This document shows, piece after piece, positions 1 through 64,000 of a stretch of 64,000 bases of DNA. A program made the translations under genes and the position numbers. The notes beneath the pieces were generated by a model. That model had not been told where the DNA came from. It made no database searches and saw only the letters and a list, made by a program, of their open reading frames with translations. How positions within the stretch are numbered: position 1 is the first letter of the stretch; each line of letters opens with the position of its first letter. This DNA is from Prauserella marina (GTDB lineage Bacteria > Actinomycetota > Actinomycetes > Mycobacteriales > Pseudonocardiaceae): NCBI RefSeq assembly GCF_002240355.1, contig NZ_CP016353.1, positions 5,929,001 to 5,993,000 of the forward strand, read 5' to 3'.

Positions 1-2
1 CC

Positions 3-230
3 GATCTGGCTCTCGTCGCGAGCTGGTTCCCCCACGCGGGCCGCGACGATGCCGCACTCACCCTGCGGGTGCCGAGCGACGGTGGAGTTCCCGCGCTGAA
101 AGGGCTACTCGACCGGCTCGCGAGCGCTTCGGTCGTGATCGACGACTTCTCCGTGCACACACCGGATCTGGACGACGTGTTCTTCGCATTGACCGATCAC
201 TCCAGTACTGAAAAGGAAACCAGCAGATGA
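3..230 (+). CDS. ABC transporter ATP-binding protein, C-terminal end (partial)
   Basis: This is the last 75 codons of a gene that begins before the window. The frame reads through to a TGA that overlaps the ATG of the following permease (ATGA). The C-terminal region ends with a PDLDDVFFALT motif, which is typical of the extra C-terminal domain of DrrA-like drug-exporter ATPases. The catalytic Walker motifs lie outside the window. The overlap with an ABC-2 permease makes a DrrAB-type export pair the natural reading; the substrate cannot be told. Confidence 0.8.
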   Translation, partial: DLALVASWFPHAGRDDAALTLRVPSDGGVPALKGLLDRLASASVVIDDFSVHTPDLDDVFFALTDHSSTEKETSR

Positions 231-1018
231 CCACCATGTCCTATGCGGCCCGTGACTCGTTCACCATGCTGCGACGCAATATCCGGCGCATGCGGCGCTA
301 CCCGTCGATGACCCTGATGCTGGTCGGCATCCCTGTCGTCCTGCTCCTGTTGTTCGTCTACGTATTCGGTGGTTCGCTCGGCGCCGGAATCGGTTCCCTC
401 GCGGGAGAAAGCGGGGACTACGTCAACTACCTCACGCCTGGAATCGTGTTGATGGCCATCGCCAGTGCCGGGCAGGGAACCGCGATTTCCGTCGCGCTCG
501 ACAGGTCGGAAGGCATCATCGCCAGATTCCGGACCATGGCTATCGCCAGGGGCGCCGTCCTGACCGGGCACGTGATCGGCAGTCTCATTCAGATGATGTT
601 CTGTGTGGTCGTCATCATCGGGGTGGCGTTGCTGGTCGGCTTCCGTCCGAACGCGACATTCATCGAGTGGATGGCCGCCTTCGGCATGATCAGCCTGTTC
701 GGCCTCGCGCTCACCTGGCTGACCGTGGCTCTCGGGCTGGTGAGCAGCAGCGTCGAGACCGCGAGCAACGCCCCGATGCCGCTGATCCTGCTGCCATTCC
801 TCGGAAGCGGCTTCGTGCCGACGGACTCGATGCCGACGGCGATCCGCTGGTTCGCCGAGTACCAGCCCTTCACCCCGGTGATCGAGACCTTGCGTGGCCT
901 GTTGCTCGGCAGCGGGATCGGCAACAGCGCACTGCTGGCCATCGCCTGGTGTATCGGCCTCACCACCCTCAGCTACCTGTGGGCGGTCCGGCGGTTCGCG
1001 AAGGCCGCGATCCGCTAG
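227..1018 (+). CDS. ABC-2 type (DrrB-like) transport permease
   Basis: A 263-residue membrane protein that would form the channel half of a drug- or lipid-exporting ABC transporter. After a short cytoplasmic N terminus there are about six hydrophobic segments, the first near residues 28-48 (LMLVGIPVVLLLLFVYVFGG). The pattern and length match ABC-2/DrrB permeases, including the conserved stretch around VPTDSMPTAIRWFAEYQPFTP near residue 200. The start is fixed by the 4-nt ATGA overlap with the ATPase gene, so the two are translationally coupled. A hairpin follows the stop. The exported compound is unknown. Confidence 0.88.
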   Translation: MTTMSYAARDSFTMLRRNIRRMRRYPSMTLMLVGIPVVLLLLFVYVFGGSLGAGIGSLAGESGDYVNYLTPGIVLMAIASAGQGTAISVALDRSEGIIARFRTMAIARGAVLTGHVIGSLIQMMFCVVVIIGVALLVGFRPNATFIEWMAAFGMISLFGLALTWLTVALGLVSSSVETASNAPMPLILLPFLGSGFVPTDSMPTAIRWFAEYQPFTPVIETLRGLLLGSGIGNSALLAIAWCIGLTTLSYLWAVRRFAKAAIR

Positions 1019-1025
1019 GCATACC

Positions 1026-1064
1026 TGCCCGGCGAGAGCAAGGGAGCTTTGCTGTCGCCGGGCA
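1026..1064. terminator. Hairpin after the ABC operon whose loop is a dispersed repeat
   Basis: The arms TGCCCGGCGA (1026-1035) and TCGCCGGGCA (1055-1064) are perfectly complementary. The 19-nt loop is GAGCAAGGGAGCTTTGCT plus one base, the same 18-mer that forms one arm of the hairpin at 45157-45205. It sits 7 nt after the permease stop, so it plausibly ends the ABC transcript. There is no U-tract. Confidence 0.55.
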
Positions 1065-1166
1065 GCCGCGAAACCCAGGGCCGAAGCCTTTCCGAAACCC
1101 TCCCGAAGCCCCACGCGCACAACATCGGTATCGACCACCGAACAGCAAGTCGAGGAGTCGATTCCG

Positions 1167-1787
1167 ATGGCGAAAACCACCACGGCAGCCGAGCAGACCC
1201 CGCTGCGGGTCGCGGTCATCGTCGGCAGCATCCGCACCGACCGGTTCTGCCCCACCCCGGCGAACTGGATCGCCGACCAAGCACGCAAACGCGAGGACCT
1301 CGACGTCGATCTGATCGACCTCGCCGACTACGACCTGCCCATCGTGCTTGGCGGCAACGACGAAAGCGCGCCCACGCCCGACGCCGTCGGCGAACTCGGC
1401 AAGCGGCTCGCGCGGGCCGACGCCTTCATCGTCGTCACGCCCATCTACAACCGCTCCTACCCCGCCGCACTCAAGAACGCCATCGACTGGTTCTACACCG
1501 AATGGCAGCTCAAACCCGTCGGCTGCGTCTCCTACGGCGGCATCACCGGCGGGTTGCAGGCAGTTGACGCCCTGCGCGGGGTTTTCACCGAGTTCCACGC
1601 CGTGCCGTTGCGCGACTCGGTCATGTTCGCCAACTTCTGGAAGACGTTCGACCACGACGGCCGTCCCGTCGACGGCGAGAGCGCGGCCAAGCTCGCCGAC
1701 GGTTTCCTCAACCAGCTCACCTGGTGGGGTAACACGCTGCGCGAGGGGCGGACCCAGCGCGCCTATCCCTTCGGGGAATCCGAGTAA
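1167..1787 (+). CDS. NADPH-dependent FMN reductase family flavoprotein
   Basis: A 206-residue flavodoxin-fold protein of the NADPH-dependent FMN reductase family (PF03358). It starts its core strand with LRVAVIVGSIRTDRFC near residue 13 and has the family signature VVTPIYNRSYPAALKNAIDW near residues 90-110, followed by a glycine-rich YGGITGG loop. Such enzymes reduce FMN or quinone- and azo-type substrates with NADPH. The ATG at 1167 was chosen because homology begins just after it; the open frame extends further upstream but has no recognisable domain there. It stands 73 nt before an MFS exporter gene, suggesting a shared detoxification role, which is inference. Confidence 0.85.
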   Translation: MAKTTTAAEQTPLRVAVIVGSIRTDRFCPTPANWIADQARKREDLDVDLIDLADYDLPIVLGGNDESAPTPDAVGELGKRLARADAFIVVTPIYNRSYPAALKNAIDWFYTEWQLKPVGCVSYGGITGGLQAVDALRGVFTEFHAVPLRDSVMFANFWKTFDHDGRPVDGESAAKLADGFLNQLTWWGNTLREGRTQRAYPFGESE

Positions 1788-1860
1788 CCCGTCGCCAAGA
1801 CGTCACGGTGACGCCGGTGCGAAAGCACGGCGGTCATTCGCACGAGAAAGGCCCCGTGCC

Positions 1861-3492
1861 ATGATCCCCACCACCGCCCCCGAGCGGCCGACCTGGCGTG
1901 AGTGGACCGGCCTCGTACTGCTCGCGCTGCCGTTGTTCATGATGGCCACCGACTTCACCGTGATGTTCATGGCCATGCCCGCCGTCACGGCCGACCTTGT
2001 TCCCTCGACGACCCAAACACTGTGGATCATGCACATCGGCGAGTTCGTCGGCGCGGGTTTCGTCATCACGATGGGCTGGCTCACCGGCCGGATCGGGCCC
2101 CGGTTCCTGCTGCTTGCCGCCATGGGCCTCTACGGTCTCGCCTCGGCACTCGCCGCCTTCGCGTCGAACCCGGAGACCCTGCTGGCCGCCCGCGTACTGA
2201 TCGGGGTGGCGGCGGGTGCCTCTACCCCCGCCGCGATGGCGATGCTGCGTTCGATGTTCACCGGCAAGCAATTCGGCATCGCCTTCGCCGTGCTGATGGG
2301 AGCGTTCACCGTCGGCGGCGCGCTCGGGCCACCCATCGGCGGGCTGCTACTCGAACATTTCTGGTGGGGCTCGGTCTTTCTCATCAACGTTCCGGTCGCC
2401 GCACTCGTGCTCACCGGTGGACTCCTGTTGTTTCCCCGCGGCGGAGAGCGGACCGCCGACCGCATCGACATGCCCAGCGTCGCGCTTTCCATCACGGCGG
2501 TCATGTCAGTTGTTTTCGGGCTACAGGAGATCGCCGACCAGGGTGTCTCCGTTCCCTACGTTCTGGTGACGCTCGCCGGTTTCGGGCTGGGCGCATGGTT
2601 CATCCGTCGGCAGCGGCGTCTCGACAACCCGTTGCTCGATCTGAAGCTGTTCTCCATCAAGGCACTCCGGGTCACGGTGTCGGCATTCGTGTTGTCCTCA
2701 CTGGCTTTCGTGGCCGTGGACTTTCTGCTGGTGCAGTACCTGCAACTCGTCACCGGTGTGCCGACCTCGCGGCTCGGGCTGTTGCTTGCCGTTCCCGGCA
2801 TCGCCGCGATCCTGAGCACGATCGTGACTCCCCCGATCGCACGGCGATTCGCCCCCTCCCACATCATGGCCTCGGGCCTGGTGATCGCGCTCGGCGGTGC
2901 GCTCGCGATCATCACCTCGATTCTGGTCGTTCCACATCAGACTTGGCTGCTGATCTCGGGAACGACCGCCATCGCGTTCGGCGTCAACCCGCTGATGCTG
3001 CTCGGAGCCCAGTTGATCGTCACGTCGGCTCCGAGGAAGCAGGCCGGATCGGCCGTCGCGATCCAGGACATCGGCGCCGGGCTCGGCGGGGCATTCGGCA
3101 TGGCCCTCATCGGCAGCCTCGCCATGGCGGTTTTCGGTCGCGTGCTCAACGGCAGGGCTCCCTCGGACGTCTCGGCTGCCGACCTCGAAGCGGCGACGCA
3201 GAGTCCAGGCGGCGCGATGACCGTCGCCGAAGGGCTTCGAGGGGACACCGGCGACGGCATGATCACCGTGACCCAGGAGGCCCTTTCCCTTGGCACCGTC
3301 GCGGCCTACGCGACCGCCGTCCTGCTCGGTGTCGCCACCATCGTCTTCGTCCTGCGGGGCCTTCGCGGGGTCCAACTGCCATCGGTCGCGGAAGCCGACG
3401 ACCCCGATGCGGATCTCGACGGCCCGAGTGCGGATCTCGCGCGCACGAACGCGGATCTCGACGTCCTGGACGCGGGACTCGCGGGGCGCTAG
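1861..3492 (+). CDS. MFS multidrug exporter, DHA2 (14-helix) type
   Basis: A 543-residue major facilitator of the EmrB/QacA (DHA2) class, expected to be a proton-coupled drug exporter in the membrane. The N-terminal half carries the helix-1 motif TDFTVMFMAMPA and motif A-like GWLTGRIGPR near residue 65. Motif C-like GALGPPIGG is near residue 155. About 14 hydrophobic segments are visible. The C terminus is an odd hydrophilic tail of repeated ADLxx units (DADLDG, SADLAR, NADLDV, DAGLAG), resembling a few pentapeptide-repeat turns and encoded by a thrice-repeated GCGGATCTCG. The gene converges on the AfsR-like gene with a 4-bp overlap of the ends. Confidence 0.88.
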   Translation: MIPTTAPERPTWREWTGLVLLALPLFMMATDFTVMFMAMPAVTADLVPSTTQTLWIMHIGEFVGAGFVITMGWLTGRIGPRFLLLAAMGLYGLASALAAFASNPETLLAARVLIGVAAGASTPAAMAMLRSMFTGKQFGIAFAVLMGAFTVGGALGPPIGGLLLEHFWWGSVFLINVPVAALVLTGGLLLFPRGGERTADRIDMPSVALSITAVMSVVFGLQEIADQGVSVPYVLVTLAGFGLGAWFIRRQRRLDNPLLDLKLFSIKALRVTVSAFVLSSLAFVAVDFLLVQYLQLVTGVPTSRLGLLLAVPGIAAILSTIVTPPIARRFAPSHIMASGLVIALGGALAIITSILVVPHQTWLLISGTTAIAFGVNPLMLLGAQLIVTSAPRKQAGSAVAIQDIGAGLGGAFGMALIGSLAMAVFGRVLNGRAPSDVSAADLEAATQSPGGAMTVAEGLRGDTGDGMITVTQEALSLGTVAAYATAVLLGVATIVFVLRGLRGVQLPSVAEADDPDADLDGPSADLARTNADLDVLDAGLAGR

Positions 3493-6400
3493 TGCTGCGC
3501 GTCCACGAGCGAGCGAACGCGATCGGCGTCGCGGATGTCCGGCGCCGAAGCGGGCACCCCGGCGCGCTCACGAACGGCTTCGGCCGTACCAAGCAGCTCG
3601 ACGGCGGCCTCCCGGTCGGCGCGCAGCGCGCTGACGGCAGCGGCCAGTTCCAGCAACCGCGCCTCCACCAGCGGACTGCTCGCGCGCCGGGGCGCCGAGT
3701 ACAGCGAACGCAACGAGAGCAACACCTTCTCGGCATGCTCAATTCGGCTTTCCCACACCGCGAGGAATCCGTCCTCGAACAGCATGATCGGTTCCTGGAC
3801 AGCCGTGGCGCCACGCAGAATCCAGTGGTCGAGCAGCGAGCGAGCGCGGGGGAAATCCCCGTGATATCTGGCGATCATCGACTCGGCGAACGCGGCGAAG
3901 TCGAGACCGTACTCGTAGGCTACGTCCGCGGCGAGCCCTCTCGCGTTACCGAGACAGGTCGTGGCATGAGCAAGGTCCCCTGATCGCAACGCCGTTATCG
4001 CGGCCGCCACGTACCACCAGGACGCCTCGGCCCACAGTTCGAGATCGAGGCAGACTTCCAGCGCGCGCTCGACGACACCGGCCGCCCCGACGTGGTCTCC
4101 ATCCACTTCGGACTTCTGATACTCGACGGCGAGTACCTGCGCGAGACCATACCCGCCACCAAGCTCACGCCACACCGCCTCGGGATCGCGTCCTCCGGAA
4201 AGCCCCCGCGGCGGCTCACCCCAGTTGCTGACGACGAACCAGTCCCGCTGGCTCGCGGCGACGGCGGCATCCCAGTGGAGACCAGCCGCCTCCAGTTCGC
4301 CGATGGCCTCGTCCACGTGCCGCTCACCGTCCTCGCGGATACCCGTGGACAACAAGGAAGACCCGGCGAACCATTGCACCCTCGCCCGCACGCCGCGTTC
4401 GCCCGAGAACAGTGCGAGCGCCTCGTCGACCCGGTGCACTTCCCTTCCTGGTTCGGTGTCGAGGCTCAGGCACACGGCATACGTCGCCGCGGCGGCGTAT
4501 TCGTCGCCGCGCGAGCCGGGGAGATCCATCGCGGACACCAGATCCCCCAGGAGGTGACCGTGGCGCCCGGTCATCCATTGATGCCAGAACGTGGCCACGG
4601 CCAGCGCGACCGCGTTGTCCCCTTCTCCCCTGCGAACGGCCTCGTCGAAGGCGTTGCGCAGCTGCGTCCTTTCCGCCTCGAACCGAGTCAGCCACCGCCG
4701 GTGCTCCACACCGCGCAGGCCCGCGTCGGCTTGCCACGCGAAGCGGAGGTAGTACTCGGCGTGTCGCCGGACGACGCGGGTACGTTCTCCCGCCGCGTCG
4801 AGCTTTTCCTCGGCATAGGTCGCGATCGACTCCAGCAGGCCGTACCTGACACCGGCAGGCGAAGTGACGGTGGTGACCATGCTGCGGTCGACGAGGCCGA
4901 TCAGTACATCGACCACTTCGGACTGATCCACCAATGCACCCGTGCCGGGATCGTCGGCACAGATCGCCTCAGCCGCGGCAAGACCCACACTGCCTGGATG
5001 AACGGCGAGGCGGCGCAGCACGGCCTGCTCCTTCTCATCGAGCAGTGACCAGCTCCAATCGATCATGCCGCGAAGGGTCTGCTGGCGTCGCGGCACCGCG
5101 TGGCCGGGACGGCGCAGGATGCTCAACCGCTCACTGAGCCGCTCAAGCAGATCCGGCACCGAAAGCCCTCGGATACGGCTCGCGGCCAGTTCCAGCGCCA
5201 AGGGCAGCCCGTCGAGCCGCCTGCACAATTCGGTGATCGCCTCTGCCGTCTCGGCGTCGATCGCGAAGTCCGGGTCGCCCGCCTTCGCCCGTGCCGCGAA
5301 GAACTCCACCGCCTCACCGGCTTCGCCGTCCTCACCCGGTTCCGTACTGAGGGTCGCGACGTTGAACCGCTGTTCCTCCGGCAGTCCCATGGGCTCGCGG
5401 CTGGTGGCGAGAACCCGGGCTGCTGGCGCCTCGCGCAGTAGCTCGCCGACGAAGGCCGCCACCTCGGCGATGACGTGCTCGCAGTTGTCCAGCACCAACA
5501 GCACCGGCCGCGCGCCGATCGCCTCTCGCACCCGCTCGCCGTTGCCCGTTGGCGACCCCGGTTCGGGAAGGTCGAGCGCGGCGATGACGGAGGCCGCGAC
5601 GCGCTCGCCCGACCTCGGCCCCTCAGGCGTGGCCGCGAGTTCGGTCAGGTCGATGAACCAGCCTCCGCGTTCGAACCGAGGGGCTTGCTCGCGCGCGACG
5701 TGCAGCGCCAGCTTCGTCTTGCCGACCCCGCCGATGCCGGTCAACGTGACCAAACGCGCCTCGGCCAGCAATTCCGCAATCTGGCGGCTCTCGCTTCGCC
5801 GACCGATCAACGGTGTCGTCTCGGCAGGGATGTTGGTGCGGGCTTTCCGCGCCGGAACGGGCTCGGCAGCCGGTTTCGAGACCAGTGAAGGATCCTGGCG
5901 AAGGATGCGCCCGTGCAGCTCACGCACCTGAGGACTGGGATCGACGCCGAGTTCGTCGGCAAGGTGGTGGCGCAGCTTCTCGAACGTCTCCAGCGCCTCC
6001 CGTTGTCGGCCAAGTTGGTACAGCGCCAGCATCACGGCCGCGGCCGACCGCTCGCGAGCAGGATGCGACTCCCCCACGCCGTTGGCGACGCCGAGCGCCT
6101 GCTCCGGCTCTCCATTGTCCAGCAGCGCCTCGCTCAGCGATTCCCTTGCCCCGGCCCGTAGTTCTCTCAGCTCCGATACGCTCGGGGCGAGCCAGATCTC
6201 GTCGACGGCGTCGCCGTAGGGCTCCCCTCGCCACGATTCCAGCGCGTCCCTCAGCACTTCGACCCGCTGTGCCGGTGTACCTGCCCCGCGTGAGCGCTCG
6301 ACCGCGTCCCTGAACCTGACGGCGTCCACTGTGTCCGGTGAAAGGGCGAGCCGGTAGCCCGCCGGTGTGTGGGTCAAGAGTTCCCGAGCGCCGGGTCGCG

Positions 6401-6635
6401 CCTTGTCCAAAACGGAGCGCAGCCGGGAAAGCTTTGCCCTGAGCACTTTCGCCGGATTCGCGGGCAGTCGCCCTTCCCACAGGCGGTCGATGAGCGCGTC
6501 GGCCGAAACCGGTTCGCCGCCGGCGACGACCAGCGAGGCCAGCAACAGCCGAAGCTGGCGTTCGGCCACCTCGACGGGGACGCCCTCCCCGGTACTGAGC
6601 CGAACGGGCCCCAGCACCTCGATTCGCATGGTCAC
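3489..6635 (-). CDS. AfsR/SARP-like transcriptional regulator with BTAD and ATPase domains
   Basis: A 1048-residue regulator. Residues 1-95 form a winged-helix OmpR-like DNA-binding domain (MRIEVLGPVRL ... KVLRAKLSRLRSVL). Residues about 95-255 form a BTAD helical domain. An AAA/NB-ARC-type ATPase follows, with P-loop GIGGVGKTK near residue 298 and Walker B VLLVLDNCEHV near residue 376. The remainder is an alpha-helical TPR-like region of about 400 residues. The GTG at 6635 overlaps the TGA of the upstream TetR gene (GTGA), which supports that start over the ATG two codons later. Proteins of this build activate nearby secondary-metabolite or export genes; the target here is not evident. Confidence 0.9.
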   Translation of the reverse strand: MTMRIEVLGPVRLSTGEGVPVEVAERQLRLLLASLVVAGGEPVSADALIDRLWEGRLPANPAKVLRAKLSRLRSVLDKARPGARELLTHTPAGYRLALSPDTVDAVRFRDAVERSRGAGTPAQRVEVLRDALESWRGEPYGDAVDEIWLAPSVSELRELRAGARESLSEALLDNGEPEQALGVANGVGESHPARERSAAAVMLALYQLGRQREALETFEKLRHHLADELGVDPSPQVRELHGRILRQDPSLVSKPAAEPVPARKARTNIPAETTPLIGRRSESRQIAELLAEARLVTLTGIGGVGKTKLALHVAREQAPRFERGGWFIDLTELAATPEGPRSGERVAASVIAALDLPEPGSPTGNGERVREAIGARPVLLVLDNCEHVIAEVAAFVGELLREAPAARVLATSREPMGLPEEQRFNVATLSTEPGEDGEAGEAVEFFAARAKAGDPDFAIDAETAEAITELCRRLDGLPLALELAASRIRGLSVPDLLERLSERLSILRRPGHAVPRRQQTLRGMIDWSWSLLDEKEQAVLRRLAVHPGSVGLAAAEAICADDPGTGALVDQSEVVDVLIGLVDRSMVTTVTSPAGVRYGLLESIATYAEEKLDAAGERTRVVRRHAEYYLRFAWQADAGLRGVEHRRWLTRFEAERTQLRNAFDEAVRRGEGDNAVALAVATFWHQWMTGRHGHLLGDLVSAMDLPGSRGDEYAAAATYAVCLSLDTEPGREVHRVDEALALFSGERGVRARVQWFAGSSLLSTGIREDGERHVDEAIGELEAAGLHWDAAVAASQRDWFVVSNWGEPPRGLSGGRDPEAVWRELGGGYGLAQVLAVEYQKSEVDGDHVGAAGVVERALEVCLDLELWAEASWWYVAAAITALRSGDLAHATTCLGNARGLAADVAYEYGLDFAAFAESMIARYHGDFPRARSLLDHWILRGATAVQEPIMLFEDGFLAVWESRIEHAEKVLLSLRSLYSAPRRASSPLVEARLLELAAAVSALRADREAAVELLGTAEAVRERAGVPASAPDIRDADRVRSLVDAQH

Positions 6636-7270
6636 GATCCTAATGGCGGGTGAGCTGTCCCTGCCTTCTCCGCGTCACCGACAAGAGCGTCCCAGCCGCC
6701 CATGGCGACGTCGACGATGGCGTGGGCCTGTTCGCGAGTGCAGCCGTCGCGGGCCTGGATCGACAGTCCGTGCAGCACGGTCTGGACATAGGCCGCCGCG
6801 ACGGCCGCGTCCAGCGAAGCAGGGAGATCACCCGCTTCGATACCGCGCTCGATGCGTGCTTGGATCCTGCGCTCGGCGAGGCGACGGCGTTCGGCGAGTT
6901 TGCCGCCGACGTCCTCGTGCCCGGAGCCGAGGTTGAGCCCAGCCAGCGTGACCATGCAGCCAGGCGGATTCCGCTGATCGGTGTAGGCGTCGGCGTTGTC
7001 GCGCAGCGCCCCTTCGATCGCCTCCCTTGCCCCCGCGCGCACGAGCGCGCGGTCGGTCGGGGATGCACCCGGCGGGTCGTACAGCTCGATGGCTGCCTCG
7101 AACAGCTCACCCTTCGAGCCGAAAGCCGCGTAGAGGCTGGTCGGCGTGATGCCGAGCGCCTCGGTGAGCATCGCGACCGAGACTCCCTCGTAGCCGCGTC
7201 GCCAGAACAAGTCCATCGCGGTGCGCAACGCCGCGTCCTTGTCGAAGCTTCGTGGCCTCCCTCTCACCAC
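6632..7270 (-). CDS. TetR family transcriptional regulator
   Basis: A repressor-type regulator of about 212 residues. The HTH lies near residues 28-48 (VSVAMLTEALGITPTSLYAAFGSK), preceded by GRPRSFDKDAALRTAMDLFWRRG. The GTG at 7270 was chosen because it follows a strong AGGAGG site by 9 nt and the domain begins at once; a longer reading would add 43 residues with no domain. It is divergent from the SDR gene and shares a spacer containing a 12-bp direct repeat. It is coupled by GTGA overlap to the AfsR-like gene. It probably represses the SDR and itself (inference). Confidence 0.88.
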   Translation of the reverse strand: MVRGRPRSFDKDAALRTAMDLFWRRGYEGVSVAMLTEALGITPTSLYAAFGSKGELFEAAIELYDPPGASPTDRALVRAGAREAIEGALRDNADAYTDQRNPPGCMVTLAGLNLGSGHEDVGGKLAERRRLAERRIQARIERGIEAGDLPASLDAAVAAAYVQTVLHGLSIQARDGCTREQAHAIVDVAMGGWDALVGDAEKAGTAHPPLGS

Positions 7271-7310
7271 TGCCGAACACCTCCTCGCTTGCCTTGCCTT
7301 TTCAGGATCA

Positions 7311-7349
7311 ATCACTACATAATAGCTTTTAGTAGCGATCACTACATAA
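7311..7349. promoter_or_regulatory. Direct repeats in the TetR/SDR divergent promoter
   Basis: ATCACTACATAA occurs at 7311-7322 and again at 7338-7349. Between them lies AT-rich sequence that contrasts with the surrounding GC-rich DNA. The repeats are spaced 27 bp start to start, and ACTAC/GTAG elements within also give partial dyad symmetry. The place, between divergent TetR and SDR genes, is where the TetR operator is expected. Binding is inferred only. Confidence 0.6.
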
Positions 7350-7364
7350 ATAACGGAGGCAGAT

Positions 7365-8105
7365 ATGGGCTCGCTGAACGACAAGACGGCTCTCGTCACG
7401 GGAGGAAGCAGGGGGATCGGTGCCGCGATCGCGACCAGGCTGGCCGCCGAGGGCGCGCGGGTCGCGCTGACCTACAACTCCTCGCCCGGCAAGGCGAACG
7501 CGGTGGTGGACCGGATCGTCGCCGACGGAGGCACCGCGATCGCCGTACCGGCCGCGATGGAAGACCCTCAGCAGGTGGAGGCGGCTGTCACGACGACGGT
7601 CGAGACGTTCGGCGGCGTCGACATCCTGGTGAACAACGCCGGGATCTTCCGCTACGGCCTGATCGACGAGCTGACCATCGCCGACTACGAGCGCACCATG
7701 GCCGTTCACGCGAGGGCGGCGTTCGCTGCCGTGCTGGCGGCGGTCCCGCACCTGGGTCAGGGCGGGCGGATCATCAGCATCGGCAGCAACTTCGCCGACC
7801 GGGCTCTCGGCCAGGGGATCAGCCTGTACGCGATGAGCAAGTCGGCCCTCGTCGGGTTCACCAAGGGGCTCGCCCGTGACCTCGGGCCACGCGGAATCAC
7901 GGCTGTCGTCGTCCACCCCGGTTCCACCGACACCGACATGAACCCCGCCGACTCGGCAGGGGCCGAAGATCAGCGAGCACTCACCGCACTCGGGCACTAC
8001 GCGACGACGGACGACATCGCGGCCACCGTGGCTCACCTCGCCGGCCCAGCCGGTGCCTACATCACCGGCACCACGATCACCGTCGACGGCGGAGTCAACG
8101 CGTGA
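7365..8105 (+). CDS. SDR family oxidoreductase
   Basis: A 246-residue classical short-chain dehydrogenase/reductase. The cofactor motif TGGSRGIG is at about residues 13-20, NNAG near residue 89, catalytic Ser in ISIGSNF near residue 140, and the YAMSK Tyr/Lys pair near residue 155. The C-terminal substrate loop and TVDGGVNA end are standard. A GGAGG site lies 6 nt before the ATG. The divergent TetR repressor suggests induction by a small-molecule substrate, which is unknown. Confidence 0.9.
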   Translation: MGSLNDKTALVTGGSRGIGAAIATRLAAEGARVALTYNSSPGKANAVVDRIVADGGTAIAVPAAMEDPQQVEAAVTTTVETFGGVDILVNNAGIFRYGLIDELTIADYERTMAVHARAAFAAVLAAVPHLGQGGRIISIGSNFADRALGQGISLYAMSKSALVGFTKGLARDLGPRGITAVVVHPGSTDTDMNPADSAGAEDQRALTALGHYATTDDIAATVAHLAGPAGAYITGTTITVDGGVNA

Positions 8106-8109
8106 GCGT

Positions 8110-9120
8110 TCACAGCCTGACGAGCATCTTGCCCGTGTTGGTTCCGTCGAAGAGGCCGAGAAACGCCCCGGTGGCGGCGTGGATGCCGGAGGCAGTGGTC
8201 TCGCGCAACCGCACCTGACCTTCGAGTAGCCAGCGACCGACCTGCGCCTCGAACTCGTCGGTCCGGTCGGCGTAGTCGTACACGACGAATCCGCGCAGGC
8301 TCAACCGTTTGCCGACGGCAAGGATCAGGTTGTCGGGGCCAGGTGCCGGACGCGTCTGGTTGTAGCCGGAAATGGCTCCGCACAGCGCGATCCTGCCGAA
8401 CGGCCGGATCGCGGCGATCGCGGCTCGCAGGTGGTCGCCGCCGACATTGTCGAAGTAGACGTCGATCCCGTCGGGTGCCGCGGCGCGGAGCTGTTCCCGC
8501 ACGGCGCCGTCGCGGTAGTCGAAAGCCGCGTCGAACCCGAGTTCGTCACGGAGGTAGGCGACCTTGTCGGTGGAACCAGCCGAGCCGATCACCCTGCGCG
8601 CTCCGCGCAACCTGGCGAACTGCCCGGCGAGACCGCCGACCGCACCGGCTGCTCCCGAGATGAACACGGTGTCGCCAGGCCGCATGGCGGCCACGTCGAA
8701 CAGTCCGAAGTAGGCGGTCCTTCCGGGAAGACCGAGTATTCCCAGATATGCCGAAGCCGGAGCGAGCGTCGTATCGACCCGCTGGAAGTCGGCGGATGGC
8801 GCGAGCGCGTACTCGCGCCATCCATGGTCGTGCAGCACGGTCGTTCCGACCGGCAGTTCCGGGGCTCCGGAACCGACGACCGTTCCCACCGCGCCACCGT
8901 TCATCACAGCCCCGAGCGCGAACGGTTCCACATAGGACTTGGTGTCGATCATCCTGCCGCGCATGTACGGATCCACCGAGAGGTGATCGTTGCGCACGAG
9001 AACCTCGCCTTCGCCCGGTTCGGCGATGGGAACGGAGGCGACCTCGAAGTCGTCGGCGACCGGTGTTCCCACCGGCCGCCGGACCAGGCGCACCTCCATA
9101 CCGTGACTCGGGATCGTCAT
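8110..9120 (-). CDS. Zinc-independent medium-chain NADP-dependent oxidoreductase (alkene/enone reductase type)
   Basis: A 336-residue MDR-superfamily enzyme of the leukotriene-B4 dehydrogenase/CurA type, which reduces the double bond of alpha,beta-unsaturated ketones with NADPH. It begins VRLVRRPVGTPVADDF and has the YMRGRM motif near residue 53 and the Rossmann loop SGAAGAVGGLAGQFARLRGA near residue 155. There are no zinc-ligand cysteines of the alcohol-dehydrogenase type. The ATG overlaps the stop of the preceding gene (ATGA), so it is the last gene of the ketone carboxylase operon. That position suggests it removes or forms an enone related to the ketone substrate (inference). Confidence 0.85.
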   Translation of the reverse strand: MTIPSHGMEVRLVRRPVGTPVADDFEVASVPIAEPGEGEVLVRNDHLSVDPYMRGRMIDTKSYVEPFALGAVMNGGAVGTVVGSGAPELPVGTTVLHDHGWREYALAPSADFQRVDTTLAPASAYLGILGLPGRTAYFGLFDVAAMRPGDTVFISGAAGAVGGLAGQFARLRGARRVIGSAGSTDKVAYLRDELGFDAAFDYRDGAVREQLRAAAPDGIDVYFDNVGGDHLRAAIAAIRPFGRIALCGAISGYNQTRPAPGPDNLILAVGKRLSLRGFVVYDYADRTDEFEAQVGRWLLEGQVRLRETTASGIHAATGAFLGLFDGTNTGKMLVRL

Positions 9121-9878
9121 CCTGTCCTCCGAACGCTCACCGCACTCAACAGTCCGAGGTCGCAGTCGGCGGAGACCGGTCCATCGGTGAGCACGAGACC
9201 GTGAGCCGCCGAGCCTGGCAACAACTCGGCGAAACTACCCGCCGCCCCCCGCGAGAACGCGTTCGGGGGAACCAGCGTCGCCTCCCGGCCGCCGCCGTTC
9301 AGCGCGTGCGCCCGGTATCCGGCGGAGTCGATGGCGGCTCCGCCGCAGAGCACCCCGGGAACGCCCAGCATGTCCAGCCTGCGCACGATCGACGTGTGCG
9401 CGCTTATCACCTCGTCGGCGATGTCGTCGCCGACCTCCGGCTCCCACACCAGCACCCTGCTCGCACCGGCGCCCACGTAAGCCGAGACGAGCTCGGCCAG
9501 CACGTCCCCGCAATCAAGCAGGTCGGCCGAGTCCCCGCCGCTTTCCATGGCCGCGGCCATTCCGGCAGGCCCCGTCACCGACGCGGCGACCACGGTGTCC
9601 GGGTACAACGCGGCCAGCACCTCGACCAGCTCGACGAGTCCGGCGACCGGGTCGAGAGCAGCCAGCGCGACGTCGACCAGCTCGACATCACCCGCTGTCC
9701 GCGCCGCGCGAGCCTCGGCTCCTTGGTCGTGATGGGTCACCACCCAGTCAGGACGCACCAACTCGACGGCGTCGCGCAGCCGGTAGGCCATGGGGACGGC
9801 GCCGGACCCTGGTTCGGGCCCAGCGCCTGCCATCCTGGCCGCGACCTCGGAAAGGACGGGCGCGAACAACATCGTCAT
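9117..9878 (-). CDS. Small fifth protein of the ketone carboxylase operon (URO-D-like fold?)
   Basis: A 253-residue soluble protein that I do not recognise with certainty. Pieces such as VVAASVTGPAGMAAAM, LLDCGDVLAELVSAYVGAGASRVLVWEPEV and the short TIM-barrel-like strand-helix rhythm recall uroporphyrinogen-decarboxylase/methyltransferase folds, but it is shorter than those enzymes (about 340). It is coupled by ATGA overlap to the HyuB gene before it and the reductase after it. In acetophenone carboxylase operons the fifth, smallest large-type subunit (Apc5) holds this position, so it may be the epsilon-like accessory subunit. This is inferred from order and coupling, not from clear homology. 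Confidence 0.5.
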   Translation of the reverse strand: MTMLFAPVLSEVAARMAGAGPEPGSGAVPMAYRLRDAVELVRPDWVVTHHDQGAEARAARTAGDVELVDVALAALDPVAGLVELVEVLAALYPDTVVAASVTGPAGMAAAMESGGDSADLLDCGDVLAELVSAYVGAGASRVLVWEPEVGDDIADEVISAHTSIVRRLDMLGVPGVLCGGAAIDSAGYRAHALNGGGREATLVPPNAFSRGAAGSFAELLPGSAAHGLVLTDGPVSADCDLGLLSAVSVRRTG

Positions 9879-12001
9879 TCCTCGCCGGTCTCGCCGTCTT
9901 GCCAGTCCCACGAACCGAGGTAGCCGAGATGTTCGGGGGGCGATTCCGCCCGCCATGACGCGACGAACTCGTCGTAGCCCTTGCCGCGCGCCAGTCGTGC
10001 CGCACGCTCTTCGGCACGAGCCGTCTCGGTCGCCTCGACGTCGACCTCCATCCGCTCCTCGTCCCACACCAGCCGGTAGACCTGGCTCGCCACCTCGGGA
10101 CTGATCAGTCCACGCCGCAGGTCGAGCATCGCCGCCTCGGGGTCGCGCTCCAGCGGGTCGCCGTAACCGCCGCCGCCGCCGACGCGCTGAATCCAGATGT
10201 CGCCCTCGACCCTGGGGTCGGCGGGTTCCATCGGCTCTCCCACCAGGTACTCGCCCTCGATCGGCTGTTCGCTCACCATCGTCGAGGCTTCGTAGGTCAG
10301 CCCCTTGCCGCCGTCGAGCAGCCACCGCCGCACCGCGTCGACGCCGCCGGAGGGCCGGATCCTCGTCAGCGGTGTGCAGGAACCGCCGTAGCCGCCGAAC
10401 ATCCCGCCCGTGACGGGGAACCGGCCGCCCATGCTCGTGATGCCGAAGCCGAACATCTGGCTGCCGTAAAGCATGTAGGCCCACTCGACGGACGCCCCGC
10501 CACGGAACTTGCCGAAACCGTGGTTGTCGGCCGGAATGCGCCGCCACAGGCCGAGCAACGGCAGTTCGGCCTCCCGCAACTCCATCTCGCCCCAGTCCGA
10601 CACCGGCGCGAAGATCGGCCCCGCCGCGTGCTCGCCGTCGCGATCGTGGAGCGCTCCGCCGCCTGCCGCGTTCATCTCCGTCGAGACGTTCGCGTTGACC
10701 TGCATGTGCTGAGTCAGGCCGCCGTACTGCAAAGTGGGTATCTGCGCGTACCAGGGCGCCATCGGCTTCGCGCCGCCGGGAACCGCGAACATCGCCTTGG
10801 TCACCGCCTGGTGCAGCGCCGCGTTCACGGTGAACATCGTCAGCAGGGACAGCGAACTGGGCTGCTCCGGCCCCGCCGTGACAATGGACCCCGGCTCCAG
10901 GTCGTAGTCGAGCGCCGCGATGAATCCCGCCGTGCGGGGCAGGTCCCCGTAAAGGAAGTTCATGAACAGGTTGCCGACGATGGCCCTCGTGAAGTGAGCC
11001 TGGGCATTGAGCGCGCGATCGATCGATGGCGAGCTGCCCTTGGTGCGGACCGTGAGCTTGTCGCCACGCTTCTCCAACTCGATGGCGACCTTGAAAAGCC
11101 GCTCCTCCATCAACGTGTTGTCCCCGAAATGCACGGACCGGTAAACGCCGTCCGGCCAGGCCGCGATGCGGCGCCGCACCTCGGCCTCCGTCGTCTCCAG
11201 CACCGAGCGCATGGTCGCGATCAGCAGCTCTGGGGAACGTTCCCCCATGAAGTCGTGCAGCCTGTTCTCGACCGCTCGCGCCGACGCGAGCTTCGACCTG
11301 ATGTCGGTCAGCCACAACATCGGATCGCGCACCTGGTTCTGGAACAGGTTCACGACGTCGCGGCGAACGATGTAATTCTCGCCGATCTTCATCGGCGGAA
11401 TCCGGATTCCTTCGCCGTACTTGGTGGTCGCCCGTACCGAGAAACCACCGGGGTCGATCGCGGAGCCGTTCTCGCCCTCGTGGATGATCGCGCCGATCCA
11501 CGCGATGTGCTCTCCCTTCCAGAACAACGGGATGAGCAACGTGTGGTCGGGATTGTGGGTCCCGCCGTAGTTGGCGTCGTTGTGGTAGAAGACATCCCCT
11601 TCGGCGATGCCGACGGTCGGCTCGTCAGCCCAGTAGCGCGCGATGAACTTCGGCACCGACGAGGTCGTCGCGGAGAACATGTTCACGCCGCTCGACGTGG
11701 CGACCGCGAAGTCGCCCTCCTTGGTGTAGATGCCGACGATCAGGTCTCCCCACTTCGCCGCGGCCGACGCGCTGATCTGCTGCATCATTTCGATGGAGGA
11801 CTGCAACACCGCCTCGACCCTGCTCAGTCCCACCGAAAGGTCGGCTGGGTCGGTGATCGCGGCGAGTGCTTCGTTCTCGCGTTCGGTACGCGGCCGCAAC
11901 CGGTACTCCGCGTTGATCTCGGGGTCCGGCCCGTACATCACCGGCTGGTTGTTCAGCAGGTCGGCGAAGAACTGCTCGGTGCTCGACTCGGCCGTGCTCA
12001 T
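9875..12001 (-). CDS. Hydantoinase B/oxoprolinase family subunit of a ketone carboxylase
   Basis: A 708-residue HyuB-type protein (PF02538), the presumed carboxylating subunit that binds phosphorylated substrate or CO2. Family features seen are GDVFYHNDANYGGTHNPDHTLL near residue 130, HEGENGSAIDPGGFSVRA near residue 180, and the glycine-rich GGGGYGDPLERDPEA near the C terminus. The ATG at 12001 overlaps the HyuA stop (ATGA) and gives the usual length; upstream in-frame codons only read into HyuA DNA. It would be the equivalent of the 75-kDa subunit of acetophenone carboxylase. The substrate is unproven. Confidence 0.82.
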   Translation of the reverse strand: MSTAESSTEQFFADLLNNQPVMYGPDPEINAEYRLRPRTERENEALAAITDPADLSVGLSRVEAVLQSSIEMMQQISASAAAKWGDLIVGIYTKEGDFAVATSSGVNMFSATTSSVPKFIARYWADEPTVGIAEGDVFYHNDANYGGTHNPDHTLLIPLFWKGEHIAWIGAIIHEGENGSAIDPGGFSVRATTKYGEGIRIPPMKIGENYIVRRDVVNLFQNQVRDPMLWLTDIRSKLASARAVENRLHDFMGERSPELLIATMRSVLETTEAEVRRRIAAWPDGVYRSVHFGDNTLMEERLFKVAIELEKRGDKLTVRTKGSSPSIDRALNAQAHFTRAIVGNLFMNFLYGDLPRTAGFIAALDYDLEPGSIVTAGPEQPSSLSLLTMFTVNAALHQAVTKAMFAVPGGAKPMAPWYAQIPTLQYGGLTQHMQVNANVSTEMNAAGGGALHDRDGEHAAGPIFAPVSDWGEMELREAELPLLGLWRRIPADNHGFGKFRGGASVEWAYMLYGSQMFGFGITSMGGRFPVTGGMFGGYGGSCTPLTRIRPSGGVDAVRRWLLDGGKGLTYEASTMVSEQPIEGEYLVGEPMEPADPRVEGDIWIQRVGGGGGYGDPLERDPEAAMLDLRRGLISPEVASQVYRLVWDEERMEVDVEATETARAEERAARLARGKGYDEFVASWRAESPPEHLGYLGSWDWQDGETGEE

Positions 12002-14130
12002 GCCTTGCCCTCCTGCCGCATCGTGAAGAAGCCGTACGCGTCCATCTCGCCCGACCACCCCGGCTCAAGCACGATGTTCGTGTTGGCGGCCTCGATGATC
12101 GCGGGACCGGTCAGCCGGTGCCCGGGGCCGAGTGCCGCGTAGTCGTAGATCTCGGTCTCCCTCGGTTGCTCCGTCGTGGCCCACCAGCACTCCCGCGATC
12201 CCTTGCGGGCGGCGCTGACCGGTCCACCGGCAGGTTCCCTTTCGACCTGCCTCGGCGCTGCCCTCGGAATCCAGGCCCGCAACCGGATGGCGTCGATCGA
12301 GATGCCGATCTCCTTTGTCAGCGCCAGATCCCCGAAGCGGTCGCCGTACTCCTCGAAGTACGCCTTGATGACGGCGGCGAGGTCGTCCTGGGTTTCCAGC
12401 CTTCGCACGGGGCTCGCGATCGTGATGACGTAGAGCTGGCCCGTCGAGCGCATGTCGAGTTCGACGACCGTCTCGATGTCGCCGGCCCCGTAACCCTGAC
12501 CCGCGAAGTCCGAAACGGCCCTGTCGTGGAATTCATCCACAATGGAGTTGAAGCTGTCGAAGTCGCTGAACAGCTGCTTGACCAACGGGTTGAACAACAC
12601 CATCCACGCTGACCGCTCGTAGATGTGCAGCCGTTCCAGACCGGCCGCGCCGGAAGCGGAGAACACCGAGCTGTGCGGCGGAACGACGACCTTGCTCGCG
12701 TCGAGTGCCCGTGCGTAGCCACATGCGTGCATCGGGCCACCGCCACCGAAGGAGAACACCGCGAACTCACGGGGATCATAGCCCTTGACGGTGATTCCCT
12801 TGAAGATCTCGGCGCCCATCGCCTCGTCGACGACCTTGCGAATGCGCCGGGCTGCCTCGACGACCGGAACGCCGAGGGGTTTGGCGATGCGGCGTTCGAT
12901 CGCCCGCTCGGCGCGCCTGCGGTCGAGCGGCAGCTTGCCGCCGTGGTAGTTGCCAGGGTCGAGGTAGCCGAGCACGAGGTTCGCGTCGGTGACGGTCGGT
13001 TCGGTGCCGCCCTGCCCGTAACAGGCTGGGCCGGGGTTGGAGCCCGCCGACTCGGGGCCGACGGCGATTCCGGTGATCGGATCGACCCTGGCGATGGAAC
13101 CGCCACCCGCTCCGATCGCGGCGATGTCCATCATCGGGACCTGAACGTGCCAGCGGTCGATGACGGGATTGAAGTCGTAGAAGCGAACCGAACCGCTCAC
13201 CACGATGCCGACGTCGAACGAGGTTCCGCCCATGTCGGTGGTGACGACCTTGTCGAAACCGTGGCTCTGCGCCAGATGCCGCGATCCGTAAAGGCCGGAA
13301 ACCGGTCCGGCGTGGACGGTCTGGATCGGCGTCGTCGCGGCGAGGCTTCCCATTCCACCGCTGTTGTGGACGAGCAGCAGCTCGCCCCGGTAGCCACGTC
13401 CGCGCAGCTTGTCCCGCAGTGAGGAAAGCCGGTCGGCGGTGAAGCGATGCAGGTAGGCGTTGATCGTCGCCGTCATCGACCTCCCGTACTCACCGGCACG
13501 CTGCGACACCTCGTGGGAAAGGATCGTGGGGAACCGGCCGAGGTAGGTGTTGGGGTACTCCTCCTCGACGATCGCGCGCACCACCTTCTCGTGCTCAGGG
13601 TTGAGGTGTGCGTTGAGCAGGCACACCACGAATCCGCGCACGCCCTGGTCGACGAGATCCATGACGCGCTCGCGAACTTCCTCGGGATCGAGTGGCATGA
13701 CCACGTTCCCGTTGGAGTCGACGCGTTCGGTCAGCGCGGCTATGCACTCCGGCTCGATCAGCGGTTCGGGCCGCTGAGCGCGGGAGAGATCGCGGGTCGC
13801 GGTGGCGGGCAGGCCGTCGGCCCACTGCCTGCACCGTCCGATGGGGACGGTGTCCTCGTGACCACGCGTGGTCAGCAGTCCGAGCCGGGGACCCGCTCGC
13901 TCGATCAGCGCGTTGGTTCCCAGCGTCGTCGCGTACCGGATCGTCGTCGTCCCGTCAAGCAGCCCGTCGACATCGAGGCCGGTCTCGGCCGCGATGTCCT
14001 CCACCGCACGCAGAAACCCGATCGAGAGGTCGTGGTGCGTGGTGAGGGCCTTGGCGGTGCGGATGTGACCGTCCTCGGCCGTGGCGAGGCAGTCGGTGAA
14101 CGTCCCTCCGATGTCGACGTTGATCTCCAT
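11998..14130 (-). CDS. Hydantoinase A/N-methylhydantoinase family ATPase subunit of a ketone carboxylase (large)
   Basis: A 710-residue HyuA-type ATPase (PF05378 plus PF01968). It opens with the actin-like phosphate loop INVDIGGTFTDCL and has the second phosphate motif TTDMGGTSFDVG near residue 300 and an adenosine-type glycine loop FSFGGGGPMHA near residue 470. Such subunits phosphorylate the enol form of the ketone or the bicarbonate. The ATG shares one base with the stop of the small zinc subunit gene (TGATG) and its 3' end overlaps the HyuB gene. It corresponds to the 87-kDa Apc3-type subunit by size and order. Confidence 0.84.
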   Translation of the reverse strand: MEINVDIGGTFTDCLATAEDGHIRTAKALTTHHDLSIGFLRAVEDIAAETGLDVDGLLDGTTTIRYATTLGTNALIERAGPRLGLLTTRGHEDTVPIGRCRQWADGLPATATRDLSRAQRPEPLIEPECIAALTERVDSNGNVVMPLDPEEVRERVMDLVDQGVRGFVVCLLNAHLNPEHEKVVRAIVEEEYPNTYLGRFPTILSHEVSQRAGEYGRSMTATINAYLHRFTADRLSSLRDKLRGRGYRGELLLVHNSGGMGSLAATTPIQTVHAGPVSGLYGSRHLAQSHGFDKVVTTDMGGTSFDVGIVVSGSVRFYDFNPVIDRWHVQVPMMDIAAIGAGGGSIARVDPITGIAVGPESAGSNPGPACYGQGGTEPTVTDANLVLGYLDPGNYHGGKLPLDRRRAERAIERRIAKPLGVPVVEAARRIRKVVDEAMGAEIFKGITVKGYDPREFAVFSFGGGGPMHACGYARALDASKVVVPPHSSVFSASGAAGLERLHIYERSAWMVLFNPLVKQLFSDFDSFNSIVDEFHDRAVSDFAGQGYGAGDIETVVELDMRSTGQLYVITIASPVRRLETQDDLAAVIKAYFEEYGDRFGDLALTKEIGISIDAIRLRAWIPRAAPRQVEREPAGGPVSAARKGSRECWWATTEQPRETEIYDYAALGPGHRLTGPAIIEAANTNIVLEPGWSGEMDAYGFFTMRQEGKA

Positions 14131-14486
14131 CAGCGTGCCTGCCCTTCGCGGATCTCGGATGCCCTCGCCAGCAGGGCATCCACGTCGATCTCGATGTCGT
14201 AGGCCAACGGGTGCCCCGGTGGCAGGTATTCGGTCTCCACCTGAGCGGCACAGCCGGGGCAGTAGTACTCCACGATCCGGCACCAGGCGGGGTCTGGCGC
14301 GAAATCGTGCTCGCCTTCGAACCGTCCTGGGTGGATTTCCCTCGGGTTCCTGTCGTTGAGCAGGAGCCCGCGCTTGTAGTTCTCCCTCGCCGGGCCGATG
14401 GCATGCCCGCAACGCTCGCAATGCCAGGTCTCGGTCTCGGGGTCGATCTCAAGGTATTCCGTGACCCGGAGGCGTCGATCACTCAT
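14130..14486 (-). CDS. Acetone carboxylase gamma-like zinc-binding small subunit
   Basis: A 118-residue protein with two paired-cysteine knuckles, CERCGHAIG near residue 21 and YCPGCAAQVE near residue 83, consistent with one zinc site. The middle has the EIHPGRFEGEHDFAPDP segment and the end the PPGHPLAYDIEIDVDALL segment seen in the small subunit of acetone and acetophenone carboxylases. Its stop overlaps the next HyuA start by one base (TGATG), and its own ATG overlaps the preceding HyuA stop in the same way, implying stoichiometric translation with both ATPase subunits. This gene is what separates the locus from ordinary hydantoinase operons. Confidence 0.8.
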   Translation of the reverse strand: MSDRRLRVTEYLEIDPETETWHCERCGHAIGPARENYKRGLLLNDRNPREIHPGRFEGEHDFAPDPAWCRIVEYYCPGCAAQVETEYLPPGHPLAYDIEIDVDALLARASEIREGQAR

Positions 14487-16318
14487 CAGATACTCCTTGT
14501 CGGGGCGGTCAGCCGCAGTGCGCCGTTGTCGTCGAGCGCAACCGTCCAACCGGGTGGCACGGTGCAGGTCGTCGCAGAGGACTCGACGAGCGCGGGACCG
14601 GACACCGGATCACCGGTGCGCAACGCCGTCCGGTCGAGCACCGCGGTCGGCAGTTCACCGTGACCGGGCCAGCGGACAGGGCTCGTCGTGCCGGACGCCC
14701 CGCCGCGCGCACCGGCGTCGGGCTGGGCCAGTCCCACGTGCGGAAGGGCGTAGGTCGCCTCTACCGCCGTCCATTCGACGCCGTCGCGCCGGAACGCGGT
14801 CACCTCAAGCGTGACGTCCTGGCTCTGGATGCCCTCGCCGCGCATGTCCCGCAGCGCCCTCGCGGTCAGCGTCTCCTCGCTCACCTCGCCCGCGATCGAT
14901 TCGTGGCGATGCCGGATGTCCACTGTGGATGCTCCGTAGGCGGAGAAGACCGGAGCGAACGGCAGGACGACCAGCTCGCCGATTCCGGCTGCTTCGGCGA
15001 TCGCGGCACCGTGCGTCGCGCCGTTGCCGCCGAAGGCGAGCGCGGTCACCGAAGCCGGATCGACGCCGCGCTCGGCCAGTTCGGCCGCGAGCCGCGCTCC
15101 CGTGTCGCCATGCGCCGTCGCGAGCACGCGCTCGGCCGCCTCTTGCACGGTCGACCCGAGCACCTTCGCCAGCGGTTCGAACGCGCGTTCCGCGGCGGCC
15201 CGGTCGACGCCCATCTTGCCGTCCATGAAGGATTCGGGCCGGAGCACACCGAGCACGACATCGGCATCGGTGATCGTGGGCTCGGTACCACCGAAGCCGA
15301 AGCAGGCAGGGCCGGGTTTCGCGCCCGCGCTGTGCGGACCGACCTTGAGTTCGGAGCCGTCGAGCCAGGCGATCGACCCTCCGCCGACGCCGAGCGGAAC
15401 GAGGTCGGGAAGCGGGAAGGAGATCTCGACGTCCTCGACCATGCCGTGCTCGCGCATCGGCACCTCGCCCGCACTGAGGATGCCGACGTCGAGGCTCGTC
15501 CCGCCCATGTCAAGGGTGACGAGGTCGTCGAACCCGTAGTGCTCGGCGACGGTGCGGGCGCCGAGCAGCCCCGCCATCGGACCCGAGTTGTAGGTCTTGC
15601 CCGCGATGGTCCTCGCCACTCGCGCCGCACCGCCGTCGTTGTGCACGATCCGCAATGGCCGCTGGTAACCGTTGTCGCGCAGGTAGTCCTCGGCGCGGTA
15701 GAGATAGTCGGCGACGTCCGGATGTACGTAGGCGTTGAACAACGCCGTCGACCTCCGGCGAGCGACGTCGGGGTCGGCGGCGACCTCGCCTGCCCGCAGC
15801 AGCGGCACCGCGTCGAGGCAGTGCCGGGGATAGTGTTCGGCGAAAGTGTCGGCGAGCGCTTGTTCGTCCTCGGCCGCGTCGTCCGAGCAGGCGACGACAA
15901 GCCCGCGCGCTCCGTCTTGCAGCAACGAACGCAGCGCAGGCAGGGCCCGCTGCCCCGGGTCGCCCTCACCCGCCGGTATCGCCGCGACCATGGCGGGTTC
16001 CACGAACAACCGCACTCCGGCGTCCTGCTTCAGGTCGGCCGAATCGGCGTCGGTGAGCAGGCCGATTCGCGGCCCGCGCCGCTGCACGACGGTGTTCGTT
16101 CCCACGGTCGTGGCGTAGCGCACCGAGACCGTCTCGCGCAGCAGGTCGGGTACGGTCAGCTCGACAGCGGCCGCCGCGCCCTCGATGGTCTCGCGAAAGC
16201 ACACCGCGAGATCGTGGGGGGTCGTCAACGTCTTGATGGTGTGCGCGATGCCGTCCCGCACGACGAAGCCATCGGTGAACGTACCCCCCGTGTCGATATC
16301 GATCGTGATGACCGCCAT
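14486..16318 (-). CDS. Second hydantoinase A family ATPase subunit of the ketone carboxylase (first gene)
   Basis: A 610-residue HyuA-type ATPase with the phosphate loop ITIDIDTGGTFTDGFVV at the N terminus, second phosphate motif VTLDMGGTSLDVGIL near residue 275, and ALAFGGNGATHGAAIAEA near residue 440. The ATG at 16318 sits 8 nt after a GGAGAGGAG ribosome site and starts homology immediately. It is the first gene of the operon, facing a PucR-type regulator across a 208-bp spacer. By size and order it matches the 70-kDa Apc1 subunit. Two different HyuA genes around one small zinc gene is the acetophenone-carboxylase arrangement; acetone carboxylase has one. Confidence 0.82.
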   Translation of the reverse strand: MAVITIDIDTGGTFTDGFVVRDGIAHTIKTLTTPHDLAVCFRETIEGAAAAVELTVPDLLRETVSVRYATTVGTNTVVQRRGPRIGLLTDADSADLKQDAGVRLFVEPAMVAAIPAGEGDPGQRALPALRSLLQDGARGLVVACSDDAAEDEQALADTFAEHYPRHCLDAVPLLRAGEVAADPDVARRRSTALFNAYVHPDVADYLYRAEDYLRDNGYQRPLRIVHNDGGAARVARTIAGKTYNSGPMAGLLGARTVAEHYGFDDLVTLDMGGTSLDVGILSAGEVPMREHGMVEDVEISFPLPDLVPLGVGGGSIAWLDGSELKVGPHSAGAKPGPACFGFGGTEPTITDADVVLGVLRPESFMDGKMGVDRAAAERAFEPLAKVLGSTVQEAAERVLATAHGDTGARLAAELAERGVDPASVTALAFGGNGATHGAAIAEAAGIGELVVLPFAPVFSAYGASTVDIRHRHESIAGEVSEETLTARALRDMRGEGIQSQDVTLEVTAFRRDGVEWTAVEATYALPHVGLAQPDAGARGGASGTTSPVRWPGHGELPTAVLDRTALRTGDPVSGPALVESSATTCTVPPGWTVALDDNGALRLTAPTRSI

Positions 16319-16458
16319 GTCACTCCTCTCCAGACACTCCACGAGAGACCGAACCGCGTCGTGCGCGGCACCGGCATAACCTTGGTCACCATCACGCGAC
16401 CGCTCAATGGGCTCCGATGACACCGTGCGGTGGTGCCCACGAACATCAGGGCGAGCGT

Positions 16459-16508
16459 GCGCCGGAGGGGAAGTGTCGTGCGCCGGAGGGAATGTTCCGC
16501 GCCGGAGG
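16459..16508. promoter_or_regulatory. Three direct repeats upstream of the PucR-type gene
   Basis: GCGCCGGAGG begins at 16459, 16480 and 16499; the first two copies extend to GTGCGCCGGAGGG. The 19-21-bp period places the copies on one DNA face. They lie in the divergent promoter region between the ketone carboxylase operon and the PucR-type regulator, so they are candidate regulator sites. The purine-rich core also resembles ribosome-binding sequence, but no start codon follows at the right spacing. Confidence 0.5.
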
Positions 16509-16526
16509 CCCGATTAGCCTCTCGAC

Positions 16527-17783
16527 ATGGGCAGGTCAATGACGATCGATCGGCGGAGCGGCGTGGATTCGCAACGCCTCGGCTGGCTGGCGGGTTGGCT
16601 CGACGCGGAGTTCGACGCCCTGCTCGACGCCCTTGTGGACGGCGAGCTGGCCGACGTTCCCGAACTCGCGGTCGCAAGGCAGGACCCGCGCGGCGAGATC
16701 AGGCACTCGGTGCGAGTCCATCTCATGGCGTTCGCGGACAGCGTCCGGCACTCGGTGTCCGAAACAGACGTGGCGCTACCGGCTTTCCTCACGCGACACA
16801 CCCGTGCGCTGGCTCGAAAGGACATGCCGACGCTGCCCGCGTTGTTGCGGGCCTTCGAGAAGATCCACGCCGGTCTGTGGCGACGGATCGCCGCCGCCTT
16901 GCGCAACGGCCCCTACAAGCTGGCACCCGAACAGCGAGCCGAGGTCCTCGAACTGGCTTCGGCCCGCCTTTTCGCCTATTTCCAGGTCGCGAGCGGCGAA
17001 ACCGCGGCGGCATACGCCGCCGAACGCGCGCTGCTGCAACGGAGATCGACGTCACAACGCTCCGAGGTGGTCACGGCGTTGCTCGCCGGATCAGTGACTC
17101 CCTCCGCCGCGGAGCAGGCACTCGGCTACGACCTGAACGCGACCCACGTGGCCTATGTGGCCTGGGTCGACGATCTGTCCAACCTGGACCGGCTCGACAG
17201 CGTTCTCTCCACACTGACCGAGCACATCCGGCCACGTCAGCATCTAAGGGTGTCCACGGAGGACCATTGCCAGTTCGGCTGGATCACCTGCCACAACGAC
17301 ACCTGGCTCGGCGTCGTGCGCGACATCGGATTGCCGGCAGGCATTCACTGCGCGTGGGGTTCGCCGCAACAGGGCGCCGAAGGCTTCCGCGCCAGCCATT
17401 TCGACGCGCTGGAAGCACGCAGGGTCGGCGAGGCGACCGGACTCGCCGAACGGCCGGAGCCCGTCATCTTCGACAACGTGGCCGTCGCGTCGCTCGCTTC
17501 CCGTGATCTCAGTTCCGCCACCGCGTTCGTCCACCGCCAGCTGGGCAGGCTGGCGGGCACGGACGAACTCGCTGCGCGCCTCGTGGGGACGCTGCGCGTG
17601 TACCTCGACGAGCTAGCGAGCCCGACCAGGACCGCGCGGCGGCTGCACGTTCATCCCAACACGGTGGTGAAGCGGGTCGAGCGCATCGAGGCCATGCTCG
17701 GCAGGAAGGTCGATCCGGCCAGCCTTTCCCTTCGGGTCGCCGTGGAACTGGCGCCGCTTGCCCGCTCCACCCCACCCTCGTGA
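16527..17783 (+). CDS. PucR/CdaR-type transcriptional regulator
   Basis: A 418-residue regulator. The N-terminal 190 residues look like a RsbRD-type all-helical sensor region. The C-terminal part ends in the PucR HTH (PF13556) at about residues 355-400: LVGTLRVYLDELASPTRTARRLHVHPNTVVKRVERIEAMLG. This family activates catabolic operons in response to pathway metabolites. It is divergent from the ketone carboxylase operon, which is the obvious target. The ATG at 16527 is used; another in-frame ATG lies four codons later. It converges on the SDR pseudogene with 21 bp between stops. Confidence 0.87.
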   Translation: MGRSMTIDRRSGVDSQRLGWLAGWLDAEFDALLDALVDGELADVPELAVARQDPRGEIRHSVRVHLMAFADSVRHSVSETDVALPAFLTRHTRALARKDMPTLPALLRAFEKIHAGLWRRIAAALRNGPYKLAPEQRAEVLELASARLFAYFQVASGETAAAYAAERALLQRRSTSQRSEVVTALLAGSVTPSAAEQALGYDLNATHVAYVAWVDDLSNLDRLDSVLSTLTEHIRPRQHLRVSTEDHCQFGWITCHNDTWLGVVRDIGLPAGIHCAWGSPQQGAEGFRASHFDALEARRVGEATGLAERPEPVIFDNVAVASLASRDLSSATAFVHRQLGRLAGTDELAARLVGTLRVYLDELASPTRTARRLHVHPNTVVKRVERIEAMLGRKVDPASLSLRVAVELAPLARSTPPS

Positions 17784-17804
17784 CCCAGGTCGGGTCCCTA
17801 GCGC

Positions 17805-18601
17805 TCACGCGCAGTCCACGACGCCGCCGTCGAGCGGAAGCACGACACCGGTCAGGTAGGCACCCGCGCGCGAGGACAGGAACTGGACGACGCCCGCGAT
17901 GTCCGATGTCGTGCCGACCCTTCCCATCGGGATGGACGCTTCCAGCTCCCGTTTCGTGTCGGGGTCGTTGAACACGAACGCGCTCATCTTGCTCTCGAAG
18001 TATCCGGGCGCGATGGCGTTGACGGTCACGTTGTCGCCGGTGAGATGCCCGGCGAGGTGCCGGGTCAGCATGTGCACTGCCGCCTTGGTCGAGCTGTAGG
18101 CGTAGTTCTCCAGGGAAGTCACCCGCAGCCCGGCTATCGAACCGATGTTGATCACTCGTGCCGGGTCTTGCTCGCTTCCGGCCGCGCGCAACGCATCCAG
18201 CAACGCCACCGTCAGCCGGAACACCCCGGCCAGATTGACGTTGACCAGTTTTTCCCATGCGGCGTCGGGAAATTCCGCAAGCGGAGCCCCCACGTCGCCC
18301 CCGCGTTGTTCACCAGGATGTCGAGTCCGCCTTCGAACACGTCGTCCACCGCACGAGCCAGTGTCTCAGCACCCTCGGGCTTCGAGACGTCGGCCGCTAT
18401 CCCTGTGCACTCGCCGAACACGCCGAGCCGATTCGCCGTGTCCTCGCACACGTCCGGCTTGCGGGAGGCGACGATCACGCGCGCTCCCGCACGCACGAGA
18501 CCTTCGGCGATCATCGACCCGATACCGCTGGTACCTCCGGTCACCACGGCGGTTTTCCCCGCGATACCGAATATGCCATTCGTGAACTCGCTCGCCGTCA
18601 A
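17805..18601 (-). pseudogene. SDR family oxidoreductase, frameshifted by one missing base
   Basis: Two overlapping frames together give one complete SDR. The 5' frame encodes the N terminus with TGGTSGIG near residue 21 and LDILVNNAGATWG; the 3' frame resumes with APLAEFPDAAWEKL and continues through YSSTK to PLDGGVVDCA. The break falls in a run of five G on the coding strand (C run 18287-18291); a sixth G would join the frames exactly after ATWG. So there is either a real 1-nt deletion or an assembly error in a homopolymer. The start is a TTG that overlaps the upstream SDR stop (TTGA). Intact, it would be a 265-residue last gene of the ligase-thiolase operon. Confidence 0.85.
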
Positions 18602-19398
18602 AGCGTCACCGAGTAGCCGCCGTTGACGGGCACGGTTTGTCCCGTGATCCAGGACGCCGCCGCAGAAGCGAGGAAAACCACCATTCCCGACGCGTCGGCC
18701 GGTTCGCCGAGCCGGCGCACCATGTACTGCGACAGTATTCGCTTGTTCCGCTCGGGATCGGCCAGAAACTGCTCGGTCGCCGGGGTGCGGGTAGCACCGA
18801 GCGCGACGGAGTTGGCGGTGACCTGATACCTGCCGCCGAGCCGAGCCAGTGCCCTTGTCAGACCGGCCGCGCCTGCCTTGGCGCCCGAATACGCTTCAAG
18901 CCCGCCGATCTCGCCGACCCGCCCCGCGTCGGAGATGACGGTGACGATCCTTCCTCCCGTTTCGCTCTCCACCATGTGCGCGAGAGCGTGCCGGGAACAG
19001 TTGAGGACGCCGTGCAGGTTGACGCCGACGGACGGCGCCCACTGCTCAGGTCCCTGTTCCCAGAACGGAACCGACGGTGGCGGCGCGTCGCCGCCCTGAT
19101 TGCCTGCGTTGTTGACCAGAACCCCGACCGGGCCGTAGGAGTCCTTCGCCGCCGCGAACATCGCGCCGACGGCATCGAAGTCGACGACGTCGCATTGCGC
19201 GCCAACGGCTTTCGTGCCCGTTCGCCTGATCTCTTCGGCGACCTGTTCCGCGCGTCCGGCGTCGATGTCGTTGACCACCACCGCACCGGCCCCGTGTGCG
19301 GCGAGATCCAGCGCGATCTGGCGGCCGACTCCCTGCCCTGCCCCGGTGACGACGGCAACCCTGCCCTGGACGTCGAGTATCTGCCGGGTCTCACTCAC
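18598..19398 (-). CDS. SDR family oxidoreductase
   Basis: A 266-residue classical SDR with TGAGQGVG near residue 18, NNAG near residue 94, SDAGRV in the catalytic-Ser region near residue 150 and YSGAK near residue 170. It resembles 3-hydroxyacyl-CoA or hydroxysteroid dehydrogenases in the beta-oxidation-like clusters of actinomycetes. The GTG start lies 3 nt after the enoyl-CoA hydratase stop and its end overlaps the next SDR. It would oxidise a 3-hydroxyacyl-CoA or a secondary alcohol (inference from context). Confidence 0.87.
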   Translation of the reverse strand: MSETRQILDVQGRVAVVTGAGQGVGRQIALDLAAHGAGAVVVNDIDAGRAEQVAEEIRRTGTKAVGAQCDVVDFDAVGAMFAAAKDSYGPVGVLVNNAGNQGGDAPPPSVPFWEQGPEQWAPSVGVNLHGVLNCSRHALAHMVESETGGRIVTVISDAGRVGEIGGLEAYSGAKAGAAGLTRALARLGGRYQVTANSVALGATRTPATEQFLADPERNKRILSQYMVRRLGEPADASGMVVFLASAAASWITGQTVPVNGGYSVTL

Positions 19399-19401
19399 GT
19401 G

Positions 19402-20166
19402 TCAGCGCCCCTTCCATTCCGGTTGCCGTTTCTCGGCGAAGGCGGTCATTCCTTCGTGGTAGTCGGCCGAATTCAGCACCTCGTCGACGAACGGTTCCTG
19501 GTTCAGCCAGCTTTCGGTGTCCGTCCACTCCTGACTACGGCGCACGATCGCCTTGCTTGCCTTCACCGCGACCGGCGCCGCCGCGGCGACCTCACCCGCG
19601 AGCACGAGCGCGACCCCAAGCGCTTCACCAGGTTCGGCGAGGCGGTTGACGAGCCCCAGTTCGTGGAACCGTTCGGCCGACCACGTCGCGCCGGTCACCG
19701 CGGCTTCCATCGCCATGGCGTAAGGAATCCGTTTCGGCAACCGGAACAAACCACCGCCCATGGCAGGGAAACCGCGCTTGGCTTCCGGCAGACCCAGTTT
19801 TGCCGTACGTGAGGCGACGACGAGGTCGCAGCTCAAACAGAGTTCGAGCCCACCGCCGACCGCGTGCCCCTCGACGGCGGCGATGATCGGTTTCTCCGGC
19901 GGCTGGGCCATGATTCCCGCGCCACCACGACGATCCGTCTTGCCCAGTTCCCCCTTGCCAGCCGCGATGATGTCCTGCCCGGCACAGAAAACGTCGCCCT
20001 CACCGGTCAGCACGGCGACCCTGAGTTCGTCGTCGCGGTCGAATTCGTCGATCGCCGCTTCCATCGCGTAGGCCGTCGCCAGGTCGAACGCGTTCTTCCG
20101 CTCAGGCCGGTTGATCGTGATGACCGCGATGGCGCCCTTGCGCTCGAACCGCACCAGTTGAGTCAC
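19402..20166 (-). CDS. Enoyl-CoA hydratase/isomerase (crotonase) family protein
   Basis: A 254-residue crotonase-fold enzyme. Oxyanion-hole residues are in FCAGQDI near residue 64 and GHAVGGGLEL near residue 105, and GLPEAKRGFPAMGGG near residue 130 holds one of the two usual acidic positions. The GTG start overlaps the thiolase stop (GTGA), so it is translationally coupled. It would hydrate a 2-enoyl-CoA made by the operon's CoA ligase. The exact acyl chain is not known. Confidence 0.87.
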   Translation of the reverse strand: MTQLVRFERKGAIAVITINRPERKNAFDLATAYAMEAAIDEFDRDDELRVAVLTGEGDVFCAGQDIIAAGKGELGKTDRRGGAGIMAQPPEKPIIAAVEGHAVGGGLELCLSCDLVVASRTAKLGLPEAKRGFPAMGGGLFRLPKRIPYAMAMEAAVTGATWSAERFHELGLVNRLAEPGEALGVALVLAGEVAAAAPVAVKASKAIVRRSQEWTDTESWLNQEPFVDEVLNSADYHEGMTAFAEKRQPEWKGR

Positions 20167-21371
20167 GCGGCCGCCTTCCGGTAGATGGTGACGACGCCCG
20201 CGCTGCCGAGGCCGAGGTTGTGCGCCAGCCCGACGCGGGCGTTCTCGACCTGGCGGGCGTCGGCCTTTCCACGCAACTGCCAGCTCAGCTCGGCGCACTG
20301 CGCGAGTCCGGTTGCCCCCAGCGGATGTCCCTTGGAGATGAGCCCGCCGGAGGGGTTGACCACCCACGCGCCGCCGTGGGTCGTCTCGCCGGCGTCGACG
20401 AGCGCACCGCCCTCACCCTCCCCGCACAATCCCAGCGCCTCGTAGGTGAGGATTTCGTTGATCGAGAAGCAGTCGTGCAGTTCGATCACATCGATGTCGT
20501 CAGGGCCGAGCTGCGCCTGTTCGTAGGCTTGCCGCGCGGCGCGCTTGCTGACCCCGGCGCCGACGATGGTGAACGCGTTGTCGTAGGCGTCCTCGGTGTC
20601 GGTCGCCAGCGCCTGCCCCACGATCTCGACCGCCTGGTCCGCGAGGCCGTGCCGCTCGACGAACTCCTCGGAGACGACCACGGCCGCGGCCGAACCGTCG
20701 GACGTCGGCGAACACTGCAACTTGGTCAGCGGATCGCACACCAGCGGCGAGGACAGGATTTCCTCCAGCGAGTACACGTCCTGGAACTGCGCGTTGGGGT
20801 TCGCCGCGGAATGCCGGTGGTTCTTCTCGGCGACCTTGGCGAACTGTTCGGCCGTCGTGCCGTACCGCTCCATGTGGTCCAGCCCGGCGGCGCGGAACAT
20901 CTCAAGCACGACGGGACCGCCGGTCGGTTCCCGCAGTTTCGCCGCCGCGGCCATGAACTTCTCGACCGGGTTCGTCGCCTGTGGATGGGCCGGAGTGCCG
21001 AGCGAACCACCCAGCATCTTCTCGAAACCCAGTGCCAGCACGCAGTCGGCCAGGTTTCCCGCGACGAGCTGCCGTGCGTAGAACAGCGCCGACGACCCGC
21101 TCGCGCAGTTGTTGTTGAGGTTCAGCACCGGTATTCCGGTCATGCCCAGCTCGTAGACAGCTCGCTGGCCGGCCGTCGAATCGGCGTGCACGTAGCCGAC
21201 GCACGTTTGCTCGATGTCCGGGTAGCCGATGCCCGCGTCGGCAAGCGCCGCGGTCACGGCCTCACTGGCCAGCTCGGGGTAGTTGGGATCGGGCTTGCCA
21301 GGCTTGACGAACTTGGTCATGCCGACACCGACGACGAATACGCGTTTCATGGATTTGGCCCGTTGCCTCAC
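20163..21371 (-). CDS. SCP2/lipid-transfer type thiolase (acetyl-CoA acyltransferase)
   Basis: A thiolase of about 395-402 residues of the SCP-x/Ltp type used for degrading branched or cyclic beta-ketoacyl-CoAs. It begins MKRVFVVGVGMTKF, has the acylated cysteine in NLNNNCASGSSAL near residue 90, ELHDCFSINE near residue 300, and GHPLGATGLAQ near residue 345. A GTG at 21371 overlaps the ligase stop (GTGA), while the conventional MKRVF start is the ATG at 21350; both are possible. In a ketone-carboxylation pathway this enzyme would cleave the beta-ketoacyl-CoA to acetyl-CoA and a shortened acyl-CoA. Confidence 0.86.
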   Translation of the reverse strand: MRQRAKSMKRVFVVGVGMTKFVKPGKPDPNYPELASEAVTAALADAGIGYPDIEQTCVGYVHADSTAGQRAVYELGMTGIPVLNLNNNCASGSSALFYARQLVAGNLADCVLALGFEKMLGGSLGTPAHPQATNPVEKFMAAAAKLREPTGGPVVLEMFRAAGLDHMERYGTTAEQFAKVAEKNHRHSAANPNAQFQDVYSLEEILSSPLVCDPLTKLQCSPTSDGSAAAVVVSEEFVERHGLADQAVEIVGQALATDTEDAYDNAFTIVGAGVSKRAARQAYEQAQLGPDDIDVIELHDCFSINEILTYEALGLCGEGEGGALVDAGETTHGGAWVVNPSGGLISKGHPLGATGLAQCAELSWQLRGKADARQVENARVGLAHNLGLGSAGVVTIYRKAAA

Positions 21372-22906
21372 TCCGTGCCACCCGGCCCGTACTGGTCGCG
21401 CACCGTCCTGCGCAGCACCTTCCCCACCGGGCTCTTCGGGAGTTCCGTACCGAAGCGGACGCTGGTGACCCGCTTGACGGGGCCGACCTTGTCGCGGGTC
21501 CAGGCGATCAGTTCGTCCTCGGACACGTTTGCGCCGTCGGCGAGCACGACGAGTGCCATCGGGGTCTCACCCCATTTGTCGTGCGGAATTCCGACGACCG
21601 ACGCCTCCCGCACCTCGGGATGTGCCACCAGGGCGTTCTCCACCTCGGCGGGCCAGACGTTGAAGCCACCCGAGATGATCATGTCTTCTTTGCGGTCGGT
21701 GATGAAGAGGTATCCATCCTCGTCGAGATAGCCCATGTCGCGGGAGAGAACCGACCCGTCGGCGAGCTTGCGCGCCTTCGTCGCCGCCGGGTCGCCCCAG
21801 ATCTCGGTGAACGCGCCAGGCGTGTCGAACGCGATCTCGCCGATCTCGCCCTGTGGCAGCTCGGCACCGTGTTCGTCGACGATCGTGATGCGGCTGTTCG
21901 CGGTCGCCCTTCCAGCCGAACGCAGGTACTTGCCGTCCCGCGCGGTGTGGTCCTGCGGCCTCAGCCAGCTCGCCGGTGCGCCCTCGCTCTGTCCGTACAG
22001 CTGCACCATGATGTCGCCGAACACCGAGCGGGCCTCGTTCAGCGCGGTCTCCGTCATCGGCGAACCGCCGTAAATGATGGCCCGCAGGCTGCTCAGATCT
22101 CTCGTGCTCGCGTCGGGGTGCCTCGCCGCGAGCTGCACCATGGTCGGCACGCCGAAGGTCACCGTGCAGCGATGCCGCTCCACCGCCGCGAGGAACTCGC
22201 CCGGTTCGAACGCGCGCAGCACGACGATGGACGCACCGGCCGCCAGCACGCCTGGCACCGGCATCATCGTGGCGTGGGACAACGGGCCACCCGCGAGGTA
22301 GGAGTCCGAGGTGCCCAGCTCCGGAAGGAGTATGGCCGTCTCGGTACCCATGCCGGTCCACGCCCGCACCGAGTGCAGGATGCCTTTCGGCTTGCCCGTC
22401 GTTCCCGCCGAGAACCGGATGGTCTGCGGCGCCTCCGGCGGCATGACGATTCCCCTGTCCCGCTCCGAGGACGCGGCCAGCAGTTCCTCGTAGTCGAGAG
22501 CGCCGCTGGGCGCCGCGCCGTCGAACACCAGTACGTGGCGAAGCGTGACTGCCTGCTTGAGGTGGGGCGCGATGGCGTCGTAGTAGTGTCCCTGCACGAT
22601 CAGCACGCTCGCGCCGATGGTGTTCAGCAGGTACAGGTTCGTCTCTGCGCTGTTGTGGGTGTAGAGGGAGGCTCTGACGTAACCGCCGAGCGCGATGCCG
22701 AGGACCAACTCCAGCGCTTCGGGGCTGTTGTCGGTGAGCGTGGCGACCCGTTCACCCTGGCTGACGCCAAGTCCGGCAAGCGCGTTGTCCAGTCGGCAGG
22801 ACCGCAGATAGACCTGTCCGTAACTCTGGGTAACGCCCTGGTATATGATCGCAGGCTGACGCTCGTACCGCGTTCCTCCCGTACGAACCAAACTCGCAAG
22901 GTCCAT
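21368..22906 (-). CDS. Fatty-acid/aryl-CoA ligase, FadD-like AMP-forming
   Basis: A 512-residue AMP-forming acyl-CoA synthetase. The nucleotide-binding motif is IRFSAGTTGKPKGIL near residue 178 (Ala where many have Ser), VQLYGQSEGAP is near residue 312, DRKEDMIISGGFNVWPAEVEN near residue 400, and the catalytic lysine region PKSPVGKVLRR near the end. It is the first gene of the operon ligase-thiolase-hydratase-SDR-SDR and is divergent from an AraC regulator. A role such as benzoylacetate- or other beta-keto acid-CoA ligase would fit the neighbouring ketone carboxylase but is inference. Confidence 0.87.
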   Translation of the reverse strand: MDLASLVRTGGTRYERQPAIIYQGVTQSYGQVYLRSCRLDNALAGLGVSQGERVATLTDNSPEALELVLGIALGGYVRASLYTHNSAETNLYLLNTIGASVLIVQGHYYDAIAPHLKQAVTLRHVLVFDGAAPSGALDYEELLAASSERDRGIVMPPEAPQTIRFSAGTTGKPKGILHSVRAWTGMGTETAILLPELGTSDSYLAGGPLSHATMMPVPGVLAAGASIVVLRAFEPGEFLAAVERHRCTVTFGVPTMVQLAARHPDASTRDLSSLRAIIYGGSPMTETALNEARSVFGDIMVQLYGQSEGAPASWLRPQDHTARDGKYLRSAGRATANSRITIVDEHGAELPQGEIGEIAFDTPGAFTEIWGDPAATKARKLADGSVLSRDMGYLDEDGYLFITDRKEDMIISGGFNVWPAEVENALVAHPEVREASVVGIPHDKWGETPMALVVLADGANVSEDELIAWTRDKVGPVKRVTSVRFGTELPKSPVGKVLRRTVRDQYGPGGTE

Positions 22907-23125
22907 CACAAGACCTTCCCGTGAGATGTCCGGATGCCCGATTCGCGACGGTCGCGTGGGCCGTGCCGTCACGCTAGGAGCCGCCGTGGCGCGCAACAAT
23001 GGACCGAACCGACACCCGGCGGTGGTGCATCGGCACAGGGCTCCGACGCCGCCGACACGCCGAATGTGTTGCCGAGGTGGGTTACGCTGCGGCAAAACGG
23101 AGTACTCGAACGACCGGAGTCAGCC

Positions 23126-24082
23126 GTGCCCGACACCTCGCTGTGCAGCCAGACGGCGTCAACCCTCGGGATGGCGCCTGGCGAGTCACGCGAGTTCTGG
23201 CGGCTGACCGCCACGAGCTACCAATGCAACATGACCTGCGACTTCGCCGACGACGACGAGTCGGGAACGAGCACGCTGACCCGGTTGCGGACCGACCAGA
23301 ACCAGGTACTGGCCTGGAACTCGCCTCAGGTGCGGTATCGCAGGAAGCCCGAGCACATGCGGCAGGACGGCATCGATTCCTACGTCCTGGTCCTGCCCGT
23401 CGCCGGTGCGGTGGACGTCGGTCTCGGCAACGGCAGGATGACGCTGCGACCCGGCCACGCGGCTCTCATCACCACGACAAGGCCGTTCGACGTCACCCAC
23501 ACCTCGGACGCTCGGCTTCGGGCGATCACGATCCAGCGCAGGGTGATTCACCAGCGGTTGAACAAGAAGACGGAGTTCGAAGCGCCCATCGACCTCGTCG
23601 ACGGGCTTGGCGGGGTCGTGCACGACCTGATGAACAGCGCGCTGCGAGCGGCTGACCAGCTCTCCGCGAACGAATTCGACGCGGTGATCGACCGGCTGGT
23701 CGAGCTGGTGTGCGTGCTGGTGGGAACCGGCATGGTCGACGCGGGTGATCACTTCGGCGAGATCGAGACCGCGATCCGCCGCTACGTACGCGACAACGCG
23801 CACGACCCCGATCTCAACAGCGAACTGCTCGCCTCGGCGCTCGGCTGGTCGGCAAGGCAGATCCAGCTCGCGTTGCAACGATCGGGAACCACCTGCCGCG
23901 AACTGATCAAAGAAGAGCGGCTTTCCCTGGCGCGCCACCGGCTCACCAGCCCCGCCTACGGCGGGATGTCCATCACCGAACTCGCCCACCGGTGCGGTTT
24001 CTCCTCGCCGGGCAGGTTCAGCACGGCGTTTCGGGAGCGGTTCGGCAGCACGCCGCGAGAACTGCGCCGTGGCGAACACTGA
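23126..24082 (+). CDS. AraC family transcriptional regulator
   Basis: A 318-residue regulator with an AraC-binding-like sensor domain (about residues 40-190, containing YRRKPEHMRQDGIDSYVLVLPVAG) and a C-terminal double HTH (about 215-315) ending SITELAHRCGFSSPGRFSTAFRERF in two runs. The GTG at 23126 follows GGAG at suitable spacing, and homology begins soon after. It faces the CoA ligase operon across 219 bp, so it is the likely activator of that operon in response to the substrate. Confidence 0.87.
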   Translation: MPDTSLCSQTASTLGMAPGESREFWRLTATSYQCNMTCDFADDDESGTSTLTRLRTDQNQVLAWNSPQVRYRRKPEHMRQDGIDSYVLVLPVAGAVDVGLGNGRMTLRPGHAALITTTRPFDVTHTSDARLRAITIQRRVIHQRLNKKTEFEAPIDLVDGLGGVVHDLMNSALRAADQLSANEFDAVIDRLVELVCVLVGTGMVDAGDHFGEIETAIRRYVRDNAHDPDLNSELLASALGWSARQIQLALQRSGTTCRELIKEERLSLARHRLTSPAYGGMSITELAHRCGFSSPGRFSTAFRERFGSTPRELRRGEH

Positions 24083-24159
24083 TCAGCGCTGACCTGGGTA
24101 AGCTTTGCCGATCAGGATTCGGTAGAAATGTCCGTTATGAAGAGGTTTGGCGCGACACC

Positions 24160-24759
24160 GTGACGGCTCTGCTCTGGGCAGGAGCGCTCGGGACCTGGCT
24201 GTTCGTGATCACGTTCCTGATCGACGGCCTCACCCGGCCCGGCTACCACCCGGTTCGTCACCCGGTCAGCGCACTCGCGCTCGGACCGCGCGGCTGGATA
24301 CAAACGACCAACTTCGTCGTGTGTGGTCTCGCCGTGACGGTCGCCGCCTTCCCATTGGCCGGAGCGTTGGACAGCGGGATTCTCGCGGTCGCCGTCGGTG
24401 TCTTCGGCGCGGCGCTGGTCGCGTCAGGGGTGTTTCCGATGGATCCCATGCGCGGCTACCCGCCGGGCGCGCCCGATGGCACGCCTTCGGAGACCTCCCG
24501 GCGCCACGCCTTGCACGACTACGCGGGCATGGTGGTGTTCTTCGGCCTTCCGGTGGCGGCCGTCATCGCGGCCATCGTGGTCCCCGAGACCGGCTGGCGG
24601 TGGTACTCCGGTGTGACGGCCGCGCTGCTGTTCGCCGGGTTCGGCGCGTTCGGGACGGCGTGGGAGAACGACTCGCCGCGAGCAGGATTGATCCAGCGCC
24701 TCGTCATCGGGGCCGGCTGGCTCTGGCTCGGCCTGCTTTTCGTGCACGCCGCGACCTGA
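24160..24759 (+). CDS. DUF998 family membrane protein
   Basis: A 199-residue integral membrane protein with about six hydrophobic segments. The SGVFPMDPMRGYPPG loop near residue 90 is the hallmark of DUF998 proteins, and HDYAG near residue 122 begins the next helix. The GTG at 24160 is the only start in frame near the first helix. The function of the family is unknown. Its end is 12 bp from the converging methyltransferase stop. Confidence 0.75.
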   Translation: MTALLWAGALGTWLFVITFLIDGLTRPGYHPVRHPVSALALGPRGWIQTTNFVVCGLAVTVAAFPLAGALDSGILAVAVGVFGAALVASGVFPMDPMRGYPPGAPDGTPSETSRRHALHDYAGMVVFFGLPVAAVIAAIVVPETGWRWYSGVTAALLFAGFGAFGTAWENDSPRAGLIQRLVIGAGWLWLGLLFVHAAT

Positions 24760-24771
24760 GCGGATCGGCAC

Positions 24772-25659
24772 TCAGGAATCGGCCTGCTCGAAGTGGAAGA
24801 CGACCATCGCGGGCACTCCTTCGTTCGCGGCGCGTGCCGCCTCGGGCACCATGGCGGCCAGGCTCCACGGCCACACGTCCCACGGGCCCGTCGTCGTTGC
24901 CGCCTGCCCCCGCGAGCCTGGCTCGACCGCGCGCGGCTCTTCGCAGCCGCGGAGCCGCAATCCCGCCGAGAGGGCGGCACGCAGATAGTCCCCGATGCGG
25001 TGGCGGTGGCTGATCACCCGTCCTGGACGACCATCAGCGCGGCGCACCGGCGGGATCGAACCGCGCGCGACCGCCTCGGGATGCACGTCGGCGATCACCA
25101 GGTGACCGCCAGGGCGCAGCACCCTGGCGAACTCCGCGATGACCGGTTCGAGCACGGGGAGATGCGTCAGCGCGAGACCGCAGACGACCAGGTCCACTTC
25201 GGAATCACCGACCGGAAGCCGGCGCAAGTCGCCGAGCAGGAACTCCCCCCTTGGCACCCGCGCACGGGCGCGCGCGAGCATCTCTGGGGAGCTGTCCACC
25301 CCGATGACCCGATGACCTCGCTCGGAAAGCCATTGCGCGTAACGGCCCGTGCCGCACGCGGCGTCGAGTGCGGCACCCGGCAACAGCTGATCGACGATTC
25401 GGCTCACCTCGGGCTCGTCAATGAGGAACGCGGCGTTGCCAGGCTGGTCGTACGTCTCGGACCAGATGCGGTATCCCTCAACCGTTTTCACGCGTTCCAC
25501 ATCCACGGCCGCCGTCGCCAGCGACTCGTCGTCGAGCAACCGGCGAACCTCGGCGATCCGCGACTCCACGAAGTCACGATCCAATTCCCCGGTGAACCCG
25601 CGCATCAACGCGAGGCCCTCAAGGCCGAGCAGGTAGGCCAGCGGATGTTCATGAATCAC
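24772..25659 (-). CDS. SAM-dependent class I methyltransferase
   Basis: A 295-residue methyltransferase. An N-terminal helical portion of about 90 residues precedes the SAM-binding core: ALDAACGTGRYAQWLSERG near residue 97 (motif I), VIGVDSSPEML (acidic residue for the ribose), and RVLRPGGHLVIADVHPE near residue 180. The C terminus is hydrophobic and Trp-rich (GPWDVWPWSLAAMVPEA). The substrate cannot be assigned and no biosynthetic partners lie nearby. Confidence 0.84.
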   Translation of the reverse strand: MIHEHPLAYLLGLEGLALMRGFTGELDRDFVESRIAEVRRLLDDESLATAAVDVERVKTVEGYRIWSETYDQPGNAAFLIDEPEVSRIVDQLLPGAALDAACGTGRYAQWLSERGHRVIGVDSSPEMLARARARVPRGEFLLGDLRRLPVGDSEVDLVVCGLALTHLPVLEPVIAEFARVLRPGGHLVIADVHPEAVARGSIPPVRRADGRPGRVISHRHRIGDYLRAALSAGLRLRGCEEPRAVEPGSRGQAATTTGPWDVWPWSLAAMVPEAARAANEGVPAMVVFHFEQADS

Positions 25660-25715
25660 GAGGAGCGACGTTAATGACCAACGCGTGAACGGGCCACCGA
25701 TTTATCGTCAGCCAC

Positions 25716-26909
25716 TCACCCGAGTTCACCGTCGCGCGCGATCACCTTTCCAGCCCTGACAACGAGATCGCGGGCTGGAACGTCGACGACGATCTGCGCA
25801 AGGCATTCGCCCCGCACCAAGAAGAAGTCGGCAGGCGAACCCGGCCGCAAGTCCACTGCGGACAGTCCAAGTAGGTCTGCGCCGAACTCGGCCGCGGCGA
25901 GGAAACCCAGCTCCAGCTCGTCGTCGAGCCTTGCCCGCAACGAACTCGCCATGAGGTGGGCGCGGTGCAGCATGTCGGCGTTGCCGAACGGACTCCACGA
26001 ATCGCGTACCCCGTCGGAGCCGAGCCCGACCTTGACCCCGAGTTCCCGCAGGCGGTTCACCGGCAGGGTCCGGCCCGCAGGGGCGACGGTGGTCAGGCCG
26101 ACTCCGGTGACGGCGAGGTCAGCACCGAGCCGGTCCAGCTCGCCCTCGGTGAGATCGACCAACGCGAAGGCGTGGCTGATGGTAACCCTGCCGCCGAGCG
26201 ACAGCGCACGGGTTCGGTCGATCACGTCGGCGATGACGTCGAGCCCGGCCCGTTCTCTGTCGTGCAGGTGCAGGTCGATGCCGATGCCGTACCGCTCAGC
26301 AAGGCCGAACAGCAGATCGAGCTGCCCGGCCGGATCGTCGTCGAATCCGATCGGATCGATGCCGCCGACGAAATCGGCGAGACCGCTTCTGGCGGCCTCC
26401 GTCAGCAGTTCGGCGGTGCCTGGCGCACGCCGCACCCCGTGCTGCGGGAACGCGACCGTCTGCATGTCGAGCACACCGGCAAGGTTGGCGCGTGCTTCGG
26501 CGACCCCCTCAAGCCCGGCGAGGCCGAAGTCGGGGGCGACATCGGCATGTGCCCTGACCGCCCTCGTGCCGTGGGCCGCGGCGTGGGCCAGCAATCCGCG
26601 CGCCCGTTCCTCGACCGGGGCGGGCAGGGTGCGGAGCAGCTCCGCATCCGCCCGCCCGAGCTCGGCGATTCCGGCAGCGGGCCGCCGCGAGACCCACGGC
26701 TGGCCCCATGCCGTCTTGTCCGGATGAATGTGTGTGTCCACCATCGTCGGCAGCGCGATGCGCCCGCCACCTTCGACGACCCGCGTCCCGGTGCCCTGCC
26801 CTGCCGCCGCGTGCCCGGTGATCACGCCGTCGGTGACGACGAGGTCCACCGGATCGGCGCCGAACGGCCGCACATTGGCGAAAACCGTGCTCGCATTCTC
26901 GCTGCTCAT
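25716..26909 (-). CDS. Amidohydrolase, cytosine-deaminase-like
   Basis: A 397-residue metal-dependent hydrolase of the CodA/amidohydrolase superfamily. Metal ligands are visible in MVDTHIHPDKTAWG near residue 57, a histidine in DLHLHDRE near residue 200, TISHAFAL near residue 236, and the aspartate in GLGSDGVRDSW near residue 285. It would deaminate a heterocycle or open a cyclic amide; the substrate is unknown. The ATG at 26909 fits the homology start. It is divergent from a TetR gene with a perfect palindrome between them, so it is probably substrate-inducible. Confidence 0.84.
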   Translation of the reverse strand: MSSENASTVFANVRPFGADPVDLVVTDGVITGHAAAGQGTGTRVVEGGGRIALPTMVDTHIHPDKTAWGQPWVSRRPAAGIAELGRADAELLRTLPAPVEERARGLLAHAAAHGTRAVRAHADVAPDFGLAGLEGVAEARANLAGVLDMQTVAFPQHGVRRAPGTAELLTEAARSGLADFVGGIDPIGFDDDPAGQLDLLFGLAERYGIGIDLHLHDRERAGLDVIADVIDRTRALSLGGRVTISHAFALVDLTEGELDRLGADLAVTGVGLTTVAPAGRTLPVNRLRELGVKVGLGSDGVRDSWSPFGNADMLHRAHLMASSLRARLDDELELGFLAAAEFGADLLGLSAVDLRPGSPADFFLVRGECLAQIVVDVPARDLVVRAGKVIARDGELG

Positions 26910-26982
26910 AGTGGGTTCGACCTTACTTGCCGGGCGCGTCGACCCCGGCCTGAACGAGGGAAGCGTAGAGTGAAAGCTGTGT

Positions 26983-27009
26983 TGGGCAATCGACCAAGGC
27001 GATTGCCCA
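26983..27009. promoter_or_regulatory. Perfect inverted repeat, probable TetR operator
   Basis: TGGGCAATCG (26983-26992) and CGATTGCCCA (27000-27009) are perfect complements separated by 7 bp. The site is centred 30 bp before the TetR start and about 87 bp before the divergent amidohydrolase start. This is the expected geometry for an autoregulating TetR repressor that also controls the hydrolase. Confidence 0.75.
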
Positions 27010-27025
27010 GGGCCCGAGGAGCGGC

Positions 27026-27616
27026 ATGACGTCCACGGCGGCGGATCGGGGCAGGGAGGTCCGGCACCGGTTACTGCGTGCAGCGGCGGAGCTGATCGCC
27101 GAACGCGGCTGGACCGCGGTGAGCACGCGGGTGGTGGCGGAGCGGGCCGGGGTGGCGCCTGGACTGGTGCATTACCACTTCGCTTCGGTGCAGGCATTGC
27201 TGTCGGCGGCGGCGACCGGCGCGATACGGGAGTCACTCGACGCGGTCGGGCCAATGCTGACCCAGGCCCGGACGCCCGCCGAACTGGTTGAGCTTTCGGT
27301 GGCGTCGCTGGATTCCTTCACCGGCGACGACCCGGTGTCCGTGCTGTTCATCGAGACCTATCTGGCGGCGACCCGCGACCCTCGGCTGCGAGACGCGGTG
27401 GCGGCGATCCTTGCGGACTTCCGGGAGCGGTACGCCGCCTGGTTCGGCGCGCACGGGGTCGCGGCCCCTGAGGCGACCGCCGTCGTGCTGGGGTCGGCCT
27501 TCGACGGTCTGGTGATGCGGCGAGCGCTTGACTCGACACTGACGGCCGAGGCCATCGCACCGGTGCTGACTCGAATGCTCACACCGGCGAGCGAGAAACT
27601 AGGAGGCAACGCGTGA
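27026..27616 (+). CDS. TetR family transcriptional regulator
   Basis: A 196-residue regulator with the HTH at about residues 31-52 (VSTRVVAERAGVAPGLVHYHF) after RHRLLRAAAELIAERGW. The C-terminal domain is of the common helical type. A GAGGAG site precedes the ATG. The perfect palindrome immediately upstream and the divergent amidohydrolase suggest it controls both genes. The ligand is unknown. Confidence 0.88.
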   Translation: MTSTAADRGREVRHRLLRAAAELIAERGWTAVSTRVVAERAGVAPGLVHYHFASVQALLSAAATGAIRESLDAVGPMLTQARTPAELVELSVASLDSFTGDDPVSVLFIETYLAATRDPRLRDAVAAILADFRERYAAWFGAHGVAAPEATAVVLGSAFDGLVMRRALDSTLTAEAIAPVLTRMLTPASEKLGGNA

Positions 27617-27649
27617 AGACAACGAACGGACCTGAACCGGCACAAGTTT

Positions 27650-27664
27650 GGTCCACAGTGGACC
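27650..27664. repeat. Perfect 15-bp palindrome
   Basis: GGTCCACAGTGGACC is a 7+1+7 perfect dyad in the 85-bp gap between the TetR gene and the deazaflavin-type reductase gene. It could be an operator for the reductase gene or a short hairpin; there is no U-tract. Confidence 0.5.
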
Positions 27665-27701
27665 CTGAGACGGGCGCGGCCGGAATGCCGGGAACTCCAT
27701 C

Positions 27702-28181
27702 ATGGCGGTGACCGATCGCAAGCCGAAAAGACTGCTACGACTGCTGCTGCGCGCGCCGATCTGGCTTTACCGCGCCCGCCTCGGCGCGCTTGCCGGGCAC
27801 CGGTTGGTCTACCTCGCCCACCGAGGCCGCCGTACCGGCGCACGCCGCGAGGTCGTCGTGGAGGTCGTGCGCTACGACTCGAACATCCCCGAGGTCGTCG
27901 TTGTCGCGGCCTGGGGCGGTGCCCCTGACTGGTATCGCAACCTGCGCGCGGCCCCCGCGATCGAAGTGCGGCTGGGACGCCGACGGTGGCCGGAGCCCGA
28001 ACACCGGTTTCTCGAAGCCGACGAGACCCTGCGGACCCTGCTGGCCTACCAGCGCGCCCATCCGCACGCGTGGAAGCGCATCGCGCCGCTACTCGGTTTC
28101 CCCTCCGATCCGGCCGATCCGCGCTGGCCCGAGGTCGCCGAGGAAGTGCACGCCATCGCGTTCACCCCGAGGACTGGTTAG
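27702..28181 (+). CDS. Nitroreductase family deazaflavin (F420)-dependent oxidoreductase
   Basis: A 159-residue protein of the DDN/PF04075 split-barrel family. The signature is GHRLVYLAHRGRRTGARREVVVEVV split by a strand turn near residues 30-55, then VVVAAWGGAPDWYRNLRAAPAIEVRLG near residue 70, which binds the deazaflavin phosphate and substrate in Ddn-like enzymes. The ATG lacks a strong ribosome site. It converges on a second member of the same family with 6 bp between the stops. Confidence 0.83.
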   Translation: MAVTDRKPKRLLRLLLRAPIWLYRARLGALAGHRLVYLAHRGRRTGARREVVVEVVRYDSNIPEVVVVAAWGGAPDWYRNLRAAPAIEVRLGRRRWPEPEHRFLEADETLRTLLAYQRAHPHAWKRIAPLLGFPSDPADPRWPEVAEEVHAIAFTPRTG

Positions 28182-28187
28182 GCCACA

Positions 28188-28616
28188 TCACGCGCGGTGC
28201 AGCGCCAGGACCGGAATGGTGCGGATACCTTCGGTCTTGCGGCTGTATTCGGCGAAGCCGGGATAGCGATTGGCTTGCTCGGCGTAGACGCGGTCACGCC
28301 GCTCGCCGGTGATTTCCTCGACGGTGACCGGATACGTGTCGGTACCCACTTCGACGTCGCCGGTACCCGAAGAGGTCAGGTTGTAGTACCACGCCGGATT
28401 TGTCGGCGCTCCGGCTTTGCTGGCGAAGATGTAGATGGTGCCGGAATCGTGCTCGTCCGGCAGATACATCAGTGGAGTCACCAGCTCCTTTCCGCTTTTG
28501 CGCCCTCGATGGTGAATCAGGACCATCGGCGCGCCCGCGAACGGGCCCCCCACCCGGCCTTCGTTCTCCCGGAACTCGGTGATGATCTGGGTATTCCAGT
28601 CCGTGGAAGTGCTCAT
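28188..28616 (-). CDS. Nitroreductase family deazaflavin (F420)-dependent oxidoreductase (second copy)
   Basis: A 142-residue DDN/PF04075 member. It has the family order VLIHHRGRKSGKELVTPLMYL near residues 32-53, IYIFASKAGAPTNPAWYYNL near residue 66, and DVEVGTDTYPVTVEEI near residue 92. These are closer to the canonical Ddn/FGD-linked subfamily than the converging neighbour. The ATG at 28616 follows AGGAGG-like sequence and begins the conserved STDWNTQIITEFREN region. It likely reduces an organic substrate with F420H2. Confidence 0.85.
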   Translation of the reverse strand: MSTSTDWNTQIITEFRENEGRVGGPFAGAPMVLIHHRGRKSGKELVTPLMYLPDEHDSGTIYIFASKAGAPTNPAWYYNLTSSGTGDVEVGTDTYPVTVEEITGERRDRVYAEQANRYPGFAEYSRKTEGIRTIPVLALHRA

Positions 28617-28661
28617 GGAAAGAATCCTCCTGTCAGGCGCACCGATCGGCATCTCAGTCGA

Positions 28662-29138
28662 TCACCTGCCCGAACGACGTTGTGCCGCCGGGTATTCCCA
28701 CCCTCTGGCATTCGACCGGATCAGGCGCTGCGCGCAGAAAGAAGCTCCCATAGCGAGCAATGCGAGCGCGGCGGCCAGCAGGCTGACATACCGGCTGCCG
28801 AGAAGTTCGATTCCGGCGGCTCCGACGAGCCCGGACATCGCGAAGGCACCCACCACATAAAACCCGACGGCCACGAGCGCCGCGCCGAAATGCCCGGTCG
28901 CCAGTGGCACTACGAGCAGCCCCGCCGTCAACCAGATAAGCGCGACGGCGACCACCCGAGCCCCACCAAGACGGTCGGTCAGGAATCCGGCGGCGAGATT
29001 GCCGATCGCACCGGCAATGCCGCCGACGAGCATCAGCAGCGCCAGCGCGACACCACTTCCGCCGGTGGCCGGAGCGTAGATGACACCGATGTAGGTGTAG
29101 GGGACGAACACCGCGGTGAAGGCCACCGGAATTGCGCG
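28662..29138 (-). pseudogene. C-terminal half of an MFS transporter (5'-truncated)
   Basis: About 158 codons encode six hydrophobic helices equivalent to helices 7-12 of an AraJ-like 12-helix exporter, starting abruptly at KRAIPVAFTAVFVPYTYIG. The N-terminal half is missing: directly before it on the same strand lies the first part of an unrelated phosphatase gene. Short in-frame codons upstream are phosphatase DNA in a different frame. It is most simply a remnant from a deletion that removed the 5' part of this gene and the 3' part of the phosphatase gene. Confidence 0.72.
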
Positions 29139-29289
29139 CTTGCGTCCAACCTGTGTCAGTGACGAAACGAAGGTCCGCTGCTCTGAAGAAGGCTCCACTA
29201 CTGGTCATGCCGCCGGACCTGGTGGGCAGTCCACCGAGGTCCCTGGTGTTGAAGAAGCCTTCCCAGGCCACTGCTCTGCTCGTGCTCAT
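29137..29289 (-). pseudogene. N-terminal fragment of an IphP-type tyrosine phosphatase
   Basis: The first 51 codons read as the start of a PF13350 protein tyrosine/serine phosphatase: WEGFFNTRDLGGLPTRSGG then GAFFRAADLRFVTDTGW. The catalytic HCxxGKDR loop that should follow about 80 residues later is absent, because the frame runs into MFS-transporter DNA near 29138. The remnant is therefore inactive. It lies 18 bp after the stop of the DHA2-type exporter on the same strand. Confidence 0.72.
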
Positions 29290-29307
29290 CAGTCGGGCGC
29301 CCTGTTC

Positions 29308-30819
29308 TCACTGATGTTGTCGGTCGATTGGTTCACCGCTGCCCGCGAGTCGTCGTTGATGTGAGCAGACGGGAGCACTGCCGAAACTTGCCCCGCCCCT
29401 GGCGCGTCGGCCCACGAGGAGAAGGGCTGCCGCGGTGGCGGCGAGGACGATGGCTCCGGTGGCGCTGGCGGCTGTGTGTCCGGCGAGGTCGGCTTCGGCT
29501 GTTTCGGAGCCGTCGGTGGAGCGGCCACGGGCGGTCAGCAGCGCGATGGAGGTCAGCACGGCGGTGCCGATCGCGGCTCCGAGCTGTTGGGTGGCGTTGA
29601 TGAGTGAGCTGGCGGTTCCGCTGAGGGAGCCGACGTCTCGGGTGGCGATGTTGGAGCCGGTGACCATGACAATGGTGCCGCCCGCGCCGAGGAGGACCAT
29701 GGCTGGGAGGACGCCGGTGAGGTAGGTGGACTGTGGTGTCAGCAGCAGAAAAGTCCCGAGGGCGACGGCGGCCAGGGACAGGCCCGCGGCAAGGAGCCTG
29801 GCCGGTTCGGCGTCTGCTCGGGTGAGTCGGACAAGAAGGAAGGAGGTCAGGGTCGCGCTGAGACCGAACGGGATGAACGCCAGCCCGACGCTGAACGCGG
29901 AGTAGCCGAGGGGGCCTTGGAGGAAGGTCGTCAGCACCCACATGCCGGCGAACATGCCGGCTCCGAGGATGAAGACCGCCGTGAACGCGATCATCCTGCG
30001 GCGATCGGTGATCAGCGGTGTGGGAACGAGGGGATCGCTGGAGCGGCGCGCACTGAGCACGAACAGCGTCCCCAGCCCGAGAGCGGCACCGAGCAGGCTC
30101 GGGGTGAGTGGGTGAGTCCAGCCGACCTGGCTGGCGTAGTTCAGGCCGGTCACCAATGCGGCGACGGCCGCGGTCAGCAGCCCGGCACCGAGAATGTCGA
30201 TGCGGCCACGAGCAGGCGCCTGGCCAGGTGGCGCGGTGGCCCGCAGCCCGATCGCGGCGACCAGGGCGAGAGGGATGTTGATCAGCAGGCACCATCGCCA
30301 CGAAACGGTCTCGATCAGGGTTCCGGCGAGCAGGAAGGAACCGGCCGTGCCCATTCCCATGACAGCGCCGAGGATCGCGAACGCCTTCCGTCGCTGCGTG
30401 CCCGCCGGGAACATGACCGACAGCAGCGCCAACGCGGTCGCGGCCACCAGGGCGCCGGCCGCGCCCTGAACGCCGCGGGCGACCAAGAGCACCGCCGACG
30501 TCGTCGCGAGCCCGCCAAGCAGGGACGCGGCAGCGAACCCGACCAGGCCGGCGAGCATGCAGCGACGCAGCCCGAGAGCGTCGGCGATGCGTCCGCTGAT
30601 CAGCATCAGCGCCCCGAAGCACAGCGAGAACACCGTCAACACCCACCCGCGGGTCGCATCCGCCATGCCGAGTTCGGCCTGGACCGCGGGCACCGCGGTG
30701 TTCATGATCGTCACCGCGCCGAACACGGTGACGTTGCCGGTGAGCACGAACACCAGCCCCCACCACCGGCGCCCACCGGCAGTGTCCGAGGGAGTGCGCG
30801 CCTGAACCTGTTCGCTCAC
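29308..30819 (-). CDS. MFS exporter, DHA2 (14-helix) type
   Basis: A 503-residue DHA2-class exporter with VTIMNTAVPAVQAELG in helix 1, GRIADALGLRR (motif A) near residue 76, and the motif C-like GMGTAGSFLLAGTL near residue 155. About 14 hydrophobic segments are visible. The tail after the last helix (GSAPVCSHQRRLAGSGEPI) is hydrophilic and may be junction DNA. The GTG start overlaps the WrbA stop (GTGA). With WrbA and the divergent TetR it makes a quinone or drug stress unit. Confidence 0.87.
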   Translation of the reverse strand: MSEQVQARTPSDTAGGRRWWGLVFVLTGNVTVFGAVTIMNTAVPAVQAELGMADATRGWVLTVFSLCFGALMLISGRIADALGLRRCMLAGLVGFAAASLLGGLATTSAVLLVARGVQGAAGALVAATALALLSVMFPAGTQRRKAFAILGAVMGMGTAGSFLLAGTLIETVSWRWCLLINIPLALVAAIGLRATAPPGQAPARGRIDILGAGLLTAAVAALVTGLNYASQVGWTHPLTPSLLGAALGLGTLFVLSARRSSDPLVPTPLITDRRRMIAFTAVFILGAGMFAGMWVLTTFLQGPLGYSAFSVGLAFIPFGLSATLTSFLLVRLTRADAEPARLLAAGLSLAAVALGTFLLLTPQSTYLTGVLPAMVLLGAGGTIVMVTGSNIATRDVGSLSGTASSLINATQQLGAAIGTAVLTSIALLTARGRSTDGSETAEADLAGHTAASATGAIVLAATAAALLLVGRRARGGASFGSAPVCSHQRRLAGSGEPIDRQHQ

Positions 30820-31436
30820 GCCGCCGCCAGCTCCTGCCGTGCCGCGGCCAGCGTCGCGGCCAGCGTGGCCAGTCGGCCGCCCTGGTACCGGGCCAAGGCG
30901 AGTACGTCCTTGTTGGGCGGCCCGTCACCGCCGATGCTGCTGACCCCATAGGGGTTGCCGCCGGCGGCGTGGGTCAGGTCGTAGTCCACATACCCGGTTG
31001 GCACGATGATCGAGCCCCAGTGGAACAGCGTGTGATACAGCGCCAGCAGGGTGGACTCCTGACCTCCGTGACGCTCGTAGCTGCTGGTGAATCCGGTCGC
31101 GGGCTTGCCGGCCAGTTCGCCCGCGTTCCAGGCATTGCTGGTCGTGTCCAGGAACTGCTTGAGCTGAGCGGCGGGCTGACCGAACCGCGTCGGGGTGCCC
31201 AGCGCGAAGCCGTCGGCCCACACCAGGTCCTCGACCGTCACGGTCTCGATGTGCGCCGTGGCCTCAAGATGTGCCGCCCAGTCGGCGTTCTTCGCGATCA
31301 CCTCCTGAGGCGCGAGTTCAGCCACCCGGCGCAGCCGGACCTCGGCACCGGCCTCCGCGGCGCCGGAGGTGAATGCCTCGGCCAGCGCGTGCACTGACCC
31401 GGTCGAGGAGTAGTAGACGACGGTCATGCGTGCCAT
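30816..31436 (-). CDS. wrbA: NAD(P)H:quinone oxidoreductase, WrbA type
   Basis: A 206-residue flavodoxin-like enzyme reducing quinones by two electrons. The FMN phosphate loop is VVYYSSTGSVHALAEA near residue 6, the second FMN loop GTPTRFGQPAAQLKQFLD near residue 80, and the C-terminal GGNPYGVSSIGGDG near residue 165 is WrbA-specific. The ATG at 31436 follows GGGAGGA at suitable spacing. It is the first gene of an operon with the MFS exporter and is divergent from TetR, with a palindrome in the promoter. Confidence 0.9.
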   Translation of the reverse strand: MARMTVVYYSSTGSVHALAEAFTSGAAEAGAEVRLRRVAELAPQEVIAKNADWAAHLEATAHIETVTVEDLVWADGFALGTPTRFGQPAAQLKQFLDTTSNAWNAGELAGKPATGFTSSYERHGGQESTLLALYHTLFHWGSIIVPTGYVDYDLTHAAGGNPYGVSSIGGDGPPNKDVLALARYQGGRLATLAATLAAARQELAAA

Positions 31437-31466
31437 GAGCTCTCGATCCTCCCAATTAGGAAAATG

Positions 31467-31480
31467 ACATTGCACAATGT
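31467..31480. promoter_or_regulatory. Inverted repeat in the wrbA/TetR divergent promoter
   Basis: ACATTG and CAATGT flank a CA centre, giving a 14-bp dyad in an AT-rich patch between the wrbA and TetR starts. A TetR operator at this place would control both directions. Confidence 0.65.
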
Positions 31481-31522
31481 AATGGTGTAAAATCGGTGAC
31501 GTCAAGAGGAGGGAACGAATCC

Positions 31523-32152
31523 ATGGCAGTGCGAGGCAGGCCCAGGGACGAGGCGGCACGCGAGCGCATCGTGGCCGCGGGGGCCGAGCTGTTCATCCGC
31601 GACGGCTACGTCGCGACCACCATCGGCGCGATCGCCGAGCGGGCGCAGGTCGCGGTCAAGACCATCTACGCCGCCTACGGCAACAAGCTCGGCGTGCTCT
31701 CCGCCGCCCACGACCAGGCAGTCCTCGGCGACACCGAACCGGTCCGGCTGCTCGACCACGACTGGGTCTCCGCACTCACCGACGCCGGATCGGTCCAGGC
31801 CGCCTGGGCCGATGCCGCCATCCACCTGGCCGCTTCCACCGCCCGCGCCGCGCCCGTCCTGACCGCGATCCACGCTGCGGCCGCCGACCGCGGCGTGGCC
31901 GACCTGCTGACCGACCTGCGCCGTCAGCGCCACGCCTTCAGCCTCGGGCTCGCCCGCATCCTGCTCGACCTGCCCGGCGCCGTCCCACCGGAGTCGACCA
32001 GCCGTGTCGCCGACGTTATCTACGCCACCATGACCGTGGAGTCCTACACCCTCCTCGTCACCGAACGCGGCTGGAGCCTCGATCAATGGCGCGACTGGGC
32101 ACACGACACCATCGCCCGAGAACTCACACCCGGGCCTTCCTCCGCGCGGTAG
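31523..32152 (+). CDS. TetR family transcriptional regulator
   Basis: A 209-residue regulator starting MAVRGRPRDEAARERIVAAGAE in two pieces, with the HTH at about residues 30-50 (TTIGAIAERAQVAVKTIYAAYGNK). The ATG at 31523 follows AGGAGGGA by 8 nt. It is divergent from wrbA and the MFS exporter and is their likely repressor, released by a quinone-like or toxic ligand (inference). Confidence 0.88.
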   Translation: MAVRGRPRDEAARERIVAAGAELFIRDGYVATTIGAIAERAQVAVKTIYAAYGNKLGVLSAAHDQAVLGDTEPVRLLDHDWVSALTDAGSVQAAWADAAIHLAASTARAAPVLTAIHAAAADRGVADLLTDLRRQRHAFSLGLARILLDLPGAVPPESTSRVADVIYATMTVESYTLLVTERGWSLDQWRDWAHDTIARELTPGPSSAR

Positions 32153-32271
32153 CGCGTGTGCGAGTCGGCAGCCTGCGCTCGGACCGACACCGACACCGAC
32201 GCCATCCCGGCCGAACCTGCTGCGCCGCGCAAGAAAGCGATCGGCTGACTGCTGCTGTACGGCAACGAAAA

Positions 32272-32299
32272 GGCCCCTTCCGACTGATCGGAAAGGGCC
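32272..32299 (+). terminator. Strong hairpin downstream of the TetR gene
   Basis: GGCCC-C-TTCCGA pairs with TCGGAA-A-GGGCC around a CTGA loop, with one internal mismatch. AACGAAAA precedes it. This AAAAGGCCCCTTCC type of hairpin is common at the ends of actinomycete genes and integrated elements. There is no long U-tract. Confidence 0.6.
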
Positions 32300-32384
32300 G
32301 TGCAACCTGCTGTGGGCTTAACGTGTCAGCAATAGAACCGGGCGAGCACACGCCCCGGACGCAACCTGGGGCCGCCGTCAGGAG

Positions 32385-32462
32385 AGATGACGATGACCGC
32401 CAGACAGTGAAGGCGTGCCCGCCGAACAAGGCGGGCGTCAAGATCGGGTGGAGCTAAGGGGA
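32385..32462. repeat. Left copy of a 77-78-bp direct repeat (candidate att site)
   Basis: It matches 33939-34015 almost completely: it opens AGATGACGATGACCGCCAGA and closes GTGGAGCTAAGGGGA. The last 14 bases equal the 3' end of tRNA-Ala on the minus strand with one change (A for G). It contains the small dyad GCCCGCC/GGCGGGC. Duplication of a tRNA 3' end plus its downstream flank fits an integration scar. Confidence 0.7.
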
Positions 32463-32709
32463 CTTACCCTCTGATCTCCCACCGCCAGCAAGGTGGACTA
32501 GACCACCTACTAGCCCATAGTGAGTGCACAACCGTCGCCACTCCCTGTGGGCGTCAAGCGTGGCTGGCATCGTCCAGGCGCCGGGCCAGCCTATAGCGCA
32601 GCCGACCGTCCTATTCGCCTGTGCGTTCAATAATGCTTGACCCGCCGGTCAATCCGGCGCGTGGCACGCCGTCGGCATGAAGTGCCTGCTCGTGCGAGTG
32701 AACAGGAAA

Positions 32710-33309
32710 TCATAGTGGTCGCGGAGTCGTCACCCTGGAGCTGTCGGGTGCCGCGAGCGGCACGTACTTCCTGTCGCCGGCACGGGCCACGGCATCGAGG
32801 AAAGCGCCAGCACGGGCGAGTCTCCGAGCGCTGACGGGATGACTTTGCCTGCGGGCGAGCGCGGGCCCGAGGGCGCGGGTCAGGACCGTGAGGGCGGGAA
32901 GTGGCCGGACCGCCAGGGCGATTCGAGTGATCGCGCCGTCGCCGTCAAGTTCGAGGTGCTGAAACTCATGGATCTCGACCCCCGCGATCCGCGCTCTTGA
33001 GGTGAGGAAAGCTTCGCTGTCCCCACGCACGTCGCGTTCATACCGGTAGTCGGAGGCTACCTCGAACACCGCCTGTAGGAGTTGGTCGATTTCATCACGG
33101 CCGCGGAACCTGAACTGGTCGGTCAGAGGCGACACGAGCTCGGCGTCTGTGGTCAGTGCGGCTACGGCCGCACCAGCATCACGTGCTGCGCCAGCCTGCT
33201 TCCATGCATCAATCGCGTTCACTCCAACCGCCTTCGTGTCGACGAAGCTCGCTATCAGGATACGCCCGGACACGGCATCGTCCCCTGCCCTCACCACCGT
33301 TTCCGGCAT
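32710..33309 (-). CDS. NTF2/SnoaL-like domain protein
   Basis: A protein of up to 199 residues with a cone-shaped NTF2-like fold. The recognisable core begins NAIDAWKQAGAARDAGAAV and continues ALTTDAELVSPLTDQFRFRG and later EIHEFQHLELDGDGAITRIA, split here for length. A GTG at 33222 immediately before this core may be the true start, giving about 170 residues; the ATG at 33309 adds 29 residues without domain. The C-terminal tail is Arg/Ala-rich. It lies between the two copies of the tRNA-linked repeat, so it may be cargo of the former element. Function unknown. Confidence 0.65.
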   Translation of the reverse strand: MPETVVRAGDDAVSGRILIASFVDTKAVGVNAIDAWKQAGAARDAGAAVAALTTDAELVSPLTDQFRFRGRDEIDQLLQAVFEVASDYRYERDVRGDSEAFLTSRARIAGVEIHEFQHLELDGDGAITRIALAVRPLPALTVLTRALGPALARRQSHPVSARRLARAGAFLDAVARAGDRKYVPLAAPDSSRVTTPRPL

Positions 33310-33560
33310 GCACCGGTCCGTGGCTGCCGGGCAGTACGTCGTCGTTCAAACAGTTGATGACGACGACATTGCCGACACGTCGCGTGCGATCCACGTCCCC
33401 TCGCCACCATCAGTGGATCGAGCTGCGGATTTTCGAGATGACCGCGGAGTGACGTTGCAAGCAAGCACCCTCTGGCCGAACGATCTGAGACATCCTCGAC
33501 TGCTGACTCCGCAAGCCGAAGCGACAGCGTTGGTCTTCCGACGAGGAATCAGCCAAAGTA

Positions 33561-33876
33561 GACGACGACGCGCTCTATACGGCCTACGTCTTGGTCGTCG
33601 TCTCCTGGCAACTGCAACGTGTCCAGCGACAGCTCTTGCACCGGAAACCAAAACGGCCACGTGAGGTAGCCGACGCTCCGGTCGAGTGCGGGCTGATGTT
33701 CACCACGGCCTACGGCACGCCGTTCGAGCCCCGAAGCTTCCTCCACTCTTGGAAGGCGCGATGCGTCAAGGCTGGCGTCCGATACATCAACGGTGCATGA
33801 CGGGCGCCGCTTGTGCGGGTCCTTGCTGGCCGATCTTGATGTGCACCCACGCGTCGCCATGCGCAGTTCGCGGTGA
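33561..33876 (+). pseudogene. Degenerate tyrosine integrase of an actinomycete integrative element
   Basis: Fragments match the integrases of AICE-type elements in order: DDALYTAYVLVVV, then WQLQRVQRQLLHRKPK, then GLMFTTAYGTPFEPRSFLHS and RCVKAGVRYI, then, after a frame change near 33795, VHDGRRLCGSLLADLDVHPR. The segment between YVLV and WQLQ (normally holding the first catalytic Arg, GLRxGE) and the one between KPK and LMF are largely deleted. The HxxR-like box survives as HDGRR. The usual LRHAQ...YTEV end is lost to a stop. It lies beside the right repeat and tRNA-Ala, the usual integrase position. Confidence 0.78.
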
Positions 33877-33938
33877 CCACACGATGGGGGTCCGGGGAAC
33901 GCCCCGGGTGGGGTGTCTGAGGGCCACACCCTCAGAAA

Positions 33939-34015
33939 AGATGACGATGACCGCCAGACAGGGAAGGCGTGCCCGCCGAACAAACGGGCGTCAAGATCGG
34001 GTGGAGCTGAGGGGA
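33939..34015. repeat. Right copy of the direct repeat, running into tRNA-Ala
   Basis: This copy differs from 32385-32462 at a few positions and one indel in the GCCCGCC dyad. Its last 14 bases are the 3' end of the intact tRNA-Ala gene. The enclosed 1.5 kb carries an integrase remnant, as expected for an element integrated at the tRNA 3' end. Confidence 0.72.
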
Positions 34016-34074
34016 ATCGAACCCCTGACCTTCTCGATGCGAACGAGACGCGCTACCAACTGCGCTACAGCCCC
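34002..34074 (-). tRNA. tRNA-Ala (anticodon CGC)
   Basis: A full cloverleaf can be drawn: acceptor GGGGCTG/CAGCTCC with one G-T pair, D-arm AGCGCAGTTGGTAGCGC, anticodon stem TCTCG/CGAGA around loop TTCGCAT (anticodon CGC, reading GCG), and T-arm AGGGG TTCGATT CCCCT. The discriminator is A; CCA is not encoded. It appears to be the integration target of the element at its 3' side. Confidence 0.93.
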
Positions 34075-34128
34075 TGATGAAGCTCGATGAGCATAGCAAG
34101 CGACGCCACACTCACCGAGCAGGGGGTC

Positions 34129-35028
34129 CTACTCTCCGGCAGCCCGCCGGTACGGCAACTGGCCAGGATCGTCCAGTTCGTGGAAGGCGGGATCCTCGTC
34201 TTCCACGTCGACGACCACGGCGTTGCGGCGCATGCGCGGCACCGGCTTGCGCTCGACTCCGGCCAGGTCACGCCTGTCGATCGGGTGGACCTTGACGTCC
34301 GGAAGTGGTTCGACGGGACGCCGGGGTGTCCTGCGTGCCGTCGTCGGCGCGTTGTTGTACCTGGCGAGGCGACGTTGCCGGATCTCGTTCTCGATCCGGA
34401 CCTGCCTGCGCAGGTAGCCGAGATAGCCGATGAGCCCGACGTCGACGAGCCCGTGCACCCACCAGACGACGGGCATGACGAATCCGGCGACGACCGCCGT
34501 CACGACGACGGCGAAGAGCAGACCGAGCACGACGCGCTGCCGGAAGGCGTACTTGGCGCGCGCGGCGATCTCGGCGGCCTCGGGGTCGAACCCGCCGCGC
34601 CCAGGGCGATACCGCCGCGGGGTGCGCTCGTCGTCCGAGTCCTCATAGTCCTCGCCGTCTTCGGCGTAGTCACCGTAGTCGGCGTCGTCCGCGACGCGGC
34701 GACGACCGGCACGCGGCTCCACCTCGGACTCCTCGTACTCGTCGTAACCCTCGTCGAGGTCATCGAGATCGTCGTCGTAGTGGGAGTCGTCGTATTCGGA
34801 GTCGATCAGGTCGTCGTCATCGGCCGTCTTCGTGCTTCCCGGCTTCGCGTCCGCGGACACGGCGAACTCCTTCCGCCTCTCGCTGCGCGTGCTCCCGCTG
34901 CGCACGACCCTCGCCGCCAACGCGGAATCGTTGGTCTGCGTGATCACTTGGCGCTTCCGCGCGATCATGGGAACGAGGACGACAAGCCACGCCGCGGCGA
35001 GCCCGACGATGATCAATGAGCTTGGCAT
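34129..35028 (-). CDS. GlpR/SepX-like divisome membrane protein
   Basis: A 299-residue protein with an N-terminal membrane helix (residues 4-22, LIIVGLAAAWLVVLVPMIA), a very acidic disordered stretch (about 70-140, many D/E/Y), and a helical pair near residues 165-205 (VVLGLLFAVVVTAVVAGFV then VVWWVHGLVDVGLIGYLG). The Arg-rich tail includes VERKPVPRMRRNAVVVDV. This architecture and its place beside a MoeA-like gene match the actinobacterial receptor GlpR of Corynebacterium and SepX of Streptomyces, which link the gephyrin-like Glp to the FtsZ ring. Function is assigned by architecture and synteny. Confidence 0.78.
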   Translation of the reverse strand: MPSSLIIVGLAAAWLVVLVPMIARKRQVITQTNDSALAARVVRSGSTRSERRKEFAVSADAKPGSTKTADDDDLIDSEYDDSHYDDDLDDLDEGYDEYEESEVEPRAGRRRVADDADYGDYAEDGEDYEDSDDERTPRRYRPGRGGFDPEAAEIAARAKYAFRQRVVLGLLFAVVVTAVVAGFVMPVVWWVHGLVDVGLIGYLGYLRRQVRIENEIRQRRLARYNNAPTTARRTPRRPVEPLPDVKVHPIDRRDLAGVERKPVPRMRRNAVVVDVEDEDPAFHELDDPGQLPYRRAAGE

Positions 35029-35215
35029 CTCCCGTCACCTCCCCCGACTGTTGATGCACTGTCGTAGCGGAGCGGCGCCAAGCGGCGGGTTGCCGCCTAC
35101 CCGTTCTCACTTCGACACTTCGTCACGCTAGTCACAGGAGTAACAGAAACCCCGGAGGCTCGCCGCGCCGTTCTGTAAAAACGCTCACTTAATCAGGTGA
35201 AAAACTCACAAGGAG

Positions 35216-35896
35216 CTAACGCGGGGCAGGTCGCGTGGCCAGTCCACCTGCGACGAGCCGAGTGGCGAAGCCTTCGCCGATTTCCTCTGCGGTCACCGCG
35301 AAACTGAGGTGATCTCGCCAATCACCCGCGACGTCGAGATAGCGAAGAAAGAGCCCTTCCTGCCGGAAACCCGCTTTGGTCAGCACGCGGACGCTCGCCC
35401 CGTTCTCCGGCCTCACCGTCGCTTCGAGCCGGTGCAATCCCGCCGAGGTGAAGGCGTGATCGGCAAGCAACGCGACAGCGGCCGTGGCCACGCCACCGCC
35501 AGCGAGTTCCGACGACACCCAGTACCCGACCCACGCCGATCGCAGCGAAGCCCTGATGACGTTGCCTATCGTGATCTGCCCAGCGAACGCGCCGTCGACG
35601 GTGATGACGAACGGCAGGCACTGACCACGCCGAGCGAGCCCGCGCAGCGAGAGCCACTGGGACGGCCATGCCCACAAGGCGTTGCGCTCACTCCACGGAC
35701 CGGCTGCCGTTGGTTCCCATCTCTCAAGATAGGTGTGGTCACGCAGGCGGATCCTGCTCCAGTCACCGCCGTCGCGGAGCCGGATGGGCCGCAGCATCAC
35801 CGTGCCCGCCGCGACATCGAGCGGGCCGAGCCTGGCAGGCCAGCCGGGGTGGCGAGGTTCGGCGCCGTAGGGGGTGCCGTACACCTGCGATGCCAT
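35216..35896 (-). CDS. RimJ/RimL-like GNAT N-acetyltransferase
   Basis: A 226-residue GNAT enzyme of the ribosomal-protein acetyltransferase type. The core begins VMLRPIRLRDGGDWSRIR near residue 33. The acetyl-CoA-binding segment is VGYWVSSELAGGGVATAAVA near residue 123, and RLEATVRPENGASVRVLTKAGF near residue 158 is the classical RimJ motif. It sits between the GlpR-like and Glp-like genes, as Rv0995 does in mycobacteria. The substrate may be a protein N terminus; this is not shown. Confidence 0.85.
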   Translation of the reverse strand: MASQVYGTPYGAEPRHPGWPARLGPLDVAAGTVMLRPIRLRDGGDWSRIRLRDHTYLERWEPTAAGPWSERNALWAWPSQWLSLRGLARRGQCLPFVITVDGAFAGQITIGNVIRASLRSAWVGYWVSSELAGGGVATAAVALLADHAFTSAGLHRLEATVRPENGASVRVLTKAGFRQEGLFLRYLDVAGDWRDHLSFAVTAEEIGEGFATRLVAGGLATRPAPR

Positions 35897-35903
35897 TGCG
35901 GGG

Positions 35904-37175
35904 TCAGGCGCGCTGCGCCAGGAAAGTCACCTTGACCTGCTCTCCCGCGGCAAGCTCCACGACGTCCTCTTCCACGTTGATCAAGCAGTTCGCCTCGGCG
36001 AGCGAGGCGAGCAGGTGGGCGCCCGACGTGCCGAGCGGCTGCACGAGGTACTCGCCGTTGTTCTCGTCCCGCAGCAACTGACCTCGCAGGAATCCCTTGC
36101 GCCCCTTCGTCGAGGTGACCGGCGAGAGCAGCTTCGCCTCGACCGTCCTGCGATGTGGGTTGCGGGTGCCTCGCGCCGCGCGGATGAGCGGCCGGATGAG
36201 TACCTCGAACACGACGAGCGCGCTCATCGGGTTGGCCGGGATCAGGAAGGTCGGCACGGAGTCCGGGCCGAGCCTTCCGAAACCCTGCGCGGAGCCGGGA
36301 TGCATCGCGACCCTGGCCATGTCGATCTGTCCGAGGTCGGAAAGGGCCGCGTGCACTTCTTCGCCGAGCGCGCCACCCGCGCCACCGGCCACGACGACCA
36401 CCTCGGACATGAGCAGCCTGCCCTCGACGGTTTCCCGCAGGCGTTTGGGGTCGAGCGGAACGATGCCGACCCTGGAGACTTCGGCACCGGCGTCTCTCGC
36501 GGCCGCGGCCAGCGCATAGGAGTTGACGTCGTAGACCTGTCCCACCGACGGGGTGCGGTCGATGTCGACGAGCTCGTCGCCCACCGAGATGATCGACACC
36601 CTCGGCCTCGGGTAGACGAGGACCTTGGATCTGCCGACCGCGGCAAGGAGCCCGACCTGCGCTGATCCGATGGTGTCGCCTTGGCGCACCGCGACGTCAC
36701 CGATCTGCACGTCCTCGCCTGTACGCCGGACATAACCAGCCGATGGGACGGCCCTGTGCACGGTGACCTTGGCGTGGTGGCCGTCGGTGAAGGCGGTCGG
36801 CACGACCGCGTCGGCCAGCGTCGGCAGCGGCGCGCCGGTGGCAACCCGCACCGCCTGCCCCGGCTGCAGTCTGCGTGGCTGCCTGGACCCCGCCGGAATC
36901 TCGCCGACGACCGGCAACTGCACGGGTTCCTCACCCGCGGTGCGGACATCGACGCTGCGTATCGCGTAACCGTCCACCGCGGCCTGGTCGAATCCAGGCA
37001 GCGCATGCTCCGCGACGACCTCTTCCGCGCAGAGCAGGCCCTGCGCCTCGGAGATCGCGACCCGCACCGGACGCGGACGTACCGCCGCGTCGAGGGTGTG
37101 GGAGAGCTGCGCGCCGACCGACCGGAGTGGTCGTTCCTCCGGTGCCTCGGCGGTGATCGGCTCGCGTTCGATCAT
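35904..37175 (-). CDS. MoeA/gephyrin-like protein (Glp-type)
   Basis: A 423-residue MoeA-fold protein. Landmarks are HALPGFDQAAVDGYAIR near residue 58, VRVATGAPLPTLADAVVP near residue 108, SIISVGDELVDIDRTPSVG near residue 195, and PANPMSALVVFEVL near residue 318. Usual catalytic features are altered: Ala replaces the Ser of GFDxS, and the GGxSxGxxD loop reads AGGAGGALGEEV without the Asp. That supports a divisome-scaffold role like corynebacterial Glp rather than molybdopterin insertion. The ATG at 37175 overlaps the galU stop (ATGA). A moonlighting MoeA role remains possible. Confidence 0.8.
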   Translation of the reverse strand: MIEREPITAEAPEERPLRSVGAQLSHTLDAAVRPRPVRVAISEAQGLLCAEEVVAEHALPGFDQAAVDGYAIRSVDVRTAGEEPVQLPVVGEIPAGSRQPRRLQPGQAVRVATGAPLPTLADAVVPTAFTDGHHAKVTVHRAVPSAGYVRRTGEDVQIGDVAVRQGDTIGSAQVGLLAAVGRSKVLVYPRPRVSIISVGDELVDIDRTPSVGQVYDVNSYALAAAARDAGAEVSRVGIVPLDPKRLRETVEGRLLMSEVVVVAGGAGGALGEEVHAALSDLGQIDMARVAMHPGSAQGFGRLGPDSVPTFLIPANPMSALVVFEVLIRPLIRAARGTRNPHRRTVEAKLLSPVTSTKGRKGFLRGQLLRDENNGEYLVQPLGTSGAHLLASLAEANCLINVEEDVVELAAGEQVKVTFLAQRA

Positions 37176-38077
37176 GAGTCGGTTTTCTCGATTCGTTCGG
37201 TCAGCCACGCACGCAGCGAAGGCCCGTACTCGGGGTCGTGCAACGCGAAGTCGACAGCGGCCCTCAGGAAACCACCTGGGTTGCCGAGGTCGTGCCTTCC
37301 TCCACGGTGAACGACGATGTGCACGGGATGATCTTCCTTGATGAGCAGCGCGACCGCATCGGTGAGCTGCAATTCTCCGCCCGAACCGGGCTCGATCCTG
37401 CGGAGCGCGTCGAAGATCGCCCTGTCGAGCAGATACCTGCCCGCGGCGGCGTAGGTGGAGGGCGCGTCCTCCGGCGCGGGCTTCTCGACCATGCCGTGCA
37501 CGCGCTTGACGTCGGCATCGTCAGTGTCGGAGACGTCGAAGACCCCGTACGGCGAGATGTGTTCCTTCGGGATGTCGAAGGCACACAGCACACTGCCGCC
37601 GAAGCGGGCCCGCACCTGCGCCATGCGACTCAATACACCCGAGGGAAGCACCAGGTCGTCGGGCAGTAGCACGGCGACCGCCTTGTCCTCCTCGGTGAGG
37701 TTGGGTTCGGCCTGCGCCACCGCGTGACCGAGCCCGAGCGGTTCCTTCTGAATCGCGACCTCGACGTCGAGCAGGTCCGGTCCGCGCCGCACCTTGGCGA
37801 GCAGGTCGTTCTTGCCCTTGCGCTCCAGGTTGTCCTCAAGCTCCGGCTGGTGCTGGAAGTAGTTGACCACCGCTTCCTTGCCAGGGGAGGTCACGATCAC
37901 CATGCGGGCCGCGCCCGCTTCCGCGGCTTCCGTCGCCACCAACTCGATGCCGGGGGTGTCGACGACCGGCAACAGTTCCTTCGGCACGGCCTTCGTCGTC
38001 GGCAGGAATCTCGTGCCGAGACCGGCTGCCGGAACGATGGCGGTTCGGAACGTGTCGTGAGTCGTGGCGCCCGTCAT
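37172..38077 (-). CDS. galU: UTP-glucose-1-phosphate uridylyltransferase
   Basis: A 301-residue nucleotidyltransferase making UDP-glucose from UTP and glucose-1-phosphate. The signature GLGTRFLPTTKAVPKELLPV begins near residue 18, IQKEPLGLGHAVAQAE is near residue 110, VLLPDDLV near residue 134, EKPAPEDAPSTYAAAGRYLL near residue 197 and GELQLTDA near residue 235. The ATG at 38077 starts the conserved region. It is first in the galU-glp-rimJ-glpR run and faces the 5-FCL gene with only 24 bp between start codons. Confidence 0.93.
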   Translation of the reverse strand: MTGATTHDTFRTAIVPAAGLGTRFLPTTKAVPKELLPVVDTPGIELVATEAAEAGAARMVIVTSPGKEAVVNYFQHQPELEDNLERKGKNDLLAKVRRGPDLLDVEVAIQKEPLGLGHAVAQAEPNLTEEDKAVAVLLPDDLVLPSGVLSRMAQVRARFGGSVLCAFDIPKEHISPYGVFDVSDTDDADVKRVHGMVEKPAPEDAPSTYAAAGRYLLDRAIFDALRRIEPGSGGELQLTDAVALLIKEDHPVHIVVHRGGRHDLGNPGGFLRAAVDFALHDPEYGPSLRAWLTERIEKTDS

Positions 38078-38101
38078 GGGCGCAAAGCCTAGCCTGACCT
38101 C

Positions 38102-38719
38102 GTGACCGATACGGACAATGACAGACCACGGCGAGTGCCCGAACCTGCTGGAAAGGCTCGGTGGAGGGCGGAGTTGGCCGCTCGGCGCGCCGCGATCGGC
38201 CCTGGTCAGCAGGTCAGCGAAGCACACGCGCTCGCAGGCAAGGTCGCTGAGCTGACCGCGGGGACCGTCTGCTGCTACGTGCCCTTCGGCTCCGAGCCCG
38301 GTGCGATCACCCTGCTGGATGTCCTGCGCGAGGCGGGGGCGCGCGTGCTGCTCCCGATCGTTCCTCCCGCTCCGGGCCCGCTCGACTGGGCCGAGTACAC
38401 CGGCACGTCATCGCTCGTCACTGGCCGGTTCAAGGGCGTGCTCGAACCGGATGGCCCGCGACTTGGTCCACGTGCGCTCGCGACGGTCGACCGGATCCTG
38501 CTGCCCGCGCTCGCCGTCGACCACAGCGGCGTGCGCCTCGGCAGGGGCGCCGGCTATTACGACCGCTCGCTGCCCCTTGCGGCCGCCACCACCGACCTGG
38601 TCGCGGTGATCCGTGACACCGAACTGGTCCCTTCGCTGCCTGCCGAATCGCACGACGTGCGGATGAACGCCGCGCTCACCCCGGGTGAGGGGCTGATCCG
38701 GCTGCCGCTCGGCAATTGA
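38102..38719 (+). CDS. 5-formyltetrahydrofolate cyclo-ligase
   Basis: A 205-residue enzyme converting 5-formyl-THF to 5,10-methenyl-THF with ATP. The nucleotide and folate signatures are KARWRAELAARRAAI near residue 18 and the C-terminal GVRLGRGAGYYDRSLP near residue 142, the family's hallmark. The GTG start has no ribosome site and lies 24 bp from the divergent galU ATG, so a leaderless transcript is likely. It matches the position of Rv0992c in M. tuberculosis. Confidence 0.9.
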   Translation: MTDTDNDRPRRVPEPAGKARWRAELAARRAAIGPGQQVSEAHALAGKVAELTAGTVCCYVPFGSEPGAITLLDVLREAGARVLLPIVPPAPGPLDWAEYTGTSSLVTGRFKGVLEPDGPRLGPRALATVDRILLPALAVDHSGVRLGRGAGYYDRSLPLAAATTDLVAVIRDTELVPSLPAESHDVRMNAALTPGEGLIRLPLGN

Positions 38720-38771
38720 ATGTGAGATGGACCTCGATTGCGCCGGGGGAATGCCATCAAGCAAAATTGGG

Positions 38772-38798
38772 TTAGCACTCTCGGGAAGCGAGTGCCAA
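38772..38798 (+). promoter_or_regulatory. CIRCE element (HrcA operator)
   Basis: TTAGCACTC, nine bases, then GAGTGCCAA: this is the CIRCE heat-shock dyad with a single departure from the consensus GAGTGCTAA. It ends 16 bp before the GTG of the zinc-ribbon chaperone-like gene, where HrcA would block transcription until heat or proteotoxic stress. Confidence 0.88.
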
Positions 38799-38814
38799 CG
38801 CCGAAGGAGCGCCT

Positions 38815-39222
38815 GTGCCGACCTACCAGTACGCCTGCAAGGAGTGCGATCACCGATTCGAGGTGGTCCAGTCGTTCTCCGATGCGAGCCTCACCGAGTG
38901 CCCCCAGTGCGAGGGAACGCTCAGGAAGCTGTTCGGCTCGGTCGGCGTGATCTTCAAGGGCAGCGGGTTCTACCGCAACGACTCGCGCTCGGAGAGCAAG
39001 TCGAAGTCCGCGTCCGGCTCGTCCAACGGTGACAGCGGCGGTTCGGCCAAGAGCGAAAGCTCGTCGTCGGACTCCGGGTCGAATTCGACTTCGTCTTCGT
39101 CGAGCACGTCTTCTTCGTCGTCGTCTTCCTCTTCGTCCACTTCGTCTTCCTCTGGCAGCTCGTCCTCGTCCGGCTCTTCGAGCGGAAGCAAGACCACGAG
39201 CACGGCGAGTACGTCCTCCTGA
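38815..39222 (+). CDS. FmdB-type zinc-ribbon protein with Ser-rich disordered tail (Ruc-like chaperone)
   Basis: A 135-residue protein. Residues 1-45 are a zinc ribbon with paired cysteines CKEC and CPQC (MPTYQYACKECDHRFEVV). Residues from about 58 are nearly all Ser with some Gly, Thr and Asp, a disordered tail. This matches mycobacterial Rv0991c (Ruc), a redox-activated chaperone whose zinc cysteines are oxidised under stress. A CIRCE element lies directly upstream and the 5-FCL gene precedes it as in mycobacteria. The GTG follows GAAGGAG. The tail is more extreme in Ser than I would expect from the mycobacterial protein. Confidence 0.82.
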   Translation: MPTYQYACKECDHRFEVVQSFSDASLTECPQCEGTLRKLFGSVGVIFKGSGFYRNDSRSESKSKSASGSSNGDSGGSAKSESSSSDSGSNSTSSSSSTSSSSSSSSSSTSSSSGSSSSSGSSSGSKTTSTASTSS

Positions 39223-39244
39223 GGTACTGACAGCACGACCGGGG

Positions 39245-39271
39245 TTGTCCACAGGACCCCGGTTGTCCACA
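39245..39271 (+). promoter_or_regulatory. Two tandem DnaA-box sequences
   Basis: TTGTCCACA occurs at 39245-39253 and 39263-39271 in the same direction, 18 bp apart, each preceded by CCGG-type bases. Each copy matches the actinobacterial DnaA box TT(G/A)TCCACA exactly. They lie between the Ruc-like and SAF genes. They could titrate DnaA or tie the SAF gene to replication; chance occurrence of single boxes is common, but a tandem pair less so. Confidence 0.5.
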
Positions 39272-39372
39272 GATTCACGAATTGCCGCTACCCCGAGCAG
39301 GTTCTCGCTCCTAGCGTCGGTTGAGTCGAGCGGCGGAACGCCCGCCCTCGTCCAGACCGATGGGGGAAGGCA

Positions 39373-40047
39373 ATGCGTGACAACTCGCTTCGCGGCTTCG
39401 GCAGCTCCCGGCACCGCCTCACGACGCGCCTGCGTGGCAATTCGGCTGCGCGGGCGCGTCGCGTGCTCGCGGCTGGGTTGTTCATCGGTGCGGGTGTGCT
39501 GGCGGTTCAGCCCGCTGTGGCAGGCGACCTTTCCGCCCCCGCCGAGTCGGAAATCTCGCTTCTCGTCACGACAAGGGATCTGCCGCTCGGAACCACCCTT
39601 CACGCCTCCGACGTCAAGTCGGTCATGATTCCGGAGTCGCTCCGACCCGCCGGGGCACTCGACAATCCGGCCTCCGTCGAGGGCAGAACACTCGCCGGCC
39701 TCGCCCGTGCGGGTGAACCTCTGACCGACGCCCGGCTTCTCGGGCCCAGCACCAGTCCGCCTGGCACCGCAACGGTTCCCGTCCGGCTCGCCGATGCCGC
39801 CATCGCGGGGCTGCTTCGCACTGGCGCCACCGTCGACGTGGTCGCTCTCGGCTCCGACTCCCAGGCCGGAAACGCGGTGGCCACCGACGCGAAGGTGCTG
39901 ACCGTCCTTTCGCCGCCCGGCCACGCGCGGGACGGGCCGCGCGACTCCGAAGCCGAACCGCTCGTGTTGCTCGCGGTGCCAGAGGAGGCGGCAGCCGAAC
40001 TTGCCGCGGTTTCGTTGGCACAACCGGTAACCGTTACCCTCCGCTGA
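39373..40047 (+). CDS. SAF-domain secreted/membrane-anchored protein (CpaB-like)
   Basis: A 224-residue protein with a basic N terminus (R-rich to residue 30), one hydrophobic helix (about 31-49, VLAAGLFIGAGVLAVQPAV) and a SAF domain (ISLLVTTRDLPLGTTLHASDVKSV in two pieces, then GRTLAGLARAGEPLTDARL). Such domains occur in CpaB, the outer assembly factor of Flp/tad pili. No other pilus genes are present here. The function is therefore open; a cell-envelope role is likely. Confidence 0.8.
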   Translation: MRDNSLRGFGSSRHRLTTRLRGNSAARARRVLAAGLFIGAGVLAVQPAVAGDLSAPAESEISLLVTTRDLPLGTTLHASDVKSVMIPESLRPAGALDNPASVEGRTLAGLARAGEPLTDARLLGPSTSPPGTATVPVRLADAAIAGLLRTGATVDVVALGSDSQAGNAVATDAKVLTVLSPPGHARDGPRDSEAEPLVLLAVPEEAAAELAAVSLAQPVTVTLR

Positions 40048-40176
40048 CGCGCTGTTGCGGTCCATGTGCGACTCGTGCTCGTCGTGGCGTTGTTCGACCT
40101 TCTCGATCACCATCGTTGCCGCGTGCTCGCGCGGGCAGACAACAGCGGACAACCGTCTTCTGTGGAAGGAGTGCGT

Positions 40177-40578
40177 GTGCTCAAGGGCTTCAAAGACTTC
40201 TTGATGCGCGGGAATGTCGTGGAACTGGCGGTGGCCGTCGTCATCGGCACCGCGTTCACCGCGGTGATCACGGCGTTCACCACCGGGTTGATCGAGCCGC
40301 TGATCAACGCGATCGGGGGACAGGACGCCGTCGACGGGTTCGGTGTCCGCGTGCTCGCCGAAAACGAGTCCACGTTCCTTGACTTCGGCAGCGTGATCAA
40401 CGCGGGGATCAATTTCGTGATCATCGCCGCCGTCGTCTACTTCGGCTTCGTGCTACCGCTTCAGAAGGTCCAGGAGCGTCGCAAACGCGGCAAGGAGGAG
40501 GGGCCCGCCGAAGCCACCGACGTCGAACTGCTTACCGAGATCAGAGATTTGTTGCAGGAGCAACGCGCGCGGCAGTGA
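40177..40578 (+). CDS. mscL: Large-conductance mechanosensitive channel
   Basis: A 133-residue protein of normal MscL length. It has the N-terminal amphipathic helix LKGFKDFLMRGNVVELA, first membrane helix AVAVVIGTAFTAVITAFTTG near residues 18-40, an extracellular loop, second helix INFVIIAAVVYFGFVLPL near residues 73-92, and the basic C-terminal helix. The GTG at 40177 is chosen because it follows GGAAGGAG at proper spacing and gives the conserved start; upstream in-frame codons add non-conserved residues. Confidence 0.93.
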   Translation: MLKGFKDFLMRGNVVELAVAVVIGTAFTAVITAFTTGLIEPLINAIGGQDAVDGFGVRVLAENESTFLDFGSVINAGINFVIIAAVVYFGFVLPLQKVQERRKRGKEEGPAEATDVELLTEIRDLLQEQRARQ

Positions 40579-40593
40579 GCCGTCGCCTCGGGC

Positions 40594-40800
40594 TCAGCCG
40601 CCGTGGTGCGGTGGCCGGTTGTCGAGATACCACTCGTCGCTCGCCTGCCGGTCCTTGCGTGGCTCCCGCTCGTCCGAAGTCGTTTCCGGCAGAACGTCGC
40701 CGAAAACATCGTCGAGCCGGCGATCGCGACGACCCGGCCCGGTCGGCTTCTCGCCTCCGGGACGGGTCGGTCCCTCACGTTTCGCCTGCTCGTCGGCCAC
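40594..40800 (-). CDS. Small hydrophilic conserved-type protein after mogA
   Basis: A 68-residue, highly charged protein (MADEQAKREGPTRPGG start, DEWYLDNRPPHHGG end) read in the same direction as mogA, whose stop lies 14 bp upstream. The GTG at 40800 is the start. Its tail SDEWYLDNRPPHHGG is the sort of short motif that is conserved when the protein is real. There is no known domain. It could be a small partner of MogA; this is weak inference. Confidence 0.55.
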   Translation of the reverse strand: MADEQAKREGPTRPGGEKPTGPGRRDRRLDDVFGDVLPETTSDEREPRKDRQASDEWYLDNRPPHHGG

Positions 40801-40814
40801 CGGCCTCGGTCCCG

Positions 40815-41324
40815 TCAGCTCTGGTCCAGTCCGGACAACTCGTCGATGACGTGTGGGACCAGTGCCGACAACGTCGCCATGCCGTCCCGCACGGCGGCGC
40901 GAGAACCGGCGAGGTTGACGACAAGGGTGCTGCCCGACACTCCGACGAGGCCGCGCGAGATTCCGGCGTCGATGGCACCGGCGGCAAGGCCGGACGAGCG
41001 CAGGGCCTCACCGATACCGGGAATCGGACGGTCGAGGACTCCGGCCGTGGCGTCCGGGGTCACATCGCGCGGGGACACTCCGGTGGCCCCGGTGGTGATC
41101 ACCAGGTCGACACCTCCGATGACGGCGGTGTTGAGTGCGTTGCGGATCTCGACCGTGTCCGCGCGCACGGCGACGGTGCCGTCCACGATGAACCCGGCCT
41201 CCTCCAACAACTCGGTCACCAACGGGCCGACGTTGTCGTCATTGTCCCCCTGAGCAGCACGGTCGTCGACGATCACCACGAGGGCGCGGCCAAGCCGCTG
41301 TGCACTCCGTTCCATGCTCTCCAC
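40815..41324 (-). CDS. Molybdenum cofactor biosynthesis protein, MogA/MoaB type
   Basis: A protein of 166-169 residues with the molybdopterin-binding fold: RALVVIVDDRAAQGDNDDN near residue 12, DLVITTGATGVSPRDVTPDA near residue 72 (Ala replaces the second Gly of the usual TTGGTG), and PGIGEALR near residue 101. It would adenylylate molybdopterin or, like M. tuberculosis MoaB2, have another role. The GTG at 41324 is followed by an in-frame ATG three codons on. Its place near mscL and the HtrA gene mirrors moaB2 (Rv0984c). Confidence 0.84.
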   Translation of the reverse strand: MESMERSAQRLGRALVVIVDDRAAQGDNDDNVGPLVTELLEEAGFIVDGTVAVRADTVEIRNALNTAVIGGVDLVITTGATGVSPRDVTPDATAGVLDRPIPGIGEALRSSGLAAGAIDAGISRGLVGVSGSTLVVNLAGSRAAVRDGMATLSALVPHVIDELSGLDQS

Positions 41325-41649
41325 CGTAGTAGAGCGGGTGGCCGGGAATCACGAGGCACAGCGGGAAAGGGTTCACTGAACCCGGGCACCCCGAGCCGGC
41401 CTTCGCGGCGCTGGAAGCGAGGCGCCTCGTGGGCGAGAGAGCGTGCGCTCCCGGCGGGCGTGACGCTCCCAGCGGCTTGACCGCGCGGGATCGGAGATCA
41501 CCCGCATCGCCAAGGGCGAGAACGTGCGCGGTTTGTCCGATGTGGACCTCGATGGCGGTTACCGGCGGAGCCGTACGGTCATGGCGGCCGCCGTGGGGCG
41601 TCCGGCCCATCGGATGGTGTCGCGCGAGTGAACGGCTGGAACTCAAAGC
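41325..41649. other. Spacer between mogA and the HtrA terminator
   Basis: I see no supportable gene in these 325 bases. They must contain the mogA promoter at the left. Several GC-rich partial dyads are present. Short open frames in both directions lack ribosome sites and recognisable domains. Confidence 0.5.
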
Positions 41650-41685
41650 CACGCGCGACCGGACAAGGGGAACCGGTCGCGCGTG
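41650..41685 (-). terminator. Perfect 13-bp hairpin downstream of the HtrA-like gene
   Basis: CACGCGCGACCGG (41650-41662) pairs perfectly with CCGGTCGCGCGTG (41673-41685) around a 10-nt loop. It lies 70 bp after the protease stop in its direction of transcription. No U-tract, as is usual in actinomycetes. Confidence 0.65.
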
Positions 41686-41718
41686 ACCTCTCCCGGCTCG
41701 GTATGAGCCGGAGTTGGT

Positions 41719-41740
41719 CTCGGCCGCGCCCGCGGCCGAG
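41719..41740 (-). terminator. Second hairpin just after the HtrA-like gene
   Basis: CTCGGCCGC and GCGGCCGAG form a perfect 9-bp stem with a GCCC loop, 14 bp after the stop. Together with the hairpin at 41650 it makes a tandem terminator. Confidence 0.6.
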
Positions 41741-41754
41741 CGTTCGGGTGCTGG

Positions 41755-43107
41755 TCAGTTACCGGAGACCTGCTGGCCGCCGAGCGTGACCTCAAGGGTC
41801 TTGTTGTTGGCGAGCGTGAAGGTGACCTTCTCGCCTGGCGCCCTCGTGCGAACGGCGGCGACCAGCGTGTTGGCGTCGTCGATCACCCGGTCGTCGATCT
41901 TGGTGACCACATCGCCCGACTTCAGCCCTGCCTTTTCGGCGGGACTGCCCGACGTGACCTCCCCGATCACGGCGCCGCCAGACGGGCTGTCGCCGACCGT
42001 CGCGCCGATATAGGTCTGGGTCGCGTGCCCCGACCTGATGATGTCGTCGGCCGTCCTGCGAGCCTGGTCGATCGGGATGGCGAAGCCGATGCCGACGTTG
42101 CCGCCCTCCGACTGGCCGATACCGCCTTGGGTTTGCGGGCTGTAGATCGCCGAGTTGATTCCGATGACCTGGCCCGCGCTGTTGGTGAGCGGGCCACCGG
42201 AGTTGCCGGGGTTGATGGCCGCGTCGGTCTGGATGGCGTCCATGACGGTGGTCTGATCGCCCTGGCCACCAGCGGAAACGGGTCGGTGCAGCGAGCTGAC
42301 GATGCCCGAGGTGACCGTTCCGGCCAGCTCGAACGGCGAGCCGATCGCGACGACCGGCTGGCCGACCTTCAAGTCGTCGGAGCGGCCGAGGTCGACGGTG
42401 GGCAGGTCGCTCTGCCCTTCGGCGCGCACCACCGCGATGTCGGTTGTCGGATCTCTTCCCACGACCTGGCCCGTTGCCTTGTTGCCGTTCTGGAACACCA
42501 CGGTGATCCGGCCCGAGTCGGCGGCGGGCTCGATGACGTGGTTGTTGGTGAGGATGTAGCCGTCATTGCTGATGATGAAGCCCGAGCCCTCGCCCGACAC
42601 GGAGGCGCCTTGCACCTTGAGCTGCACGACGCTGGGAATCAGTTTGCTCGCCACGGCCTCGACGGAACCGGGAACGGCGGATCCGGTCTGTTTGGCAGGC
42701 TGCGGCGCGTTGAGCGAATTGACCGATTCGCCACCGGAGGAATCCGCGGCGAGATAGCCGCCCGCGACTCCGGCGCCGCCACCGACGAGCAGAGCGAGCA
42801 GGGCGACTCCCGCGACGAGCCTCGCGGGCCCCTTTCGGTCCTGATGACCGGGGCCGTGCCGCTCGTACTGCTGGGGATAGGTCGCCGTCGGGTAGGTGGG
42901 AGGCACCGAACCCGGCCGATACGGGTAGCCACTCGACGCTTGACTCGCCCCACCGGGGTAAGCCGCGCCAGGGTGGCTGGCTTCGGGCCGGCTCGCCTGA
43001 GCCGACCAGGGATTGGGGTCCTCCCTCGTCGGCCAACTACCCTGTTCCGAGTTTCCGGCTGCCGGGACATCTGGCCTGTCCTGAGCAGAAGGGTCGTTCT
43101 CGGTCAT
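41755..43107 (-). CDS. HtrA/PepD-like membrane-anchored serine protease with PDZ domain
   Basis: A 450-residue trypsin-fold protease. A Pro/Ser/Tyr-rich cytoplasmic region (1-95) precedes one membrane helix (about 100-120, [20 protein letters not shown]). The protease domain has catalytic His in LTNNHVIE, Asp in [10 protein letters not shown] and Ser in [11 protein letters not shown]-terminal PDZ domain (about 355-445) includes [20 protein letters not shown]. It degrades or refolds damaged envelope proteins. The ATG at 43107 is chosen over a codon six earlier. In mycobacteria pepD follows mprAB; here galT and a DeoR gene lie between. Confidence 0.9.
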
Positions 43108-43170
43108 GCGTCCATCATGCGCCATGGTCCTGAGAGCTTGCTGAATTCAGCCTGTGGACTAGGCGTGAGA

Positions 43171-44265
43171 TCAACGCGGCGCGCAGGCGGCGCGGAGCCG
43201 TTCGGCTATCTGCTCGGGGGTCGCGTCGTTCACCCAGACGGCCATGCCGGACTCGGAGCCGGCGAGGTATTTGAGCTTGTCCTTCGAGCGCAGGACCGAG
43301 AACAGTTCGAGATGCAGCCAGGAGAGGTCACGGCCCCTGCGCACGGGCGCCTGATGCCAGGCCGCGACGTAGGGCAACGGCCTGTCGTAGAGCGCATCGC
43401 AGCAGCGGAGCACCTTGAGGTAGACCTCGGCGAAGTCGGTGCGTTCCGCGCCGGTCAGGCCGGTGAGGTCGGGTACCTGACGGTGTGGAACGACCAGAAC
43501 CTGCACCGGCCAGCGCGCGGCTGGAGGCACGAAGGCGGTCCAGTGCTCACCAGCCGCGATGACCCTGCTGCCGGTTTCGCGTTCGGCGGCCAGTACGTCG
43601 CCGAGTACGTGCCTGCCGTGGGCCGCGTGGTATTCGGCGGCGGTGGCCAGCATGCGCTCGGTCCGGGGGGTCACGAACGGATACCCGTAGATCTGACCGT
43701 GTGGGTGATGCAGGGTGACCCCGATTTCTTCACCGCGGTTCTCGAAGGGGAAGACCTGCTCAACGCCGTCCACTGTAGACAATGTGGCGGTACGGTCCGC
43801 CCACACGTCGACGACGGTGCGCACCCTTTCCTGGCTGAGCTCACCGAATGAACGATCGTGATCACTCGTGAAGCACACGACTTCGCAGCGTCCCTTGCCC
43901 GGCGCGACGGGAACGAGTCCTCGGCCGTCGAGGGTGCCCTTCTCGCCGGTGACGCTCTGCGCGAAGGAAGGGAAGCGATTCTCGAACACCACGACGTCGT
44001 AGTCGGATTCCGGGATCTCGCTCGGCTTTCCCGGTTTGCTGGGGCACAGCGGGCACAGATCGGCCGGTGGCTTGTAGGTGCGGGTCTGCCTGTGCGCGGC
44101 GAGCGCGACCCATTCCCCCGTCAACGGGTCCCTGCGGATCTGCGAGTCGGCCGCGACGGCGGGAAGGTCCCTCGTGTCGAGGGCGTCGCGCGGCGGCGGC
44201 TTCGCGCTGTCGTCGAAGTAGATGATCTCGCGACCATCGGCGAGGTGGCGAACCGTCTTTCTCAC
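43171..44265 (-). CDS. galT: Galactose-1-phosphate uridylyltransferase
   Basis: A 364-residue Leloir-pathway enzyme exchanging UMP between UDP-glucose and galactose-1-phosphate. Zinc-site cysteines are in [12 protein letters not shown] near residue 70, [12 protein letters not shown] near residue 88, and the active-site [11 protein letters not shown] near residue 185 holds the His-Pro-His nucleophile. The GTG start overlaps the DeoR stop (GTGA). The usual neighbour galK is not in the window: the operon ends at an HtrA gene. Confidence 0.92.
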
Positions 44266-45059
44266 GCGTCGTCTCCGGTCACGCTTGGCACGTCGGCGAT
44301 CAGCAACTCCCCGACGTGCTCGCCGAGCGTCTGGCGTGCGTCTTCCGGGAGTTCGGCGTCGCTGACGACCACGTGCGCCTCGTCCAGTTCGGCGATCGTC
44401 GAGATACCGACGGTGCCCCACTTGGTGTGGTCGGCGAGAACGACGAGCCGCCTTCCCGACTCCACGAGCGCGCGGTCGGTTTCGCTTTCGGTGAGGTTGG
44501 GGGTCGTGAAACCGGGCCCTTCCGCCATGCCGTGCACGCCGAGGAACACGATGTCGAGGTGCAGGCTGCGCAGGCTCTGCACGGCGACGGGACCGACGAG
44601 GGCATCGGAGGGGGTCCGTACGCCACCGGTGAGGACGACGGTGCGATCGAGCTGCGCCGAGTCCCGCAGGACGTCGGCCACCCTGATGGAGTTGGTGACG
44701 ACGGTGAGACCGGGGATGGCTTCGAGCGCTCTGGCAAGCGTCCAGGTGGTGGTGCCCGCCGAGATGCCGATGGCCGTTCCTGGCTTGACGAGTCTCGCCG
44801 CCGTGACCGCGATGACCTCCTTGTGCAGGCGCTGACGCACCGACTTCGCCTCAAAGCCCGGTTCGTCGGTGCTTCTGCTGCTGATCGAGGTCGCGCCGCC
44901 GTACACCTTTTCGACAAGACCACGGCTGGCGAGGACATCGAGGTCGCGGCGTACGGTCATGTCGGAAACACCGAGGCGGCCGACGAGGTCACTCACCCTG
45001 ACCGCCCCGGTCCTTCTGGCCTCTTCCAGAATGACCGCTTGCCGCTGCCGCGCCAGCAC
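44262..45059 (-). CDS. DeoR family regulator of sugar metabolism
   Basis: A 265-residue regulator. The HTH is at about residues 25-45 (VSDLVGRLGVSDMTVRRDL), and the C-terminal sugar-phosphate sensor has ISAGTTTWTLARAL near residue 98 and VLADHTKWGTVG near residue 215. The GTG at 45059 follows GGAG 8 nt upstream; a TTG ten codons earlier is less likely. Coupled to galT, it likely represses its own galactose operon in response to a sugar phosphate. Confidence 0.88.
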   Translation of the reverse strand: MLARQRQAVILEEARRTGAVRVSDLVGRLGVSDMTVRRDLDVLASRGLVEKVYGGATSISSRSTDEPGFEAKSVRQRLHKEVIAVTAARLVKPGTAIGISAGTTTWTLARALEAIPGLTVVTNSIRVADVLRDSAQLDRTVVLTGGVRTPSDALVGPVAVQSLRSLHLDIVFLGVHGMAEGPGFTTPNLTESETDRALVESGRRLVVLADHTKWGTVGISTIAELDEAHVVVSDAELPEDARQTLGEHVGELLIADVPSVTGDDA

Positions 45060-45156
45060 CGCCTTCTCCGTCCCGCGAAAACACCTCAACTACACAAAAT
45101 CCTACACGAACCAACATCGCACTGGCTTCCACTCGCCCATCGCGACCCTCGAACGA

Positions 45157-45205
45157 GAGCAAGGGAGCTTTGCTATCGGTTATCGGCAGCAAAGCTCCCT
45201 TGCTC
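45157..45205. repeat. Perfect 18-bp inverted repeat (dispersed GAGCAAGGGAGC element)
   Basis: GAGCAAGGGAGCTTTGCT (45157-45174) is repeated as its exact complement at 45188-45205 around a 13-nt loop. The same 18-mer forms the loop of the hairpin at 1026-1064. It stands 57 nt after the histidine kinase stop and 98 nt before the DeoR start, where it could terminate the kinase transcript. Recurrence of an exact 18-mer in two intergenic hairpins suggests a dispersed family. Confidence 0.7.
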
Positions 45206-45261
45206 ATGCACGAACTGTGACAATCCGGTCACAGTGTGAGTACAGGCGTGGGGAGTTCGCC

Positions 45262-46686
45262 TCAGCCGGGAGCGCCGGGGAGGCGAATCGTCATCAACGC
45301 GCCGCCCTCGGGATTCCGTCCCGCGTACACAGCTCCGCCGTGCCGCTCGGCCACCTGCTTGACGATCGCCAGCCCCAGCCCGGATCCGGGCAGCGTGCGG
45401 GCCTCGGAAGAGCGATAGAACCGATCGAAAACCCTCGGCAGGTCCTCGTGCGCGATGCCAGGACCCGCGTCGGCCACCTCGATCACGGCGGAACCATCAC
45501 CGAGCGGTCGCAACACCACTCGCACGATCGACCCCGGCGGCGAGAATTTCACGGCGTTGTCGAGCAGATTCAGTACTGCCCGCTCCAGCGCGCTCGGGTC
45601 GCCGGTCAACACCCACGGCTGCAACGTGGTGTCGAACTCGATCTCCCCTGCCCTGCGCCGCGCCCTGTCGAGGGCCCGCTCGACGACCTCGATCACGTCG
45701 ATCCGTTCAGCGGCCTCTCTCGGTTCGCTCTCTCTCGCCAGTTCGACGAGGTCACCGATGAGTTGGGTCAATTCGTCGAGCTGACCGCGGATGTCGCTCT
45801 CCATCTCGATCCTGTCCTGCTCGGGCAACGCGGGCGCGCCGTCCCTGCTCGCCGAAAGCAGAAGTTCGAGATTGGTCCGTAGTGACGTCAGCGGTGTGCG
45901 CAGTTCGTGCCCCGCGTCGGCGACAAGGCGCCGCTGCCGTTCCTGCGACTCCGCGACGGCACCGAGCATCGTGTTGAAGCTCTGTGTCAGCCTCGCCAGT
46001 TCGTCGTCCCCAGTCACCGGAATCGGGCGCAGGTCCATCGTCCGCGCGACCCGCTCCGTCGCCGATGTCAGCCGTTCCACCGGACGCAGTCCCGCCCTTG
46101 CCACCGCCGTTCCCGCGACGGCGGCGACGATGATTCCGGCCCCGCCGAAGAGGAACAGCACGAGCGAGAGGTCGCTCAGTGAGCGCTTCATCGGCGCGAG
46201 TGATTGAGCGAGGACCATGGCCTCACCGTTTCCCCAGCGAAGCGCGATAACCCTCATGTCGGTGGCCTGGTCGGTCCGCAACGAGGAATCGGAGGTGCCG
46301 ACCGCCACGGCGAACTCCCGCTCTCCCCACGGGGGCGGGGTCGATCCCTGCGGCGCGACCATGACCCCGGAAGCCTGCAACAGGCCCATCTGAATGTCGT
46401 TGCTCGCGAGGAACGCGCCGGGGATCTGCCGTACCTCGTCCTGCACCACCGGGCTGCGCACGGCCGCGCTCGCCCTCTCGATCAGGTTGTCGTCGAGCTG
46501 CTGCGCCAGATTGCCCCTCACCGTCAGATAGGCGCCGAACGACACGAGTGCCACCGCGCAGCCGACACAGATGGCCGCCAGCAACATCACCCTGGTCCTC
46601 AGCGAAAGCCGCTGGTGCGGGCGGACGGGGTGGCCGCTGTCCTCCGACGCGGATCCTTGTTCAGAGGCGGGTGGAGCCTGGGTCAC
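45262..46686 (-). CDS. mprB: Sensor histidine kinase, MprB-like
   Basis: A 474-residue membrane kinase. Helix 1 is near residues 33-55 ([20 protein letters not shown]), an extracytoplasmic loop follows to about 170, and helix 2 is [20 protein letters not shown] near 178-198. Then come a HAMP domain, the phospho-acceptor box [18 protein letters not shown] near residue 258, the N box [10 protein letters not shown] near 375 and [11 protein letters not shown] near 435. The GTG start overlaps the mprA stop. It senses envelope stress in mycobacteria, controlling pepD and sigma factors; the same role is likely here. Confidence 0.87.
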
Positions 46687-47375
46687 GGTGGCGTCTCCCG
46701 CAACACGTAGCCCACTCCGCGCACCGTGTGGATCAGCCGGGGCTCACCACCGGCTTCGGTCTTCCTCCGCAGGTAGCCGACGTAGACCTCCAGCGCGTTT
46801 CCCGAGGTCGGGAAGTCATAGCCCCAGACCTCCTCCAGGATGCGACCGCGGGTCAGCACATGCTTCGGGTAGGACATCAGCAGTTCGAGCAACGCGAACT
46901 CGGTGCGCGTGAGACTGATCGGCCGGTCGCCTCTTCGCACCTCGCGAGTACCGGGATCGAGGGTGAGGTCGGCGAATTCGAGCGTCACGGAGTCCGGGCC
47001 TGCGTTCGCTTCCGCGCTGGCCCTGCGCAGCAAGGCCCTCAGTCTGGCGAGCAACTCCTCAAGCGCGAAGGGCTTCGGCAGGTAGTCGTCCGCACCCGCG
47101 TCGAGCCCCGACACCCTGTCCGAGACGGTGTCCCGCGCGGTCAGCACCAGGATCGGCAGGTCGTCTCCCGCGCTGCGCAGCCTCCTGGCGACCTCCAGCC
47201 CGTCGAGCCTCGGCATCATGACATCGAGCACCATCGCGTCGGGACGGTCGGTCGTCACCTTGTCGAGCGCCTGCGCACCGTCGCTCGCGACATCGACCCG
47301 GTAGCCGTTGAATTCGAGGGAACGGCGAAGCGACTCCCGAACGGCCCGATCGTCGTCGACAACAAGAATGCGCAT
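46683..47375 (-). CDS. mprA: Response regulator, MprA-like (OmpR family)
   Basis: A 230-residue response regulator. The receiver has the acidic pocket VVDDDRAV, the phosphorylated Asp in [12 protein letters not shown] near residue 48, and PILVLTARD and [14 protein letters not shown]. The winged-helix DNA-binding domain (about 135-225) ends [20 protein letters not shown] and [10 protein letters not shown]. The ATG at 47375 starts the conserved MRILVVDD; a GTG two codons upstream is possible. Coupled to mprB by GTGA overlap. Confidence 0.89.
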
Positions 47376-47448
47376 GTGCACAGTCTTACCCGTCGAGCTG
47401 AGACGCTCCTTAACGGCGCGAAGCTGTCACCCGCTCGCGGCCTTGGGG

Positions 47449-48099
47449 TCAGTCCACGAGGCCGCCGCGATAGGCCAGCAGCGCCGCTTGCACCCGGTTG
47501 GCCGCGCCGATCTTGGAAAGCACGGCCGAGACGTAACCCTTGACCGTCGCCTCGGAAAGATGAAGGGCACCACCGATCTCCGCATTGGAAAGGCCCTGAC
47601 CGATGAGGCCGACGACCTCACGTTCCCGTTCCGACAACGAGGCGAGCATTTTGCGCGCGGGGGCGGCGGCTCGTTGGCCGTCGCGGTGGGCGTGGACCAT
47701 GCGCACCGCGACGCTGGGGTCGAGCACCGCACCGCCGCGAGCCAGATCGCGGACCGCGCGAACCAGCACGGCGGGTTCGATGTCCTTCAACAGAAACCCG
47801 TTGGCGCCGAACCGCAGCGCGAGACTCACGTACTCGTCGATGTCGAACGTCGTCAGCATCGCGACGGAAGGGGGCTCCGGCAATGTCTGGATGGCGCGCA
47901 ACGCCCTGATCCCGTCGTCGGGCGCCCGCATGCGGATGTCGAGCAAGGCGACATCCGGGTGGAACCGCCGTGCGGCGTCGACCGCCGATCTGCCGTCGAC
48001 CGCCTCGCCGACCACCTCGATGTCCGGTGCGGCGGACAACATGGCACGCAGACCTGAACGAACAAGCTCCTCGTCGTCGGCGAGCATCACCTTGATCAA
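47449..48099 (-). CDS. Orphan NarL/LuxR-type response regulator
   Basis: A 216-residue regulator with receiver domain (LADDEELVRSG, phospho-Asp in DVALLDIRM near residue 53, LLKDIEPAVLV near 103) and a LuxR HTH (about 148-205: LSEREREVVGLIGQGLSNAEIGGALHLSEATVKGYV in two halves). The TTG at 48099 is chosen because it lies 7 nt after GGAGG and begins IKVMLADDEE exactly; earlier codons are not domain. No partner kinase gene is adjacent. It reads toward mprA but is a separate unit. Confidence 0.84.
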   Translation of the reverse strand: MIKVMLADDEELVRSGLRAMLSAAPDIEVVGEAVDGRSAVDAARRFHPDVALLDIRMRAPDDGIRALRAIQTLPEPPSVAMLTTFDIDEYVSLALRFGANGFLLKDIEPAVLVRAVRDLARGGAVLDPSVAVRMVHAHRDGQRAAAPARKMLASLSEREREVVGLIGQGLSNAEIGGALHLSEATVKGYVSAVLSKIGAANRVQAALLAYRGGLVD

Positions 48100-48281
48100 C
48101 GGCGGCCTCCGGCAGTCGGCGGAGCGGGGTTCCCGCGTCCGGCGCGCAAAGTTACTCACTGGTAGTGCAGGTATTACAGTGGGCAACGGGCCCAAGTCAA
48201 GGTCTGCCTCCCCCAGCCCGGGGGACACGCGTTAAGCTGTCGCCGGTAGGCTCGGCGCAGCAACGCTGAGACAACTTCATT

Positions 48282-48354
48282 GCCCTCGTAGCTCAGGGGA
48301 TAGAGCACCGCTCTCCTAAAGCGGGTGTCGCAAGTTCGAATCTTGCCGGGGGCG
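48282..48354 (+). tRNA. tRNA-Arg (anticodon CCT)
   Basis: Cloverleaf: acceptor GCCCTCG/CGGGGGC with one T-G pair, D-arm GCTCAGGGGATAGAGC, anticodon stem CCGCT/AGCGG around CTCCTAA (anticodon CCT, codon AGG), T-arm GCAAG TTCGAAT CTTGC. Discriminator G; CCA not encoded. A strong hairpin follows 28 nt later. Confidence 0.94.
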
Positions 48355-48381
48355 CATCCGATAACCAGCACTGACCTGCAC

Positions 48382-48424
48382 AAACCGCCCCTTGACCAGC
48401 ACAAACGCGGCCAAGGGGCGGTTT
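48382..48424 (+). terminator. Hairpin terminator after tRNA-Arg
   Basis: AAACCGCCCCTTG pairs perfectly with CAAGGGGCGGTTT across a 17-nt loop and is followed by T-rich CGTTGTGT. It fits an intrinsic terminator for the tRNA transcript. Confidence 0.82.
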
Positions 48425-48476
48425 CGTTGTGTGACTGTCAGCGATCTTTCGCACCCAAATACAGGACGCGCCGAAG

Positions 48477-48947
48477 CTACTCCAGTACCAGCGTCAGAAA
48501 CGTGCTGTTCGGGTCATCGCTGTAGGAACCGAACGGCGGACACGGAGTGAACCCGGCTTTGCCGTAGAACGCTCGCGCCGGTGCGAAGAAAGCCATACTG
48601 CCGGTTTCGAGCGAGATCCGGCGAACACCGCGCGCTGTGGCATCGGCAAGCAGATGGTCGAGCAGCCGGGAGGCGATGCCGGTGCCACGCCTTGCTGGGT
48701 CCGTGCGCATGCTTTTCAGCTCGTCATGACCGGGCTCCAACGCCGCCAACGCGGCGGTTCCGACGATATCCGCCCCCTCGCGAGCGACCCAGAGCCTGAC
48801 GTTCGGCTCACGCAACGCGCCCAGACTCAACGCGTGCTGACTCTCGACAGGAGCCGTTGGCGCGATGTCGTCGAGGTGCGCTCGGAGAAACGCGGCCAGA
48901 CCCGGGTCTTCGAAATCAGCGAGAGCAATTCGAACGTTCACCGTCAC
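48477..48947 (-). CDS. GNAT family N-acetyltransferase
   Basis: A 156-residue GNAT protein with the acetyl-CoA-binding motif SMRTDPARRGTGIASRLLDH near residues 79-99, followed by GVRRISLETGSMAFFAPARAF near residue 106 and YGKAGFTPCPPFGSY. It resembles the YafP/PanZ-like small acetyltransferases acting on amino compounds; the substrate is unknown. Confidence 0.83.
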   Translation of the reverse strand: MTVNVRIALADFEDPGLAAFLRAHLDDIAPTAPVESQHALSLGALREPNVRLWVAREGADIVGTAALAALEPGHDELKSMRTDPARRGTGIASRLLDHLLADATARGVRRISLETGSMAFFAPARAFYGKAGFTPCPPFGSYSDDPNSTFLTLVLE

Positions 48948-48998
48948 AGCGTCTCACCGCGATGTTTCCGGGGCATGACGGGAAGCGCACGCTCTGAC

Positions 48999-49349
48999 CT
49001 ATGACGCCGCTTGATCCGTCGACTGGTCCATGACGTAGATCGTCGCGCCGCCCGGGTCCTGATAGGTGGCCAGGCAACCGCCCGGAATGTCCGACGGCTC
49101 TTCCAGGACCACGAGGGACTCCGGCCGAGCCGCGTGGAATGCCTTGACACTGTCGACGACGAACAGCGGCCCTACCGGTGCCTTTGGGTCGTTGGCGTCG
49201 AGCATGACCTGCACGTCGCTGCCGGGAAGGGCCAGCGCGACGGTCGTGTCGCCCTCACGCCACACCTCGGTGAAGCCGAGGGTGTCGCGGTAGAGCGCGA
49301 GGGAAGCCGCCAGGTCCGAGGTCGGGGTGAACAGAAATTCGAGCTTCAT
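48999..49349 (-). CDS. Glyoxalase/bleomycin-resistance (VOC) family protein
   Basis: A 116-residue single VOC module: MKLEFLFTPTSDLAASLALY at the N terminus, VALALPGSDVQVML in the middle, and ATYQDPGGATIYVMDQ at the end with the usual metal-side acidic residue position. Function is unknown: it may bind, isomerise or cleave a small molecule. It is divergent from a TetR gene and is probably its target. Confidence 0.82.
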   Translation of the reverse strand: MKLEFLFTPTSDLAASLALYRDTLGFTEVWREGDTTVALALPGSDVQVMLDANDPKAPVGPLFVVDSVKAFHAARPESLVVLEEPSDIPGGCLATYQDPGGATIYVMDQSTDQAAS

Positions 49350-49386
49350 GCCGGATCCTCCGTGTCGTAACTGGATTTTGGCTCAG

Positions 49387-49401
49387 CATAACCGCATTAT
49401 G
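49387..49401. promoter_or_regulatory. Short inverted repeat in the VOC/TetR spacer
   Basis: CATAA and TTATG flank CCGCA in the 57-bp space between the divergent VOC and TetR starts. The place is right for a TetR operator overlapping both promoters; the arms are only 5 bp. Confidence 0.5.
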
Positions 49402-49406
49402 TAAGT

Positions 49407-49928
49407 GTGCGCGAGTGGATACCGGTATCGACCTCTCCCAAGGGAAGACTTGCCCTCGCGGCGGTGAAGCAATTCGGAGCCAGCCCCTTCGACGAGGTCA
49501 CGGTCACCGACTTGGCGTCGGCCGCGAAGGTCACCACCGGCGCGCTCTATCACCATTTCGGCAGCAAGCTCGGGTTGTATGCCTTCGTCAGAGACGACGT
49601 CGAGCGGCGCCTCCTTGACCGGATGGAAGGCGCGCTGGCCGCTACGAGGTCGGATCCCGCCGAAGCCGTGATCTCCGCGCTGCTCGTCGGGCTGGACTTC
49701 GCCGTCAGGGAGGACTTCCTGCGCATCCTGGGTGACCCTCCGGCCGGAACCGGACACGACCGGCTGGCCGACCTGCTGGGCGCCGCCGTGCCCGCGACAC
49801 CGTTACTCGGCCCGGTACTCGCCGCGGCTTGGCGCGCGGCACTGTCGGCGATCGCCGACGGCGCCGACCCCGAACAGGCCCGCGCGGCCGTCGCGGCGCT
49901 CAGGCTCCACCTGCCCCGCGACGAATGA
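49407..49928 (+). CDS. TetR family transcriptional regulator
   Basis: A 173-residue regulator. The HTH lies near residues 30-50 (VTVTDLASAAKVTTGALYHHFGSK). It begins at a GTG without a clear ribosome site, 57 bp from the divergent VOC gene, so leaderless translation is possible. It likely controls the VOC gene and itself. Confidence 0.85.
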   Translation: MREWIPVSTSPKGRLALAAVKQFGASPFDEVTVTDLASAAKVTTGALYHHFGSKLGLYAFVRDDVERRLLDRMEGALAATRSDPAEAVISALLVGLDFAVREDFLRILGDPPAGTGHDRLADLLGAAVPATPLLGPVLAAAWRAALSAIADGADPEQARAAVAALRLHLPRDE

Positions 49929-50081
49929 CGCTCCGCCTTGCCGCCATCCGAACGGACCGATCTCGCGGCGCGCCACGGGCGACCGTCGTCGGACCGGACC
50001 TCGTCGCCTCGACGCAGAAAACCAGTCGTTGACACACCCTCCTCGTAGGCTGAGTCTCGAAGAATCAGGAGGGAGGTACGG

Positions 50082-50753
50082 ATGGCTGAGACGACGGTGA
50101 CCGAGGTGATGACCGAGCTGGCGGCACTTGAGGACCCGAAAGCGCTCGCGGTGAACAAGAAGCACGGTGACGATCACGCCGTGAACCTCACAAAACTGCG
50201 CGCGGTCGCGAAACGGCTGAAAACGCAGCAGGAACTCGCCCGCGAACTCTGGGCGACCGACGACACCGCCGCGAGACTGGTGGCGCTGCTGATCTGCCGC
50301 CCGAAGGCATTCGAGCGCGACGAACTCGACGTCATGTTGCGCCAGTCGCGCACCCCCAAGGTGCACGACTGGCTCGTCAACTATGTCGTGAAGAAAAGCC
50401 CCCACGCCGAGGACCTGCGCGTGGCCTGGTTCGCCGACACCGATCCGGTGGTCGCGAGTGCGGGCTGGGCGCTGACCACCGAGCGCGTCGCCAAGAAACC
50501 GGACGGTCTCGACCTCACCGGTCTGCTCGACAACATCGAGTCGGACCTGCGAAAAGCCCCTGACCGCCTACAGTGGGCCATGAACCACTGCCTCGCCCAG
50601 ATCGGGATCGAGCACGCCGAACTCCGCGCCCGCGCGATCGACATCGGCGAACGCCTTGAGGTGCTGAAGGACTACCCGACACCCCCGAACTGCACGTCCC
50701 CCTTCGCGCCCATCTGGATCACCGAGATGGTCCGCAGGCAGAACGGCAAGTAG
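50082..50753 (+). CDS. DNA alkylation repair (AlkD/HEAT-like) protein
   Basis: A 223-residue all-helical protein. The order VTEVMTELAALEDPKALAV, LTKLRAVAKRLKTQQELAREL and LWATDDTAARLVALLICRP is typical of AlkD-like HEAT-repeat DNA glycosylases that remove alkylated purines without base flipping. The C-terminal DYPTPPNCTSPFAPIWITEM is a conserved tail in a subgroup of uncertain activity. It has a strong GGAGGGAGG site. It stands alone. Confidence 0.78.
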   Translation: MAETTVTEVMTELAALEDPKALAVNKKHGDDHAVNLTKLRAVAKRLKTQQELARELWATDDTAARLVALLICRPKAFERDELDVMLRQSRTPKVHDWLVNYVVKKSPHAEDLRVAWFADTDPVVASAGWALTTERVAKKPDGLDLTGLLDNIESDLRKAPDRLQWAMNHCLAQIGIEHAELRARAIDIGERLEVLKDYPTPPNCTSPFAPIWITEMVRRQNGK

Positions 50754-50857
50754 CGGCACCAGCCCGGATACGACGTCCGATTTCCGCCGGACTCGGCACC
50801 GTGAGCACGGAAACGTGATCACGGAAAGCACGACCACATCCGGGAAAGGCACTGCCG

Positions 50858-51796
50858 ATGTCCCCCAAGAGCGGTTCCCGCTTGCTACCGCTCCAGTTCA
50901 CCGTGCTGTCGCTGGCGTGGGGTTCGAGTTTCCTGTTCATCAAGGTCGGCCTCGATGGCCTTTCGCCGCTACAGGTCGTCGCCGCACGCATGGGACTCGG
51001 CGCGCTCGCACTCGCGCTGATCGTCGCCGTCCTGCGAGTACCACTGCCGCGCTCGGCTCGGGTGTGGACACACATCGGCGTCGTGTCCTTTTTGCTGTGT
51101 GTTCTGCCGTTCTCGCTGTTCGCGTGGGCTGGCCAGCACATCAACTCCGGCTTGTCGAGCATCTACAACGCGACGACACCATTGATGACGTTGCTCATCA
51201 CCCTGGTCGCGCTGCGTTCCGAACGCCCGCGTCGCGGCCAGCTCGGAGGTTTGGCGCTCGGCCTGATCGGCGTACTGGTCGTGCTTGCCCCGTTGGCGCA
51301 TGCGGGCGGACCGGATTCCGGCGGCGTCGCGCCTCAGCTCGCGTGTCTTGCCGCGACCGCGAGCTATGGCCTCGCTTTCGTCTATTTGCGCCGTTTCGTG
51401 TCACCACTCGGTGTTCCCTCGACGGCCGTCGCCGCGATCCAGGTCGGTATCGGCGCGCTCGCCCTGCTCGCGACGGTTCCGTTCATCGACGATCACCCGA
51501 TGACGCTGAGCCTCCCGGTCGTCGCGAGCATGATCGGGCTCGGCGTTTTCGGCACCGGACTCGCCTACATCTTGAACACCAGCATCGTCGCGGGGTGGGG
51601 CGCGACGGTCGCGTCGAGCGTCACCTTTCTTACACCCGTCGTCGGCGTCGGTCTCGGCGCACTTGTTCTCGGAGAGAGCATCAGCTGGAACCAACCGGCA
51701 GGGGCCGTGCTCGTCATCGCGGGGATCATCGTCACGCGGCGACCCGCACGGGCACGGAAGAGCGAGTCACCACCGCTCGTGTTGCCCCGGCGCTGA
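50858..51796 (+). CDS. EamA/DMT family permease
   Basis: A 312-residue transporter with ten hydrophobic helices in two EamA repeats. The first repeat starts LPLQFTVLSLAWGSSFLFIK, and the end of the second is VVGVGLGALVLGESISWNQP near residue 262. Exporters of this family move metabolites or drugs; the substrate is unknown. Confidence 0.86.
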   Translation: MSPKSGSRLLPLQFTVLSLAWGSSFLFIKVGLDGLSPLQVVAARMGLGALALALIVAVLRVPLPRSARVWTHIGVVSFLLCVLPFSLFAWAGQHINSGLSSIYNATTPLMTLLITLVALRSERPRRGQLGGLALGLIGVLVVLAPLAHAGGPDSGGVAPQLACLAATASYGLAFVYLRRFVSPLGVPSTAVAAIQVGIGALALLATVPFIDDHPMTLSLPVVASMIGLGVFGTGLAYILNTSIVAGWGATVASSVTFLTPVVGVGLGALVLGESISWNQPAGAVLVIAGIIVTRRPARARKSESPPLVLPRR

Positions 51797-51859
51797 TAAG
51801 CCCGCATTCTGCTGCGTGGGCGCGACAAGCCGTGCCATCACGAGCGCGAGGGGAGCCCG

Positions 51860-52468
51860 ATGGCCGCCAGCCGCATCGGCGCGAAGGAAGCGCGCGAACT
51901 CGCCCTGCCGACCAAAGAACCCTACCCGACACTGTGGCCATCGATCTCGATCCTCGTCGCGGTCCTGCTGCTGGTGACCGGCCTGCACATCGTGGACTCG
52001 GCGATCCCAGGCGAGCAACCGATTCCGGCTGGAACGACCATCCACGCCGGACCTTCAGTGTCCTTTGTGCCCGCAAATGGCTGGGCGCTCGACAAGGGCG
52101 ACGGCGGCCCCGGTTCGCTGATCACCACGTCCTCGGTGATCAAAGAGGACAACAGGGTGGCCGTTTCCGCGGCGGAATGGCAAGGCACGCTTGAACAACA
52201 GGTCGAACGCAACAAGCGGCAGATCGCGGTCTCGGTCAAACATTCGTGGCAGAGCGAGGAGCAGACCTTCACCACGGGCAGCGGCCTCGTGGGAAGCACC
52301 TTTTCCTTCCGGAGCGCGAAGAAAGACGGGCAACTGTGGATCGCCGTCGACGACAGGAGAGAACTCGCCGTCGTCGTCACGGCTTCCGGCGGGCCTGAGT
52401 CCTTTCAGGCCGCGCGCGGCCAGATCGAGGGCATGGTCGGCAGTGTCCGGATCGGGGTCAGGTCATGA
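51860..52468 (+). CDS. Membrane-anchored protein of unknown function, coupled to prsW-like gene
   Basis: A 202-residue protein with a cytoplasmic N terminus, one membrane helix (about 31-48, ISILVAVLLLVTGLHIV) and an extracytoplasmic domain of about 150 residues (SVSFVPANGWALDKGDGG early; QTFTTGSGLVGSTFSFRSA in the middle). No catalytic motif is recognised. The stop overlaps the PrsW-like start (ATGA), so it may be a substrate or partner of that protease (inference). Confidence 0.65.
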   Translation: MAASRIGAKEARELALPTKEPYPTLWPSISILVAVLLLVTGLHIVDSAIPGEQPIPAGTTIHAGPSVSFVPANGWALDKGDGGPGSLITTSSVIKEDNRVAVSAAEWQGTLEQQVERNKRQIAVSVKHSWQSEEQTFTTGSGLVGSTFSFRSAKKDGQLWIAVDDRRELAVVVTASGGPESFQAARGQIEGMVGSVRIGVRS

Positions 52469-53643
52469 ACAGGGCCACGCGACTCGACCGGCCGGAACAG
52501 TGGCCGGTCGGGGTCGACGGCTTCAACCAGCCGAGAAGGGCCGCGTTCTGGATCTACCTCTTCCTCGTCGCCATCGGTGTCGTCGCCACGGTTTCCGGCT
52601 TCTTCGACGACTACCGGCTCGTGCCGACGGCGGTGTTCGTCGGCATCGTCGTCTGGGTGCTCTACGGACTTGTCTTCCTCGCGTTCTTCCGGAGCCTCGA
52701 CCTCTTCGAACAGCATCCACCGCTCGGCTTCGTGATGGCCTTCGCCTGGGGCGCCTTCGCGGCGACCTATCTGGCGATCTCCGCCAACCGGTCACTGCTC
52801 TCGATCATCAGCAAGCTCGGGGAAACGGGATTCGCCGACGAGTGGGGCGCGGCACTGGTCGGCCCCACGATCGAGGAGACGCTGAAACTCTGCGGCGTCC
52901 TGCTTCTCGTCCTCATCGCGAGGAGTCAGTTCCGCACGATCGTCTCGGTCGTCGTCGTCGGAGCGCTGGTCGGTCTGGGATTCCAGCTGCTGGAAGACCT
53001 GAGCTATTCGGTGAAGGCGGCCGTCCAATTCCCGACAAACGACCAGATCGCTCCCGTCATCCAGATCTTCTTCGTCAGAGGAATCCTCAGTGGATTGTGG
53101 AGCCACGCGCTCTACACCTCGATCGCCGCCTTCGGTATCGGCTACTTCATCACGAGGACATACCGTCCGTTCGCCGCGAGGCTCGCCGTCGCCGTCGCCT
53201 CGTTCGCGCTGGCCTGGTTCGTGCACTTCTTCTGGAATTCTCCGTGGCTCACCGACCTTTTCGGAGACAACCCGCTTGGCGCGCTCGCCCAGATCGTCAT
53301 CAGAGGCATTCCCATTCTGATCATCGGTTCCGCGATCTGGTGGCTGGCCGGACGCGACGAGAGCACACATCTTCGGGTGCTGGCTGATCACTACGTGAGC
53401 GACGCGTTGATTTCCGACGACGAAAGGAAAGGACTGACCTCGCTGCGGTACCGCAGGCAGCTCCGCAAGAGACACCGAAAAGCTCACGGCAGAAAGCAAG
53501 CCAGAACCTACCGCGCCCTGCAACGCAGACAACTCCGGCTCGTCATGCTCTTCGGCCAGTACGGGCATGGCAAGCAGACCGAGGAAGCGGAGACCGCCGT
53601 GCGAGCACAGCGCGCGAAGCTTCCCGTGAGCACGGCGGCCTGA
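52465..53643 (+). CDS. PrsW-family intramembrane metalloprotease
   Basis: A 392-residue multi-pass protein with about eight helices. The family motifs are EE in GPTIEETLKLCGVLL near residue 135, then QLLEDLSYSVKA, then His in GLWSHALYTSIAAFG near residue 212, and HFFWNSP near residue 254. These match the glutamic-type intramembrane protease PrsW/RseP-like group. The C-terminal 80 residues are basic and cytoplasmic. It may cleave an anti-sigma factor or the coupled upstream protein. Confidence 0.83.
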   Translation: MNRATRLDRPEQWPVGVDGFNQPRRAAFWIYLFLVAIGVVATVSGFFDDYRLVPTAVFVGIVVWVLYGLVFLAFFRSLDLFEQHPPLGFVMAFAWGAFAATYLAISANRSLLSIISKLGETGFADEWGAALVGPTIEETLKLCGVLLLVLIARSQFRTIVSVVVVGALVGLGFQLLEDLSYSVKAAVQFPTNDQIAPVIQIFFVRGILSGLWSHALYTSIAAFGIGYFITRTYRPFAARLAVAVASFALAWFVHFFWNSPWLTDLFGDNPLGALAQIVIRGIPILIIGSAIWWLAGRDESTHLRVLADHYVSDALISDDERKGLTSLRYRRQLRKRHRKAHGRKQARTYRALQRRQLRLVMLFGQYGHGKQTEEAETAVRAQRAKLPVSTAA

Positions 53644-53651
53644 AACCGCCG

Positions 53652-54392
53652 CTACTGGTTGTCGCCGCCGTCCCTGAGTCGCTCGTTGTAGAAGCCGTTG
53701 ATGTGCGCGTCGACAAGATCGGCGGCAGCGGTGCCGTCGCCCTTCTCTATGGCTCGCAGGATGTCCTCGTGCTCGCCGACGAGTTTCGCCGCGACACTCG
53801 GCCAGTCCGGAAGCCGCTCGAACACCACGGTCATCTCCGACTTCACCGCGTCGCGCAGGGCCTGCATCAAATCGCTGGCCAACGCGTTGCGGGAGGTCCG
53901 CGCGATGCTGACGTGGAACTCGGTGTCCAGCTCGTTGAACTCCTGGTACTCCAGCTTCTCGACGCGCATCGACTCGATGAGCGAGCGAAGGTAGGCGATG
54001 TCGTTGGCCGTCCTCCGCTCCGCGGCCATGCTCGCCGCGTTGCGTTCGAGCTGCACCCTGATCTCGACAAGATCGGTGATGCTGGTCTGGGCAAGAGCCA
54101 TGTGAAGCCGCAACAGGTTACTCAGCGCAGCGGTGGATCGCCCCGCGACAATCGAACCGGCGTCCCTGCCCGACCCGACGTTCGCTTCGATGATGCCCAT
54201 CGCCTCCAGCGCGCGCAGTGCCTCGCGCACACTGGTGCGGGAGACGCCGAGTGCTTCGACGAGCTCGCGCTCGCTGGGCAGTTTCTCGCCGACTCGCAAC
54301 CTGCCGTCGAGAATGCGTTGCTCGATCTGGGCAAGCACTTGCTCGTGAGTGCGCACCTTGCGCACCGGTTCCCACGACGATTCGCTAGTCAC
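53652..54392 (-). CDS. FadR-subfamily GntR regulator (left of the mutase operon)
   Basis: A 246-residue regulator. The winged HTH is at about residues 15-85 (RILDGRLRVGEKLPSERELV, then LGVSRTSVREALRALEAMG), followed by an FCD ligand domain with metal-site residues in FNELDTEFHVSIAR, GEHEDIL and DAHINGFY. The GTG at 54392 begins homology. It is similar in the same places to the regulator at 62324, making a paralogous pair around the operon. Candidate sites with GACCACA halves lie at 54619-54658. Confidence 0.86.
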   Translation of the reverse strand: MTSESSWEPVRKVRTHEQVLAQIEQRILDGRLRVGEKLPSERELVEALGVSRTSVREALRALEAMGIIEANVGSGRDAGSIVAGRSTAALSNLLRLHMALAQTSITDLVEIRVQLERNAASMAAERRTANDIAYLRSLIESMRVEKLEYQEFNELDTEFHVSIARTSRNALASDLMQALRDAVKSEMTVVFERLPDWPSVAAKLVGEHEDILRAIEKGDGTAAADLVDAHINGFYNERLRDGGDNQ

Positions 54393-54643
54393 ACCGACCG
54401 CCTCCCCCGAGGCACGCCGCAACGCGACATCGACATCCTTGCCATCTACACGACCTCCTTGGGTTCACGCGACCCAGTCGAAGGAGCGACGGAGGAGGGT
54501 CTGCCTTTCGAATCGTGTCGCACGCCGGCTGACACGTACTCGATCACAGTGGCGCGACCGGCCCGGATTTTCACCGGAGTTCCTCACACCGTCGGGATCA
54601 CCGAACGTAATGAGAGTAGACCACACTATTGACATACGTCGAT

Positions 54644-54658
54644 GTCGGTCCGACCACA
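54644..54658. promoter_or_regulatory. Candidate FadR-family operator upstream of the left regulator
   Basis: GTCGGTCCGACCACA matches 12 of 15 positions of the perfect palindrome at 62252-62266. A further half site GACCACA lies at 54619-54625. Both fall between the regulator start and the 3' end of the mutase operon, consistent with autoregulation. Confidence 0.55.
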
Positions 54659-54664
54659 GCTCGA

Positions 54665-54898
54665 TCAGGGCATCGTGTCCTCCGATCCGCACATCACGGC
54701 AGGTGTCCGCTGCCACTCGTCGTCGTCCGGGCCGTCCTGGAGCAGCCACGCCGCGAGCAGGTCGAGCCGGGCGGCCCGCTCCTCGTCGCCAGCCTCCGCG
54801 AACCCTTCGGCCGCACGCAGGACGGCGATCGCCGCGCGCCGCAACAGCACCACACCACCCGGTGACTCCTCAAGACCGGCCCGCTTCGTATCGGTCAT
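54665..54898 (-). CDS. Small helical protein coupled to the LctP-type permease
   Basis: A 77-residue protein (MTDTKRAGLEESPGGVVLL start) with a predicted helical, Ala/Leu/Arg-rich middle (ALRAAEGFAEAGDEERAAR-like) and an acidic tail. Its ATG overlaps the permease stop (ATGA), arguing that it is expressed. It is the last gene of the mutase operon. Unknown family. Confidence 0.55.
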   Translation of the reverse strand: MTDTKRAGLEESPGGVVLLRRAAIAVLRAAEGFAEAGDEERAARLDLLAAWLLQDGPDDDEWQRTPAVMCGSEDTMP

Positions 54899-56532
54899 GG
54901 CACCATCCAGGACAGCAGCGGCGTCGTCTGGAGATAGACGAGCAGACACATCATCGGCACGAAAATCGCAGAGGCGACCAGTACCTTGCGGAACAGTTCG
55001 CCCTCCCTGCCCGCGAGGCCGACGGCACCGGCACCGATGGCGAGGTTCTGTGGGCTGATCATCTTGCCGAGCACTCCGCCCGAGGTATTGGCCGAGGCCA
55101 TGAGCGTGTCGGAGAGCCCAGCGCCATGTGCCGCGCTGACCTGAAGCGCGCCGAACAGCGAGTTGGACGAGGTGTCCGACCCGGTCACCGCCGTGCCGAA
55201 CCAGCCGAGCAGCGGGGACAGCACGGAAAAGAACGCCCCGGTTCCCGCGAGCAACAACCCCATGGTCGCCGTCTGTCCCGACGCGTTCATCACGTAGGCG
55301 AGCGCGAGCACGGCCATGACGGTCACCGACGCGGTTCTGAGCTGATGCAGCGTCCTCCCGTAAGCCGAAACCACCTCCCTTCTGCCGACCTTGAGGATCA
55401 CCGCGGACACCAGGCCCGCGATGAACAACACCGTTCCCCCTCCGGCCAGCCAGTCGAACTTGTACTGGATCAGGCTGAGCGGTTCTCCATCGGCGGAGGT
55501 GACGTGCAGACCGGGCCACGCGAACGTGATGGTCGTCCTGCCGAGCAGATCGGCGACCGCGGGTATGGCGACGACGGAGAAGAACCCGATGATCACGAGG
55601 TAAGGGGCGAACGCCTTCGCGACGTCGGTACGGGTGTCGACGGGCTGGGCGCGCACCGAGGTCGTCACTCCGCCACCGCCGTCCGGCGGGGACTCGCCCC
55701 CGATCCGCTCGGCCTTTCCACCTTCGGGGCGCCACACCCGCAACAGCGCCAGTACCGCTGCGGCGGAAACCAGCGCGGCGGCGATGTCGGTGAGTTGTAC
55801 CGGACCGTAGTTGGCCATGAGGAACTGCACGACGGCGAACGAAAGACCACACACCAGCGCGGCTGGCCACGCCTGTTTCAACCCACGCCAGCCGTCGAGG
55901 ACGACGACGAGGACGAACGGCACGAGGACCGCGAGCACGGGGACCTGCCGTCCCGTCATCGCGCTGAGGTCGTCCATCGGCAGGTCGGTGACTCTGGCCA
56001 GGGTGATGATCGGCAACCCGACCGCACCGTAGGCGACGGGAGCGGTGTTGGCGATCAACGCGACCGTCGCGGCCTTCACCGGACTCAGCCCGACGGCGAC
56101 CAGCATGACGGCGCAAATGGCCACCGGTGCGCCGAATCCGGCCAGCGCTTCGAGCAGCGCGCCGAAGGAGAACGCGATGATGATGCCTTGGACGCGTTGA
56201 TCGTCGCTGATCTTCGCGAAACTTCGCCGGAGTACGTCGAAATGCCCCGACGTCACGGTCAGCTGGTAGATCCAGATCGCGTTCACCACGATCCACAGCG
56301 CGGGAAAGAGGCCGAACGCCGCGCCTTCCGCCGCGGCGTTGAGTGCCTGCCCCACCGGCATTCCGTAGACGATGAGGGCGACCAAAATCGACAGCGCGAG
56401 TCCGATCAACGAAGCGAGCCACGCGCGAACCCGGAACACGCCGAGCAGTACGAACAACACGAGCAGCGGAAGGCCCGCGACGAGCGCGGACCAGCCGAGA
56501 TTGCCCAAGGGGTCGGGAACCTGCTGGTACAT
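54895..56532 (-). CDS. L-lactate permease (LctP) family transporter
   Basis: A 545-residue multi-pass transporter. Family traits are ALLEALAGFGAPVAICAVML near residue 125, NTAPVAYGAVGLPIITLARV near residue 160, and the C-terminal TGSDTSSNSLFGALQVSAA and GGVLGKMISPQNLAIGAGAV near residues 450-500. LctP members import lactate or glycolate with protons. The ATG at 56532 follows GGGAGG. It is 49 bp after the mutase large-subunit gene. 2-Hydroxyisobutyrate is 2-methyl-lactate, so this permease may bring in the operon's substrate (inference). Confidence 0.86.
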   Translation of the reverse strand: MYQQVPDPLGNLGWSALVAGLPLLVLFVLLGVFRVRAWLASLIGLALSILVALIVYGMPVGQALNAAAEGAAFGLFPALWIVVNAIWIYQLTVTSGHFDVLRRSFAKISDDQRVQGIIIAFSFGALLEALAGFGAPVAICAVMLVAVGLSPVKAATVALIANTAPVAYGAVGLPIITLARVTDLPMDDLSAMTGRQVPVLAVLVPFVLVVVLDGWRGLKQAWPAALVCGLSFAVVQFLMANYGPVQLTDIAAALVSAAAVLALLRVWRPEGGKAERIGGESPPDGGGGVTTSVRAQPVDTRTDVAKAFAPYLVIIGFFSVVAIPAVADLLGRTTITFAWPGLHVTSADGEPLSLIQYKFDWLAGGGTVLFIAGLVSAVILKVGRREVVSAYGRTLHQLRTASVTVMAVLALAYVMNASGQTATMGLLLAGTGAFFSVLSPLLGWFGTAVTGSDTSSNSLFGALQVSAAHGAGLSDTLMASANTSGGVLGKMISPQNLAIGAGAVGLAGREGELFRKVLVASAIFVPMMCLLVYLQTTPLLSWMVP

Positions 56533-56581
56533 CAGTACCTCCCAGTCCCTCTTCGTCGAGGGGTGAGTCGGAGCACTGGCG

Positions 56582-58354
56582 TCAGAACACCGGGGTTTCG
56601 GTGTAGGAACCGAAAACGTCACGCAGCGCACCGGTGATTTCGCCCATGGAAAGGTGGGCTTCGACGGCCTCGATGGTCGCCGGCATCAGGTTCGCGTCGT
56701 GGTCGCCTGCCAGCTCGACAAGCCGGTCGAGTGCCGCTTTGGCTCTGTTCTCGTCTCTCGTCGCCCTGACATCGGCCAGCCGCGCCAACTGCCGTGCCTC
56801 CGACTCGGGATCGAGCTTGTGTGTCTCGACTTTCTCGCCCGCGCCTTCGTCGACGTACTTGTTGACGCCGATCACCGGCCGGTCCCCGCTCGCCTTTCTC
56901 CGCGCGAAGTCGTATGCGGTATCGGAGATCTCGCGCTGGAAGAAGCCCTGCTCGATCGCGGCGACAACTCCGCCGAGTTCGTCCACTGTGGCCATGTAGT
57001 CGTCGATCCCGCGTTCCAGCTCACTCGTGAGGTGTTCGACGTAGTACGAACCGCCCAGCGGGTCGATCACGCTGGTGACGCCGGTTTCGTCGGCGATGAT
57101 CTGCTGAGTGCGCAGTGCGACCTTCATCGCCTGCTCACTCGGGATCGTGTATGCCTCGTCGAGTCCGTTGGTGTGCAAGGACTGCGCTCCACCGAGCACG
57201 GCCGACAGTGCCTGCAACGCGGTACGGATGATGTTGTTCAGCGGTTGCGGTTTCGTCAACGTCGCCGCCGCCGTCTGAGCGTGGAACCGCAGTCGCATCG
57301 ACTGCGGATTTTCCGAGCCGAAGCGTTCCCGCATCATCTTCGCGTAGTAACGGCGGACCGCCCTGAACTTGGCGGCCTCCTCGAAGAAGTCGGCCTGACT
57401 GACGAAGAAGAACGACAGCCGCGGCGCGAACTGGTCGACGTCGATACCTGTGGCGACGACATCGTCCACATAGGCACGCGTGATGGCCATGGTGAAAGCG
57501 ATCTCCTGAAGCGCGTTGGCTCCGGCTTCGCTGATGTGGTAACCGCTGATGTTGACCGGGTTGTACCGGGCCATGTGCTGCGAGCAATAGGCGATCGTGT
57601 CCCGCACGATGCGCATGCTCGGACGAACGGGGAAGACCCATTCCTTCTGTGCGACGTATTCCTTGAGGATGTCGTTCTGAATGGTGCCCGACAGTTTGTT
57701 CAGGTCGTAGCCTCTGCGCTTCGCGACGGCGATGTACATCGCGAGCAGAATCCACGCCGAAGGGTTGATCGTCATCGAAACACTGATCTCTTCGAGGTCG
57801 ATGCCGTCGAAGAGCGCTTCCATGTCGGGAAGGGTGTCGATCGCGACGCCCTCCCTTCCGACCTCACCAAGGCTCATGGGGTTGTCACTGTCCAGTCCCA
57901 TGAGTGTCGGCATGTCGAAATCGATGGAAAGCCCGGTCTGTCCCTGCGCGATGAGGTACTGAAACCGCTTGTTCGTCTCCTCGGCCTGTCCGAAACCGGC
58001 GATCTGCCGCATCGTCCAATTGCGACCTCGGTACATCGTTGGGTAAGGGCCCCTGGTGTAGGGGTAGCGTCCAGGGAAGCCGATATCCGCCCATTCCGAG
58101 GGGAGGTCTTCCGGCGTGTAGACCCGTTTGACGGGCATCCCGCTCCCTGTGCGGTACTCGTCCTTGCTCTCCGGCTGCCTGCGCAGGAAGGCGGCCAGTT
58201 CGTGGGACTCCCAATCGGACAGTTCGGCCTTGACGGCTGCTACCAGTGCCTCTGTCGCCAGTTCGCTGTCCACAACAGGCTCTCGTGCGTCCTCGGTGGT
58301 CACGTCTCTCGCCTCCGCTTTCGGTTTCCTCGCTGTTGCAGGCCGGCCGTTCAC
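56582..58354 (-). CDS. hcmA: 2-hydroxyisobutyryl-CoA mutase-like, coenzyme B12 acyl-CoA mutase large subunit
   Basis: A 590-residue large subunit without a B12 domain, so two-component. It is expected to interconvert 2-hydroxyisobutyryl-CoA and 3-hydroxybutyryl-CoA. Three residues known to set substrate in this family are seen: Ile118 in MRQIAGFGQ (Tyr in methylmalonyl-, Phe in isobutyryl-CoA mutase), Asp145 in GLSIDFDMPTLMG, and Gln236 in LKEYVAQKEW (Arg in methylmalonyl-CoA mutase). The spacing, +27 and +118, equals that of Ile90, Asp117 and Gln208 in Aquincola HcmA as I recall it. The GTG at 58354 overlaps the meaB stop (GTGA); a GTG at 58303 is an alternative. Confidence 0.85.
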   Translation of the reverse strand: MNGRPATARKPKAEARDVTTEDAREPVVDSELATEALVAAVKAELSDWESHELAAFLRRQPESKDEYRTGSGMPVKRVYTPEDLPSEWADIGFPGRYPYTRGPYPTMYRGRNWTMRQIAGFGQAEETNKRFQYLIAQGQTGLSIDFDMPTLMGLDSDNPMSLGEVGREGVAIDTLPDMEALFDGIDLEEISVSMTINPSAWILLAMYIAVAKRRGYDLNKLSGTIQNDILKEYVAQKEWVFPVRPSMRIVRDTIAYCSQHMARYNPVNISGYHISEAGANALQEIAFTMAITRAYVDDVVATGIDVDQFAPRLSFFFVSQADFFEEAAKFRAVRRYYAKMMRERFGSENPQSMRLRFHAQTAAATLTKPQPLNNIIRTALQALSAVLGGAQSLHTNGLDEAYTIPSEQAMKVALRTQQIIADETGVTSVIDPLGGSYYVEHLTSELERGIDDYMATVDELGGVVAAIEQGFFQREISDTAYDFARRKASGDRPVIGVNKYVDEGAGEKVETHKLDPESEARQLARLADVRATRDENRAKAALDRLVELAGDHDANLMPATIEAVEAHLSMGEITGALRDVFGSYTETPVF

Positions 58355-59286
58355 ATCCGGCGGATCAACCGCTCGGCCGCGGAGACCGGGTCCCCAATCC
58401 GGGCGGTCACCTCGTCGACCGCGCGCTCGAAGTCGGGGTTGCCCGGCTTGAGCCGGTCGAGAACGAACTCCTCGGCGAGCCATCTGATCCTGGTCGCGGT
58501 GTTGCGCCTTGCCCGAACGTCGAGCTCACCACTGCGGGAAAGCCAGCTCAGGTGCTCGGCGAACCGCTCGGCGAGCTCCGGCACTCCCTGCCCTGTCGCG
58601 GCGACGGTCTGCTCGATCGGCACGTTCCACTGGCCAGGCTTCCGCTTGCTGAGCCTGAGCATGTCCCGTAGTTCCGCGACCGTCTTCTGCGCGCCCTCCC
58701 TGTCGGCCTTGTTGACCACGTGGACGTCCGCGACCTCCAGCAGTCCTGCCTTGATGGCCTGCACGTCGTCCCCCATGCCGGGCACGCTGACGACGGCCAC
58801 CGTCTGCGCCGCGCTGATGACGTCCACTTCGGCCTGTCCGACACCGACGGTTTCGAGCACCACGACGTCCTTGCCCGCCGCGTCGAGCACGGTGACCGCG
58901 TCGAGCGCCGCCCTGGAAAGGCCGCCGAGCGCGCCCCTCGTCGCGATGGATCTGATGAAGACGTCCCTGTCACCACCGAGAGCCGACATCCGGATACGGT
59001 CGCCGAGTATCGCTCCGCCACTGAACACACTGGACGGATCGACCGCGATGATTCCGACGGTCTTGCCATGGCTCCGGTAGTGCTCGGTCAACGCGGCGAC
59101 GAGCGTGCTCTTTCCGCTCCCCGGAGGTCCGGTGACGCCGAGAACGTGCGCGGAACCCGATGCGGCGTGCAGCGAGGCGAGCGCTTCGTTGACCCCTTCC
59201 GTCCGGCGCTCCACCGCCGTCAGCATGCGCGCGATCGCGCCGGGTTCACCCGCCTTGACCCGTTCGGCGACGGTGCCGGGAGTCAC
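58351..59286 (-). CDS. MeaB-type GTPase chaperone of the B12 mutase
   Basis: A 311-residue G3E GTPase. P-loop GVTGPPGSGKSTLVAALTE near residue 48, VDPSSVFSGGAILGDRIRM near residue 80, ETVGVGQAEVDV near residue 140 and NKADR near residue 190 are present. MeaB proteins load adenosyl-B12 and protect the mutase from inactivation. The GTG overlaps the ligase stop and its end overlaps the mutase large-subunit gene, so it is dedicated to this mutase, like MeaH of the 2-hydroxyisobutyrate pathway. Confidence 0.9.
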   Translation of the reverse strand: MTPGTVAERVKAGEPGAIARMLTAVERRTEGVNEALASLHAASGSAHVLGVTGPPGSGKSTLVAALTEHYRSHGKTVGIIAVDPSSVFSGGAILGDRIRMSALGGDRDVFIRSIATRGALGGLSRAALDAVTVLDAAGKDVVVLETVGVGQAEVDVISAAQTVAVVSVPGMGDDVQAIKAGLLEVADVHVVNKADREGAQKTVAELRDMLRLSKRKPGQWNVPIEQTVAATGQGVPELAERFAEHLSWLSRSGELDVRARRNTATRIRWLAEEFVLDRLKPGNPDFERAVDEVTARIGDPVSAAERLIRRM

Positions 59287-60716
59287 GGTGCCTCCTCGGC
59301 GCGAAGCTGGTGCAGCATCGACCGGTCGTCGATGACCCTCCTTGCCTTGAAGGCGGTGCGATCGAACGTGTTCTGCTCGACGGGAACGACCGTTGCCCCG
59401 ACACCGAGTACCGCCCGCAGTTTGCCTGCCAGCCGGTCGGCCCACGCCCGGGTGTCGGTTCCGAGCTCCGCGCGGTGTTCCGCCTTGACCACCAGTGTGT
59501 CCATGATGGACTCTCTGCTGATGATGATCCGGTGCTCGCCTCCGTATTCCGGATCCGCCATCACCACGTCGTCGATCGCACTCGGGTAGATGTTCTCACC
59601 GCGCACGATGAACATGTCGTCGATCCGGCCGTAGATTCCGCGCGGCAGAAAGGGATAGGTACGTCCTCTTTCGATCGACGGTGCCTCCCAGCGCGTCAAA
59701 TCATTGGAGAGCAGGCGGATCATCGGCTGGCTCGTCCGTTCGAGCGTCGTGTAGACCGGAGTTCCCTCGTTGCCGTAGTCGACCCTGGTGTGATTGGCAG
59801 GGTCACACACTTCGGTGTAGACGAGGTCCTGCCAGCACAGCACACCCGGCTCGTCAGCGGCGGCTCCGAGGTGCATCCAGGGACTGACCTCCGCCATGCT
59901 GCCCGAGTCGTACACCTCGGCGTCGAAAGCCTCCGCGATCCTCGCCCGAATGGAAGGAACGCTCGCGCCGGGCTCACCGGAGAAGAAGAGCTTGCGCACC
60001 CCGAGTTCCGCCGGGTCGATGCCCTCGGTGCGAGCGACCTCGGCGACCCTCAGCGCGTACGACGGCGTCGCGTAGAACACCGTGACGCCCATCTGCTTCA
60101 TCCAGTGGACGGTGCGCGTCGTCTGCCCCGAAACACCTGCCCCGAAAGGAAAAACTCTCGCCCCGAGCCGTTCGGCACCGATGTAGGCGCCCCACGATCC
60201 CCAGTAAAGGGTCAACGGCGAAGCGACGAGCACCGTGTCGGATGGCCGGATTCCCATTGCCCACATGACCCGTGCGTGCGCGTTGGCCACGCTGCGCCAG
60301 TCCCGCTCGTTGATACCGAACGCGGTCGGCCTTCCCGTCGTCCCCGAGGTGCCGTTGACGTGCTTGACTTCCTCCGGCGGCACGCATAGGTAGCTGCCGA
60401 ACGGTTCGTTCTCCGCTTGGTCGGCACGTAGTTCTTCCTTGCGTACCACCGGAACCTTCTCGAAGTCGGCAAGCGACTTGATCGAGGAAGGGTGGATTCC
60501 CGCCTCTTCCCACTTCCCGCGGTAGAACGGCGATCGCGCCCACGCGTAATCCATGACGTCCTTGATCCTGGCGAGGATCAGTTCGTCGCGCTGCCGCGCC
60601 GGCATCGTCTCCCTGCGGGGAAACCAGTGTTTCGCGCCCTCGGCCGGCCGGTAGTCGTCGTCATACCGGGGCGGCCAACTCCATTGCTCCATGGGTTTCT
60701 CCATCCCCGTGCTCAC
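59283..60716 (-). CDS. PaaK-family CoA ligase (2-hydroxyisobutyrate-CoA ligase candidate)
   Basis: A 477-residue AMP-forming ligase of the phenylacetate-CoA ligase type. It has YAWARSPFYRGKWEEAGI near residue 55, the nucleotide motif VNGTSGTTGRPTAFGI near residue 119, DSGSMAEVSPW near residue 265, and GRIDDMFIVRGENIYPSAID near residue 370. In the described 2-hydroxyisobutyrate pathway the ligase next to the mutase belongs to this family. It overlaps the small-subunit stop (GTGA) and the meaB start. Confidence 0.86.
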   Translation of the reverse strand: MSTGMEKPMEQWSWPPRYDDDYRPAEGAKHWFPRRETMPARQRDELILARIKDVMDYAWARSPFYRGKWEEAGIHPSSIKSLADFEKVPVVRKEELRADQAENEPFGSYLCVPPEEVKHVNGTSGTTGRPTAFGINERDWRSVANAHARVMWAMGIRPSDTVLVASPLTLYWGSWGAYIGAERLGARVFPFGAGVSGQTTRTVHWMKQMGVTVFYATPSYALRVAEVARTEGIDPAELGVRKLFFSGEPGASVPSIRARIAEAFDAEVYDSGSMAEVSPWMHLGAAADEPGVLCWQDLVYTEVCDPANHTRVDYGNEGTPVYTTLERTSQPMIRLLSNDLTRWEAPSIERGRTYPFLPRGIYGRIDDMFIVRGENIYPSAIDDVVMADPEYGGEHRIIISRESIMDTLVVKAEHRAELGTDTRAWADRLAGKLRAVLGVGATVVPVEQNTFDRTAFKARRVIDDRSMLHQLRAEEAP

Positions 60717-61144
60717 AGCGTCGACGTCTGTCCACCGACGAGCGCGCGAACGGTGTCGACGATCGTCTCCGGTGTGGTGTCCTGGCCGAGTACGGCCGCG
60801 ACCCCCATCCGCAGCAGTTCGGCCTCGTCCTCTTCCGGCATCACCCCTCCGGCGACGAGCGCGAAGCGGTGTGCATCGGGCAAAGCGCCGAGCAGTTCGA
60901 AGATCCGCGTGAAGATCGGCATGTGGGCGCCGGAAAGCAGGCTCACCCCCAGCACGTCGACGTCTTCCTGTACGGCGGCTTCGATCACCTGCTCCGGGCT
61001 GCGATGCAGCCCGGTGTAGATGACCTCCATGCCGGCATCGCGCAGGGTTCGGGCGACGACCTTCACTCCGCGGTCGTGCCCGTCGAGACCGATCTTGGCC
61101 AGCATCACCCTGATCGGATGGTCGTGACTTTCGTGCGCTGCCAT
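60713..61144 (-). CDS. hcmB: B12-binding small subunit of the acyl-CoA mutase
   Basis: A 143-residue Rossmann-like B12 domain with the three family motifs: DGHDRG near residue 22 (the His that ligates cobalt), SLLSG near residue 70, and AGGVMP near residue 99. It begins HPIRVMLAKIGLDGHDRG after a short N terminus. The ATG at 61144 is the first of the operon. Its separation from the large subunit is normal for hydroxy- and isobutyryl-CoA mutases. Confidence 0.9.
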   Translation of the reverse strand: MAAHESHDHPIRVMLAKIGLDGHDRGVKVVARTLRDAGMEVIYTGLHRSPEQVIEAAVQEDVDVLGVSLLSGAHMPIFTRIFELLGALPDAHRFALVAGGVMPEEDEAELLRMGVAAVLGQDTTPETIVDTVRALVGGQTSTL

Positions 61145-61174
61145 CTCACACTCCCGATCCCGGTACGTCCTCTG

Positions 61175-61198
61175 TGTGGTATGACCATAGGTGTGGTC
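61175..61198. promoter_or_regulatory. Candidate FadR-family operators in the mutase/hydrolase divergent promoter
   Basis: TGTGGTATGACCATA (61175-61189) matches 12 of 15 positions of the palindrome at 62252-62266; a half site TGTGGTC follows at 61192-61198. They lie 31-54 bp upstream of the mutase small-subunit ATG, in a good place to repress both directions. Confidence 0.6.
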
Positions 61199-61231
61199 GC
61201 AGACATAGACAAGGCTTCCGGAGAAGAACCG

Positions 61232-62272
61232 GTGATCTGCCGCCGCACCGGCAGACTCGGGCGCGTCACGCTCAACCGGCCGAGCGCACTGAACGCACTG
61301 ACCCTCGACATGATCACGCTCGCGACCCGCACCCTGCGTGAATGGCTCACCGACTCCGCCGTCGAGCTCGTCGTCGTCGACGGCGCGGGAGAAAGGGCAT
61401 TCTGCGCGGGCGGCGACATCACCGTCGTGCACGGCGCCGCGGAAGGCGATCAGCGAATCGCGAAGGAACTCTGGCGAGCCGAGTACGAACTCGACGCCCT
61501 GCTCGCCCACTACCCGAAACCCGTCGCCTTTCTCATGGACGGAATCGTCATGGGCGGCGGGCTCGGATTGAGCGGTCACCATCGGGGACTGCGCATCGTC
61601 ACCGAACGCACCGTGCTCGCGATGCCGGAGGTCGCCATCGGGCTCGCGCCCGATGTCGGCGGCGCGCTGCTGCTCACGAGAACCCCCGGCCTACTCGGAA
61701 CCCATCTCGCGCTGACCGCTGGCCGGATCGGGCCTGGCGACGCGATCGCATGCGGACTGGCCGATCACGCGGTCGATTCGAGTCGGCTACCCGAAGTGCT
61801 CGGCGCACTGGAGCGCGGCGAGCCGCTCTCCGAACTGACCTATCCCGCGGCGAGCCCCCTGCTCGGCGACGGCCCCTGGATCCAAGCCTGCTACTCCGCA
61901 CCAACGGTGACCGAGATTCGCAAACGTTTGCGCGCACGCCCGGAACCTGCCGCCTCTGAGGCCGCCAACGCCGTCGACTCCGCTTCGCCCACGGCGCTCG
62001 CGGTCACCCTTGAGGCGCTGCGAAGGGCCAGGACCATGACGGACATCGAGGAATGCCTCGTGCAGGACTACCGGCTGTGCTCCCGCTTCCTCGACAGTCC
62101 TGACCTGGCGGAAGGCATCCGCGCGGCCGTGATCGACAAGGACCGCGCTCCTCACTGGAACCCCGCCTCCCATGAGGAGGTGAGCGCGGAAGCCGTCGCC
62201 TCGTACTTCGAACCCCTTCCGGAGGGCGAACTCCAACTCCCGCCCAGACCTTGTGGTCCGACCACACGCTAA
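61232..62272 (+). CDS. 3-hydroxyisobutyryl-CoA hydrolase/enoyl-CoA hydratase family protein
   Basis: A 346-residue crotonase-fold protein of the HIBYL-CoA hydrolase type (ECH_2), longer than simple hydratases. It has GRVTLNRPSALNALTLDMI near residue 11, oxyanion GAGERAFCAGGDITVVHG near residue 52, MDGIVMGGGLGLSGHHRGLR near residue 96 and MPEVAIGLAPDVGGALLL near residue 125. It would act on a 3-hydroxyacyl-CoA, the mutase product class. A GTG at 61232 after GGAGAA is preferred; an ATG at 61181 inside the operator would lengthen it by 17 residues. Confidence 0.8.
   Translation: MICRRTGRLGRVTLNRPSALNALTLDMITLATRTLREWLTDSAVELVVVDGAGERAFCAGGDITVVHGAAEGDQRIAKELWRAEYELDALLAHYPKPVAFLMDGIVMGGGLGLSGHHRGLRIVTERTVLAMPEVAIGLAPDVGGALLLTRTPGLLGTHLALTAGRIGPGDAIACGLADHAVDSSRLPEVLGALERGEPLSELTYPAASPLLGDGPWIQACYSAPTVTEIRKRLRARPEPAASEAANAVDSASPTALAVTLEALRRARTMTDIEECLVQDYRLCSRFLDSPDLAEGIRAAVIDKDRAPHWNPASHEEVSAEAVASYFEPLPEGELQLPPRPCGPTTR
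62252..62266. promoter_or_regulatory. Perfect palindrome, operator candidate for the right FadR-type regulator
   Basis: TGTGGTCCGACCACA is a 7+1+7 perfect dyad. It overlaps the 3' end of the hydrolase gene and lies 58 bp before the FadR-type start. The form resembles GGTC-centred sites of FadR-subfamily GntR proteins. Related sites at 54644 and 61175 suggest a small regulon. Confidence 0.68.
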
Positions 62273-62323
62273 CTACGCTGCGGCTTCAAGTGCCCTACCA
62301 ACATCGATGTCGGAGGCCGAAGC

Positions 62324-63028
62324 GTGAGCAGTGAAGCCGCGGCGCCGAGCATTCGGCGCCTGCACACCCACGAGCAAGTACTGGCCGGCATCCAACAGCG
62401 AATTCTCGGCAGCAGGCTCGTCGCGGGGGACGCGTTGCCAGCCGAACGAGACCTCGCCGATTCGCTCGGCAGCAGTCTCTCGGGTATCCGGAAAGCGCTG
62501 CGCGTACTGGAATCGCTCGGCCTCATCCGCGACGAAGCGGGAAACTGGGTGCTCACGGGAAACTCTACGACGGCGCTCGCCAATCTGCTTCGGCTTCGCA
62601 TGGCACTGGCAGGTTTCCGGCTCACCGATCTTGTCGAGGTGCGGGTGCAGCTCGAACGTTCGGCGGCGACCCGGGCCGCCGAGGCCGCGACATCGCAGGA
62701 CCTCGGCCGGTTGCGCGACATTCTCGAAAACATGAGTGAACCCGGCATCTCGACCAACCGGTTCAACGCGCTCGACACCGAGTTTCACGTCGCGCTTGCC
62801 CGCGCGTCCCACAACGCGCTCGCCGTCGAGTTGATGCAGTCACTTCGCGACGCGGTCCAAGCGGGAATGACGACGGCTTTCGCTTCAATCACGGACTGGC
62901 CGGGCACCGCACACCGGCTTCACGAAGAACACGACGCCGTACTCGACGCGATCGAGACGGGAGACGGCGCGCTGGCGGCACGCAGAATCGGCGCACACGT
63001 CACCGATTTCTACCGCGCGGCGGGGTAG
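62324..63028 (+). CDS. FadR-subfamily GntR regulator (right of the mutase operon)
   Basis: A 234-residue regulator with winged HTH (about 15-80: QRILGSRLVAGDALPAERDL, SLGSSLSGIRKALRVLESLG) and FCD domain, metal-site residues in FNALDTEFHVALAR, EEHDAVL and GAHVTDFY. It is clearly paralogous to the regulator at 53652. The recognition helix differs (SSLSGIRKAL versus SRTSVREAL), so the two may read slightly different sites or form a hierarchy. The GTG follows GGAGG. Confidence 0.86.
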   Translation: MSSEAAAPSIRRLHTHEQVLAGIQQRILGSRLVAGDALPAERDLADSLGSSLSGIRKALRVLESLGLIRDEAGNWVLTGNSTTALANLLRLRMALAGFRLTDLVEVRVQLERSAATRAAEAATSQDLGRLRDILENMSEPGISTNRFNALDTEFHVALARASHNALAVELMQSLRDAVQAGMTTAFASITDWPGTAHRLHEEHDAVLDAIETGDGALAARRIGAHVTDFYRAAG

Positions 63029-63190
63029 GCACGACCCGGACCATCCAGTGTGGCCGGTCCCAACCTCATCGAAATTTTCTTGGCATCACTGGTTTTCTCG
63101 TCATGATTTTGGCTTCTCAGTCTGGATCAGTAGCATCATTGCTTCTGCCTCCCATGTCACGAGGAAGCAGCCGGACGAGAGGACCGCACC

Positions 63191-63853
63191 TTGGCGAGGC
63201 AGCTTCGCGCGGAGGTCACCAGAAACATGATCCTGCGCGCGGCGGCGGACGCGTTCGATCAGTACGGCTACGGCGGGACGAGCCTCAGCGATGTGCTCAG
63301 GTACGCCGGAGTCACCAAGGGCGCGCTCTACTTTCATTTCACCTCCAAGGAACAACTGGCCAACGCGATCGTCGAATGCCAGCAGGCGTGGTCCGTCGCA
63401 CCGGCGAAGGAGAACTTCGACCGAGGGGCGCCCGGACTCGAATCGGTCGTCCTGCTCTCGGTCCACTGGGCGGTGGGGCTGACCGAAGATCCGATGCTGC
63501 GAGCGAGCATCCGGCTGTCCTTGGAAACCGGAATGTTCAGTCGGCCAGACTCGGATCCCTACCGGGAATGGCTGGAGGAAACAGCGAAGCTGCTGCGCCG
63601 CGCGGCCGATTCAGGTGAACTTCGGCGCGGGATCGACCCCGAGGTGCTCGCCCGGTTCGTCGTCGGCGCATTCACCGGAGTCCAAGCCGTGTCTCAGATC
63701 CTCAGCGGACGAATGGACCTCACCCGGCGGGTCGGCGAGATGTGGGAGCTGCTGCTCCCCTCGCTCGTCGATGGCGAACGTCTCCCCTACTACCTCGCCC
63801 TCGTCGACACGGAAGGCACGCGGCGGCGGCAAGAACCAGCCGCGCAACGGTAA
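63191..63853 (+). CDS. Gamma-butyrolactone receptor-like TetR regulator (ArpA/ScbR type)
   Basis: A 220-residue TetR-family protein. The first 65 residues (ARQLRAEVTRNMILRAAADAF, then YGGTSLSDVLRYAGVTKGAL and YFHFTSKEQLANAIVECQQ) match the HTH of gamma-butyrolactone receptors closely, more than ordinary TetR proteins. Length is standard. It starts at TTG after GAGAGGA. No afsA-type synthase is in the window, so it may be an orphan receptor that gates a secondary-metabolite cluster beyond the right edge. Confidence 0.8.
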   Translation: MARQLRAEVTRNMILRAAADAFDQYGYGGTSLSDVLRYAGVTKGALYFHFTSKEQLANAIVECQQAWSVAPAKENFDRGAPGLESVVLLSVHWAVGLTEDPMLRASIRLSLETGMFSRPDSDPYREWLEETAKLLRRAADSGELRRGIDPEVLARFVVGAFTGVQAVSQILSGRMDLTRRVGEMWELLLPSLVDGERLPYYLALVDTEGTRRRQEPAAQR

Positions 63854-64000
63854 CTCAACCGGACGCGGTCACAAGCCTTCCTTGACCGCCAATCTGGCTA
63901 CCCAACGCAATGTGCGTTCGGATTCAAATCGACCCCTTGCCACTGTCAGGTGTCACCCAATTGAGAGGTCTTCTCACGAACAGCAGCTGCCTGAAAACTG
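63854..64000. other. Right edge spacer
   Basis: There is no supportable gene in the last 147 bases. The sequence has lower GC and no obvious hairpin. It would be the 3' flank of the receptor gene or the start of a new unit outside the window. Confidence 0.4.

What the first reader, a model, noticed from the sequence alone, without database searches (positions are those of the whole stretch)
8110..16318. Acetophenone-carboxylase-like five-gene ketone carboxylase operon in an actinomycete
The order is HyuA (610 aa), zinc small subunit (118), HyuA (710), HyuB (708), fifth protein (253), all overlapping by 1-4 nt. This repeats the order and approximate sizes of the Apc1-5 subunits of Aromatoleum (70, 15, 87, 75, 34 kDa as I recall). 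Acetone carboxylase has only one HyuA, so the locus points to an aryl- or alkyl-ketone carboxylase. The downstream enone reductase is an unexpected addition.
Basis: partly seen in the sequence, partly recalled or inferred. Interest (0 to 1): 0.75.

Follow-up and report, generated by a model that had tools for sequence, protein, structure and literature searches.

The report
Acetophenone-carboxylase-like operon in an actinomycete
This is a complete five-subunit, ATP-driven ketone carboxylase of the acetophenone carboxylase family, next to the genes needed to break down its product; both predicted substrate pockets differ from the one studied enzyme, so it probably acts on another, still unknown ketone.

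Summary
Five genes at 9117-16318 (minus strand) overlap by 1-4 nt in the order alpha'-gamma-alpha-beta-epsilon, followed by an overlapping enone reductase (8110-9120). Every subunit's best curated family is acetophenone carboxylase (Apc), and the core subunits match the Apc structure 5L9W. The fifth protein has no Pfam match, but its clade profile finds the solved Apc epsilon subunit (9FOU), and a confident model has that URO-D/MtaA-like fold. In trees alpha falls in the Apc-alpha clade and alpha' in the Apc-alpha' clade, apart from hydantoinases and acetone carboxylase; the zinc cysteines are present.

It suggests ketone to beta-keto acid to beta-ketoacyl-CoA to thiolysis. The enone reductase occurs in only three of the seven closest loci.

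The clade lies far from Aromatoleum Apc. Alpha pocket residue Asn282 is His in 24/24 clade members and 0/51 others; Lys281 of the presumed bicarbonate site of alpha' is Asp in 23/23. Scores are far below the NCBIfam equivalog cut-offs. So it is an Apc-type ketone carboxylase, but naming acetophenone as substrate is not justified. Epsilon proves near-universal in the sampled family.

The parts
14486..16318 (-). alpha' subunit (ApcA-like HyuA, 610 aa); presumed bicarbonate kinase
   Evidence: NCBIfam ApcA 3.8e-96; PDB chains 5L9W_B 6.1e-86 and 5L9W_b 1.1e-78; in the Apc-alpha' clade; DTGGTFTD, DMGGTSLD and GAKPGP ATP motifs
14130..14486 (-). gamma subunit (ApcB-like, 118 aa, Cys4 zinc site)
   Evidence: 5L9W_C 8.7e-41 against acetone carboxylase gamma 2.9e-6; NCBIfam ApcB 5.9e-46; C23, C26, C76, C79
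11998..14130 (-). alpha subunit (ApcC-like HyuA, 710 aa); presumed ketone kinase
   Evidence: 5L9W_B 3.8e-189 against acetone carboxylase 2e-97 and hydantoinase 1.2e-96; Apc-alpha clade, support 1.0; ERVDSNG fingerprint and ATP motifs
9875..12001 (-). beta subunit (ApcD-like HyuB, 708 aa), putative metal site D86/H149/D152/H174
   Evidence: 5L9W_A 1.6e-92 against acetone carboxylase 5.8e-44; D-H-D-H conserved in 69 of 70 sequences
9117..9878 (-). epsilon subunit (ApcE-like, 253 aa, URO-D/MtaA-like fold)
   Evidence: NCBIfam ApcE 6.7e-8; profile of the window's clade to 9FOU 3.6e-9; AlphaFold pLDDT 88.7; Foldseek top hits 9FOU, TM 0.74-0.78
8110..9120 (-). NADPH-dependent enone / double-bond reductase (CurA/PTGR family, 336 aa)
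   Evidence: NCBIfam CurA 349 bits, below its cut-off of 440; PDB double-bond reductase 7E4D 1.2e-105; overlaps epsilon by 4 nt
16527..17783 (+). PucR-type regulator, divergent from the carboxylase operon
   Evidence: HTH_30 and GGDEF_2; conserved next to alpha' in L012-L017
17805..18601 (-). second SDR dehydrogenase, split by a frameshift into 18212-18601 and 17805-18293
   Evidence: two frames match the intact L012 protein
18598..19398 (-). SDR dehydrogenase (FabG-like)
   Evidence: Pfam adh_short_C2 1.3e-48
19402..20166 (-). enoyl-CoA hydratase, both catalytic Glu positions occupied by Glu
   Evidence: NCBIfam PRK08252 above its cut-off; sequence
20163..21371 (-). SCP2-type thiolase
   Evidence: PDB SCP2-thiolase type-1 6HSJ 3.8e-149; lipid-transfer protein family above its cut-off
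21368..22903 (-). AMP-forming acyl-CoA ligase
   Evidence: Pfam AMP-binding 6.9e-67 (longer ORF 21368-23095); FadD8 and feruloyl-CoA synthetase among the best PDB hits
22934..24082 (+). AraC-type regulator, divergent from the ligase
   Evidence: HTH_18; conserved in L012-L017

Best explanation
[quoted passage not shown] Alpha phosphorylates the enol form of a ketone. Alpha' makes carboxyphosphate from bicarbonate. Epsilon, a URO-D/MtaA-like barrel, helps bring the two activated substrates together, and the C-C bond forms in the core, possibly at the conserved metal site of beta. The beta-keto acid is then activated by the upstream acyl-CoA ligase and cleaved by the SCP2-type thiolase to acetyl-CoA and a shortened acyl-CoA. 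The SDR and enoyl-CoA hydratase either supply the ketone from an alcohol or continue beta-oxidation. In this genus the enone reductase probably saturates an alpha,beta-unsaturated ketone before carboxylation. Shown by sequence: subunits, motifs, phylogeny, fold of epsilon, conserved neighbourhood. Inferred: every catalytic step, the order of steps and the substrate, which is probably not acetophenone.
For: All five subunits hit the Apc family first in NCBIfam, and the four core subunits hit the Apc core structure first in the PDB. Alpha lies in the Apc-alpha clade (support 1.0) and alpha' in the Apc-alpha' clade (0.999), apart from 17 hydantoinase-like HyuA rows of related actinomycetes, the reference N-methylhydantoinase and two acetone carboxylases. 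Epsilon matches 9FOU by profile and by fold. ATP motifs in both HyuA proteins, Cys4 in gamma and D-H-D-H in beta are conserved. The ligase, thiolase, hydratase and SDR next to the operon recur in other genera. Solirubrobacteraceae locus L018 has a thiolase and a ligase flanking the five genes in another arrangement.
Against: No activity data exist for any member of this clade. The predicted ketone pocket (T72, V272, H273, P276, I324, D335, I336) shares T, D and I with N-methylhydantoinase, and the Lys of the presumed bicarbonate site is Asp. The link with ligase and thiolase is not significant once the window's close relatives are counted as one (p 0.10 and 0.34). Tamaricihabitans (L016) lacks thiolase, hydratase and SDR beside the operon.
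Confidence: 0.72

Rival explanations
1. It is a true acetophenone carboxylase: same substrate as in Aromatoleum, with sequence drift only.
For: Same five subunits and order; ligase and thiolase could form the benzoylacetate to benzoyl-CoA steps.
Against: It lies in a different subclade. In alpha five of the seven pocket residues differ (L81T, F281V, N282H, Q344D, T345I) and in alpha' two of three (E248N, K281D); these states are shared by the window's closest relatives. Scores are 24-62% of the equivalog cut-offs for the four core subunits and 7% for epsilon.
Confidence: 0.1
2. It carboxylates a small aliphatic ketone (acetone, butanone) like Acx, only with Apc architecture.
For: An aliphatic residue replaces the aromatic F/Y281; the two Acx rows also have an aliphatic residue there.
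Against: Two HyuA, a short gamma and epsilon, unlike AcxABC; acetoacetate does not obviously need this ligase, hydratase and SDR cassette; the enone reductase family acts on larger enones.
Confidence: 0.1
3. It is an ATP-dependent hydrolase of an amide, lactam or hydantoin that has taken on extra subunits.
For: HyuA and HyuB are shared with hydantoinases; T81, D344 and I345 of the pocket are as in hydantoinases.
Against: Trees put both HyuA inside Apc clades; hydantoinases lack gamma, alpha' and epsilon (PMC5214803); the neighbourhood is CoA-dependent carbon catabolism with no amino-acid genes.
Confidence: 0.06
4. The ketone is cyclic: carboxylation, CoA activation and opening by a crotonase-type hydrolase, as in the BadI route.
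For: A crotonase-family gene sits beside the ligase; the SDR has a BadH hit among many others.
Against: The crotonase keeps both hydratase glutamates and scores above the cut-off of a crotonase/enoyl-CoA hydratase family; an SCP2-type thiolase is present.
Confidence: 0.08

Closest known systems
Acetophenone carboxylase of Aromatoleum aromaticum (ApcABCDE; PDB 5L9W core, 9FOU epsilon)
   Same: Same five subunits in the same order, two ASKHA kinases, Cys4 gamma, beta metal site, URO-D-fold epsilon; a CoA ligase in the same cluster (bal in Aromatoleum).
   Different: Separate subclade; alpha pocket T-V-H-P-I-D-I instead of L-F-N-P-I-Q-T; alpha' site N-D-D instead of E-D-K; shorter alpha' and epsilon; own thiolase, hydratase, SDRs and an enone reductase; PucR/AraC instead of two-component regulation.
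Acetone carboxylase AcxABC (Xanthobacter; PDB 5SVB, 5M45)
   Same: HyuA, HyuB and zinc gamma; H-D-H metal residues of the HyuB subunit.
   Different: One HyuA only, longer gamma, no epsilon; outside the Apc-alpha clade in the tree.
Hydantoinase / caprolactamase / 5-oxoprolinase (HyuAB, CapAB)
   Same: HyuA kinase and HyuB folds.
   Different: Two genes only, no gamma, alpha' or epsilon; outside the Apc clades.
Apc-like clusters reported in actinobacteria (Rhodococcus ruber Chol-4, Paraconexibacter AEG42_29, Rubrobacter xylanophilus)
   Same: Genome-annotated Apc-like operons in the same broad group (PMC6498646, PMC11737030, PMC5214803).
   Different: Annotation only in the passages read; no activity reported there and no discussion of the pocket differences described here.

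Membership tests
[quoted passage not shown]
   criterion from PMC5214803
[quoted passage not shown]
   supports 1.0 and 0.999
[quoted passage not shown]
   118 aa; C23, C26, C76, C79
[quoted passage not shown]
   DIGGTFTD/DMGGT/GSNPGP and DTGGTFTD/DMGGT/GAKPGP
[quoted passage not shown]
   TERVDSNG in alpha (first residue differs), none in alpha'
[quoted passage not shown]
   gamma length fits Apc; beta 708 aa lies between Apc (684) and Acx (776 in 5SVB/5M45); alpha' is shorter, 610 against 658
[quoted passage not shown]
   profile to 9FOU 3.6e-9; Foldseek TM 0.74-0.78
Acetophenone carboxylase proper (NCBIfam equivalogs) | Scores above curated equivalog cut-offs | tested here: not met
   323/1250, 156/250, 684/1500, 353/1500, 32/450 bits
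Acetophenone carboxylase proper (NCBIfam equivalogs) | Ketone pocket residues of 5L9W alpha (L81, F281, N282, P285, I333, Q344, T345) | tested here: not met
   T, V, H, P, I, D, I in the window
Acetophenone carboxylase proper (NCBIfam equivalogs) | ATP-dependent carboxylation of acetophenone | not testable with these tools
   needs an enzyme assay
Acetone carboxylase (AcxABC) | Single HyuA, order A-B-C, long gamma | tested here: not met
   two HyuA, short gamma, different clade
Hydantoinase / oxoprolinase | Two-gene AB unit; HyuA in a hydantoinase clade | tested here: not met

The most novel reading that the evidence does not exclude
The window's clade (His282-type alpha with Asp281-type alpha') is a second functional class of Apc-like carboxylases. 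It would activate a different kind of ketone, such as a saturated methyl ketone made from an enone, and bind bicarbonate differently from Aromatoleum Apc, with epsilon as an obligatory subunit of nearly the whole family.
Probability: 0.35. Interest if true: 0.55.

Novelty: new member of a known kind. Interest (0 to 1): 0.4.

Why it matters
As of PMC5214803 only one enzyme of the Apc branch had been characterised, yet a single scan of GTDB genomes found 246 relatives. The window's clade offers actinomycete systems (Prauserella, Tamaricihabitans, Amycolatopsis, Nocardia) in which a different ketone could be identified from the linked pathway genes. It gives a residue-level hypothesis for specificity (His282, Asp281') that can be mutated. 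It also suggests that epsilon, whose role was left open in 2017, is a near-constant subunit of URO-D/MtaA-like fold and not an occasional extra.

Tried and rejected
The first gamma alignment A2 used two loci on the wrong strand and was replaced by A3. The first iterative epsilon search was contaminated by over-long ORFs (window 794 aa, L014 410 aa) that pulled in beta; it was repeated without them. Single-sequence phmmer of epsilon against the PDB found nothing convincing; only the clade profile did. Enrichment of ligase or thiolase genes near the clade disappeared when close relatives were collapsed. The search for the left flank in sister genomes failed; the right-flank gene lies on other contigs in G003 and G020, so no empty site was tested. 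Literature searches found no characterised member of the clade. Acetone carboxylase, hydantoinase and BadI-type ring opening were considered and set lower for the reasons given under rivals.
Full report
Observation. The operon is on the minus strand. Alpha' (14486-16318, 610 aa), gamma (14130-14486, 118 aa), alpha (11998-14130, 710 aa), beta (9875-12001, 708 aa), the fifth protein (9117-9878, 253 aa) and an enone reductase (8110-9120, 336 aa) overlap by 1, 1, 4, 4 and 4 nt. Pfam gives two Hydantoinase_A proteins, Acetone_carb_G, Hydantoinase_B and an MDR reductase; the fifth protein has no Pfam match. The genome holds one PF08882 gene and two further HyuA genes elsewhere.

Membership. All five subunits have Apc models as best NCBIfam hit: 323, 156, 684, 353 and 32 bits. 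All are far below the equivalog cut-offs of 1250, 250, 1500, 1500 and 450. In the PDB, gamma, alpha and beta hit 5L9W much better than acetone carboxylase or hydantoinase (8.7e-41 against 2.9e-6; 3.8e-189 against 2e-97; 1.6e-92 against 5.8e-44), and alpha' also hits 5L9W first. PMC5214803 defines the Apc branch by gene order, clade, subunit lengths, ATP motifs, the R/KERiDsxG fingerprint of alpha and the four cysteines of gamma. All but length were tested and met; length is mixed. A tree with 17 hydantoinase-like HyuA rows from the same and related actinomycete genomes, the reference N-methylhydantoinase and two acetone carboxylases puts window alpha in the Apc-alpha clade (1.0) and alpha' in the Apc-alpha' clade (0.999) (smaller outgroup set).

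Epsilon. Alone, the fifth protein scores 6.7e-8 with the ApcE model. A profile of the window's clade (8 loci) finds 9FOU, the solved Apc epsilon subunit, at 3.6e-9. A family-wide profile finds it at 1.4e-61, and MtaA 4AY7 at 1.9e-15. Pfam URO-D matches 22 of 53 members. The AlphaFold model (pLDDT 88.7, pTM 0.90) has 9FOU chains as its top three Foldseek hits (TM 0.74-0.78), followed by URO-D enzymes. Iterating the profile over all loci found 62 ORFs, and 55 assigned clusters with beta also have epsilon. Of five clusters with none at the threshold and enough downstream sequence, two show a weak match on an exhaustive search (2.1e-8, 9.6e-8), leaving L052, L062 and L082. In several loci epsilon is displaced, for example before gamma in L080, between gamma and alpha in L088/L090 and before alpha' in L073. 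This may explain why PMC5214803 described the fifth subunit as absent from some operons, with close orthologues known only from Nevskia and Rubrobacter. The fold of epsilon itself is already public in 9FOU, released December 2025.

Pockets. PMC5214803 assigns the ketone pocket of alpha to L81, F281, N282, P285, I333, Q344 and T345, and the bicarbonate site of alpha' to E248, D274 and K281, by geometry and analogy and not by ligand structures. The window has T, V, H, P, I, D, I and N, D, D. His282 occurs in 24 of 24 alpha sequences of the tree-defined clade and 0 of 51 others; T81 in 24/24 against 7/51; position 281 is V, I or M in the clade and mostly F or Y elsewhere; alpha' 281 is Asp in 23/23 and Lys in 34 of 50 others. 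No locus combines His282 with Lys281. The clade includes plasmid loci of Rhodococcus jostii RHA1 and R. qingshengii and a Cupriavidus necator plasmid. The four putative metal residues of beta are conserved in 69 of 70 sequences (window D86, H149, D152, H174); three of them align with the H-D-H manganese ligands of acetone carboxylase (PMC5543143; alignment).

Neighbourhood. Upstream lie a PucR regulator, a frameshifted SDR, a second SDR, an enoyl-CoA hydratase with both catalytic glutamates, an SCP2-type thiolase, an AMP-forming acyl-CoA ligase and an AraC regulator. The order AraC, ligase, thiolase, hydratase, SDR, SDR', PucR, alpha', gamma, alpha, beta, epsilon recurs in Prauserella endophytica, Amycolatopsis marina, Saccharomonospora CUA-673 and Nocardia flavorosea. 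Tamaricihabitans lacks thiolase, hydratase and SDRs; Nocardia donostiensis keeps only the regulators. The enone reductase follows epsilon only in the two Prauserella and Tamaricihabitans. Solirubrobacteraceae L018 has its own thiolase and ligase around the five genes. The gene set is patchy: 2 of 4 genus-mates and one other of the sampled genera in the family carry a close gamma; the right-flank gene is on other contigs in G003 and G020, which suggests movement or loss.

Mechanism. By analogy with Apc (PMC5214803), alpha forms the phosphoenol ketone, alpha' forms carboxyphosphate, epsilon assists their meeting, and the beta-keto acid goes to the ligase and thiolase. The reductase's relatives with solved structures include double-bond reductases and the raspberry ketone/zingerone synthase. 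A saturated arylalkyl or alkyl methyl ketone is therefore a reasonable first guess where that gene is present, but it is only a guess. All catalytic statements are inference.

Verdict. It belongs to a clade for which no characterised member was found, with changed pockets, so the substrate is open. Apc-like operons in actinobacteria have been annotated before (PMC6498646, PMC11737030, PMC5214803), so this is a new member of a known kind, with a testable specificity hypothesis.

Noticed in passing
window 17805-18601 (-): The second SDR of the cassette is split by a frameshift near 18265-18300, while it is intact in L012, L013 and L017; either a pseudogene or a sequencing error.
   Followed up: partly
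L080 8918-9874, L088/L090 10479-11426, L073 6493-7512: The epsilon gene sits elsewhere in the cluster (before gamma, between gamma and alpha, before alpha'), so searches only downstream of beta miss it.
   Followed up: partly
L024 1289-14000 and L062 9998-20327: Paenibacillus naphthalenovorans and a Desulfobacula MAG each carry two Apc-like clusters side by side.
   Followed up: no
L014 7982-14950: The Saccharomonospora CUA-673 locus has frame breaks in alpha' and beta, probably assembly quality.
   Followed up: no
L092, L093 (same genome, 2.79 and 2.56 Mb): Two further HyuA proteins, hydantoinase-like, in the same genome, outside the Apc clades.
   Followed up: partly
L009 2487-9700 (-): In this order-level relative the cluster order is gamma-alpha-beta-epsilon-alpha', with alpha' last.
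   Followed up: no

Follow-up and report, generated by a model that had tools for sequence, protein, structure and literature searches.

A putative 2-hydroxyisobutyrate operon of Prauserella marina with an LctP-type permease and a likely vitamin B12-sensing RNA beside its regulator gene

Introduction

Degradation of 2-hydroxyisobutyrate (2-HIBA, 2-methyl-lactate) through a vitamin B12-dependent mutase is known from the HcmAB-HCL-MeaH locus of Aquincola tertiaricarbonis and Methylibium petroleiphilum PM1. This locus has four genes in common with the cluster described here, in identical order on the PM1 plasmid, as well as identical substrate-site residues and a GntR regulator nearby. A 17.7-kb stretch of PM1 differs from our cluster in the adenosyltransferases, TPP enzyme and 3-hydroxybutyryl-CoA dehydrogenase annotated downstream, and no relative of LctP or of the hydrolase and no riboswitch match was found in it. 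Among actinobacteria, ibc cluster 2 of Mycolicibacterium sp. ELW1 combines ibcM, N, O and P (small subunit, ligase, chaperone and large subunit) with a FadR/GntR regulator and a transporter, but this transporter is of the MHS-family MFS, and dehydrogenase, thiolase and cobalamin biosynthesis genes are included; the accessible part of its description names no LctP, acyl-CoA hydrolase or riboswitch (PMC13188929). The cluster of the actinobacterium Actinomycetospora chiangmaiensis likewise holds a 2-HIBA-CoA ligase and a GntR regulator, but relies on cleavage by a TPP-dependent lyase, with no mutase in the portion of the account at hand (PMC7176365). A first-pass annotation of the DNA studied here had summarized described loci as ligase, mutase and MeaH; those genes stand, but the same account, as far as it is accessible, indicates that a GntR regulator is usually present too (PMC7176365).

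Results and Discussion

The window analyzed is a stretch of 64,000 nucleotides of Prauserella marina (contig NZ_CP016353.1, positions 5,929,001 to 5,993,000). On its minus strand lie hcmB, encoding the small B12-binding mutase subunit (60713–61144), hcl, encoding a PaaK-type 2-hydroxyisobutyrate-CoA ligase (59283–60716), meaB/meaH, encoding the mutase G-protein chaperone (58351–59286; TIGR00750 above cut-off, PF03308), hcmA, encoding the large mutase subunit (56582–58303), lctP, encoding a transporter of the lactate permease family (54895–56532), and an ORF of 77 amino acids (54665–54898). Pfam and NCBIfam scans returned the families MM_CoA_mutase, B12-binding, MeaB, PaaK-type ligase, Lactate_perm and ECH_2/3-hydroxyisobutyryl-CoA hydrolase. 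Together with our reading of the genes, they bear out the first-pass gene list (both B12-mutase subunits, MeaB, a PaaK-type ligase, LctP and a small protein), a list that lacked the AdoCbl riboswitch, leader ORF, regulators and operators presented below. The junctions reported earlier, 4-nt overlaps and a 49-bp gap, also hold: GTGA overlaps join hcmB to the ligase gene and the latter to meaB, 49 bp separate the hcmA stop from the lctP ATG, and lctP and the small ORF share an ATGA. A further overlap, between meaB and hcmA, is conditional on GTG 58354 being the hcmA start; the second candidate, GTG 58303, is preceded by GGAGG and is at least as likely. Neither a 3-hydroxybutyryl-CoA dehydrogenase nor a thiolase was found among the ten cluster proteins scanned by family.

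In its enzyme core the cluster adds a new member to a known pathway and keeps a known gene order, since hcmB-hcl-meaB-hcmA is common to Methylibium PM1, Xanthobacter Py2 and Agrobacterium plasmids. Crystallised 2-HIBA enzymes are the nearest PDB chains for the mutase, the ligase and the small subunit alike. The large subunit scores 803 bits against 2-hydroxyisobutyryl-CoA mutase (4r3u_A), versus 447 and 274 bits for the methylmalonyl- and isobutyryl-CoA mutases compared; the separate small subunit is nearest to 4r3u_C (B12-binding, PF02310), and the ligase reaches 612 bits against 2-HIBA-CoA ligase (6hdw), versus 221 for the next chain, a PaaK. This homology supports the identity first proposed for the mutase, with its specific ligase and chaperone, and the route would start from 2-HIBA. 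I101, D128 and Q219 of the large subunit, counted from GTG 58303, align with identical letters of 4r3u, which we take to be Ile90, Asp117 and Gln208 in HcmA numbering. They are the Ile118, Asp145 and Gln236 of the first-pass annotation (offset 17), so the alignment it proposed returns the same letters. Among 103 rows of at least 60% identity, a count that includes repeats from identical genomes, 100 carry I/D/Q and two L/D/Q, and one is truncated so that its first site is not covered.

The superfamily is common to all such mutases, and the Aquincola enzyme shows side activity on pivalyl-CoA, so a pivalyl-CoA, isobutyryl-CoA or methylmalonyl-CoA mutase may be considered. We regard this as highly improbable: the methylmalonyl-type and IcmF-type paralogues of the same genome differ at the three sites (Y/A/R in L001 and L003, F/A/Q in L004), and the cluster has a dedicated hydroxyacid ligase.

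Two genes for FCD-type GntR regulators (both PF07729 and PF00392) belong to the region: regulator A, with a GTG start, on the minus strand (53652–54392) and regulator B on the plus strand (62324–63028). LldR is among the nearest models of these FCD regulators, below cut-off. Motif search located an operator, TGGTATGACCA (61177–61187), in the divergent hcmB/hydrolase promoter and an operator-like site, TGGTCCGACCA (62254–62264), ahead of regulator B, while the site TGGTCGGACCG ahead of regulator A (54646–54656, minus strand) has one mismatch to TGGTNNNACCA. Of 75 loci, 22 have the strict operator upstream of hcmB, 21 of them at −55 to −30, versus 45 of 3800 random windows; the 64-kb window contains two, and 10 of 100 shuffles hold as many. 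(L001–L005, L086–L094, L100, L102–L104 and L106, which are own paralogues or repeated genomes, were dropped before the counts, and hcmA of L098 was taken from annotation.) The FCD-GntR regulators would recognize TGGTNNNACCA both in the divergent promoter and in the promoters of their own genes, any pairing of one regulator with one site being putative.

The divergent acyl-CoA hydrolase gene noticed earlier (61181–62272, plus strand) proved to be of the 3-hydroxyisobutyryl-CoA-hydrolase type, matching PRK05617 over its cut-off (386 bits) with E150 and D158 eight residues apart, presumably the catalytic Glu/Asp pair of the family. Because its ATG sits within operator TGGTATGACCA, a later start is possible. 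The mutase-linked hydrolases cluster in the tree with a support of 88, under 95, and the enzyme may act in the pathway.

LctP matches its family along the whole length (TIGR00795, 466 bits for a cut-off of 341; PF02652). In 14 loci from Pseudonocardiaceae and Streptomyces its gene comes after hcmA, with 21–98 bases between the aligned ends, and these 14 permeases form one clade against 45 unlinked LctPs (support 100/100), the controls being the best-scoring of the family sample and not a random draw. No second LctP was found in the genome. The earlier proposal of an LctP within the operon is thus strengthened by a recurring linkage, and in three genomes of the same genus neither the mutase (at E ≤ 1e-200) nor an LctP was found. 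Because three of the 17 rows in the clade containing all lctP loci are without the gene, and because LctP was not found in the examined stretches of other mutase loci, mycobacterial ones included, lctP is dispensable. That LctP, the hydrolase and the regulators form an adjoining lactate or valine module with no functional tie to the mutase would fit the presence of LctP in 170 of 297 genomes of the family sample and its position beside regulator A relatives in 10 of 22 loci without mutase, but the conserved placement after hcmA, the single clade, and the operator-like sites shared by the hcmB/hydrolase and regulator promoters make this improbable.

The arrangement had been put forward as one that would be new. 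The link to LctP is conserved; a transporter in such a cluster does have a precedent, because the 2-HIBA cluster of ELW1 carries its MHS-family MFS gene, in the accessible part of its description (PMC13188929). Family scans of 20 chosen neighbour genes from other loci gave an MFS in two actinobacterial loci (L016, L021) and one TonB receptor (L053). No general rule of a transporter in the place of LctP emerged, since the remaining neighbours were enzymes, regulators or genes of no family. In the parts of the literature at hand, the transporters linked to 2-HIBA are the ELW1 MFS gene, with no stated role, and CitP of Leuconostoc, from another family; the relevant sections mention 2-HIBA solely among the substrates of the 2-hydroxycarboxylate transporter family (CitP) and do not list it for LctP, and LldP of Escherichia coli, an LctP-family member, takes lactate and glycolate (PMC7419537). 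Transport of 2-HIBA by LctP is predicted here.

Lactate could be the physiological substrate, imported by LctP and converted through lactyl-CoA and 3-hydroxypropionyl-CoA to 3-hydroxypropionate in a natural lactyl-CoA mutase pathway. The hydrolase family is described as accepting 3-hydroxypropionyl-CoA too. The substrates of LldP, the family of the permease, the LldR-like models of the regulators and the adjacency of regulator A relatives to LctP agree with such a route, as does a Bacillus enzyme of this mutase kind for which promiscuous lactyl-CoA activity appears in the available part of the report (PMC11599936). We nevertheless judge it unlikely, as the ligase is nearest to 2-HIBA-CoA ligase by 391 bits over the best PaaK, the I/D/Q residues are identical to those of 2-HIBA enzymes, and the core genes are shared with the PM1 plasmid and the isobutylene/2-HIBA degrader ELW1. 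The gene set most likely serves to take up and degrade 2-HIBA by means of a vitamin B12 enzyme.

In 11 of the 13 other lctP-linked loci, an adenosyltransferase-like gene follows lctP; eight of nine scanned relatives exceed the Pfam cut-off for PF01923, with L015 below. At this position our cluster has the 77-aa ORF, which matched nothing in Pfam or NCBIfam and was not found by a profile of the orthologues; in a direct search its best E-value to another locus was 0.07. Membership in the cobalamin adenosyltransferases (PF01923) was therefore rejected. Its mean alignment score to 10 relatives was equalled by one of 1000 full and five of 1000 local shuffles. Among real 77-aa tiles, 30 of 2892 reached this mean, as did 17 of the 1027 with similar composition, and the best single score of the ORF was equalled in 54 and 90 of 1000 shuffles. 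Because PF01923-like genes occupy the position in relatives, we still read the ORF as what probably remains of a cobalamin-adenosyltransferase-like protein.

Between the operon and the downstream regulator A gene lies a likely vitamin B12-sensing RNA switch on the minus strand (54432–54620, with a hairpin overlapping the Shine-Dalgarno sequence), followed by an 18-codon leader ORF (54389–54445) whose stop overlaps the regulator A start in a GTGA. A permissive Rfam search found it at 54448–54606 (RF01482, 44.8 bits, E 8.6e-6); below the gathering score of 50, it was missed by the search at that threshold. The core aptamer and structure match RF01482, and the orthologues keep its conserved core and covarying helices, but nine of ten copies scored with Rfam are below the gathering score (the orthologue in L009 has 51.6 bits), and the element stands ahead of a transcription-factor gene and would act through a leader ORF in lctP-type loci. 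Our model R1 gives the window riboswitch, one of its training rows, 132.5 bits. The riboswitch is conserved in eight loci, and all eight, of lctP type, have a leader ORF overlapping the regulator start. In their alignment, 13 pairs have both sides changed, versus 7.5 after shuffling (29 versus 10.8 cells), and the number of further pair types is not above the shuffles (190 of 500). The pairs of the Shine-Dalgarno hairpin are conserved in 91.7% of cells. Since the eight rows were chosen for one shared 20-base core, the invariance of that core is partly due to choice.

Within the family sample, the riboswitch precedes all seven regulator A genes linked to mutase and LctP, each a training row, and it was found ahead of none of the 22 regulator A relatives outside such operons. 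Four weak model hits in the control set (E 0.045 to 3) are not ahead of the regulator genes. In two mutase loci of mycobacteria, neither of them a training row, Rfam also finds RF01482 ahead of an FCD-GntR gene. The model found no riboswitch beside the cluster in six of the 14 lctP-linked loci (L006, L007, L010, L011, L013, L014). Apart from the eight training rows and from L017 and L019, its hits were six weaker ones (E 0.002 to 0.77): two in L024, one of them ahead of a GntR/FCD gene, and one each in L011, L016, L030 and L053. In the literature covered, mostly outside subscription journals, no cobalamin riboswitch was found ahead of a GntR-family regulator gene.

Such riboswitches usually act in the off-direction, and we infer the same here because the hairpin overlaps the Shine-Dalgarno sequence. 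As the direction is read from this one feature, regulator A might be an activator, or the switch might turn it on, and the response to B12 would then differ. We find this unlikely: if B12 switched off an activator, a B12-dependent pathway would be closed when B12 is present, and the pairs of the hairpin are well conserved.

Conclusion

Judged from the sequence, the operon probably serves 2-HIBA catabolism and includes both an importer of its own and a regulator that senses the cofactor. LctP would import 2-HIBA with protons and the ligase would form 2-hydroxyisobutyryl-CoA, whose thioester carbonyl HcmAB, kept loaded with adenosylcobalamin by MeaB, would shift to give (S)-3-hydroxybutyryl-CoA, a presumed stereochemistry. 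This product would lead to acetyl-CoA, or the divergent hydrolase would release free 3-hydroxybutyrate and CoA. With AdoCbl present, the riboswitch would prevent translation of regulator A, taken as a repressor, via the coupled leader ORF, and the operon would be inducible by substrate; with AdoCbl absent, regulator A would be made and the operon shut. We propose that shutdown would keep the ligase from tying up CoA in a thioester which the apo-mutase could not remove. We give an even chance to the full two-input gate, in which a riboswitch stops translation of a dedicated FCD-GntR repressor, a methyl-lactate operon with a recruited lactate-type permease and regulator opens only with both substrate and cofactor, and mycobacterial mutase loci follow the same logic.

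The neighbouring riboswitch suggests that the pathway runs only when the vitamin is available. The 2-HIBA pathway gains a candidate importer. It also gains a connection of catabolism to cofactor supply that can be tested, in which the target of a B12 riboswitch would be a transcription factor and neither B12 synthesis or uptake nor a B12-independent enzyme. The scattered occurrence of the mutase genes in soil-type actinomycetes is consistent with a natural source of 2-HIBA.

Gene Layout and Enzyme Core

The minus strand carries hcmB (small mutase subunit, 60713-61144), the gene of the 2-hydroxyisobutyrate (2-HIBA)-CoA ligase (59283-60716), meaB (58351-59286), hcmA (large subunit, 56582-58303, alternatively 56582-58354), lctP (54895-56532), and an ORF of 77 amino acids (54665-54898). 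A hydrolase gene (61181-62272) diverges from them, and two FCD-GntR genes stand one at each flank, regulator A (53652-54392, minus) and regulator B (62324-63028, plus). A ScbR-family autoregulator-type TetR gene also adjoins the cluster (63191-63853). The overlaps between genes and the 49-bp gap, from which the first-pass annotation had read an operon, agree with our re-reading of the sequence.

The best PDB match of the hcmA product was the 2-hydroxyisobutyryl-CoA mutase 4r3u (803 bits, vs. 447 for methylmalonyl-CoA mutase), and alignment to 2-hydroxyisobutyryl-CoA mutase confirmed the three residues previously proposed as equivalents of HcmA Ile90, Asp117, and Gln208; the methylmalonyl-type and IcmF-type paralogues of the same genome have other residues there. 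The closest chain to the small subunit was 4r3u_C, and the ligase was closest to 2-hydroxyisobutyryl-CoA synthetase (612 bits vs. 221). The order hcmB-ligase-meaB-hcmA is shared with plasmids of Methylibium PM1, Xanthobacter Py2, and Agrobacterium, and the available text on ELW1 assigns the same four functions to ibcM, N, O, and P (PMC13188929). On these nearest relatives, this plasmid gene order and the ELW1 genes, the enzyme core is, as judged from sequence, a known pathway.

Other mutases were also encountered. Loci L019 and L024 have, near the 2-HIBA mutase, a second large subunit (50-51% identical) with Val/Asp/Gln at the three sites; the Shinella plasmid copy L098 (57%) has these residues too. 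The own genome encodes a further mutase with Tyr/Ala/Arg (G000:C1:5552114-5556630), about 2.5 kb from a PF01923 adenosyltransferase. In L033, L046, and L095, TPP-dependent enzymes, possibly 2-hydroxyacyl-CoA lyases, lie 3′ of the mutase genes.

The distribution of the mutase is sporadic (E ≤ 1e-200): the family sample of 297 genomes had nine carriers, and the class sample of 394 had one, the window's own genome. Three genomes of the same genus had neither the mutase at this threshold nor any LctP match, consistent with the genes having arrived together or having been lost from the sister genomes. In the named-genome collection, 330 of 336 pattern-matching stretches coded for a large-subunit relative, and the best 80 of these were retained.

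Permease, Hydrolase, and Small ORF

In 14 loci, window included, lctP lies 3′ of hcmA, the aligned ends being 21-98 bases apart (the others are L006, L007, L009, L010, L011, L013, L014, L015, L016, L025, L099, L101, and L105). In a comparison with 45 further LctPs from the family, these 14 permeases form a single clade (support 100/100). On the mutase tree (93 rows), the linkage requires three changes and is confined to one set of 17 rows (support 97), a pattern that a single gain and two losses could produce. An LctP match was present somewhere in 170 of the 297 family genomes; in the own genome (6.99 Mb, nearly complete), none was found beyond that of the operon. Of the regulator-A relatives with no mutase nearby, 22 in all, 10 adjoin an LctP gene within the short stretches examined; a regulator and permease of lactate type thus appear to have been recruited to the operon as a pair. 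Such a recruitment would make chemical sense, as 2-HIBA is methyl-lactate.

In nine loci, the window among them, the hydrolase diverges from hcmB; in two more it is codirectional and downstream. The eleven linked hydrolases cluster together (support 88), separate from the second full-length family member of the own genome at 3982041. Their Glu/Asp pair is not distinctive, since unlinked relatives keep it as well. The enzyme would most likely free 3-hydroxybutyrate from the product thioester.

An ORF begins at the lctP stop or a few bases away in 11 of the 13 other lctP-linked loci, one being cut by the contig end. Eight of the nine scanned exceeded the cut-off of cobalamin adenosyltransferase PF01923 (L015 fell under it); the matches, which begin at profile positions 19-31, lack the N-terminal part. 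Annotated adenosyltransferases likewise follow soon after hcmA in all three proteobacterial plasmid loci (PM1, Py2, Agrobacterium). The 77-aa ORF weakly resembles the C-terminal half of the orthologous proteins and was not matched by their profile; it is probably a remnant of an adenosyltransferase-like gene. The genome's other adenosyltransferases are at 5556124 (PF01923) and 1343026 (PF02572).

A Probable Riboswitch Ahead of Regulator A

The gap between the operon and regulator A contains, on the same strand, a match to the Rfam AdoCbl family (54448-54606, 44.8 bits, E 8.6e-6), below the gathering score of 50 and so absent from the search at that threshold. The L009 orthologue reached 51.6 bits, and six more orthologous elements 32.6-41.8 bits (E 2.9e-4 to 0.034). 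The eight sequences, chosen by a common 20-base core, align with 59 invariant columns and 92.7% standard pairs. Two-sided changes affected 13 pairs (7.5 in shuffles; as high in 1/500) and 29 cells (10.8 in shuffles; reached by 0/500), figures which lean toward the structure because it was derived from the same alignment. Further pair types did not exceed shuffles (190/500), and pairing was lost when partners were slid. The 3′ arm of the final hairpin overlaps the Shine-Dalgarno, and in 8/8 loci the next feature is a leader ORF (8-18 codons) with a stop that overlaps the regulator start.

A model of the eight sequences placed the element before 7/7 regulator-A genes from loci with both mutase and LctP. 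As all seven are training rows, the informative part is its absence elsewhere: 0/22 unlinked relatives had it, nor did the single regulator-A gene whose locus has the mutase but no LctP. Six lctP-linked loci (L006, L007, L010, L011, L013, L014) had no match beside the cluster; L011 had one weak match distant from it. In the mycobacterial mutase loci L017 (5515-5684) and L019 (15256-15347), model (E 5e-10, 6.6e-9) and Rfam (E 2.1e-6, 6e-5) concur on an AdoCbl riboswitch directly followed by a second GntR/FCD gene. The mutase locus L024, from a MAG labelled Acidobacteria, gave a weak model match about 100 bases ahead of a GntR/FCD gene (12540-12599, minus; 18.1 bits, E 0.018). Further possible AdoCbl riboswitches of the own genome (G000:C1) lie at 1340818, some 2 kb ahead of a CobO-type (PF02572) gene, at 3978956, and, weakly, at 4810589, 3973479, and 5249966.

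Operator-Like Sites

The strict site TGGTNNNACCA occurs twice in the window, once in the divergent hcmB/hydrolase promoter (61177) and once ahead of regulator B (62254), a number equalled in 10/100 shuffles; a one-mismatch copy (54646) precedes regulator A. It lies 5′ of hcmB in 22/75 loci vs. 45/3800 random windows, 21 of the 22 being 30-55 bases ahead of the hcmB start as extrapolated from the alignment. All 22 loci fall within the 30 that are actinobacterial by title or kinship, and 5/7 other riboswitch loci have strict copies before regulator A. The case for this predicted operator stands on conserved position, not on the window count.

Proposed Mechanism

AdoCbl riboswitches usually act in the off direction. 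If this one does, its hairpin over the Shine-Dalgarno would keep the leader ORF from being translated and, through coupling, regulator A as well. Were regulator A, as we infer, a repressor, AdoCbl would open the operon; without AdoCbl the operon would be shut, and the ligase kept from tying up CoA as a thioester on which the apo-mutase cannot act. This would account for a B12 switch being placed on a regulator rather than on the B12-dependent enzyme itself. The literature searched, mostly outside subscription journals, held no earlier description of the permease-hydrolase arrangement or of the cofactor-sensing regulator. The enzymes are what was already known; joined to them are a permease and a hydrolase in a conserved arrangement, and a regulator that, unusually, would sense the cofactor.
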